NCBI GenBank assembly: GCA_020446465.1
Contig: JAGREQ010000001.1
Coordinates: 1 to 34,974 of the forward strand
Length of the DNA: 34,974 bases
Source of the DNA: Novosphingobium sp.
Lineage (GTDB): Bacteria; Pseudomonadota; Alphaproteobacteria; Sphingomonadales; Sphingomonadaceae
Direction: 5' to 3'
Shown here piece after piece: positions 1 through 34,974 of this stretch. Made by a program: the position numbers and the translations under genes. The notes below the pieces were generated by a model that was given only the letters and a program-made list of their open reading frames with translations, searched no databases and was not told the origin of the DNA. Each line of letters starts with the position of its first letter. Positions within the stretch are counted from its first letter, which is position 1.

Positions 1-1
1 C

Positions 2-202
2 CGAGCGATCGAGATCATCTGTAATAATGTTCACATGATCGAGTGCATGAACTTTCATGAGATCAACCCTGCAATTTCCTCTCGGCCAAGTGCCCTCGGC
101 GGGTTGCACTTTGGAATGCGGATTTTGTCAGGTAATTGTTTTACAGACAAGCGGATTACCCAATGCCGATATTTGATGCCGCAATTGCATCATTGGCCGT
201 AA
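2..202 (+). CDS. Possible 3' end of a gene cut by the left edge, unknown product
   Basis: One frame is open from the first bases of the window to a TAA at 200-202, giving about 66 residues with no start needed inside the window. It stops 33 bases before the VOC gene on the same strand, so it could be the tail of an upstream operon partner. I do not recognise the product. The second half is rich in His, Cys and Gln and looks less protein-like than the first, so the frame may be open by chance. Confidence 0.25.
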   Translation, partial: RAIEIICNNVHMIECMNFHEINPAISSRPSALGGLHFGMRILSGNCFTDKRITQCRYLMPQLHHWP

Positions 203-235
203 CGATAACAAATATTCTTGAGGAGGCAGGTGCCT

Positions 236-619
236 ATGTTCAGCCACATAATGATCGGCGCGCAGCGCATTCAGCAATCCAGAGCCTTCTATGACGCAAT
301 TCTTGGAACTCTGGAGCATGCGCCGGGCATCGCTGATGAAAAAGGGCGCATTTTCTACATGTCATTGACCCCGCCCCTGATAGTTGGTGAACCAATCGAC
401 GGGAAGCCTGCCACCGGGGCTAACGGTGGAACAATCGGGTTTAGCGCCGGGGACAGCGCAACTGTCGACGCCTGGTTCGCGCAAGGACTGGCTCACGGCG
501 GAACGGAATGCGAAGACCCGCCGGGCTTTCGCACAGGGAACAAGGGGCGTTCCTATTATGCGGCGTATTTACGCGACCCTGCAGGCAACAAGGTTTGCGC
601 AGTCTATCACCCGAAATGA
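236..619 (+). CDS. VOC (glyoxalase/bleomycin-resistance fold) family protein
   Basis: A single-domain protein of 127 residues, the usual length for small VOC proteins. The N-terminal strand-helix (FSHIMIGAQ, then SRAFYDAILG) and the C-terminal strand YLRDPAGNKVCAVYH are typical of the fold. His4 and the acidic/His residues of the last strand are where VOC proteins bind metal, but no substrate can be assigned. The ATG at 236 is chosen because AGGAGG at 221-226 lies 9 bases upstream; a TTG start at 218 would lie on top of that site. The gene faces the esterase/monooxygenase pair convergently. In catabolic clusters such proteins may be dioxygenases, isomerases or lyases, and none is favoured here. 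Confidence 0.85.
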   Translation: MFSHIMIGAQRIQQSRAFYDAILGTLEHAPGIADEKGRIFYMSLTPPLIVGEPIDGKPATGANGGTIGFSAGDSATVDAWFAQGLAHGGTECEDPPGFRTGNKGRSYYAAYLRDPAGNKVCAVYHPK

Positions 620-691
620 AAGCCGGGAAACGCGCATGGGAATGTCCCCCCTTCAATCACGCCCTGACCAGCCGGGCAGGGGGTTGATTGC

Positions 692-1582
692 TCAACCTTC
701 CCAGCAAGTCCGTGCGAAATTGCCGATTTCGTCCAGCGTTGTGGCCGCTGCCTGAAGGAAGGGGAAGAAAGTCCAGATATGGATGTAATCTTCCACAAGC
801 GACAGTTTCACCGTGCCACCAGCATCCTCGATACTCTTGGCCATTCGCACTGAATCATCGCGCAGTGCTTCGGACGCGCTGGCGCACAGATAGATCGGTG
901 GCAGTCCATGATGCTGCCCCCATAGTGGGGAGGCGAGTGGATGCCCATGCGGGTCGATCTCTCCGATATAGACCTGCCCCATCCCGACAATCAGATCGCG
1001 ATTGATCAAGGGGTCACTGGGGATATTGGCGCTATCGCCTTCGCCCGCCAGATCGAGCAGCGGGCAAATGCCGATACCACCTGCGGGAAGTGGCAAGCCC
1101 AGGTCGCGCAAGTTCAGCAAAGTCGCCATGCAAAGGCCACCACCTGCCGAATCCCCGCTGAGCAGAATATGCCGCGGATCCTTGTCAGCAATGACTGCCT
1201 TGTAAACGGCCAGCGCATCTTCGACCGGAGCGGGGTAAGGGTGTTCCGGCGCCAGTCGATAATCCACCAGCAGCACCGGCGCCCCGGTTGCCGCCGAAAG
1301 CCGACCTGCAAATTCGCGATAGGCATTGGCCGAACCCATGACATAGCCGCCGCTGTGGAAATGGATGACCAGCCGTTCGTCGCTGACGCCCGGTGCCGCC
1401 ACCTTGATGCAGGGGACACCGCCGACAGTCAGCGGATCGATGGAAAGCTCGGCCGGCAGGCCAAGTTTGGCAGCCATGTCTTCAAAACCTGTGCGCCACA
1501 CATCCATCGGTGCCGTCTGGTCTTCGGGCGTTGCCTCACGAAAAAGGGCGACGCTGCGCGCCTTGGCGGCCTGTTCTGTCAT
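692..1582 (-). CDS. Alpha/beta hydrolase, hormone-sensitive lipase (HSL) family esterase
   Basis: About 296 residues, full length for bacterial HSL-family (family IV) esterases. The oxyanion motif is HSGGY near residues 76-80, a variant of the usual HGGG. The nucleophile elbow GDSAGG is at 143-148 with Ser145. The block DYRLAPEHPYPAP between them is characteristic of the family. An acidic residue in the LRDDS region and the His of YIHIW complete the triad. ATG at 1582 is preferred; GTG at 1612 in the same frame would add ten residues. The gene starts 41 bases (11 with the longer start) after the Baeyer-Villiger monooxygenase stop on the same strand. That pairing suggests it hydrolyses the ester or lactone the monooxygenase makes. 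This role is inferred from context. Confidence 0.88.
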   Translation of the reverse strand: MTEQAAKARSVALFREATPEDQTAPMDVWRTGFEDMAAKLGLPAELSIDPLTVGGVPCIKVAAPGVSDERLVIHFHSGGYVMGSANAYREFAGRLSAATGAPVLLVDYRLAPEHPYPAPVEDALAVYKAVIADKDPRHILLSGDSAGGGLCMATLLNLRDLGLPLPAGGIGICPLLDLAGEGDSANIPSDPLINRDLIVGMGQVYIGEIDPHGHPLASPLWGQHHGLPPIYLCASASEALRDDSVRMAKSIEDAGGTVKLSLVEDYIHIWTFFPFLQAAATTLDEIGNFARTCWEG

Positions 1583-1623
1583 CTCTCCGGATATCCTTTT
1601 TTGTTTCGGCACGCCTTGCGGGC

Positions 1624-3261
1624 TTAAGCCATGACGAAACCTTCGTAATTGTTGGCTTCGACTTCGGCAACCTTGTCACGATAGGTGCGGTTGCCGCCAT
1701 TATAGACCAGCAGCTTGTGCCCCCGTTCCGCACCCTTGCCAAATTCGCTCCAGAACCAGGAATTGGTCGCAGTCGTCAGCAGGGTCTGATTGGCGATGTC
1801 ATAGACATGCTGGGTCCATTCCTCCGCTTTTTGCTCTTCCGCCTCGACCCGGACGACGCCTTCCTCGACGATATGCTTGAACAAGTCGGTCACCCAGTTG
1901 ACCTGCGCTTCCGAACAGCGCGGAATGTTGCAGAACGTTGCGCCATTGTGAGCCGCGATCAGCGTGAAGAGGTTCGGGAATTCCGGCACTTGCAGGCCAA
2001 GGTAAGTGAACGGCCCGTTTTCCCATGCTTCCTTCAGCGTTTTGCCGCCGATGCCGTGAATGTCCATCTGCTTCAGCCCGCCGATAATCGCATCGAAGCC
2101 GGTGGCATAGATGATGATGTCCAAATCCTGAAGTTCCGCACTGGTGCGAATCCCTTCGGCCGTGAACTCCTCTATCGGGGTCTCGTTGAGATCGACCAGC
2201 GTGACGTTGGGCTGGTTGAAAACTTCGTAATATCCCGATTCCATCGGCACACGTTTTAGCCCGAAGCCATGATCCTGTGGGATCAGCTTTTCGGCTATCC
2301 TGGGGTCTTTCACCCGCTGGCGGATTTTTTTGGCGATGAAGTCGGTGATGTACCCGTTCACAACCGGATCGGTGAACATGTCCGCATAGTGCCCGACCCA
2401 GATGGCATAGCCCGACTGGTTGTAGAGTTCCTCGAAAAGCGCCTCACGCTCTTCCGGAGTGGTGCCGGCTGCAGTTTCAAACATGAAATCGTGCTGGAAA
2501 CCCGAATTGGTATTTTCGCAGACGGTGAAAATTTCATTATAGCGGGACTTGATGTCAGCCATGCGTTCCGGCTCAATCGGCTTGTCGCAAAGCGGCGCAC
2601 ACCAGTTGGGATGGCGCTGATAGACGTAAAGCTCGCTGGCCGTTTTGGCGACTTCGGTGATGATCTGGACGCCAGTCGCCCCGGTGCCGATTACGCCAAC
2701 TTTCTTGCCAGAAAAATCGACTTGCTTGCCACCGTAACCACCACGTTCATGCGGCCAGTAATAACTGTGGTATGTTTCCCCCCGAAACAGATCCATGCCC
2801 GGATAGTTCGGCGTGTTGGGAGTCGAGAGCGCACCAACGCAAGTCAGCACGAAGCGCGCGCGCAGAACTTCGGCGTTGTCGAGCTCGACTGTCCAGCCGT
2901 TGTCCGCTTCATCAAAAACGGCCTTCATCACCTGCGTATTGAAAGTGATATCCTTGCGGACATCCATCTTGTCTGCCGCAAGGCTGAAAAATTCCATCAG
3001 CTGGGGCTGGGTCGCAAATTCGTTGGGCCAGTCCCATTCCTGCAGCAGGTCCGGCAGGAATGAGTAGGCATAAGTATAGGATTCCGAATCCAGCTTGCAG
3101 CCGGGATAACGGTTCATATTCCAGGTGCCACCGATATCGCCGTTTTTCTCGATAACGCGGACTGAAAGGCCCAGCTTGCGCAATTTCCAGAGCGTATACA
3201 TGCCGGTAATCCCGGCACCGATGATGATAACGTCGTAATCGAATTGGGCAGGAGCCGACAT
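1624..3261 (-). CDS. Type I Baeyer-Villiger monooxygenase (FAD/NADPH)
   Basis: A flavoprotein of about 545 residues that should insert oxygen next to a ketone carbonyl to give an ester or lactone, using NADPH and O2. The FAD Rossmann motif GAGITG is at 15-20, and the GTW...NRYPG...D block at 45-58. The type I fingerprint FRGETYHSYYWP is at 159-170, matching F-x-G-x3-H-x3-W-P exactly, and the NADPH motif GTGATG is at 192-197. Length and motifs fit cyclohexanone-, phenylacetone- and steroid-monooxygenase relatives; ring size cannot be told. ATG at 3261 is chosen because GAGGA precedes it closely and MSAPAQFDYD leads straight into the FAD motif. In-frame ATGs at 3276 and 3321 are alternatives. 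It is followed by an HSL esterase and is divergent from an SDR, a ketone-forming, ester-forming, ester-cleaving set. Confidence 0.93.
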   Translation of the reverse strand: MSAPAQFDYDVIIIGAGITGMYTLWKLRKLGLSVRVIEKNGDIGGTWNMNRYPGCKLDSESYTYAYSFLPDLLQEWDWPNEFATQPQLMEFFSLAADKMDVRKDITFNTQVMKAVFDEADNGWTVELDNAEVLRARFVLTCVGALSTPNTPNYPGMDLFRGETYHSYYWPHERGGYGGKQVDFSGKKVGVIGTGATGVQIITEVAKTASELYVYQRHPNWCAPLCDKPIEPERMADIKSRYNEIFTVCENTNSGFQHDFMFETAAGTTPEEREALFEELYNQSGYAIWVGHYADMFTDPVVNGYITDFIAKKIRQRVKDPRIAEKLIPQDHGFGLKRVPMESGYYEVFNQPNVTLVDLNETPIEEFTAEGIRTSAELQDLDIIIYATGFDAIIGGLKQMDIHGIGGKTLKEAWENGPFTYLGLQVPEFPNLFTLIAAHNGATFCNIPRCSEAQVNWVTDLFKHIVEEGVVRVEAEEQKAEEWTQHVYDIANQTLLTTATNSWFWSEFGKGAERGHKLLVYNGGNRTYRDKVAEVEANNYEGFVMA

Positions 3262-3290
3262 ATAATCCTCGTCCATGGGTTGTCTGGCGG

Positions 3291-3304
3291 GCTTCGTACG
3301 AAGC
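3291..3304. promoter_or_regulatory. Perfect 14-bp palindrome between divergent genes, candidate operator
   Basis: GCTTCGTACGAAGC is self-complementary over all 14 bases. It lies 30 bases upstream of the monooxygenase start (3261, minus) and about 115 bases upstream of the SDR start (3420, plus). A looser pair of arms, TGCCAG at 3336-3341 and CTGGCA at 3354-3359, lies in the same region. The position suits a dimeric repressor controlling both directions. No repressor gene of that kind is seen in the window, so the regulator would be encoded elsewhere. Confidence 0.4.
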
Positions 3305-3419
3305 TGCAAAGCGCCGTTCATTGACGTGTATCAAGTGCCAGCGACCATTGTCTCTGGCAAGCCCGCAATCGCAGGGTTGCTGTTGCAATCAGGCGGGCAT
3401 TCGCGCAGTTATAAACCAT

Positions 3420-4196
3420 ATGGACAAAAACACATCACCGCTTGTCGACTTTACTGACAGGCATATCGCGATTGTTGGCGCTGCCGGCGATATCGGCACT
3501 GCCATTGTTGATGTTCTTCTGGCGCATGGCGCAAGAGTGACTGCGATTGATCGCGACCCTGACTTGCTGGATGCCCTGAAAGACTTACCCGGTGCGTCGG
3601 ATAAAACACTGGCAACGCACGTCGCCGATGTGACGGACGAAAGTCGCATGGCAGACGCGTTTGCAGCGGCGGGACCAATTGATGGGCTGGTGAACGGTGC
3701 CGGCATAGAACATCGGCCTTTGCCAATCACGGAACTTGAAACTGCGGTCCTGCGCAAAGTCATGGATGTGAATGTGACGGGTGTGTTTCTGGGCATGAAA
3801 TATGGCTTGCCGATGCTGCGCAAACCGGGCGGCGCGGTCGTAAACTTTTCAAGCACTGCGGGCATCAAGGGGTCCGGCAAAATGAGCGCTTATGTCGCCA
3901 GCAAACATGCGGTGATCGGCCTGACGCGATGCGCTGCCATCGAATCCGGGCCGGATGGCATACGCGTCAATGCCATTTGCCCCGGACCGATCGAAGGGCG
4001 GATGATCGATGCCATCATGGGCAGCAAGCCGGGCGCGCCATCACCCACCGCCAAGGCGCGGATGGAGGTCATCCCCAGTCGCCGCTTTGGCGAACGGACC
4101 GAAATTGCAAACGTCACGGCCTTTCTGCTTTCGGACGCGGCAGGATACGTCAATGGCGCATGCTACAGTGTCGATGGAGGCATATCGGCCATCTGA
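3420..4196 (+). CDS. Short-chain dehydrogenase/reductase (classical SDR)
   Basis: 258 residues, the normal size for a classical NAD(P)-dependent alcohol dehydrogenase/ketoreductase. The nucleotide-binding turn is GAAGDIG at 20-26, a variant of TGxxxGxG, and NGAG at 92-95 replaces NNAG. The catalytic set is Asn118, Ser145, Tyr158 and Lys162 (YVASK). An acidic residue after the second strand (IDRD) suggests NAD preference. The C-terminus (GACYSVDGG) is typical. ATG at 3420 is chosen because the protein then begins just before the Rossmann fold; no clear ribosome-binding site precedes it, and the upstream in-frame extension has no conserved features. It lies 54 bases before the aldo/keto reductase. 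It probably interconverts a substrate alcohol and the ketone used by the divergent monooxygenase (inference). Confidence 0.9.
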   Translation: MDKNTSPLVDFTDRHIAIVGAAGDIGTAIVDVLLAHGARVTAIDRDPDLLDALKDLPGASDKTLATHVADVTDESRMADAFAAAGPIDGLVNGAGIEHRPLPITELETAVLRKVMDVNVTGVFLGMKYGLPMLRKPGGAVVNFSSTAGIKGSGKMSAYVASKHAVIGLTRCAAIESGPDGIRVNAICPGPIEGRMIDAIMGSKPGAPSPTAKARMEVIPSRRFGERTEIANVTAFLLSDAAGYVNGACYSVDGGISAI

Positions 4197-4250
4197 CCAC
4201 ATGCTTCGTGACGCTTGATCCCACCGCCAGAATATAGAGAGGATGATTAA

Positions 4251-5192
4251 ATGGAAAAGCGAAAGCTGGGGAACACAGACCTTGCAATCATGCCGCTGAT
4301 TTTTGGTGGCAACGTATTTGGCTGGACTGCGGATAAGGCCATGAGCTTTGCCTTGCTGGATGCCTTTTTCGAAGCAGGCTTCAATGCAATCGACACTGCC
4401 GATGTCTATTGTCGCTTCGTCCCCGGAAAGGAAGGTGGCGAATCCGAAACCATCATCGGCGAATGGATGAAGGATCGTGGGGTTCGGGACCAGATCGTGC
4501 TCATCACCAAGGGTGGAATGGACATGGGCGAAGGCAAGTTTGGCCTTGGCAAGGCTTATGTCTCCCAAGCCTGTGAAGCATCGCTGAAGCGCCTGCAGAC
4601 CGACTATATTGATCTTTACATGGCCCATCAGCCGGACCCGAACACGCCGATTGGAGAGACGCTTGAGGGATTTCAGGCGCTAATTGACAGCGGCAAGGTT
4701 CGCTACGCATCGTGTTCAAACTATACGGCAGAACAACTGACCGAAGCCCTGAACGCTGCGGGCGGCGGATGTGCCCGTTTCGAGGTTCTCCAGCCCCATT
4801 ACAACCTGATCGAACGTAGCGCCTATGAAGGCGCCCTTGAGAGCCTGTGCCTGAAGGAAAACCTTGGCGTCATTCCCTACTTCGCGCTCGCCGCAGGCTT
4901 TCTGACAGGCAAGTATCGCAGCAAGAAGGATCTGCGCGAAAACATGCGCTCCAGCATGGTTGCCGGATACCTTGAGCCTCGCGGGCTTTCGCTGCTGGAT
5001 ACGCTCGACACTGTTGCGCAAAAGCACTCTGCCACGCCTGCGCAAATTGCGCTCGCCTGGCTGATGGCGCGCCCTTCCATTACGGCCCCGATTGCCAGTG
5101 CAACCAATCCTGACCAGTTAGGCAGTCTGCTGAAAGTTCCGGAAATCACGCTCGATCAGGATGACATTACACGCCTGAATAACTTGGCATAG
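4251..5192 (+). CDS. Aldo/keto reductase family oxidoreductase
   Basis: 313 residues forming a complete AKR barrel. The catalytic tetrad is visible: Asp48 and Tyr53 in the IDTADVY segment, Lys87 in LITKGG and His126 in MAHQPD. The C-terminal NADPH-binding part has SITAPIASATNPDQL, the usual cofactor loop. It resembles the AKR11/12-like and YajO-type enzymes rather than the sugar reductases, but the substrate is not clear. GAGAGGA at 4236-4242 is a good ribosome-binding site about 8 bases before the ATG. The gene follows the SDR by 54 bases and probably shares its transcript. Downstream it converges on the frameshifted TonB receptor across the 75-bp repeat. Confidence 0.92.
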   Translation: MEKRKLGNTDLAIMPLIFGGNVFGWTADKAMSFALLDAFFEAGFNAIDTADVYCRFVPGKEGGESETIIGEWMKDRGVRDQIVLITKGGMDMGEGKFGLGKAYVSQACEASLKRLQTDYIDLYMAHQPDPNTPIGETLEGFQALIDSGKVRYASCSNYTAEQLTEALNAAGGGCARFEVLQPHYNLIERSAYEGALESLCLKENLGVIPYFALAAGFLTGKYRSKKDLRENMRSSMVAGYLEPRGLSLLDTLDTVAQKHSATPAQIALAWLMARPSITAPIASATNPDQLGSLLKVPEITLDQDDITRLNNLA

Positions 5193-5210
5193 GCTTAGGG
5201 TCACGCCGCT

Positions 5211-5285
5211 TATAGCGTTTCGTGAAAAGGTTGAATCGGAAGAAACGCTATAGGCTTTTAATCTGTCGCATTTCCTGGCCGAAAA
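5211..5285. repeat. 75-bp palindromic intergenic repeat, copy 1
   Basis: The element begins with TATAGCGTTTC (5211-5221) and has the exact reverse complement GAAACGCTATA at 5242-5252, so it can form an 11-bp stem. A conserved tail runs to 5285 (ends TTTCCTGGCCGAAAA). The same 75 bases occur inverted at 30774-30848 with 6 differences by hand alignment. Both copies lie between the 3' ends of convergent genes. No open frame is present, so this looks like a REP or MITE-type element that may also act as a bidirectional terminator. Confidence 0.85.
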
Positions 5286-5326
5286 GCTTTAGACGGCGCA
5301 CTGGCTTCAGTCCTCTTGCAAGGTCG

Positions 5327-5389
5327 AAAAAGCAGCGCGGCGCGCCTTGCCCCGCCCGACAGGCCGGGATGAACAAAACGCGCTGCGCT
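5327..5389 (-). terminator. Possible terminator after the TonB receptor
   Basis: Read on the minus strand just past the receptor stop, AGCGCAGCGCG (5389-5379) pairs with CGCGCCGCGCT (5344-5334) at 10 of 11 positions. A run of five T follows directly (5331-5327). The loop is long, about 34 bases, and contains a second small hairpin (CCCG/CGGG). The GC stem plus T run fits an intrinsic terminator, but the large loop lowers confidence. Confidence 0.4.
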
Positions 5390-5394
5390 TGGCC

Positions 5395-7718
5395 TCACAT
5401 CTTGAGGCCGACGGTCACACCATAAGTTGCAGGCATTCCGGCGTAGCGGACAATCGTATCGAACGCGGGGTAAGCTGTGTTCCAGTAGTATTTGTCGAAC
5501 ACGTTCTTGCCCCAGACTTCGACGCGCCAATGGTCGCTATCAATGCCTGCCCGCAGATTGACGAGACTATAGGAATCGATGCCATAGAGCGGGAAGTCCT
5601 GTGGCGTCGCAGAGGGCGGGTTTTCTGCGCCGCCGACGACTGAAATCGTCTTTGATCGGTATGTCACCGTTCCTCCGAAAAACGCATCAACAGAATCGCC
5701 CACCGGGAATTGGTATTGGCCATCAAAGCTCAGATTCCATTTTGGCGAGTATGGCATTGCCGTACCTGCAAAATCGCCTGAAAGCCCGGATGCATTTTCA
5801 CCTACGAACTTGTCGATTTCGCCTTTGGTATATGTTGCCGAAGCCATGAGTGTAAGGCCATCGACAGGTGCCGCAGTCACTTCAAGTTCGGCCCCCTTCA
5901 CAGTCGATTTCGGAATATTCTGAACGGAATCCAGCCAGCCCCAAACGGGATCATTTGTCCGCGCCCTTAGCTGCTTGTTTTTGTAGTCATAATAAAAGGC
6001 GGCGCCGTTTATCTGGAGTCTGCGATCAAGCAGCGAAAGTTTTGCACCCACTTCGTAATCAACGACCGACTCTTCCTTCAGCTTGAGGAACTGGCTCCAG
6101 ACCGAGGCACCGATGGCAGGGAAGCCGCCGCTCTTGTAACCCTTTGCCACGTTGGCATAAACAAGAATGCCATCCTGTGGCTTCCAGTCGAGGCCGAACT
6201 TCCAGGAAACATTATTTTCCTTTTCTGAATCGATAAACCTGCCAGGCGTAAATGGCGGAACACCATTTAGTGCCTCACCAAGATCATTGATCGGATAACA
6301 ATCACCCGGCGTATAGTTCCCCGCGCCGTAAAAAAATTCCCGACATTATACGGTTCATTGATGTCAGCACCGCAGTTGTTGGTCGACATCTTGGCGTGGG
6401 TGTAACGTACGCCAGCCTTCGCCGTCAGCTCTGGCACAAAATCATATTCGAGGCTGGCAAAGGCAGCCAGGGATTTGGTTTTTTGATCGACATAGAAGAT
6501 GTTATCGCCCTGAATGCCGAACGCGTTTGCAGTTGAGGCGACATTCCACTGGTACCCGCTGAACTGATGTATCTTGTCATTCTGATAATTGCCGCCAACC
6601 ATCCAGCGGAAACGGTTCGTCCCGCCATTTGCCAAGCGCAATTCCTGGAAGAAGCTTTTGATGCTTCCTTTTTCCGGATTATAGAGTTCTTCTTCCAGCG
6701 CGGTACCATCCCAGTCGATCCGTTCCCACTGCTTGAGTTTGGAATAGGAACTGAGCGATGTCAGAGTAACATCATCGAACAGTTCAAAGTCCCCGCGGAG
6801 CGAAAACTGGTAGAAATGATTGTCGCGCTTGGGCAGGCCGGGAACCCAGTCTGCAGCGGTATTTTCGGCCGGCGCAAGCGGCGAGCCAAGAACATCGGGA
6901 TCGCCAAAGCCCGGAATCTGGACGTTGAAGCCAATCAACTGTGCAGCCTGTGGTTCGCCCTTGTCTTTCCAGCCATTGATATTCAGCTGAAGTTTGACCC
7001 TGTCGCTCGGTTCATAATCGACCAGTAAACGTCCTTCGTAGATGCGCTTCTTGCCATTGCGCGAATCCGGGCCATCCGGACGGGTTTGGCTCTTCTGCCA
7101 TCCAGACGCGTGCTGCACCCGCTGTGAAAGACGGAACGACAGGACGTCCGACAACGGTGCCGAAATATAGGCTTCTTCTGAAACCGCGTTGTAATTGCCA
7201 ATGGTAACCGACGCGCCCATGTCGAGCGTATCGGTAGGAGAAGCAGGCACATAGTTGATCGCGCCGCCGGTCGAGTTCTGGCCAAAGAGAATACCCTGCG
7301 GGCCTTTCAGCACTTCCACGCGCTGCAGGTCAAATATCCCGTGCGCAGCCATGATCGGGTAAGGCAGCGGAACCTGATTCATATAGAGGCTTACGGCAGG
7401 TGTCGCTGAGAGAGTCGTGTCGAAAAAACCGACACCGCGAAGCGTAATGATTGGCGATGACGTAGGCGTATCTGCATAGGACATGGACGGTATGGATGCC
7501 GTCAGATCCTGAATGCTGGTTATCTGACGCTCTTTCAGGGCTTCGCCAGACAGGACTGCCACAGTCAGGCCCACTTTGTTCAAGGATTCCTGCCGCTTCT
7601 GTGCAGTGACGATGATTTCCTGAATGCCGGTGCTTTCCTGTGCGACCGCTGGCGCGGCCAGCAAACCAAGCGCCGAGGCGCTGCTCAGGGATATGGCGAG
7701 AATTGTCTTGTTTTTCAT
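5395..7718 (-). pseudogene. TonB-dependent outer-membrane receptor, interrupted by a frameshift
   Basis: Read through one shift, this is a full receptor of about 774 residues. The first 483 codons (7718-6267) hold a signal peptide ending APAVAQ, the plug with EIIVTAQKR and VEVLKGPQG, and the first barrel strands. The frame then leaves the family sequence and stops at 6267. The matching frame takes over at a run of seven T on the minus strand (6336-6330): one extra T gives NFFYGAGNYTPGDCYPIND, which aligns with GDCYTLND in the intact receptor at 19264, and the frame continues to 5395 (ends TYGVTVGLKM). GGAGGG lies 4 bases before the ATG. A single-base loss, a sequencing error or expression by slippage are all possible. 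It follows hyuB1 by 72 bases and probably imports the cluster's substrate or a related compound. Confidence 0.85.
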
Positions 7719-7766
7719 TTTACCCTCCGAACTTCTTGTTTGAAAATACTTTTGTAATTGTCAGGA

Positions 7767-7791
7767 ACCCGACTTTCCTCCGAAGTCGGGT
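7767..7791 (-). terminator. 9-bp stem hairpin between hyuB1 and the TonB receptor
   Basis: ACCCGACTT (7767-7775) and AAGTCGGGT (7783-7791) are exact reverse complements around a 7-base loop. The stem touches the hyuB1 stop codon. No T run follows on the minus strand, so it is unlikely to be a full intrinsic terminator. It may stabilise the upstream message or reduce read-through into the receptor gene. Confidence 0.45.
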
Positions 7792-9998
7792 CACGCGTTG
7801 AGGATCAGGTTTTCAGGATAAGGATCGAACGTCCCCAGCCTTGGTGCAGCGGCTGGCGGACTGCTATCGAGTCCGATGTCAACCGAGAGAGACGATGCGC
7901 AAGCCGGGCAGTAATATTCGCGCATCACGACCGGTTCGCCATCCTTGCGACGGCGAACCTGCGAATGAAGGTCTGCAAAGCGGACGCTGACTTCCGTTTC
8001 CCGACTGACTGCATGATTTCGCCAATTCTCAGGCGAAGGACCAAGATCATGCCCGCATCCCGTGCACTGCCAATGCCCGTTTTCGATCCTGACAGGCGAG
8101 AACAGGGGCGCGTCCTTGTCGACAACAGCATTGGGCATCGCGTTGATCCGGGCTGTGCGAATTTCGTCGCGTTTTGCCGACGTGGCTGCTGCATCCACCT
8201 CGTCTTTTGCGCCAAGGACCACGCCGTAAATGTTGCGCGCCACCTCTTTGGAAACCAGGCCACCTGAAACATCGCGCGCAACCAACCCGGCATCGCGTCG
8301 CAAGGGGTCGCCCAATCCACCGCCGCCGCCGTGAATTACATGGTAGATATCGCCTCTGACGACTGCAAAATCGGTTACGGTGGCGGTCGTTTCTGGCACC
8401 TCACCGACGATTGTATCGGTATCGGCAAAGACATGACGATCCATCAGATCGAGCAAATTCGTATTGCGCCAGTGTTTCCATGCTCCGGCTGCTCCGGGAA
8501 AACCGCCCACGGCTCCACGCGGCGGAACAAGAGCTGTGTTGGTATATGCCCCGCCGTTCATGCTGTCACAGTGAAGAATGGCCATGGCCGTATCCACACC
8601 CAGACCACCGCGCGTTACGCCCGCACCGCCGGTATCTTGCGCGACCCGCCGCCACAGGATCATTCCGGGCTGGCTGACTTCTTCCAGCTCGACATCCGGC
8701 ATATCACAGCCCGACATACATTGGGCGGCATAGACTTCCATGCCATCGCTGTTCGTCTGCGCCGGGCCGCCCGTGGACATCCCGACCGACATCGGGAAGG
8801 CCAGGGCCGGCTGGCCGTTGCGACGATCCATCCCGAATGCCGTAAAATAAGTCTGGTCCTGGGCGGACTGGCTCGCCACACGCGATGCAATAAGCCGGTC
8901 CTTGCTCAAGCTGCAGGCCTGCGAGAAGACATCCGTCAGCAGTTTGTTCACGCGCATCCCTGTCTGGATGTGCGACATGGTGACAGGGGCAGGCGCCACC
9001 GAGTTGACGAGCGTGCCAGTCGGGCCAAGATCGAATGTAATCGGTCGCCAGATCCCCGCGTTGACGGGAATGTCATAGGCAAGCTGTGCCAAAATCGTGG
9101 TCCAGCTTTGGCCGACAACGGCAGGCCAGGCCCCATTGATAAAGCAATTGACCTGAGGTCCGCCGCGAAATTGCAAGGTCATTTCGTCGCCCTGCACCAG
9201 CAGCCGCACGCGGATTTCGTGCAGACCTTCAACACCGCGGCCATCATATTCGACCCAGTCGGAACTGTCGTATGTTCCGTCAGGCATCCGGGCGATAACA
9301 TCGCGCATCGCTTTTTCTGACAGGTTCTTGCCCTGTTCGTTAAGCTGCCTGAAGCGGTCGATACCAATTTCGTCGATCAGTGCAGCAATGCGACGTCCAC
9401 CGACATTGTTCGCCGCAATCATGCTACGGATGTCGTTGATGACAGTGCCTGCCATGCGGACATTGTTGCTGATGAACCGCTGCCACTGGGCATCAAGGCG
9501 TCCTTCACGGATCACGCGAACAGCCGGGAAAGCGAGCGCTTCGGAGTAATTGTCGAACGCTCCCGCCGCAAAGCCAGAGACGGCAGAACCGCCAACATCG
9601 AGAAGGTGCGCGTTCACATAGCCCCATCCGACAATTTCATCCTGTGCGAAGAATGGCATCACAATGCCCACGTCGCCCTGATGGATTGCACCGGAACTGT
9701 GCGGGTCATTGCAGATGAAGCCATCGCCGGGACGAATATCCTCGATGGCGGTATTGCGAAGCACGGCCTGCACGCCCGCTACCGCCGTGGAGACGTGAAA
9801 AGTCACATGCCCTGCAAAGCTCAGTTGCTCGACCTTGTCATCGAGAATGGAGGTGCTGAAATCCTTGGCGTCAGTAACCACCGGCGAACCGGATGTCCGC
9901 ATCAGTGTCACAGCCATTTCGCTGGCAATGTTTCGGACTGATTTCTGGTGAACCTCAACATCAATGATGTCGAAATCATCTGCTGTCATAACGTCCAT
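7791..9998 (-). CDS. HyuB-type (hydantoinase B/oxoprolinase/acetone carboxylase alpha) subunit fused to a gamma-like zinc domain
   Basis: 735 residues, longer than the HyuB family's usual 520-700. Residues up to about 600 are HyuB: CNDPHSSGAIHQGDV, the NAHLLDVGGS segment, SNNVRMAG and the glycine-rich HGGGGGLGDPL near the end of the domain. The last 115 residues hold two CxxC pairs, CTGC at 645-648 and CPAC at 697-700, with GHDLGPSPENWRNHA between. This resembles the separate small zinc-binding gamma subunit of acetone and acetophenone carboxylases. With the HyuA protein it should carry out an ATP-driven reaction: carboxylation of a ketone is favoured by the zinc domain, cyclic amide opening is the alternative. 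GGGAG lies 8-9 bases before the ATG. hyuA1 ends 15 bases upstream. Confidence 0.88.
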   Translation of the reverse strand: MDVMTADDFDIIDVEVHQKSVRNIASEMAVTLMRTSGSPVVTDAKDFSTSILDDKVEQLSFAGHVTFHVSTAVAGVQAVLRNTAIEDIRPGDGFICNDPHSSGAIHQGDVGIVMPFFAQDEIVGWGYVNAHLLDVGGSAVSGFAAGAFDNYSEALAFPAVRVIREGRLDAQWQRFISNNVRMAGTVINDIRSMIAANNVGGRRIAALIDEIGIDRFRQLNEQGKNLSEKAMRDVIARMPDGTYDSSDWVEYDGRGVEGLHEIRVRLLVQGDEMTLQFRGGPQVNCFINGAWPAVVGQSWTTILAQLAYDIPVNAGIWRPITFDLGPTGTLVNSVAPAPVTMSHIQTGMRVNKLLTDVFSQACSLSKDRLIASRVASQSAQDQTYFTAFGMDRRNGQPALAFPMSVGMSTGGPAQTNSDGMEVYAAQCMSGCDMPDVELEEVSQPGMILWRRVAQDTGGAGVTRGGLGVDTAMAILHCDSMNGGAYTNTALVPPRGAVGGFPGAAGAWKHWRNTNLLDLMDRHVFADTDTIVGEVPETTATVTDFAVVRGDIYHVIHGGGGGLGDPLRRDAGLVARDVSGGLVSKEVARNIYGVVLGAKDEVDAAATSAKRDEIRTARINAMPNAVVDKDAPLFSPVRIENGHWQCTGCGHDLGPSPENWRNHAVSRETEVSVRFADLHSQVRRRKDGEPVVMREYYCPACASSLSVDIGLDSSPPAAAPRLGTFDPYPENLILNA

Positions 9999-10013
9999 AG
10001 CGGAAACTCCCGT

Positions 10014-12119
10014 CTATCCGTTGAGTGTCAGGCTGAAGTTGAAGAAGCGATCTCGAGCGCAGACGGCTCCGCTGGGCACGTAAAGCGTCGTGTCCCCGAC
10101 ATCGACGATACATGGGCCATCAAGCCGGATACCTGGCGGCAGATCTTTTTCAGCATAAACCGGAACCTCTGCTTCCTCGCGAAGGAAGGGCTGGAATATC
10201 CGCCGGATGGAAACAGGCGCCGGCGCAGGGGCATCGGTAAGCGGCTCCTGTTCCCGGCTGACCGGCTTTTCACGGCGGAAAATCGCCTTGATCGCTATAT
10301 TCACCAGCACCACGGGCGAACCGTCCCAAGCAGTGCCCTCACCGTAATTCGCTTCGTAAACGGCAGGGAAAGAGGCAGCCATCTCGGCCGCATCCTTCGC
10401 CGTAAGCGTGCCTTCGGGGATTTGCTGGCTGACTTCATGCACTTGCCCAAGGAAGCGGAAGTCCCCTCGGCGTTCTATCTCCAGCGCACCGGCGTCGATA
10501 TTTTCGCTTTCGGCATCCGCCCGTGCCTGCGCCAACATTTCATCCAGTGCAGCATTCACTTGTTCAGCCTGCGACGGGTCATCCAGGGCCCAGTTCACCG
10601 TGCGATTATACTGGCGCACATAGTCTGCGGTCAGAACACCATAAGCTGAAAAGGCAGAACAGTTGTCCGGGACAATGATGTTCGGGCATCCGAGCCGCCG
10701 GCATATCTCCACGGCAAACAGCCCAAGCCCGCCTCCATAGGAAAAGAACGTGAAATCGCGTGGGTGGTATCCGCGCTCGACACTGACCATGCGCAATGCG
10801 TTGGCCATTTCGATCACGGCGAGGTCATAAATTGCAGCCGCTGCCCGTTCGGTTGACCAGCCAAGGGCGGTGCCAACGCCGGCATCGACGGCCTCTCTTG
10901 CTGCCGCAACATCCAGTTTATGGGCACCTTTGAGATAGTTGTCGGGGTCGATCAGCCCAAGAATGACATTCGCATCCGTAACGGTCGGACGCGTCCCGCC
11001 ACGCCCATAGCAGGCGGGGCCGGGTTCCGAGCCGGCGCTATGCGGCCCCACTTGTGGAACGCCACGTCCATCAAGCCAGGCGATGCTGCCACCACCGGCG
11101 CCAACAGAAACGATATCAAGGATGTTGATCCCGGTGCGGTAGACGCCAAAGGCTGCTTCCCGCGCGACTGTAGGCGTCAGGTCAGCCAGGACTGCCGTAT
11201 CAAAGCTGGTTCCACCCATGTCGCCGACAAGGACATTGCGTATCCCCAGTTTCTCGGCAATCTGGCGGGCACCCATGACACCGCCTGCCGGGCCTGACTG
11301 CATGAGAGTGATGGGCTTTTCTTCGACCGCATCAATCCCGATTGACCCGCCGATCCCCTGGAAAAATGTCATCGTGCCAGCAAAGCCCGATCGCCCCAGT
11401 TCGGATTTGAGCCCTTCGATATACCGTGTCGTCGCCCGGTGGGAGAGGCAGTTGAACACGGCAGTCATGAAACGTGGAAATTCCCCGATAACGGGGTGCG
11501 TCGCGTGCGATAGCGTGACAAATGCTTCGGAAAACTCTTCTTTCAGGATGGCTTCCGCTTGCAGTTCGTTGACCGGATTCTGAAACGACCAGAGGAAACA
11601 GACAGCAACCGCTTCAACGCCATTGGCCTTGAGCAAGCGGATGCCGTTGCGCAATTCCTCAACATCAGGGGCAACGATAACGCTGCCGCTGCTATCAACC
11701 CGCTCTGAAACTTCGACGATGCAATCGCGTTCGACAACTTCGGGCGGCGGAACCTGAAGCTGGTCGTCATATTCCCTGGTTCGCGCGCCACCGGCAAGCC
11801 GGAACGTATCTTTGAATCCCCGCGTGATAAGAACGCCGGTTTTCGCGCCCCGCAATTCGGTAATGGCATTGGTTACAATGGTCGAACCGTTGACAAACGC
11901 GCGGCAGCTGGACAGCACCTCTTCGGTCGATTTGCCGATCTGTTCAGCGGCCAGACCGATCGCGCGCAAAATGCCTTCGCTGTAATTACCGTGTGTGGTG
12001 AAGGCTTTGCTGCGGATGAGTTCATCCGGCGTAGACATGATAAGGTCGGTATGCGTGCCGCCGACGTCCACGCCGATCGCATAATCGCCTTCCTGCGTCT
12101 GTCCTTTAGCCTGCAACAT
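10014..12119 (-). CDS. HyuA-type (hydantoinase A/oxoprolinase/acetone carboxylase beta) ATP-dependent subunit
   Basis: 701 residues, full length for HyuA. The N-terminal ASKHA phosphate loop is DVGGTHTD at 18-25, with His in place of the common Phe. The second phosphate motif is GDMGGTSFD, and the family blocks SVGAGGGSIAW and PGPACYGRGG...PTVTDANV follow in order. Such subunits phosphorylate the substrate carbonyl or amide oxygen so that the partner HyuB can complete hydrolysis or carboxylation. GGAGA about 10 bases before the ATG supports the start. It lies 54 bases after the LLM oxidoreductase and 15 bases before hyuB1, so the three are probably one operon. Whether the product is a hydantoinase, lactamase or carboxylase cannot be read from this protein alone. 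Confidence 0.92.
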   Translation of the reverse strand: MLQAKGQTQEGDYAIGVDVGGTHTDLIMSTPDELIRSKAFTTHGNYSEGILRAIGLAAEQIGKSTEEVLSSCRAFVNGSTIVTNAITELRGAKTGVLITRGFKDTFRLAGGARTREYDDQLQVPPPEVVERDCIVEVSERVDSSGSVIVAPDVEELRNGIRLLKANGVEAVAVCFLWSFQNPVNELQAEAILKEEFSEAFVTLSHATHPVIGEFPRFMTAVFNCLSHRATTRYIEGLKSELGRSGFAGTMTFFQGIGGSIGIDAVEEKPITLMQSGPAGGVMGARQIAEKLGIRNVLVGDMGGTSFDTAVLADLTPTVAREAAFGVYRTGINILDIVSVGAGGGSIAWLDGRGVPQVGPHSAGSEPGPACYGRGGTRPTVTDANVILGLIDPDNYLKGAHKLDVAAAREAVDAGVGTALGWSTERAAAAIYDLAVIEMANALRMVSVERGYHPRDFTFFSYGGGLGLFAVEICRRLGCPNIIVPDNCSAFSAYGVLTADYVRQYNRTVNWALDDPSQAEQVNAALDEMLAQARADAESENIDAGALEIERRGDFRFLGQVHEVSQQIPEGTLTAKDAAEMAASFPAVYEANYGEGTAWDGSPVVLVNIAIKAIFRREKPVSREQEPLTDAPAPAPVSIRRIFQPFLREEAEVPVYAEKDLPPGIRLDGPCIVDVGDTTLYVPSGAVCARDRFFNFSLTLNG

Positions 12120-12173
12120 ACTTTGAACTTCTCCATTTCGGTGGCCATGCTGGCCGCTTTTCCCAAGGTAGTT

Positions 12174-13235
12174 TCACCGCAAGGCCGGGAGCACATCCAT
12201 GCCGAAGCGACGGATTGCTTCACGCGTTTCGTCCGGTGTGGGGTAGGCCGGACCATGGCCCATGTCGGGCGTGCGCAACCGTATATTCAGCCAGTCAGGT
12301 GCAAATCGGCGTTCGATTTCGCGGATACGCTCAATCCAGCTCTCTGGTGTTCCAAAGTGCCACTGGCGAGTCTCGAAATCCCGAATTGCGCGTTCGGCTT
12401 CATCTTCCCTTGTGGTGTCTCCATCCGGGGCGATTTCACCGTCGAAATCGTGCTCTTCATAAAAGCTCGCCTCCCGCAACCAACGCGGGGCATGACGCGC
12501 GCGCGTGGCAGCAGGGTCATCTCCAATCCAGCCATCCTGATTCAGGACGGTATCCCATTTTTCACGACCTGCGGCGGCAGCGCGCTGGCGCGTTTGTGCT
12601 ATCCAGCTTTCGCTTTCATCCCAGCTCGGCTGTGTCCAGAGCACCCAGCCATCGGCATCAATTGCGCGATCCAGCGGTTTGCCCTTGCTGTGGGTGCCAA
12701 TCCAGATGGGGACGGAAGGGCGCTGGTATGTTCTGGGCGTCAGTTGAACATCGCTGAATTGATAGAAATCGCCATCGAAAGAGAAGCGTTGCCCCGAAAA
12801 AGCGAGCCGCAGCACGGCCAGCACCTCTTCAAAACGCTTGCCGCGCTTTTCCCAGGGAACACCGAAAAACCGGTGATAGTCTTCGTGATAACCAACACCG
12901 ACACCCAACGTAAAACGCCCATTCGACAGGTTGTCGATCATGGCGACTTGTTCAGCCAGATGCATCGGGTTGTAGAGTGTGGGCAAAAGGACAGTGGTGG
13001 CAATGCGAACGCGCGATGTCCGGGCGGCGATCGCAGCGGCTGCGATCAAAGGTGAAGGAACGAATGTCTCTCCGCGCGCGTGGCGTTCGGGCAGGAACAC
13101 GCCATCAAACCCCATTTGCTCGGCAAGTACCGCCTCTTCCACGACCTGTTCAAAGGCCGCGGTAGCCTGCGGCGGACTCGGCGCTTCCTGATCGTAAACC
13201 CCAAAATGGGTGTCTGCCATATAGGCGAATTGCAT
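12174..13235 (-). CDS. LLM class (luciferase-like) flavin-dependent oxidoreductase
   Basis: 353 residues with the bacterial luciferase-like TIM-barrel pattern. The N-terminus (MQFAYMADTHFG) is the first barrel strand. AEQMGFDGVFLPERH, the ATTVLLPTLYNPMHLAEQVAMIDNLS helix and GRFTLGVGVGYHEDYHRFFGV are the FMN and F420 family landmarks. These enzymes use reduced FMN (or F420) from a separate reductase to oxygenate the substrate; no reductase gene is in the window. AGAGGA lies 6 bases before the ATG. It is the first gene of the operon with hyuA1 and hyuB1, downstream of a palindromic operator at 13335-13375. Role in the pathway is inferred as hydroxylation or a desaturating/cleaving step. Confidence 0.9.
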   Translation of the reverse strand: MQFAYMADTHFGVYDQEAPSPPQATAAFEQVVEEAVLAEQMGFDGVFLPERHARGETFVPSPLIAAAAIAARTSRVRIATTVLLPTLYNPMHLAEQVAMIDNLSNGRFTLGVGVGYHEDYHRFFGVPWEKRGKRFEEVLAVLRLAFSGQRFSFDGDFYQFSDVQLTPRTYQRPSVPIWIGTHSKGKPLDRAIDADGWVLWTQPSWDESESWIAQTRQRAAAAGREKWDTVLNQDGWIGDDPAATRARHAPRWLREASFYEEHDFDGEIAPDGDTTREDEAERAIRDFETRQWHFGTPESWIERIREIERRFAPDWLNIRLRTPDMGHGPAYPTPDETREAIRRFGMDVLPALR

Positions 13236-13334
13236 CTGGCATCCTCTTGTCGCCCGCTTTCGGGTCGCATTCGGGCCAGCAAATCGCCGACCCTGATGTC
13301 CGGGAAGCTAGATCGGCAAATGAGTGGCGAGAAG

Positions 13335-13375
13335 ATGCAAAGATGCCTAGTCATCTTTGCATATTATGCAAAGAT
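13335..13375. promoter_or_regulatory. Triple half-site palindromic operator upstream of the LLM-hyuA1-hyuB1 operon
   Basis: Three alternating copies of one half-site are present: ATGCAAAGATG (13335-13345), its exact reverse complement CATCTTTGCAT (13352-13362), and ATGCAAAGAT (13366-13375). The last two form a 10-bp dyad around a 3-base centre that contains T-N11-A at 13358-13370, the LysR-type recognition pattern. A CATAAT that could be a -10 element on the minus strand (13368-13363) lies inside it, without a good -35. The lysR gene ends just upstream, so it is the likely regulator (inference). Confidence 0.6.
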
Positions 13376-13413
13376 AGGCGGCTGCGGCTTTTGTGCCTGG
13401 TATCGGCGTTCTT

Positions 13414-14430
13414 TCAACGCCGGTTGATGCCGCCCGGATTGATCCAGCGCATTGCATCAGGAGCGCGAACCTCATGTTCGACGCTTTGCTGTCGGATGCT
13501 CATGGCAATCTGTGAAATTTCTGCATCGAGGCGACGGAACGCTTCGACCAGAAAATCAACGAACACGCGAACCTTGGGCAAAATAAGGTCATTTCGCCGA
13601 AACACCGCAAAGATCCCGTGGTCAAATGCGCTGTGAGTCATTTCGACATCAGGCAGAACGCGGACGATCCGGCCTTCTGCCAAATCGCTTGCAACAAGCC
13701 ATGCAGGAATCAAACCCAGACCAACCCCGGACCGGATTGCCTCACACAGCAGCCGTATTTCGCTGACTTTCAAATTGCCGGAAACAGGGATTTCTTTCTT
13801 ACCCGCGGCTGTTCGGCAAAAAACAACAGGGTCTCCATATCCGTTCTGTTGCACGGATATGAAATTGTGGGTCGCAAGATCCTCTACCGAAGAGATTGAT
13901 GAGTGCTCCGCAAAGTATGAACGACTGCCACACAGCACGCTTTCTACCCCGTGGGACAGGCGGCGAATGACAAGGTCAGGGTCATTCGGCATTCCGACCC
14001 TGAGATCGACATGAATTGTGGTATCACCCGGATCGGGCAAATGGTCACTCAATTCCACGTCGAGTTCTATTTCGGGATATTGCTTCAGAAAGGCCGGAAT
14101 AACCTCACCCAGAAAGCGTTCGCAAATTGCAGGGCTGGTGTGAAACTTCAGTGTTCCCCGAGGAATGGTCTGCTGTTCGGAAATTGCCGTATTGAGGTGA
14201 TCAATCTGGCTTATGATCTGCGAGACTTTGTCGAAATAGTGTTCACCAATTGTCGTCAAACCAAGGTTGCGACTGTTTCTGTCCAGCAGTTTGGCGCCGA
14301 CTGAATCTTCAAGCCGCGCCATCTTGCGCGAAACAGAGGCTGGCGACTGCCCGGTTATCCGGGCTGCGGCAGAAAAGCTGCCTGCCTCGATTACCGAGAC
14401 GAAAAGCCGCATCGCCTCCAGGGATTCCAT
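13414..14430 (-). CDS. LysR-family transcriptional regulator
   Basis: 338 residues. Residues 1-60 are the winged helix-turn-helix (MESLEAMRLFVSVIEAGSFS, then AARITGQSPASVSRKMARLE). The rest is the periplasmic-binding-type effector domain, with RGTLKFHTSP starting it and GVGLGLIPAW near its end. It belongs to the large CrgA-like group by pattern. The start is fixed by overlap: the hyuB2 stop TAA and this ATG share one base (TAATG at 14432-14428), so translation is coupled and the regulator is made together with the second HyuAB pair. It lies directly upstream of the operator at 13335-13375 and probably controls the LLM operon, perhaps also its own. A GC hairpin (13404-13422) overlaps its stop codon but lacks a T run. 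Confidence 0.93.
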   Translation of the reverse strand: MESLEAMRLFVSVIEAGSFSAAARITGQSPASVSRKMARLEDSVGAKLLDRNSRNLGLTTIGEHYFDKVSQIISQIDHLNTAISEQQTIPRGTLKFHTSPAICERFLGEVIPAFLKQYPEIELDVELSDHLPDPGDTTIHVDLRVGMPNDPDLVIRRLSHGVESVLCGSRSYFAEHSSISSVEDLATHNFISVQQNGYGDPVVFCRTAAGKKEIPVSGNLKVSEIRLLCEAIRSGVGLGLIPAWLVASDLAEGRIVRVLPDVEMTHSAFDHGIFAVFRRNDLILPKVRVFVDFLVEAFRRLDAEISQIAMSIRQQSVEHEVRAPDAMRWINPGGINRR

Positions 14431-16481
14431 TACCTTTTCCCCTGCTGCTCGCTGCGAAGCTTATGCCGCAGCGTGTCGGTTGCTTCATGGTCGATCACCA
14501 GCTTTTCGGGATGGCGTTGGGGGTCGCCTCTTATCACGACGCCATAATCGTCTGCGGCGCCTTCGATGCTGACGTATTCATCGCGGACATCGTGCAAGAC
14601 CATGGCCGGATCACGATCCAGCGGATTGCCCCAGCCGCCTCCGCCACCTGTCTGAAAGCGCAGCCCGCTGCCTGTTTCCAGATGCCATGCAGGATGCGAA
14701 CCGAAGTAGAAAAATTCCCCATTAAGGTCGGCCCGCTTGCTCACCGGATTGAATATGCCGGCAACAGGTTCGCAATGGTCATGGAATGCCGCGTCGTCTA
14801 TCAGCAGGCAGGAAGCATTCTCTTTCAAACTACGCTTCCCTGCCGGGTGCATCCAGCAGGCTTGTGCTGTCCCGCTCTGTCCCCCGAAAACGCCAACGCC
14901 TGCAGGCGATCTGGTGTGAAGTGCGGTCGTATTGTGATCGCCATCCTGCAGCCACAACGTATCCCGTTTGACCGCCGCCCCTCCACGGTAGCACCCTGGA
15001 CCTCCACTATCGGTTACATATTCCTTTCGCAAAACGACCGCTGGAACATCCGTTTCAATTGCCTCGGTCGAAGGGTCGAGATTGTTGGCAGTGTGGTTGA
15101 CGTTGTAACTGTCGCCATCTCCGGCCTTTGTGGCGCTCCACGGCCCGTGTTCGCCCCCGCAGTTCGATACTGATAGCCAGGGCGACCCGTCAGGCCATGT
15201 TCCGCTGCCGTTATGAACCATCATCGAGCCGAAATCAGGGCCGACGGCATCTTCGCCCAGTGCACCTGCAAGAGCTTTGTAAATGGCCGATATGATGACG
15301 AATGATGCCTCCCAATACATGAAAATGGGGCCATGTGGCGGGGTCGCGCTGACAAATGTGCCGGGCGGCAGGACGATGTTGATATTGCGAAAGCAGCCCG
15401 AGGTTATGGGTGCTTCCTGCTCGACAAGCATTTTCATGGCAACGCCCACGGCGGCCTTCACGTCCAGCGGGCCACAATTGATGCTGGTCGGCGCCTGTCG
15501 GGAGGTTTCACTGAAATCGAATTCCATGCGATCGCCAGCTTTGACTATCCTGACTTTCAGGCGGCACTCCCGTTCTGCCGAAGCCCCGTCGCAATCAAGA
15601 GCATCCTCGCCCTCATAAATGCCATCGGGTATTCGCTCGGCAATGGCGGTGCGCATCGCATCGGCAGAGACATCGCAAGAATAATTGATCGCCCCAAGGA
15701 AGGCATCTTCTTCATATTTGTCTATCGTCTCGATGAGCAGCCGCTCCCCCAGCAACAGACTTTGGTAAAGCGACTTGATATCCGGAAGGATAAGATCGCC
15801 GAAGCGGGCATTGTCAAAGATCAGGTTAAATGTGGGGCGTTGCGGCTTGTCATCCCGATAAAGCAATATGGGCGGAATAACGAGGCCGGTTTCATAGACA
15901 TTGTGCTTTGTCCCGCTGAAGCCGCCAGCCACCGTCCCGCCCATATCCAACTGGTGCGCCCTTACTGTCACGAAGGCCATCAGCTTGCTGCGATAGAACA
16001 CCGGCCTGACGAAGCAGACATCATTCACATGCAGTCCGATGCGGTATGGGTCGTTTGCAATCAGCACATCGCCGGGGCGAATGTTGTCGACGCCGAATTC
16101 TTCCACGATGTTACGAACCCCGTCACCCATCGTAAAAGTGAAGATGGAGAGGCTGTCCGAACTGGTGCACATGGGATAATTCAGGTGCGGCGGGCCGGAA
16201 ATGGTCGCTGCGAAATCGTACCACTCGCGCAAAATCATGGAGAATGACGTTGTGAGCAGGACCGTGCTCATGTGCTTGACGATATAACGCATACGGTTTG
16301 CCATGATCGTCGCGGCAAAACGATCCGTCGCATAACGGGCGGCAAAGGCAGCTTCATCGAGATACCGCAAACAGGTCATGCCGTTTTGCAGACGATCATC
16401 CCGCACAAGGGCGCTTTGCCGCCTGAGGGCTTCCTTACCGTCTTTTCCACGCGACTGCCATTTCGCTGTCCTGTCTCCCAT
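14430..16481 (-). CDS. HyuB-type subunit, second copy (hydantoinase B/oxoprolinase family)
   Basis: 683 residues. The HyuB landmarks are IANDPYRIGLHVNDVCF, VRAHQLDMGGTVAGGF, then GPPLD-like SINCGPLDVKA and the C-terminal FQTGGGGGWGNPLDRDP. It is strongly diverged from the copy at 7791-9998 and has no C-terminal zinc domain; it ends about 60 residues after the glycine run. The N-terminus carries about 50 extra residues before the first helix, so a start further in (for example the ATG of MTCLRYLDE) is possible. Only a weak AGG lies before the ATG at 16481. hyuA2 ends 21 bases upstream and lysR overlaps its stop. It should work with hyuA2 as an ATP-dependent amidohydrolase or carboxylase. Confidence 0.9.
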   Translation of the reverse strand: MGDRTAKWQSRGKDGKEALRRQSALVRDDRLQNGMTCLRYLDEAAFAARYATDRFAATIMANRMRYIVKHMSTVLLTTSFSMILREWYDFAATISGPPHLNYPMCTSSDSLSIFTFTMGDGVRNIVEEFGVDNIRPGDVLIANDPYRIGLHVNDVCFVRPVFYRSKLMAFVTVRAHQLDMGGTVAGGFSGTKHNVYETGLVIPPILLYRDDKPQRPTFNLIFDNARFGDLILPDIKSLYQSLLLGERLLIETIDKYEEDAFLGAINYSCDVSADAMRTAIAERIPDGIYEGEDALDCDGASAERECRLKVRIVKAGDRMEFDFSETSRQAPTSINCGPLDVKAAVGVAMKMLVEQEAPITSGCFRNINIVLPPGTFVSATPPHGPIFMYWEASFVIISAIYKALAGALGEDAVGPDFGSMMVHNGSGTWPDGSPWLSVSNCGGEHGPWSATKAGDGDSYNVNHTANNLDPSTEAIETDVPAVVLRKEYVTDSGGPGCYRGGAAVKRDTLWLQDGDHNTTALHTRSPAGVGVFGGQSGTAQACWMHPAGKRSLKENASCLLIDDAAFHDHCEPVAGIFNPVSKRADLNGEFFYFGSHPAWHLETGSGLRFQTGGGGGWGNPLDRDPAMVLHDVRDEYVSIEGAADDYGVVIRGDPQRHPEKLVIDHEATDTLRHKLRSEQQGKR

Positions 16482-16502
16482 ACTTGAACCTGTTTCGCTC
16501 TG

Positions 16503-18551
16503 TTATCGCCACTTCGCGCCCGCGTTGCTGATATGCAGTTCACCATAGTTTCCCACAATCAGGAGTTGATCCTGCAGGAGCAAGGTCGTCGACCCTTCTT
16601 CCCTGACAATGGCGGCGCCCCTGATCTCGTCACCGCAACGCAAGTCCGGCCGCCAATACTCGCCCGCCAAAACGGTTTCTTCAGCCAGATAATCGAGTTC
16701 CACGATACGACGCGCAGGCGGAGTCTTGCCCCGACGCTCCTCAAGACGAGGATATTCAACTTTTTCGGTCGGGACGATCGTTTCGATCCGATATGTTACG
16801 CTTTGCACCGGGATCGACGGAAAGCGGTTTCCTGATCGAAGCTCATAAGTCGTGTGAAAATTGGCAATCATCTGTTCCACGACGCTGCCCGTTATCGGCC
16901 CCGGAGGAATCGGAATAAAGGGCGTTTCCCAACTCTGACCAAGAAGCCTGCCATCAAAGGCCCGAACAAAAACCGGCTCTGGAAGTATATGGTGCAAACG
17001 AACGCACATCGCTTCTTCCATTTCGCGAAATACACGATCAATTTCATCGGCAACGTCAGGGGTCAGCACCCGATAAACGCTGCGGCTATCGCTGAAAGTC
17101 TGATCGGAACTGACCAGACCCAGAGCCGAAAAATGCCCCGGATGCGGCGGCACAATAACTTCTGCAGCCTGGAGCCGTTCAAGCACCGCCGGCAACAGCA
17201 TCGGTCCTGCTGCGCCAAATGCCATGATACTGAAATCACGCGGATCGATACCGTGATGAATGGCCACATTCGTCAGGCCTTCAGCGATATTGCTCAACCC
17301 GACATGAAAAGCATGGCGAACCCTGTCGCCAAACGCCAAATTGCAATCCAGACCGAGAAATGCCTTTCTGGATAGTTCAGGCTGCAACGAAAAACGTCCG
17401 CCAGCAAAGCTGTCAGGGTCGAGAATACCCATCAACACGCAGGCGTCTGTCAACGTTGGCAGCTCTCCGCCCTTGGCATAGCAGGCAGGGCCAGGGTCGG
17501 CCCCGGCACTGCCTGGCCCCACTTGTAATTCGCCCGCCGAACTCACCCAGGCGAGGCTTCCACCTCCGGCTCCGATCGATGAAACCTCGATCGAAAGCGC
17601 GTTGACGACGAGATCATGCTCAAGTTCGAACGTGGTATTCACATAGGGTCTGAAATCACTTACCAGGCTGATATCGCATGATGTGCCGCCAATATCAGCG
17701 CAGAGCAAATTGCCTTTGGCTATCATCTTTCCAAAGTGCATACTGGCGATTGCGCCGGCAGCAGGACCAGCGAATACCATTTGATGAGGGCGCTCCATGG
17801 CCACATCAGCAGGCAGAAGCTGCGCTGCACAATTAGCAAAGTTCAGCGTCCCACCGAACTGCATCGCCTCTAACCCCGAATGAAGGTTCTGACTGTAATC
17901 TTTATAAATTAGCCGCATGAGGACATCGATCACGGTCGTCGATGCTCTGTCATACTCTTTCGCCAGTGGAGAGACATCGCTTGAAATCACACACGGTATT
18001 TCGGGCAGCTGCTCCCTTACGAGTTCCCTCAGCCTTATTTCATGGCGCGGGTCGACGTAGGCGTTGAGCAGGCAGATGGCGACGCCTCCAACTTCGCATT
18101 CCCGAAGCACGGCGATCTGTTCACCAGCCTGGTCTTCATCCAGATCAATCAAGATCTGCCCGTCCGCAGTGATGCGCTCCATAATACCCCGACGCAAATA
18201 CCGTGGCACCAAAGGGGCTTGCGTATCGCCAAAGCGTCGGCGCCAATGCGGGTTTGTCTGATCTGTGGCAGGCCGCCATGTCCGGCCTGCATCGAGGATA
18301 TCGCGGTGTCCAAAAGTCGTCAGGAACGCTATTTTGGGAAGGTCGCGGGTAATAACCGCATTCAGTCCGCGCGTGCTCGCATGGTTGAAAAGCGTCGCGT
18401 TTTCGCCTCCGACTTCCAGAACGCCAGCGAGAACGGCCTGGGCGGTATCGCGATTTTCCGTTGCGAGCTTGATGGTTCTAATGCCGGCATCATCAATAGC
18501 GACCACGTCTGTAAATGTGCCGCCCACATCGACGCCGACAAGTTTTGCCAT
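16503..18551 (-). CDS. HyuA-type subunit, second copy (hydantoinase A/oxoprolinase family)
   Basis: 682 residues. The first phosphate motif is DVGGTFTDV at 8-16, the second is CADIGGTSCDIS, followed by SSIGAGGGSLAW and PGPACYAKGGELPTLTDA. All are standard for HyuA. The ATG at 18551 is chosen because GGAGGTGA, an almost perfect anti-16S match, precedes it by a few bases; the ATG at 18575 has no such site. It is the catalytic ATP-binding partner of hyuB2, 21 bases downstream. A small unknown gene lies 51 bases upstream. Compared with hyuA1 it differs throughout, so the two pairs are old paralogues or separate acquisitions, not a recent duplication. Confidence 0.93.
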   Translation of the reverse strand: MAKLVGVDVGGTFTDVVAIDDAGIRTIKLATENRDTAQAVLAGVLEVGGENATLFNHASTRGLNAVITRDLPKIAFLTTFGHRDILDAGRTWRPATDQTNPHWRRRFGDTQAPLVPRYLRRGIMERITADGQILIDLDEDQAGEQIAVLRECEVGGVAICLLNAYVDPRHEIRLRELVREQLPEIPCVISSDVSPLAKEYDRASTTVIDVLMRLIYKDYSQNLHSGLEAMQFGGTLNFANCAAQLLPADVAMERPHQMVFAGPAAGAIASMHFGKMIAKGNLLCADIGGTSCDISLVSDFRPYVNTTFELEHDLVVNALSIEVSSIGAGGGSLAWVSSAGELQVGPGSAGADPGPACYAKGGELPTLTDACVLMGILDPDSFAGGRFSLQPELSRKAFLGLDCNLAFGDRVRHAFHVGLSNIAEGLTNVAIHHGIDPRDFSIMAFGAAGPMLLPAVLERLQAAEVIVPPHPGHFSALGLVSSDQTFSDSRSVYRVLTPDVADEIDRVFREMEEAMCVRLHHILPEPVFVRAFDGRLLGQSWETPFIPIPPGPITGSVVEQMIANFHTTYELRSGNRFPSIPVQSVTYRIETIVPTEKVEYPRLEERRGKTPPARRIVELDYLAEETVLAGEYWRPDLRCGDEIRGAAIVREEGSTTLLLQDQLLIVGNYGELHISNAGAKWR

Positions 18552-18602
18552 GTCACCTCCATTTTTCCCAGACATGGTAACGAAGCAATCGCAACCGTGT
18601 GC

Positions 18603-18860
18603 TCAACACGGGTCAAGTCCGTGTGAAAGTAACTCAATGGGGCCAAGCAATCGCCACTGGCAACGGTGAATTTCTTCCAGCGTATTCTGGTTTACAATTA
18701 CAAGAAACCAGCCGCCCTCGGTAAGCACGGGATAACGTCTCAGATTTTCAATCGACTGGTCTGCGCAAACAGTTTCGACGTCGAGGCCGATATCCTCAAG
18801 AAGAGATTCGGTAACCGGAAGGCGATAGAGCGAAACATCATCTGCCGCATAGGTCGCCAT
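18603..18860 (-). CDS. Small protein of unknown function ahead of hyuA2
   Basis: 85 residues, not recognised. It is acidic with an amphipathic look: the first half has DVSLYRLPVTESLLEDIG, the middle a hydrophobic strand WFLVIVNQNT. It has no signal peptide, no membrane segment and only two cysteines outside the last residue, so it is not a zinc gamma subunit. It lies on the strand of hyuA2 and ends 51 bases before it, as first gene of that operon. GAG 5 bases before the ATG is a weak ribosome-binding site. The composition looks protein-like, but without homologues it could still be spurious. Confidence 0.5.
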   Translation of the reverse strand: MATYAADDVSLYRLPVTESLLEDIGLDVETVCADQSIENLRRYPVLTEGGWFLVIVNQNTLEEIHRCQWRLLGPIELLSHGLDPC

Positions 18861-19263
18861 AAATACTCACTCTCTATCGCCCAGTCAGTGCCAACGGAAC
18901 CTGACCGAAATCGAATATGGCATAAACTGGCGAAGGCGATGAGTCCAAAAACAGCAATTGTGACACTGCAAAGTGCTCGCGCTGTCAGTTCCCAGGCGGC
19001 ACAATAGCGGCCTTTCTCTCACTCCCGGTGAACGGCCCTGCCCCGCCATCCTTGTCGCAATGCCAGATCAGCAGATGGCCGGATCGGGCAGATTCTTGGC
19101 GACAGCGGACGTTGAGAAGGCACCTTTCCCCAATGACAATAAAGAAGCTGGGGTGACCTGGCTCAGGCTCGGCAGTGCTTGTTGCCGACAATGCCCAGGG
19201 AGGCTGTCCTCGCCCAGGCGCACAACAGAAAGGATGGATACGATCCATCGGGGAGAGAAATTT
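18861..19263. other. 403-bp divergent intergenic region
   Basis: This gap separates the minus-strand hyuA2 operon from the plus-strand TonB receptor and must contain both promoters. A frame open from a GTG at 18973 runs into the receptor but has no family features before 19264. I see no convincing -35/-10 pair, no RNA gene and no repeat; the one clear element is the palindrome at 19233-19249. Confidence 0.6.
19233..19249 (+). promoter_or_regulatory. Small palindrome just upstream of the TonB receptor ribosome-binding site
   Basis: GATGGAT (19233-19239) and ATCCATC (19243-19249) are exact reverse complements around ACG. The pair ends one base before GGGAGAG (19251-19257), the ribosome-binding site of the receptor. 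It could be an operator half-dyad or an RNA hairpin that limits translation. It is short enough that chance cannot be excluded. Confidence 0.3.
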
Positions 19264-21675
19264 ATGTCAGCGATTACAAGACTGAAGAAGTATCGATATC
19301 ACCAGCTGACGGCTTCATCTGTTATCATTCTTTCCATGATCTCGCCGCCCGTTCTTGCGGCGGAAGCGCAAGGTGAAACGGCAGTCGGTGAGATTATCGT
19401 CACGGCCAACAAACGCAGCGAAAACATCAGCAAGGTTGGCGCCAGCATCACCGCTTTCGACACTACGATGCTTGAAAACCGCAACATCGATTCCGCGGAA
19501 GACCTGGCGCAAACAATACCGGGCATGGCGCTGGCACCGTCAACGCACGGCACCCCGGTCTTCACACTTCGTGGCATCGGCTACAATGCGGACTCACTGG
19601 GGGTCTATCCGGCAGTCAGCGTCTCGATCGATCAGGCGCCCATGCCGTTCCCGGTTTTTGCCAGCCGCTCAATGTACGATCTGGAACGTGTCGAAGTTCT
19701 GAAAGGGCCACAGGGAACCCTGTTCGGCCAGAACTCAACTGGCGGCGCAATCAACTACATCGCGGCAAAGCCCACCGACGAACTGGAAGCCGGCTTCACC
19801 GTCGATTATGGCCGTTTCAACGAAGTGCATGGCACGGCTTATCTGAGCGGTCCGGTTAGCGAAACTATCGGTATGCGTCTTGCTGTCGACGCGGCGCACC
19901 GCGATGCCTGGCAATACAACTTCACGCGAAACGATAAAAACGGCGAACAGAATTATATGGCCGCCCGTCTAGTGACTGTCTGGAACGCGTCCGACCGGCT
20001 GAAGTTCGAGCTGAACGTCAATGGCTCGGTCGATCGGTCGGAACCGCAGGCTCTTCAGGTAATCGCCTCCATGCCGTCCGAGCCGGGCGCGCCGACTTTC
20101 GAGGAACTCAATGTCCCGCTGACACCGCGCAAGCTGCGCGCCGCCAACTGGTCGATTACAGGGCGTGAGTCCAATGATCTTCAGTCGGCAACAGAAGGTG
20201 CGCGTCCGCGAGGCAACCGCAAGCTCTTCCAGGCGTTCCTTCGCAGCGACCTCGACGTTAGCGATGAAATCACGCTTACCTCGATCACGACCTACAACCA
20301 TCTGAAGCAGAAGATGTCATTCGACCTCGACGGTTCATCATACGAACTGGTCGACAACCCGCGCGATGACGGCAAAATCTCCGATTTCAGTCAGGAACTT
20401 CGTCTGTCGAACGCCTCGACACCGGGCGCGCGGCTCCGCTGGACGCTGGGCGCGAATTACAACCACAGTAAAGTGACCCAGTATCAGGACATTACTTATG
20501 GCGATAATTCGCTGAGCAATGTCGGCACCAATTTCATCCATATCAGTGGTGTCGACAACAGGGGAAAAATGGAAAGCTACGCGGTATTCGCGAACGCCGA
20601 GTTCGACGTAACCGAACAAATTACCCTGAAAGGCGCGGTCCGTTATACCGACACTTCCAACAAGAACAGCATGTGCAACCTCGATCCCGTTGCGGATCGC
20701 AATGTGTCGGAACTGTTTGAACTGCTTGGCACCTTGCTTGGTGGCCAGACCGTGCCACTCGCTGCCGGCGACTGCTATACGCTTAACGATGCGAACCTGC
20801 CCGGCACGGTCTTCCGCAACAACCTGAAAGAAGACAATGTCTCCTGGAAAGTTGGCGTCGACTTCAAGGCGTCCGACACAACCCTGCTCTATGCCAACGT
20901 GTCGCGCGGCTACAAGGCGGGCAGCTTCCCGGTTATCACCGCGTCGCTGCAAAGCCAGTTGCTTCCGGCCAAGCAGGAATCGGTCACATCCTATGAAGCT
21001 GGCTTCAAAACCCGGCTCGCGTCCAATGCAATCCAGTGGAGCGGTGCTGTCTTTTACCAGGATTATCGCGACAAGCAGATCCAGGGTACTGTCGCCACCG
21101 GATTGTTCGGGCTGCTCCAACGCCTCGATAATCTTCCCAAGTCCCATATTTTCGGGGTCGAAACCGATGTGGTCGTGCGGCCAACCAGCGGCCTCACTCT
21201 CACGGGTTCGGCCAGCTACCTGAAATCAAAGGTTGATCGCTACTCCGGCACCAGCGTGTTCGGTGTCGATACCGACTTCAAGGGCAACCCGCTGCCGTTT
21301 GCGCCCAAGTGGACGCTTGTAGGTGACATCGATTATCGCTTGCCGACGGCTTCGGGCGGGGAACTCTTCGCAGGGGCGGCAGTCAATTATCGCTCCAAAG
21401 TCGATACCTATGTTGGTGGCAGCACGCTCGCTATCCCGGACAATGGGGTCAACAGGTGGATCGAGCGTGTTCCCTTTAATATCGACGGCTACACGCTGGT
21501 TGATGCGCGGCTGGGCTACCAGTTCCCGGGGGAACGCCTGACGGCATCGTTATGGGCGAAGAACGTGTTCGACAAGTACCACGTCCAGAACGTGATTTCC
21601 TATAACGACATCATCACCCAGTCGACTGGCCAACCGCGCACCTATGGGGTGACGCTGAAGGTGAAATGGGACTGA
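19264..21675 (+). CDS. TonB-dependent outer-membrane receptor (intact)
   Basis: 803 residues. The N-terminus has basic residues, a hydrophobic core and a likely cleavage after PPVLAAEA, so it is exported. The plug follows: EIIVTANKRSENISKVG, TLRGIG, then VEVLKGPQGTLFGQNSTGG. The rest is barrel, with repeated aromatic-ended strands such as LLYANVSRGYKAGSFP, and ends TYGVTLKVKWD. It belongs to the sphingomonad FecA/FyuA-like catabolic receptors and shares motifs throughout with the frameshifted copy at 5395-7718. GGGAGAG at 19251-19257 fixes the ATG at 19264. It probably brings the hydrophobic substrate across the outer membrane using TonB energy. The monooxygenase at 21868 follows on the same strand after a hairpin. 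Confidence 0.93.
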   Translation: MSAITRLKKYRYHQLTASSVIILSMISPPVLAAEAQGETAVGEIIVTANKRSENISKVGASITAFDTTMLENRNIDSAEDLAQTIPGMALAPSTHGTPVFTLRGIGYNADSLGVYPAVSVSIDQAPMPFPVFASRSMYDLERVEVLKGPQGTLFGQNSTGGAINYIAAKPTDELEAGFTVDYGRFNEVHGTAYLSGPVSETIGMRLAVDAAHRDAWQYNFTRNDKNGEQNYMAARLVTVWNASDRLKFELNVNGSVDRSEPQALQVIASMPSEPGAPTFEELNVPLTPRKLRAANWSITGRESNDLQSATEGARPRGNRKLFQAFLRSDLDVSDEITLTSITTYNHLKQKMSFDLDGSSYELVDNPRDDGKISDFSQELRLSNASTPGARLRWTLGANYNHSKVTQYQDITYGDNSLSNVGTNFIHISGVDNRGKMESYAVFANAEFDVTEQITLKGAVRYTDTSNKNSMCNLDPVADRNVSELFELLGTLLGGQTVPLAAGDCYTLNDANLPGTVFRNNLKEDNVSWKVGVDFKASDTTLLYANVSRGYKAGSFPVITASLQSQLLPAKQESVTSYEAGFKTRLASNAIQWSGAVFYQDYRDKQIQGTVATGLFGLLQRLDNLPKSHIFGVETDVVVRPTSGLTLTGSASYLKSKVDRYSGTSVFGVDTDFKGNPLPFAPKWTLVGDIDYRLPTASGGELFAGAAVNYRSKVDTYVGGSTLAIPDNGVNRWIERVPFNIDGYTLVDARLGYQFPGERLTASLWAKNVFDKYHVQNVISYNDIITQSTGQPRTYGVTLKVKWD

Positions 21676-21694
21676 TCAACCCTGTAAATGCTGC

Positions 21695-21725
21695 GTGGCT
21701 GCCCCGATTATCGTCGGGGCGCCAC
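21695..21725 (+). terminator. Strong GC hairpin between the TonB receptor and the second monooxygenase
   Basis: GCCCCGA (21701-21707) pairs with TCGGGGC (21714-21720) around a 6-base loop, and GTGGC (21695-21699) pairs with GCCAC (21721-21725) outside it with one bulged base. The 12-bp stem begins 19 bases after the receptor stop. No T run follows, so it is either a Rho-assisted or partial terminator or an RNA-stability structure. Confidence 0.5.
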
Positions 21726-21867
21726 CAGAACCCCCGGCAAGAGGAGCCTGGCCGGTTCGGACATAGTGTTGGCAGGGGCGGCTCTTGAGAAAAGGGCCAT
21801 TCACTGGCCAGATGCGATGCTACCCGATCAATCGGCACGGTCTTGCACGACCAAGGAGAAGTTTGAA

Positions 21868-23376
21868 ATGAGTGATGTGATGGAACGCGAGTTGCGCAGT
21901 GACAGCAGCGCCTGCGAGGAGTTTGATGTGCTGATTGTCGGTGCAGGCATTTCCGGCATCGGCAGCGCCCATCATCTGCAAACCCAATGCCCCGGCAAGA
22001 GCTTCGTGATACTTGAAGCACAAGACGGATTTGGCGGCACCTGGCGCACGCACAAGTATCCGGGCGTGCGATCGGACTCTGATCTTTTCACATTTGGCTA
22101 TCGCTTCAAGCCCTGGGTCGGCCCGCCGATTGCAACGGGCGCGGCGATCCAGGAATATCTTGAAGAAGTCATCGAAGAGAACGGCCTGGACAAGGCCATC
22201 CGCTACGGAACTAAAATCACCCGCTGCGACTGGTCTGGCGAGGACCGTAAGTGGACTGTAGAGACAGCCAACCGGGACGGTTCCCCCGGAAAGGTCTATC
22301 GGTGCAACTTCCTCTGGATGTGCCAGGGGTATTACGATCACGAAAACCCCTACGTGCCCAACTGGCCCGGCATGGCCGATTTCAAAGGCAAGATTGTCCA
22401 TGCCCAGAAATGGAACGACAGCGTCGACTACAAAGGCAAACGCGTCATAGTTATCGGCTCCGGCGCGACCGCCGCAACAGTTATCCCGGCGATGGCGGAC
22501 GATGCCGCCCATGTCACAATGGTGCAGCGATCGCCCACTTACTTTTTCTGTTACCCGAACAAGAGCGACCTGGTTGACCGCCTGCGCCTGATCGGTGTCG
22601 ATGACGACACCATCCATCGCTGCGCGCGGCTGGACTACCTCCACAACCTGAAGATGCTCGACCACCGATCAAAGGAAGAGCCGGACGTCGTCTTCGACGA
22701 GCTCAAGGCGCTCGTGCGTCAATATGCGGGTGAAGACTTCGAATTCGAGCCTCACTTCACGCCCAGTTACCGACCGTGGCAGCAGCGGCTCGCCTTCGTT
22801 CCCGACGGGGATATGTTCGTAAAGATAAGGGAGGGCAAAGTTTCCGCCGTCACGGACAAGATTGCGAAATTCACCGAAAAGGGGCTGCTTCTGGAATCCG
22901 GTCAGGAACTTGAAGCGGACCTCGTCGTCGCTGCGACAGGGTTCAACCTGTCGGTGATGGGCGGAATTGATTTTACTGTTGATGGCAAGGAAGTCGATTG
23001 GTCCGACACGGTCACGTATCGCGGCATGATGTTCGCAGGCGTGCCGAACCTGGTCTGGGTGTTCGGTTATTTCCGCGCAGCATGGACGCTGCGCGTCGAT
23101 CTTCTGGGTGACTTCGTGTGCAGGCTCCTGAACCACATGGACCAGAAGGGTGTGCACGAGGTTGATATCGCCCTTCCCCAAGGGTCTGAAGGCGATCCGC
23201 ACAAACCCTGGATAGAAGATGACAACTTCAATCCCGGCTATCTGATGCGCGCTGTAGAAGACCTGCCGAAGCGGCTCGGTGATCGTCCGGAATGGCGTCA
23301 TACGCAGGATTACTGGCAGGAGGCGGAGGATATTCCGGCCATTGATCTCGACGGACCGGAATTCGCCTATCGTTGA
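21868..23376 (+). CDS. Flavin-containing monooxygenase, Baeyer-Villiger type, second copy
   Basis: 502 residues. FAD motif GAGISG at 25-30, GGTWRTHKYPGVRSD at 56-70, NADPH motif GSGATA at 197-202 and VVAATGF near the end of the second dinucleotide domain. The fingerprint FKGKIVHAQKWN at 172-183 keeps the F-x-G-x3-H-x3-W core, but the residue after Trp is Asn where Pro or Asp is usual. It is shorter than the copy at 1624-3261 and only distantly similar to it. AAGGAGAA at 21853-21860 fixes the ATG at 21868; the frame is open further upstream without family features. It should make an ester or lactone from a ketone, or possibly hydroxylate as a group-B N- or S-oxidising enzyme. It follows the intact TonB receptor and converges on an AraC regulator 19 bases away. 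Confidence 0.9.
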   Translation: MSDVMERELRSDSSACEEFDVLIVGAGISGIGSAHHLQTQCPGKSFVILEAQDGFGGTWRTHKYPGVRSDSDLFTFGYRFKPWVGPPIATGAAIQEYLEEVIEENGLDKAIRYGTKITRCDWSGEDRKWTVETANRDGSPGKVYRCNFLWMCQGYYDHENPYVPNWPGMADFKGKIVHAQKWNDSVDYKGKRVIVIGSGATAATVIPAMADDAAHVTMVQRSPTYFFCYPNKSDLVDRLRLIGVDDDTIHRCARLDYLHNLKMLDHRSKEEPDVVFDELKALVRQYAGEDFEFEPHFTPSYRPWQQRLAFVPDGDMFVKIREGKVSAVTDKIAKFTEKGLLLESGQELEADLVVAATGFNLSVMGGIDFTVDGKEVDWSDTVTYRGMMFAGVPNLVWVFGYFRAAWTLRVDLLGDFVCRLLNHMDQKGVHEVDIALPQGSEGDPHKPWIEDDNFNPGYLMRAVEDLPKRLGDRPEWRHTQDYWQEAEDIPAIDLDGPEFAYR

Positions 23377-23395
23377 CCGACAGGACGGTCGGGGA

Positions 23396-24424
23396 TCAGC
23401 GTAGGAGGCTTTGCCGGTATTCCGCCGCTGCCATCCCCGACCACCTCTTGAAGGCGCGCGAGAAGCTGGAGGGTTCGGCAAACCCAAGGGCAAAAGCGAT
23501 CGTTTCAATAGTCATCTGACGATCCGCCAGAAGTTCACGCGCCCGGCTATAGCGCATTTCGTCCACCAGTGTAGAAAACCGTGTGCCTTCCTCCGCCAGC
23601 CTGCGGTGGAGCGTGCGTTCCGAAAGCGCCAGCCGTTTGGCTGCCTCGGTCGCACTGGGCAAGCTGTCGCTGTTCCTGTTCATCAGCAAGGTCAGCCTGT
23701 GCGTCACAGGCGCATCGGCATGTGCTCGACTGAGCAAACCATCGCAGTGACCACTATACAGGCTGGTCAGTTCACCATCGCCAAGCGGTAATGGCCGCTG
23801 GACCGAACCGGGCAGGCAATGCCATTGGGTCTGTGGGGCGTTAAACTCCACCGGGCAGTCGAAATGCCGACGCATCACGCTCCAGTTCGCGGGCGGTGGG
23901 GCCGCAACGGTTATTCGTTCAAGCACGCGTTCGCCGGCCATGAGGTCATAGAACAACGTTCGGATTGCACCGAGGTCACGGTGCTGGGTAAACTCCCTGA
24001 GATTGTCAGGAAGTTCATGATCTTCGCCCAGCAGAACGCAAGACCCGTTCGGCGCTGCCGCATAACGATAATTGATCAGTGAAAAAGTAAGCGCCTGATA
24101 GCGACAGGCGACCTGCAGGGCTTCGCCCAGGGTCCGCGATGTCATCATCGCAAGGCCTAACGTGCCATATTTGATGGCACGATAGCGCAGCCCGACATCA
24201 AGCCATAAATTCGGGTGGGATTCTGTTGTCCTGACAAAGCCATGCTGCAATTGCAGTTCTTCTTCGGCTAGCAGTTCGGACATGGCATCGTCCAGCGTTA
24301 GCGTCTTTACGCGGCTATCCTGACAGAATCTGTCCCAGCGGATATTCAGCTGATCCGCCAGCGCATCACGCATGATTCGGGCGCTAAGGTCCGGTAATGC
24401 AGCAAGAAGTGAATCGGATTTCAT
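23396..24424 (-). CDS. AraC-family transcriptional regulator with arabinose-binding-like N-terminal domain
   Basis: 342 residues from the chosen start. Residues to about 210 match the long N-terminal domain seen in OruR/ArgR-like AraC proteins (LLAALPDLSARIMR, then GLRYRAIKYGTLGLAMMTSRTLGEAL). The C-terminal 100 residues are the double helix-turn-helix, with RLALSERTLHRRLAEEGTRF and IAFALGFAEPSSFSRAFKRW. ATG at 24424 is preferred because GGAAGG lies about 11 bases upstream and the protein then starts at the domain; ATG at 24460 has no ribosome-binding site. It is divergent from the alcohol dehydrogenase operon. A 21-bp-period direct repeat between the two genes is its likely binding site. Confidence 0.92.
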   Translation of the reverse strand: MKSDSLLAALPDLSARIMRDALADQLNIRWDRFCQDSRVKTLTLDDAMSELLAEEELQLQHGFVRTTESHPNLWLDVGLRYRAIKYGTLGLAMMTSRTLGEALQVACRYQALTFSLINYRYAAAPNGSCVLLGEDHELPDNLREFTQHRDLGAIRTLFYDLMAGERVLERITVAAPPPANWSVMRRHFDCPVEFNAPQTQWHCLPGSVQRPLPLGDGELTSLYSGHCDGLLSRAHADAPVTHRLTLLMNRNSDSLPSATEAAKRLALSERTLHRRLAEEGTRFSTLVDEMRYSRARELLADRQMTIETIAFALGFAEPSSFSRAFKRWSGMAAAEYRQSLLR

Positions 24425-24476
24425 ATTTTCGATTGCCTTCCACTGAGGCTTCTCCCGCATTGAAGATAATCACCAC

Positions 24477-24510
24477 TGGCGATTTCCGTCAAGAAGTTGG
24501 CAGTCACCGT
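24477..24510. promoter_or_regulatory. Direct repeat with 21-bp period, candidate AraC-type operator
   Basis: The motif TGGCNNTNNCCGT occurs at 24477-24489 and again at 24498-24510, so the copies are 21 bases apart and fall on the same helix face. All nine fixed positions match. It sits between the divergent AraC regulator (start 24424) and the alcohol dehydrogenase (start 24566), 56 to 89 bases upstream of the latter. AraC-family proteins commonly bind such tandem half-sites; the link to this regulator is inferred. Confidence 0.5.
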
Positions 24511-24565
24511 CATGGGTCGGTTCCTGCATCAATGCGACAAGAAGAATAATAATTGGGAGAGGACT

Positions 24566-26695
24566 GTGAATAGACACGCTGGTTTTTCGGCGATTGCCGC
24601 AGTGGCATTGGCGCTTACCGCATCGGGATGCTCGAACTCGTCAGCCGCGTCGGGGGAAGCAGCCTGGGACAAGTTGCAGGAACTGGTCGCAGACCCAGGC
24701 GACTGGGTAACTTATGGCGGCACTTTCGATGAACAGCGTTTCAGCCCGCTCGACCAGATCACGGATGCGAACATAGGCGGCCTTGGTCTTGCATGGTCGC
24801 ATGAATTTGACACCAACAGGGCGCAGCAATCGACCCCGCTCGAATACCAGGGCGTCATCTATGTCACCACTGCATGGTCCAAGGTGTTCGCTCTCGAAGC
24901 CAAAAGCGGCAAAGTGCTGTGGAGCTACGACCCCGAAGTCCCTCGCGAATTTGGGGCCAAGGGTTGCTGCGACGTCGGCAATCGCGGTGCGGCAATCTAC
25001 GACGGCAAACTCTATTTCGGTGCATTCGACGGACGCCTGATCGCGCTGGACATCAAGACCGGCAAGCCAGTGTGGTCAGTCGTCACGGTTGATCAGAGCA
25101 AGACCTATACCATCACTGGCGCACCGCGTATCGTGAAAGGGAAGGTGGTCATCGGTAATGGCGGCGCGGAACTCGGCGCCCGCGGCTATGTGACGGCCTA
25201 CGATGCCCAGACAGGAAAGCAGGTATGGCGCTTCTATACTGTGCCCGGCAACCCGGCGGATGGTCCTGATAACGCGGCGTCCGACAAGGTTCTGGCCGAA
25301 AAAGCGGACAAGACATGGTTCGGCGATTACTGGAAAACCGGCGGTGGCGGCACCGTCTGGGATACGATCGTTTACGACCGGGAACTCGACCAGCTCTATA
25401 TCGGCGTCGGCAATGGTAGCCCATGGAACCACAAGGTTCGTAGCGAGGGCAAAGGCGACAACCTCTTCCTTTCATCGATTGTCGCGCTGGACCCGGACAC
25501 GGGCGCGTATCGCTGGCACTATCAGGAAACCCCCGGCGATACCTGGGATTACACGGCAACCCAGGGCATCACGCTTGCCACGCTGAAAATCGACGGCGAG
25601 CCGCGCAAAGTGCTGATGCACGCGCCGAAGAACGGCTTTTTCTTCGTAATCGACCGCAAGGACGGCAAACTGCTGTCCGCCAGGAACTTCGTCAAGGTAA
25701 ACTGGGCAACCGGCTACGACCTCAAGACTGGTCGCCCGATCGAAGACCCCAAAGCGCGCTATGAAGGGGCCGCCTATGTCGCAGTCCCCGGCGCGGTTGG
25801 CGCCCACAACTGGCAGCCGATGGCCTTCAGCCCCAAAACGGGCCTCGTCTATATTCCGGCCAACAACGTGCTGTTTGGTTATGAAGACCCGACGGAAAAA
25901 TTCGAGGTTCGCCCCGGTCGCTGGAATCTGGGGCTGAAATTCAAGGATACGTCACCGCCCGACGATCCCAAAGCCTTCCAGAGTGTTCGCGACAGGCTTA
26001 GTGGCCGACTGGTCGCATGGAATCCTGTCCTGCAGAAGGAAGCGTGGGGCTTCGATTATTCCGAACCTTGGAACGGCGGCGTTCTGACTACTGCGGGCAA
26101 CCTTGTGCTGCAAGGCGACACCAAGGGTAATCTGCGCGCGTTTTCAGCCGATAGCGGCAAGGTCGTCTGGTCAGCCAATCTGGGCATGGCCATCATGGCG
26201 CCGCCCGTATCGTTTCTGGTCGATGGCGAACAATATATCGCCGTGGCCGGGGGCTATGGCGGCGCCTATGCCCTCACCTCGTCCTACAACGACAGCCCGG
26301 CACCGCGCCCGAACGGAAGACTGTTCGTATTCAAGCTGGGCGGGAAAGCCAAATTGCCGGCGATCGCAAAGTTCGATGCCGGGCCAGCTAATCCCCCTGC
26401 CGAAAGTTTCAGCCCTGCCCAGGTCGCGCATGGCAAGGAACTGTTCGAACGTGACTGCTGGGTTTGCCATGGTTCTGGCGCAATTTCGAGCGGGGTTGTG
26501 CCCGATCTGCGCCGGGTCGGTTCGCTTACGAGCGCAGAAGCATGGAATGCAGTCGTCATTGGCGGCGCGCTGCAAGAACGCGGAATGATAAGCTTCAAAC
26601 AATATCTGTCTGCCAAAGACGCCGAAGACTTGCGCGCTTATGTCGCGGACCGCGCCAAGCTGTTGCAAAAACAGGAACGGGAGAGCAGCAAGTGA
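24566..26695 (+). CDS. PQQ-dependent quinohemoprotein alcohol dehydrogenase
   Basis: 709 residues from a GTG start, with GGGAGAGG at 24555-24562. The eight-bladed propeller is shown by repeated W-docking motifs (KVLWSYDPE, KPVWSV, KQVWRFYTVPGNP). The adjacent cysteines Cys134-Cys135 are the vicinal disulphide that contacts PQQ. GGTVWDT and GDTWDY fit the catalytic Asp region. A C-terminal cytochrome c domain has CWVCH at 631-635, with Met of RGMISF near 674 as probable sixth ligand. The fused haem domain makes it type II. The N-terminus has a hydrophobic core ending ALTASGC, so it may be a lipoprotein anchored through Cys22. It should oxidise a primary or secondary alcohol in the periplasm. 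Its stop overlaps the start of the esterase gene. Confidence 0.93.
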   Translation: MNRHAGFSAIAAVALALTASGCSNSSAASGEAAWDKLQELVADPGDWVTYGGTFDEQRFSPLDQITDANIGGLGLAWSHEFDTNRAQQSTPLEYQGVIYVTTAWSKVFALEAKSGKVLWSYDPEVPREFGAKGCCDVGNRGAAIYDGKLYFGAFDGRLIALDIKTGKPVWSVVTVDQSKTYTITGAPRIVKGKVVIGNGGAELGARGYVTAYDAQTGKQVWRFYTVPGNPADGPDNAASDKVLAEKADKTWFGDYWKTGGGGTVWDTIVYDRELDQLYIGVGNGSPWNHKVRSEGKGDNLFLSSIVALDPDTGAYRWHYQETPGDTWDYTATQGITLATLKIDGEPRKVLMHAPKNGFFFVIDRKDGKLLSARNFVKVNWATGYDLKTGRPIEDPKARYEGAAYVAVPGAVGAHNWQPMAFSPKTGLVYIPANNVLFGYEDPTEKFEVRPGRWNLGLKFKDTSPPDDPKAFQSVRDRLSGRLVAWNPVLQKEAWGFDYSEPWNGGVLTTAGNLVLQGDTKGNLRAFSADSGKVVWSANLGMAIMAPPVSFLVDGEQYIAVAGGYGGAYALTSSYNDSPAPRPNGRLFVFKLGGKAKLPAIAKFDAGPANPPAESFSPAQVAHGKELFERDCWVCHGSGAISSGVVPDLRRVGSLTSAEAWNAVVIGGALQERGMISFKQYLSAKDAEDLRAYVADRAKLLQKQERESSK

Positions 26696-27651
26696 CCGAA
26701 CCCTTTGTCCTGCCGGAAACGGCTGCGGTGATTGAACTTCTCAATGCTCAGGAAGGCCCGCACCTTTCCGAATTGCCTGCGGCCGATATGCGTGCTGTTT
26801 ATCTCCAGCTTGGAGAGGCATTCGATGAGCCTGCCGATTCAACTGTAAGGACCGCAGACTTTGTCGGGGATGGCATACCGCTGCGCGCCTATTTCCCGAA
26901 CAAGGCGCAAGCAGGGCCAGTAATCGTTTACATGCATGGCGGTGGATGGGTGATCGGCGATCTGGAGAGCCATCATTCTGTCTGTGCACAGATGGCGTTG
27001 ATTTCAGGTATGCGCGTCGTCTCTGTCGATTACCGGCTGGCGCCGGAACACCCCTTCCCGGCGGCGCACGATGATTGCCTCGCGGCTGCCCGCTTTGTCG
27101 CAAGCAGCCCAGCCGAACTGGAAGCACCTGTTACCGGGATTGCCGTTGCAGGTGACAGCGCAGGCGGAAACCTTGCGTTTCATGTCGCCGCGACTCTGGG
27201 AGCCGGTGGCGTGCTTGCACAGCTCCTGATTTACCCGGTTGGCGATTGCACCAGTCCAGAGGCCGGGTCGTACAAGGATTTCGAGGAGGGTTACCTCCTC
27301 GACCGTCGGCTCATGGACCGTTTCATAACGGATTACCTGCCCACCGACGATGTGAGGAAACATCGGGCCGCATCGCCCTTGCTCTACCCGCTCCCCACGG
27401 ATTTACCGCCAACCGTAATCATGACGGCTGGCCTCGACCCCTTGCGTGATCAGGGCCGAGCCTTGGCGGCTCATCTCCCCCAGCAGGGCGTTGAAGTTCA
27501 TTTCCTTGAGGCCGCAGGGCTTATTCATGGTATTGCGACAATGCGAAAAGCTTTCCCCACGGGCGACCACATTATCGTCCGGGCGGTCGGGCTGTTTGCC
27601 GATGCAATAGATAACAGGCAATCAAACGAACGAGAGGAGTTTAAGGCGTGA
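26692..27651 (+). CDS. Alpha/beta hydrolase, HSL family esterase, second copy
   Basis: 319 residues. The oxyanion motif HGGGW is at 82-86, the nucleophile elbow GDSAGG at 154-159 with Ser156, the acid is the Asp of TAGLDPLRDQG and the base the His of GLIHGIA. DYRLAPEHPFPAA is the family block. The GTG start at 26692 overlaps the previous stop (GTGA), and GGGAG 8 bases upstream supports it; the frame is open upstream but inside the dehydrogenase. Its own stop overlaps the next GTG in the same way, so the three genes are translationally coupled. It should cleave an ester or lactone, the expected product of a Baeyer-Villiger step. It keeps a canonical HGGG, unlike the copy at 692-1582. Confidence 0.94.
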   Translation: MTEPFVLPETAAVIELLNAQEGPHLSELPAADMRAVYLQLGEAFDEPADSTVRTADFVGDGIPLRAYFPNKAQAGPVIVYMHGGGWVIGDLESHHSVCAQMALISGMRVVSVDYRLAPEHPFPAAHDDCLAAARFVASSPAELEAPVTGIAVAGDSAGGNLAFHVAATLGAGGVLAQLLIYPVGDCTSPEAGSYKDFEEGYLLDRRLMDRFITDYLPTDDVRKHRAASPLLYPLPTDLPPTVIMTAGLDPLRDQGRALAAHLPQQGVEVHFLEAAGLIHGIATMRKAFPTGDHIIVRAVGLFADAIDNRQSNEREEFKA

Positions 27652-29075
27652 GAGATTACCTTCAATTTTATATCGACGGTGCGTGGGTTGATCCGGCACA
27701 GCCGCGTCAGCTTGACGTCATCAATCCAGCGACCGAGGAAGTGGCAGGCCATATCAGCCTCGGCAGCGGTGAGGACGTGGACCGCGCTGTCAAAGCGGCG
27801 CGTCGCGCATTTGAAAGCTTCGGCCGCAGTTCGAAAGCCGAACGCCTCGAACTTCTGGACTCGATCATCGCAGCATATCAGGCCCGTGAAAATGACCTTG
27901 CCGATGCTGTGCGCGAGGAAATGGGCGCTCCCGCAGGGTTGGCGATGGAGGCCCATGTGCCTTTGGGTCTGGCCCATTTTTCCACGGCGCGAGCGATACT
28001 CGAAAATTTCGATCCCGATGTCCAGATGGGCAGCACGCGCCTGACGGAGGAACCGATCGGGGTGGTCGCAATGATCACGCCCTGGAACTGGCCTATCAAC
28101 CAGATTTCCTGCAAGGTCGCACCCGCGCTCGCCGTTGGCTGCACGATGGTTTTGAAACCGTCGGAAGTTGCACCTTTCAGCGGGCAGATCTTTACGGAGA
28201 TCATGCACACCGCTGGTGTTCCTGCCGGGGTTTACAACATGATCAACGGGGATGGTCCGGGCGTGGGGTCAGCGCTTTCGTGCCACCCGGATGTAGACAT
28301 GGTGTCCTTCACCGGCTCCACCCGCGCCGGTATTGAAGTTGCCCGCAATGCGGCCCCGACGGTCAAACGCGTGCATCAGGAACTGGGCGGAAAGTCTGCA
28401 AACATCATCCTTGCCGATGCTGATCTGGCTGCATCAGTGCGGCAGGGCGTTCAGGCTGTGACGATGAACAGCGGGCAGACCTGCAACGCGCCGACACGTA
28501 TGCTGGTCCCTGCTGCGCGCATGGCAGAGGCTGGCGAGGTCGCCCGCCAGGCAGCCACAGAGCTGAAGGCGGGCGACCCTACCGGCGAAGTTGATCTTGG
28601 CCCTGTTGTTTCCGAAGTTCAGTGGAACCGTATCCAGACCCTGATCCAGAAGGGAATCAGCGAAGGCGCGACGCTGGTCGCGGGCGGCCCTGGCCGACCG
28701 GAAGGACTGAACAAGGGATATTACGTCCGGCCCACGGTCTTTGCCGACGTCAATAACCAGATGGCGATTGCACGGGAGGAAATTTTCGGTCCGGTTCTGG
28801 TCATGATTGGCTATGACGACGAAGAGGACGCCATTGCGATCGCAAACGACACACCATACGGCCTTGCAGGGTATGTCCAGACAGGCGATATCGACCATGG
28901 GCGCGCGGTTGCATCTCGCATTCGTGCCGGTCAGGTGGCGCTGAACTATGCTCCACTTGATTTTGCAGCCCCGTTTGGCGGTTACAAACAGTCAGGCAAC
29001 GGGCGCGAATGGGGTGAACACGCCTTCCATGAATTCATGGAGGCAAAGGCCATCCTCGGCTTCGCGCCAGCATAA
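27648..29075 (+). CDS. NAD(P)-dependent aldehyde dehydrogenase
   Basis: 475 residues, normal for the ALDH superfamily. Catalytic residues are in place: Asn147 in PWNWP, Glu245 in ELGGKS and Cys279 in NSGQTCN. The cofactor turn is FTGSTRAG at 221-228 and the EEIFGPVL block follows. It starts with GTG at 27648, overlapping the esterase stop (GTGA), with GAGAGGAG about 8 bases upstream. In this operon it most likely oxidises the aldehyde made by the quinohemoprotein from the freed alcohol to a carboxylic acid, which the next enzyme can activate. If the dehydrogenase acts in the periplasm, the aldehyde must cross the inner membrane first. Confidence 0.95.
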   Translation: MRDYLQFYIDGAWVDPAQPRQLDVINPATEEVAGHISLGSGEDVDRAVKAARRAFESFGRSSKAERLELLDSIIAAYQARENDLADAVREEMGAPAGLAMEAHVPLGLAHFSTARAILENFDPDVQMGSTRLTEEPIGVVAMITPWNWPINQISCKVAPALAVGCTMVLKPSEVAPFSGQIFTEIMHTAGVPAGVYNMINGDGPGVGSALSCHPDVDMVSFTGSTRAGIEVARNAAPTVKRVHQELGGKSANIILADADLAASVRQGVQAVTMNSGQTCNAPTRMLVPAARMAEAGEVARQAATELKAGDPTGEVDLGPVVSEVQWNRIQTLIQKGISEGATLVAGGPGRPEGLNKGYYVRPTVFADVNNQMAIAREEIFGPVLVMIGYDDEEDAIAIANDTPYGLAGYVQTGDIDHGRAVASRIRAGQVALNYAPLDFAAPFGGYKQSGNGREWGEHAFHEFMEAKAILGFAPA

Positions 29076-29099
29076 AATCGCAGGTTGGGAGCGGTATTG

Positions 29100-30635
29100 A
29101 TGAGTTCAGTTGCACAGGCCCGTGCGGGTTCGATCGGCGATGCCCTTAGCCGGTCAGTCGCGCGCAGGGGGAACAGCCCTGCAATCGCTTTTGGCGAGCG
29201 GACCTGGACTTATGCCGAGATCAATACCGCTGCCGACCGGGTTGCCGGGCTGCTACACGCACAAGGCATCCGCAAAGGGGATCGGGTGGCCGCTTATGGT
29301 CGTAATTCCGATGCCTATTTCCTCGGTTGGCTAGGGTGTCTGCGGTCTGGCGCCATCCATGTGCCCATCAACTACGCGCTGACCGGAGATGAACTGACCT
29401 ATATCCTGCAGCAATCCGAAGCGCGGGCGTTGCTGTTCGACATTGCCCTGCAAGACAATGTCGATGCGGTAGTGAAGAATACCAGCGTGGAGATTATGGT
29501 CCCGTTCATCGCGGAGGGAGGAAGCGACGTGCTGAGCGCGGCACTGTCGCACCCTCCTATCCCCGAAGTGCCGGTTATCGGGACCGAGGATCTGGCGCAG
29601 ATCATGTACACATCGGGTACGACCTCGCGGCCAAAAGGCGCCATGATGAGCCACGGCGCAATGATGTTCCAATACGCATCCTGCCTGCACGGCCTCGACT
29701 TCAAAGAGGATGATCGCAGCCTCAGCGCACTTCCGCTTTACCATACCGCCCAACTCCATGCCTTTCTGATGCCCCAGATAATATCCGGGTCTTTCAGCCG
29801 CATTCTGGTTTCGCCGGAACCTGCAGAGGTGCTGCGATGCATGGAGGAGGAAGGGATCACCAGCTTCTTTGCACCGCCTACCGTATGGGTCAGCTTGCTG
29901 CGTCACCCGGATTTCGATCAGCGCGACCTCGGCAAGCTGCACAAGCTGTATTATGGCGCTTCGATCATGCCCGAACCGGTGCTGCAGGACATTCGCCAGC
30001 GTCTCCCGCAGGCAGGGCTATATAATGTTTATGGGCAGACCGAAATTGCGCCCGTCGCAACCATCCTTTCGCCCGAAGAACATGAGGAACGCCCGACATC
30101 GGCCGGGCGCCCCGCCCTGTTCGTCGAAAGCCGGATCGTCGATGAGGAAATGAACGAAGTTGCACCGGGCACGCTCGGAGAAATCGTCCATCGCTCACCC
30201 CAATTGCTGAGCGGCTATTGGGGCAAGCCGGCGGAGACGCAGGAAGCCTTTCACGGAGGATGGTTCCATTCGGGTGATCTGGGATACCGTGACGAAGCCG
30301 GCTATTTCTATGTCGTGGATCGTATCAAGGACGTTATCAATACCGGGGGAGTTCTGGTTGCCAGCCGCGAGGTTGAAGAGGCGCTCTTCACCCACCCCTC
30401 TGTCTCAGAAGCTGCGGTCATCGCCTTGCCGGACCCCAAATGGATCGAAGCCATTACTGCGGTGGTAGTGCTGCGCTCCGGCGAGCAAGCTGAAGAATCG
30501 GCCATCATCGACCACTGCCGCACTCTCTTGGCCCCCTACAAGTTGCCCAAGCGCGTAGTCTTCATTGCCGACTTGCCACGCAACGCCAGCGGAAAGATAC
30601 TGAAGCGCGAACTGCGGGCCGAATTGCAGGAATAA
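29100..30635 (+). CDS. Acyl-CoA synthetase (ANL superfamily, AMP-forming)
   Basis: 511 residues. The ATP/AMP motif is YTSGTTSRPKGA (canonical P-loop with Ser-Arg-Pro). YHTAQLH and the YGQTEIAP motif follow, then GDLGYRDEAGYFYVVDRIKDVI at the hinge and PRNASGKILKRELR with the catalytic Lys near the C-terminus. The ATG at 29100 is chosen because GGGAG at 29087-29091 lies 8 bases upstream. It follows the aldehyde dehydrogenase by 24 bases as last gene of the operon. It forms a CoA thioester from a fatty, dicarboxylic or aromatic acid; the chain type is not predictable. The product would enter beta-oxidation encoded elsewhere. Confidence 0.94.
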   Translation: MSSVAQARAGSIGDALSRSVARRGNSPAIAFGERTWTYAEINTAADRVAGLLHAQGIRKGDRVAAYGRNSDAYFLGWLGCLRSGAIHVPINYALTGDELTYILQQSEARALLFDIALQDNVDAVVKNTSVEIMVPFIAEGGSDVLSAALSHPPIPEVPVIGTEDLAQIMYTSGTTSRPKGAMMSHGAMMFQYASCLHGLDFKEDDRSLSALPLYHTAQLHAFLMPQIISGSFSRILVSPEPAEVLRCMEEEGITSFFAPPTVWVSLLRHPDFDQRDLGKLHKLYYGASIMPEPVLQDIRQRLPQAGLYNVYGQTEIAPVATILSPEEHEERPTSAGRPALFVESRIVDEEMNEVAPGTLGEIVHRSPQLLSGYWGKPAETQEAFHGGWFHSGDLGYRDEAGYFYVVDRIKDVINTGGVLVASREVEEALFTHPSVSEAAVIALPDPKWIEAITAVVVLRSGEQAEESAIIDHCRTLLAPYKLPKRVVFIADLPRNASGKILKRELRAELQE

Positions 30636-30773
30636 AGCCGGGCCGAAATCTGATTATCGGCTACAGCGATTGTTTGACCCCGGAGCTTGATGGCGCATTA
30701 TCCATGCAGGAATGGAAGGCTGCACCATGAGCAAACTCTCAGATAGAGCATTTCGAGAAAAAGTTGACAGGGT

Positions 30774-30848
30774 TTTTCGGCCAGGAAATGCGACCAATCA
30801 AAAGTCTACAGCGTTTCTTCGGATTCAACCTTTTCACGAAACGCTATA
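30774..30848. repeat. 75-bp palindromic intergenic repeat, copy 2 (inverted)
   Basis: The reverse complement of this stretch matches 5211-5285 at 69 of 75 positions by hand alignment. The left arm here is slightly decayed (TACAGCGTTTC at 30807-30817) and the right arm GAAACGCTATA (30838-30848) is perfect. A further degenerate arm in the opposite sense (TAGAGCATTTCGAG, 30744-30757) lies just outside. It sits between the convergent acyl-CoA synthetase and AraC genes. The rest of the gap 30636-30773 holds nothing I can identify. Confidence 0.85.
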
Positions 30849-30857
30849 GTGTGGGTG

Positions 30858-31871
30858 TTATCGCCGAGCGTCAAACGGTCTCGGTGCTTTCCTATCCAGC
30901 GCGTCAGGACCAGCAGATCTGCACTCAAACCGTTTGTACTCTGCCGGTGACATACCGAAATGTCGTTTGAAGGAACGGTTCAGATGTGACGAGTCGCAAT
31001 AGCCCGCACTATACGCGATTTCCGTGATTGTGCGGCCATTATGACGGTCACTGGCCAGCAGTCTGCGGGCCAACTCCAGCCGCTGTCGGGCGACAAATGC
31101 CGAAAATGTCTCTCCCGAATTGGAAAAAATCCTTTGAAGATAACGCAGGCTCACTCCCAGTGTATCAGCAACAGACCTGGGCGACACATGACCATGCTCA
31201 ATGCACCCCAGGATTTCCTGATGGGCATCGGAAAGTATTTTTGTCTGATATTGTGACAATCCGCTATCCAATGGCACTTCATTGTCAAAGCAAGCGAAGA
31301 TCAAATCCACCGACGCCTCAATAATCCGACGCCGCGCCGTAATCGACAAGTCGTCGATCACAAGATGCAAATTGTGTAAATGCCGTGCAAGCATCAGTCC
31401 TGCACTGTCCTTGCACGAAACGCGCTGGCCCAACGCCCCTTTTAGCGGCCCGATCCGTTGCTCTACAAATCTGGTCGGAATCCACAAAAGCTCAAACCGG
31501 CCATTGCCAACTGCGGTAAACTCGCTCGGTGTCATTGCGTCCCACAAAAGCAAATCACCGCGCGAAACCTCGATCGAAGGCCCTCCTTGGGAAAACGTCA
31601 ATTGCCCTTCGCGTTGATGGCTGACGCAAATATAATTACCCATGTCGCGACGCACATCAGAGGCATTGCGTTCACCGCGACACGGATCGAAGGCCATTTC
31701 ACCCAATATACATTCGGCAAACTTGCGGCGACGGATTCTGCCGCGAAACCCGGCAGAAGTACTGCTGAGTTTCCACGGAACATCCAGCCGATCAATCTCT
31801 TCGGAAAACTGCGCAGCATTCAACCCGTCAGAATTATAGTCCGGTTTTTTATCCTTCGTCGTTCTCGACAT
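30858..31871 (-). CDS. AraC-family transcriptional regulator with cupin-like N-terminal domain
   Basis: 337 residues. The N-terminal part (GRIRRRKFAECILGEMAF, then GNYICVSHQREGQLTFSQGG and VSRGDLLLWD) is the AraC-binding-like sensor domain seen in NphR/feaR-type regulators of aromatic catabolism. The C-terminal 100 residues hold two helix-turn-helices: VADTLGVSLRYLQRIF and ITEIAYSAGYCDSSHLNRSFKRHFGMSP. GAGAGGA about 10 bases before the ATG supports the start. It is divergent from the Rieske oxygenase gene. Its own minus-strand promoter is at 31905-31933 and a tandem repeat at 31939-31969 is the likely target. The oxygenase operon is its probable regulon (inference). Confidence 0.93.
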   Translation of the reverse strand: MSRTTKDKKPDYNSDGLNAAQFSEEIDRLDVPWKLSSTSAGFRGRIRRRKFAECILGEMAFDPCRGERNASDVRRDMGNYICVSHQREGQLTFSQGGPSIEVSRGDLLLWDAMTPSEFTAVGNGRFELLWIPTRFVEQRIGPLKGALGQRVSCKDSAGLMLARHLHNLHLVIDDLSITARRRIIEASVDLIFACFDNEVPLDSGLSQYQTKILSDAHQEILGCIEHGHVSPRSVADTLGVSLRYLQRIFSNSGETFSAFVARQRLELARRLLASDRHNGRTITEIAYSAGYCDSSHLNRSFKRHFGMSPAEYKRFECRSAGPDALDRKAPRPFDARR

Positions 31872-31904
31872 TTTTCACCATCCTCTCCCGAGACGGAACG
31901 CGAT

Positions 31905-31933
31905 TTATAATCTTCAGACCCGGTTTGTGGCAA
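31905..31933 (-). promoter_or_regulatory. Sigma70-like promoter of the AraC-family gene
   Basis: On the minus strand TTGCCA (31933-31928) and TTATAA (31910-31905) are separated by exactly 17 bases. Transcription would begin near 31898, giving a leader of about 27 bases before the ATG at 31871. The operator-like repeat starts 6 bases upstream of the -35 box, so a bound regulator could act on both directions. Confidence 0.5.
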
Positions 31934-31938
31934 TGCCA

Positions 31939-31969
31939 TGACGTGCATACTGGTTCTATCTGACATGCA
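31939..31969. promoter_or_regulatory. Direct repeat with 22-bp period, candidate AraC-type operator for the Rieske operon
   Basis: TGACGTGCA (31939-31947) recurs as TGACATGCA (31961-31969) with one difference. The 22-base period places both on one face of the helix. The pair is 71 to 101 bases upstream of the Rieske ATG and next to the AraC promoter. No good -35/-10 pair for the oxygenase is visible downstream, as expected for an activator-dependent promoter. Confidence 0.5.
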
Positions 31970-32039
31970 CATTTGTTCAATTCACACTGCAGAAAATCGG
32001 CTAAATGACTGCTTTGATTTCATTGCCGGAGCCGCATTC

Positions 32040-33266
32040 ATGAATATCGCAACCAACGTCTCTTTGCCAGCGCAAGGGTCCGACGCGCTGGGTATCGAAA
32101 AACTTCCTACCGACTTTTATGTTTGCGAAAATCACTATCGCAGTGAACTGGAAAACGTCTTCTCGAAATGCTGGTTGATGGTCGGACGCGAGACTGATCT
32201 CGCAAAATCAGGAGATTTTTTCACCTATAAAATCGACGCCCTGTCAGTCTCAATTATCGTTGTGCGCGGTAAGGATGGCATAATTCGCGCCTTTCGCAAC
32301 GCCTGCACGCACCGTGGCACGAAAATCGTAACTGAAGAGCGCGGGCGCCTTCGGGGCGGAATGATTTGCCCCTATCATGGCTGGGCGTTTGGACTTGACG
32401 GGGATTTGCTCAACGTTCCCGACGAGGAAACATTCGGCTGCCTGGATAAAGACAATGAAGGCTTGCACACGGTTTCTCTCGACAAGTGGGGCGGCTTCAT
32501 TTTCATCAATCTTGATCCGCACCCCCAATGGTCGCTGAAAGAGTATCTTGCTCCTTTGGGTGAAGACCTCATCAAATATGTTGGCGACGAACAGTGGACG
32601 TGGAGTTTCGGGTGGAAGTCTCGCGTCAAATCCAATTGGAAAAGCCCGGTGGACGCACAAGTCGAGGGATACCATATCACATATGGTCATCGCCGTACGA
32701 TTTCTCGTAACGTGACGGCCGAAACCACCCGCCCCTACATCAATCCCGGTTCTATCGGCGTTCCAGGAGGGCATCATCTGTTCCGGCCCGAAAAGCTGGG
32801 CGAGCAGACACCCATCGGGTTGCTGGCAGCTCGATACGGCGCAACGTCGCTCTATGCGGAACCGGAGAAGGAATTCGCAGCCAACAATTTCGACCAGCTT
32901 GCATTCAGCCAACATCCCCGCTGGATACTTGACGGATACCTTCTATTTCCCAACACTGTTCTGTTCGTCCAGAAAGGGCAATTGTTCATTCAGCGAACAT
33001 TACCATTGTCGCCGCACGAATGTCTCTGGGAAGTGGATTTCTATCATAGCGAAAAACCACAGAAATTCGGTGAAAAGTTCAACCATGAACAAGGTCGAAT
33101 CCAAATTCGTGACGTTTTGAGCGAAGATCTCAAAATCGTCGAAGGCATTCAGGAAAATTACCGGTCAGGGGCAATCAAAGAAATGAATTTGTCTCGGCAA
33201 GAAGTGATTATTCGGGCTTATTACCATTCAATACGACAATTTGTCGAAGAAGGGTCATCACGATGA
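32040..33266 (+). CDS. Rieske non-haem iron oxygenase, large (alpha) subunit
   Basis: 408 residues. The Rieske [2Fe-2S] ligands are Cys89, His91, Cys110 and His113 (CTH...CPYHGW). The mononuclear iron site has His212 and His217 in EGYHITYGH. Glu209 stands where most ring-hydroxylating dioxygenases have the bridging Asp; Glu at this place is known from carnitine- and betaine-type Rieske oxygenases. ATG at 32040 is chosen because GGAG lies 8 bases upstream; an in-frame ATG at 31938 would run across the operator. No small beta subunit, ferredoxin or reductase gene is in the window, so electron partners must come from elsewhere. It is divergent from an AraC regulator and coupled to a small gene by ATGA overlap. 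Confidence 0.92.
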   Translation: MNIATNVSLPAQGSDALGIEKLPTDFYVCENHYRSELENVFSKCWLMVGRETDLAKSGDFFTYKIDALSVSIIVVRGKDGIIRAFRNACTHRGTKIVTEERGRLRGGMICPYHGWAFGLDGDLLNVPDEETFGCLDKDNEGLHTVSLDKWGGFIFINLDPHPQWSLKEYLAPLGEDLIKYVGDEQWTWSFGWKSRVKSNWKSPVDAQVEGYHITYGHRRTISRNVTAETTRPYINPGSIGVPGGHHLFRPEKLGEQTPIGLLAARYGATSLYAEPEKEFAANNFDQLAFSQHPRWILDGYLLFPNTVLFVQKGQLFIQRTLPLSPHECLWEVDFYHSEKPQKFGEKFNHEQGRIQIRDVLSEDLKIVEGIQENYRSGAIKEMNLSRQEVIIRAYYHSIRQFVEEGSSR

Positions 33267-33610
33267 TTGATTTATCTGAACAAGCTCTTTCCGTAGTCGA
33301 AATCCATGCCACCGCGTGGGGGCTGCCAACGTCTGCTGAACGCGTCGCAAAACGGGTGTGCAGTACAATGGATGAAATAAGTAACTTCTATGACGCAATG
33401 CTGCCTCATATGGAGGAGATACTTGATTACCTGAACCAATTTTCATTGGACACAATACCAGATAACGTCAAGCCTATCGCATGGACGGCTCTTGCCATGT
33501 GTGAAGTTGACAACCCTGTTAGGTGGAAATCGGTTACATTGTCGAGCGGCTTCGACGTCCTTGGCATGGTGCCAAAATCATCATTTTATGACAGCAGCTT
33601 CGTTGCATAG
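33263..33610 (+). CDS. Small protein coupled to the Rieske oxygenase, unknown function
   Basis: 115 residues, not recognised. The ATG overlaps the Rieske stop (ATGA at 33263-33266), so the two are translationally coupled. It begins with a helical region (LSEQALSVVEIHATAWGLP, then ERVAKRVCSTMDEISNFYDAML) and ends with a strand-rich part (WTALAMCEVDNPVRW). It has no metal motif and no NTF2-like pattern, so it is not a classical beta subunit. It may be a helper or an assembly factor for the oxygenase. The remnant of a toxin gene begins in the same frame right after its stop codon. Confidence 0.75.
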   Translation: MIDLSEQALSVVEIHATAWGLPTSAERVAKRVCSTMDEISNFYDAMLPHMEEILDYLNQFSLDTIPDNVKPIAWTALAMCEVDNPVRWKSVTLSSGFDVLGMVPKSSFYDSSFVA

Positions 33611-33979
33611 CAGGGTAGTGGATCACTTGGGGAATCGTTTATCATAGAGCGATTTCGAGCCCGTTCGCCATTGCTCGCTTATAGCCACCCAATGTCACAC
33701 GTCGCAAAAGCAGAAGGACGTATCGAAACCCTCAGAATCCTGACTATTTGCCCATCCGTTTTGCTTCGCCCTGGTGTATTATTCGCGGATCAGGTCGCTA
33801 CCGCAAACGCTGCAAAGATTGCTCCGTCTGATGAGATGATCCCGTCGATGGATCTAACTTCGATGTATCAAAGGCTGGATTGGGGAACAGCCGATGGGCA
33901 ACAGCGACGAGCAGCGGCAGAAAAGTGGGAGGCACTCGTGCCGGACATCATTGCCCCCGCCCTTATTTTTGGCCTCTGA
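33611..33979 (+). pseudogene. C-terminal remnant of a DarT-type DNA ADP-ribosyltransferase toxin
   Basis: The frame is open from just after the preceding stop to TGA at 33977-33979. RFRARSPLLAYS fits the RSPML segment of DarT proteins. GVLFADQVATANAAKIAP, then LDWGTADGQQRRAAAEKWEALVPDIIAP fits the C-terminal part in which a basic helix precedes the EVLVP strand. The N-terminal half with the NAD-binding motifs is absent, so this cannot be active. The stop overlaps the ATG of the NADAR gene (TGATG), the arrangement expected of a coupled toxin-antitoxin pair. Recognition rests on memory of the family and on the neighbour, which is the more certain of the two. Confidence 0.55.
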
Positions 33980-34634
33980 TGGCGAAGCGCCCAATCTTTG
34001 TCCCTTTGCTCGACGGCAAGCGATTCGTGTTGGAAAGGTATGTCGATTTTCATTGGCATGCTGTCTTTTCAAAATCGCAGATGTAGAAGAGCATTCGCTC
34101 GCTACATGAGATGGCGCTGCGGGAATATGGCGTTCAGCATCCGCTGGAAATATCGTCAAAATCCGAGGATCCTCTCGGTGTCGCATTATCGAGCTTCAAC
34201 CTAACTTTCGTGACCCAGCGAAGGCGGAAACTCACGGTAGAAGCCGCATTCCAAGGCAGTAAGGTCTTTGAAGGCGGGGGCCCTTCATCGATATTTTCAA
34301 AAAGACTCCGGTCGAGGCAAAACGAGATGAGAGGCTCCGCTCAAGCGGCGCACTTACCAAGTTTTCGTCTTTGGAATTGACTGAGCAATAGAGCCGAAGA
34401 CAGCATTTTACGATTGACTCTACATCTATGCACTTCTGAAGAACACTGATCTAATAAGCCAACTGACGGATCGCGATGGTTTTACAGATATCGAATTTAA
34501 CCCAGAGCGCTCCATCAACTGCCAAGCCAGATCAGCTGCATTGTTCTGTGCGTTGTTCCACACGGACAAGTTGAACTTCGCACTTGAGAGCCGCGAAAAC
34601 TTCCTTTCCTTGTACAAGGGGCGGGTTTCCGATC
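33979..34634 (+). pseudogene. Decayed NADAR-domain antitoxin (DarT1-associated type)
   Basis: Assembled over three frames it reads as a NADAR antitoxin. It begins MAKRPIFVPLLDGKRFVLER. FQGSKVFEGGGP is followed, after a one-base shift near 34281-34285, by FIDIFKKTPVEAKRDERLRSSG. A second shift near 34389 leads into EPKTAFYD, and GFTDIEFNPERSINCQARSAALF, the most conserved block, comes last. In-frame stops are TAG at 34084-34086 and TGA at 34415-34417, the latter in place of the Trp of FYDWLY. In working systems NADAR removes the ADP-ribose that the toxin adds to DNA guanine. The insertion sequence starts at about 34635, at or inside its 3' end. Confidence 0.75.
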
Positions 34635-34974
34635 TGTTGATTTCCGGTGAGATTTGACCCGGGAGGGGAGATAATTTTCATTGAGATTTGACCCATGTTT
34701 GAACGGCTTCCGATCTTTGGATTGGAGGCGACATGGAGTGATCGAGATGGATTTACTGAGTGTGATCCGGCGCTGGCGTTTTCGCGACAAGCTGCCGATC
34801 CGGGAGATAGGGCGGCGCACAGGACTGTCGCGTAACACGATCCGCAAATATCTGCGCAGCGGCGAGGTGGAACCAGTGTTCAAGGTTCCCGATCGACCGA
34901 GCAAGCTGGACCCGTATGCCGATAAGCTGTCAGGCTGGCTGCGGATCGAGGCTGGCAAGTCACGCAAGCAACGC
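34635..34974 (+). mobile_element. Left end of an IS21-family insertion sequence, truncated by the window edge
   Basis: The probable terminal repeat starts TGTTGATTTCCGG at 34635. GAGATTTGACCC occurs at 34649-34660 and again at 34683-34694, the multiple end repeats typical of IS21 relatives and bound by IstA. istA begins at 34747. The right end and any target-site duplication are outside the window, so the exact left boundary is inferred from the TG start and the loss of antitoxin similarity. Confidence 0.7.
34747..34974 (+). CDS. istA: IS21-family transposase IstA, N-terminal part
   Basis: 76 codons are visible before the window ends, with no stop. The first 45 residues are the IstA helix-turn-helix: RFRDKLPIREIGRRTGLSRN followed by TIRKYLRSG. 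The next part (PVFKVPDRPSKLDPYADKL) is the usual linker toward the DDE core, which lies outside. GGAG 8 bases before the ATG is a plausible ribosome-binding site. With the ATPase IstB, expected downstream, it would mobilise the element by cut-and-paste into intergenic or decayed sites. Whether this copy is intact cannot be judged. Confidence 0.85.
   Translation, partial: MDLLSVIRRWRFRDKLPIREIGRRTGLSRNTIRKYLRSGEVEPVFKVPDRPSKLDPYADKLSGWLRIEAGKSRKQR

What the first reader, a model, noticed from the sequence alone, without database searches (positions are those of the whole stretch)
7791..12119. HyuB fused to a gamma-like zinc domain, next to HyuA
The C-terminal extension with CTGC and CPAC pairs resembles the small gamma subunit of acetone/acetophenone carboxylases, normally a separate protein. 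A fusion would make this a two-gene carboxylase rather than a hydantoinase, giving a ketone two competing fates in one cluster: carboxylation or Baeyer-Villiger oxidation.
Basis: partly seen in the sequence, partly recalled or inferred. Interest (0 to 1): 0.65.

Follow-up and report, generated by a model that had tools for sequence, protein, structure and literature searches.

The report
Two-gene carboxylase-like enzyme with fused gamma
This bacterial gene pair encodes an ATP-using enzyme whose second protein carries, fused to its end, a small zinc-binding piece that is a separate protein in the known acetone- and acetophenone-fixing enzymes; the fusion is real but widespread, and which substrate the enzyme acts on is unknown.

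Summary
HyuB1 (7791-9998, minus, 735 aa) is a complete Hydantoinase_B protein whose residues 636-708 match Pfam Acetone_carb_G above its cut-off (36 bits, cut-off 21). Profile-profile comparison, the four cysteines, and a confident AlphaFold model whose tail matches solved acetone/acetophenone carboxylase gamma chains all agree. HyuA1 (10014-12119) is an intact ATP subunit.

The fusion is not a curiosity of this genome. In 151 sampled HyuB proteins it recurs in Actinobacteria, Proteobacteria, Chloroflexi and Firmicutes; others carry a ~95-residue gamma gene directly after hyuB, or a fused gamma with lost cysteines. In HyuB and HyuA trees all gamma-bearing enzymes (Acx and Apc included) fall on one side of one strongly supported branch; gamma-less ones, with caprolactamase and N-methylhydantoinase, fall on the other. 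Gamma-bearing loci, but not gamma-less ones, sit near acyl-CoA ligases.

The Baeyer-Villiger 'competing fates' idea is weakened: in two related genomes only hyuA2-hyuB2-lysR-luciferase-like-hyuA1-hyuB1gamma is conserved (plus the TonB receptor in one), not the monooxygenases.

The parts
7791..9998 (-). hyuB1-gamma: HyuB (metal/coupling subunit) with C-terminal gamma domain fused, 735 aa
   Evidence: PF02538 358.8 bits, PF08882 36.3 bits; AF2 pLDDT 94.4, pTM 0.94; PDB folds 5m45, 5l9w, 6yra, 9h03
7851..8114 (-). fused gamma (Acetone_carb_G) zinc-ribbon-like domain, residues about 629-716; Cys 645, 648, 697, 700
9606..9863 (-). predicted active-site metal tetrad of HyuB1: D46, H106, D109, H131 (equivalents of CapB D41/H99/D102/H124)
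   Evidence: conserved in all classes; mutational data for CapB in PMC8453981
10014..12119 (-). hyuA1: ASKHA-type ATP subunit, 701 aa
   Evidence: PF05378, PF01968, PF19278; ATP motifs D18VGGTHTD, D300MGGT, G363SEPGP and interface motif ERVDSSG at 139
12174..13235 (-). luciferase-like flavin monooxygenase, 54 bp upstream of hyuA1, same strand
   Evidence: PF00296 210 bits; F420/FMN LLM-class match below cut-off; conserved in order in two relatives
13414..14430 (-). LysR regulator
   Evidence: PF00126, PF03466; conserved in two relatives
14430..16481 (-). hyuB2: gamma-less HyuB of the hydrolase side (true start probably about codon 38)
   Evidence: PF02538 403.6 bits, no PF08882; gamma-less side of tree; residue F at the class-marker column; homologs align from residue 38
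16503..18575 (-). hyuA2: partner of hyuB2, ATP motifs intact
5395..7718 (-). TonB-dependent receptor downstream of hyuB1, split into two ORFs here; one frame (778 aa) in a congener

Best explanation
HyuA1 and HyuB1-gamma form one ATP-dependent complex with the parts list of a ketone carboxylase (HyuA + HyuB + gamma), the gamma being a C-terminal domain of HyuB. Inferred mechanism: HyuA1 uses ATP to phosphorylate the enol form of a carbonyl substrate and/or bicarbonate. The activated species pass through a tunnel to the D46/H106/D109/H131 metal site of HyuB1, where a new carboxyl group is added. The Cys4 gamma domain is a zinc-held clamp on HyuB, structural and not catalytic, kept in register by the fusion. 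With one HyuA per HyuB it would have to work sequentially like acetone carboxylase (ATP to AMP) and not with two kinases like acetophenone carboxylase. Shown: architecture, motifs, fold, gamma homology, family position. Inferred: carboxylation and the order of steps. Unknown: the substrate.
For: Gamma identity and fold. All gamma-bearing enzymes, including Acx and Apc, lie on one side of a single branch, 100/100 in the careful HyuB tree and in all bootstraps, with one change in the HyuA tree. Class-marker residues place HyuB1 with the gamma-bearing/carboxylase side: residue 37 is G (A in Acx/Apc) against F/Y/R in the gamma-less, and residue 450 is R against mostly Y/H. The HyuB core superposes slightly better on Acx/Apc chains (TM 0.76) than on CapB/NMHase (0.70-0.71). 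An AMP-forming CoA ligase lies within 7.5 kb of 9/35 gamma-bearing loci against 0/38 gamma-less after 60% redundancy removal (p 0.0007). In the window's clade 8/12 loci have CoA-activation or crotonase/thiolase genes nearby against 6/45 gamma-less (p 0.0006). The published family analysis finds gamma only in Acx and Apc and absent from all hydantoinases (PMC5214803).
Against: No member of the fused group found here is biochemically characterised. The window's clade is the gamma lineage nearest the hydrolases in both trees, and NCBIfam scores HyuA1/HyuB1 closer to caprolactamase than to Apc, far below every cut-off. No CoA ligase or thiolase lies in the conserved unit itself, and a gamma-less hydrolase-type pair sits in the same run. 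Three clade members (L043, L044, L158) have an amidohydrolase nearby. Some relatives have lost the gamma cysteines. The neighbour test compares samples of different taxonomic make-up.
Confidence: 0.5

Rival explanations
1. It is an ATP-dependent cyclic-amide hydrolase (lactam, hydantoin, imide or other ureide) that has kept or gained a gamma domain for stability. HyuA1 phosphorylates the amide carbonyl and the metal site in HyuB1 opens the ring. The neighbouring gamma-less HyuA2/B2 and the luciferase-like monooxygenase would act on the same N-heterocycle.
For: Best named models and PDB sequence hits are CapA/CapB and N-methylhydantoinase. The clade is adjacent to the hydrolase branch. A hydrolase-type pair and a luciferase-like enzyme are in the conserved unit. 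Amidohydrolase_3 genes lie near L043, L044 and L158; in G486 an asparagine-synthase-like and a carbamoyltransferase-like gene lie upstream.
Against: Gamma is absent from every hydrolase-side sequence sampled here and from published Hyd enzymes (PMC5214803). The class-marker residues are not of the hydrolase type. CoA-activation and crotonase genes are common in the clade. The G486 upstream genes are not conserved in G491 or the window.
Confidence: 0.38
2. It catalyses another ATP-driven step of the same mechanistic family, neither ketone carboxylation nor amide hydrolysis, for example carboxylation at another enolisable position or hydrolysis of a lactone or CoA-bound ring carbonyl; gamma is a structural clamp only.
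For: Gamma cysteines are lost repeatedly while HyuA/HyuB remain, so gamma is not tied to one chemistry. 2-oxoindoleacetyl-CoA lactamase shows that the family accepts CoA-bound substrates (PMC5214803).
Against: No positive evidence for a particular third reaction.
Confidence: 0.1
3. The fusion is an assembly or frameshift artefact, or a chance zinc-ribbon resemblance.
For: The window is from a fragmented, 68% complete genome assembly in 549 contigs.
Against: Same full-length fusion at 79% identity in a one-contig congener and dozens of other fusions; specific profile and fold matches.
Confidence: 0.01

Closest known systems
Acetone carboxylase AcxABC (Xanthobacter autotrophicus; PDB 5M45, 5SVB, 5SVC)
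   Same: HyuA-, HyuB- and gamma-type parts; gamma encoded after HyuB; one HyuA type; Cys4-type gamma; HyuB core TM 0.76
   Different: Gamma is a separate 168-residue protein; Glu in place of Asp as fourth metal ligand (D46 here); HyuB only about 20% identical; distant in both trees
Acetophenone carboxylase ApcABCDE (Aromatoleum aromaticum; PDB 5L9W)
   Same: HyuA + HyuB + Cys4 gamma; Asp-His-Asp-His metal tetrad; HyuB core TM 0.76
   Different: Gamma is separate and encoded before the main HyuA; has a second ATP subunit alpha-prime (and epsilon); the window pair has one HyuA per HyuB
Caprolactamase CapAB (Pseudomonas jessenii; PDB 6YRA) and N-methylhydantoinase (PDB 9H03/7HK5)
   Same: Best sequence scores for HyuA1/HyuB1; two-gene A+B layout in CapAB; same ATP motifs and metal tetrad; CapAB also needs bicarbonate
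   Different: No gamma domain; they lie across the strongly supported branch; different residues at the class-marker columns 37, 107 and 450
Uncharacterised HyuA/HyuB-gamma pairs in Patulibacter medicamentivorans, Conexibacter, Porticoccaceae, Rhodococcus plasmids and others
   Same: Same two-gene architecture with fused gamma; nearest named relative 51% identical over the HyuB core
   Different: Different gene neighbourhoods (CoA ligase, CaiB-type CoA transferase, crotonase); none known to me as characterised; at least two carry only a generic 'hydantoinase B/oxoprolinase family protein' name

Membership tests
[quoted passage not shown]
   PF02538 358.8 bits; D46/H106/D109/H131 aligned with CapB ligands
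Hydantoinase/ketone carboxylase superfamily (HyuA+HyuB) | HyuA with ASKHA ATP motifs DxGGTxTD, DxGGT, GxxPGP | tested here: met
Ketone carboxylase (Acx/Apc type) | gamma component with four zinc-ligand cysteines | tested here: met
   PF08882 above cut-off and Cys4 present, as a fused domain
Ketone carboxylase (Acx/Apc type) | gamma encoded as its own gene (acxC/apcB) | tested here: not met
   gamma is the C-terminus of HyuB1; only one PF08882 match in the available, 68% complete genome
Ketone carboxylase (Acx/Apc type) | placement in the Acx or Apc clade | tested here: not met
   same side of the gamma branch but a separate clade nearer the gamma-less side
Ketone carboxylase (Acx/Apc type) | ATP- and bicarbonate-dependent C-C carboxylation of a ketone | not testable with these tools
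   needs enzyme assay
Acetophenone carboxylase | second ATP subunit alpha-prime in the operon | tested here: not met
   HyuA2 pairs with its own HyuB2 and falls with gamma-less HyuAs, not with Apc alpha-prime
Hydantoinase/lactamase (Hyd) branch | HyuA+HyuB only, no gamma | tested here: not met
   gamma present; HyuB1 across a 100/100 branch from all gamma-less sequences
Caprolactamase CapAB | NCBIfam equivalog cut-offs (1000 bits) | tested here: not met
   483 and 241 bits

The most novel reading that the evidence does not exclude
A broad, undescribed class of ATP-dependent carboxylases with only two proteins (HyuA and HyuB-gamma), spread over several phyla and mostly named as hydantoinases. 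It would carboxylate carbonyl compounds other than acetone and acetophenone, feed the product to CoA ligation or transfer and crotonase chemistry, and bridge the known ketone carboxylases and the lactam hydrolases.
Probability: 0.4. Interest if true: 0.65.

Novelty: new variant of a known kind. Interest (0 to 1): 0.42.

Why it matters
The published family analysis states that gamma is absent from all hydantoinases and separate in the carboxylases (PMC5214803). Many two-gene 'hydantoinase' operons with gamma fused, or a small gamma gene beside them, are not covered by that scheme and are probably misnamed. If they carboxylate, a large set of CO2-fixing catabolic enzymes has been hidden under hydrolase names; if they hydrolyse, gamma cannot serve as a carboxylase marker. 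Either result tests what separates carboxylation from hydrolysis in this superfamily.

Tried and rejected
Artefact or chance zinc ribbon: rejected. HyuA2 as an Apc-type alpha-prime partner: not supported, it groups with gamma-less HyuAs. Baeyer-Villiger monooxygenases as part of the unit: not conserved in G491/G486. Three apparent gamma exceptions on the hydrolase side (L116, L132, L136) have unrelated tails. Crotonases near relatives were checked for a ring-cleaving 2-ketocyclohexanecarboxyl-CoA hydrolase model; only generic enoyl-CoA hydratase-type models came up. Literature searches found no paper describing the fusion; the library is open-access only. CoA transferase alone was not enriched near gamma loci (p 0.77).

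Full report
OBSERVATION. The finding's coordinates are correct. HyuB1 is 7791-9998 on the minus strand (735 aa) and HyuA1 10014-12119 (701 aa), 15 bp apart and in the order A then B. Pfam finds Hydantoinase_B at residues 10-565 (358.8 bits) and Acetone_carb_G at 636-708 (36.3 bits; curated cut-off 21); the tail alone scores 40.6 bits. phmmer against the PDB puts the acetone carboxylase gamma chain 5m45_C first (E 6e-4), with 5svb_C and the Apc chain 5l9w_C next.

HOMOLOGY OF THE TAIL. A profile of tails from the window's clade aligned to stand-alone Apc-type gammas at probability 97, E 6.7e-11, and to Acx gammas at 94, E 8.6e-8. An AlphaFold2 model of HyuB1 from a 97-row alignment has pLDDT 94.4 and pTM 0.94 with the tail confidently placed. 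Foldseek against the PDB returns the HyuB-type chains (9h03, 5m45_A, 5l9w_A, 6yra_B) and then the gamma chains 5m45_C, 5svc_C, 5svb_C, 5svb_F (prob 1.00, E about 1e-4) and 5l9w_C (prob 1.00, E 0.011), ahead of any unrelated fold. The extension is therefore a gamma domain and not an unrelated zinc ribbon.

HOW UNUSUAL IS THE FUSION. In 398 genomes of the order, 17 have PF08882; six are in long fused frames (the window's included) and the rest stand alone. A scan of about 85,000 species genomes with a profile of fusions returned 80 loci. With relatives and controls, 151 HyuB sequences were classified: 55 with fused, Cys4-intact gamma by an automatic motif; about 18 with a fused gamma-position tail lacking the full Cys4 pattern (some only by strict spacing, others with cysteines clearly replaced, e.g. 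L046, L047, L068; four, L071/L072/L078/L090, have no zinc pattern and only a weak profile link, probability 73); about ten with a roughly 95-residue gamma gene directly after hyuB; 15 of Acx or Apc type; the rest without gamma. Two plasmid-borne homologs are annotated only as 'hydantoinase B/oxoprolinase family protein'.

FAMILY POSITION. In a FastTree of 151 HyuB cores and a careful IQ-TREE of 51, all gamma-less HyuBs, with caprolactamase CapB and N-methylhydantoinase, form one side of a single branch (100/100, all bootstraps) and all gamma-bearing ones the other. The HyuA tree, built from a different protein, gives the same split with one change. The trees are unrooted, so one gain and one loss of gamma cannot be told apart. 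HyuB1 is nearest to Patulibacter medicamentivorans (51% over the core), and its clade is the gamma lineage closest to the gamma-less side. HyuB2/HyuA2 (14430-18575) fall on the gamma-less side with long branches.

RESIDUES. The metal tetrad D46/H106/D109/H131 and the ATP motifs are intact; the equivalent CapB residues are essential (PMC8453981). Some HyuB columns separate the classes: residue 37 is G in nearly all fused/adjacent forms and A in Acx/Apc, but F/Y/R in gamma-less forms; residue 450 is R or K against mostly Y/H; residue 107 is mostly Q in fused forms. HyuB1 is of the gamma type at all three and HyuB2 has F at 37. Their functional meaning is inference.

NEIGHBOURHOODS. Within 7.5 kb, AMP-forming CoA ligases occur at 19/81 gamma-bearing loci and 0/45 gamma-less (p 0.0001), or 9/35 against 0/38 after redundancy removal (p 0.0007); Acx/Apc loci have 3/6. 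In the window's clade 8/12 have a CoA ligase, CaiB-type CoA transferase, crotonase or thiolase against 6/45 gamma-less (p 0.0006); examples are ligase-hyuA-hyuB-gamma in L039/L040 and hyuA-hyuB-gamma-CoA transferase-crotonase on a Rhodococcus plasmid (L119). This is what a carboxylated product needing CoA activation would look like, but a lactam-derived acid could also be activated, three clade members have an amidohydrolase nearby, several categories were tested, and the two samples differ in taxonomy.

THE WINDOW'S OWN UNIT. In a congener (G491, 79% HyuB1 identity, one-contig genome) and another genome of the family (G486, 94% over the part present) the run hyuA2-hyuB2-lysR-luciferase-like-hyuA1-hyuB1gamma is conserved in order; in G491 the TonB receptor follows (G486's contig ends inside hyuB1). 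None of the window's Baeyer-Villiger-type monooxygenases, PQQ alcohol dehydrogenase, esterase, aldehyde dehydrogenase or CoA ligase has a counterpart in the roughly 40 kb (G491) or 20 kb (G486) examined. The luciferase-like enzyme is not clearly of a Baeyer-Villiger subfamily.

MECHANISM AND VERDICT. Architecture and family position are established. That the pair carboxylates a carbonyl compound is the single most likely reading (about 0.5), with ATP-dependent amide hydrolysis close behind (0.38). The structural paper on Apc considers gamma non-catalytic, embraced by the C-terminal arm of the HyuB-type subunit, which makes a C-terminal fusion geometrically reasonable (PMC5214803). With one HyuA type, a carboxylase of this build should resemble Acx (sequential, ATP to AMP). 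Bicarbonate dependence is not a test, because CapAB requires bicarbonate for both lactam hydrolysis and ATPase activity (PMC8453981).

NOVELTY. Two-gene HyuA/HyuB-gamma enzymes are a variant of a known kind. I found no paper describing them in the open-access library, but subscription journals are not covered, and the sequences themselves are common in databases.

Noticed in passing
window 5395-7718 (-): TonB-dependent receptor gene broken into two ORFs (483 aa with plug and 251 aa barrel end), while a congener has one 778-aa frame at the same place; frameshift or assembly error.
   Followed up: partly
L046, L047, L068, L071, L072, L078:9962-12103, L090: HyuB proteins with a tail at the gamma position that has lost some or all zinc cysteines; some are only weakly recognisable as gamma. 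The zinc site appears dispensable in several lineages.
   Followed up: partly
L065, L086, L091, L092, L094, L096, L098, L100, L102, L109: Three-gene operons hyuA-hyuB-small gamma (about 87-105 aa) that are neither Acx nor Apc in the tree.
   Followed up: partly
window 14430-18575 (-): A second, gamma-less HyuA/HyuB pair on a very long branch, conserved with the first pair in two relatives; likely a hydrolase with unknown substrate.
   Followed up: partly
L169:12024-15164: In G486 an asparagine-synthase-like and a carbamoyltransferase-like gene lie upstream of hyuA2; not conserved in the other two genomes.
   Followed up: partly
L039 (CAMCVN010000006.1): A contig titled Bifidobacterium breve MAG carries a catabolic HyuA/HyuB-gamma cluster closely matching a Conexibacter MAG; the name is probably wrong.
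   Followed up: no
L119:5240-7478: A degradative HMG-CoA reductase and HMG-CoA lyase lie just upstream of hyuA-hyuB-gamma on a Rhodococcus pseudokoreensis plasmid, a possible substrate hint for that homolog.
   Followed up: no
window 14430-16481 (-): The start of hyuB2 is probably about 37 codons too early: both relatives align only from residue 38.
   Followed up: no
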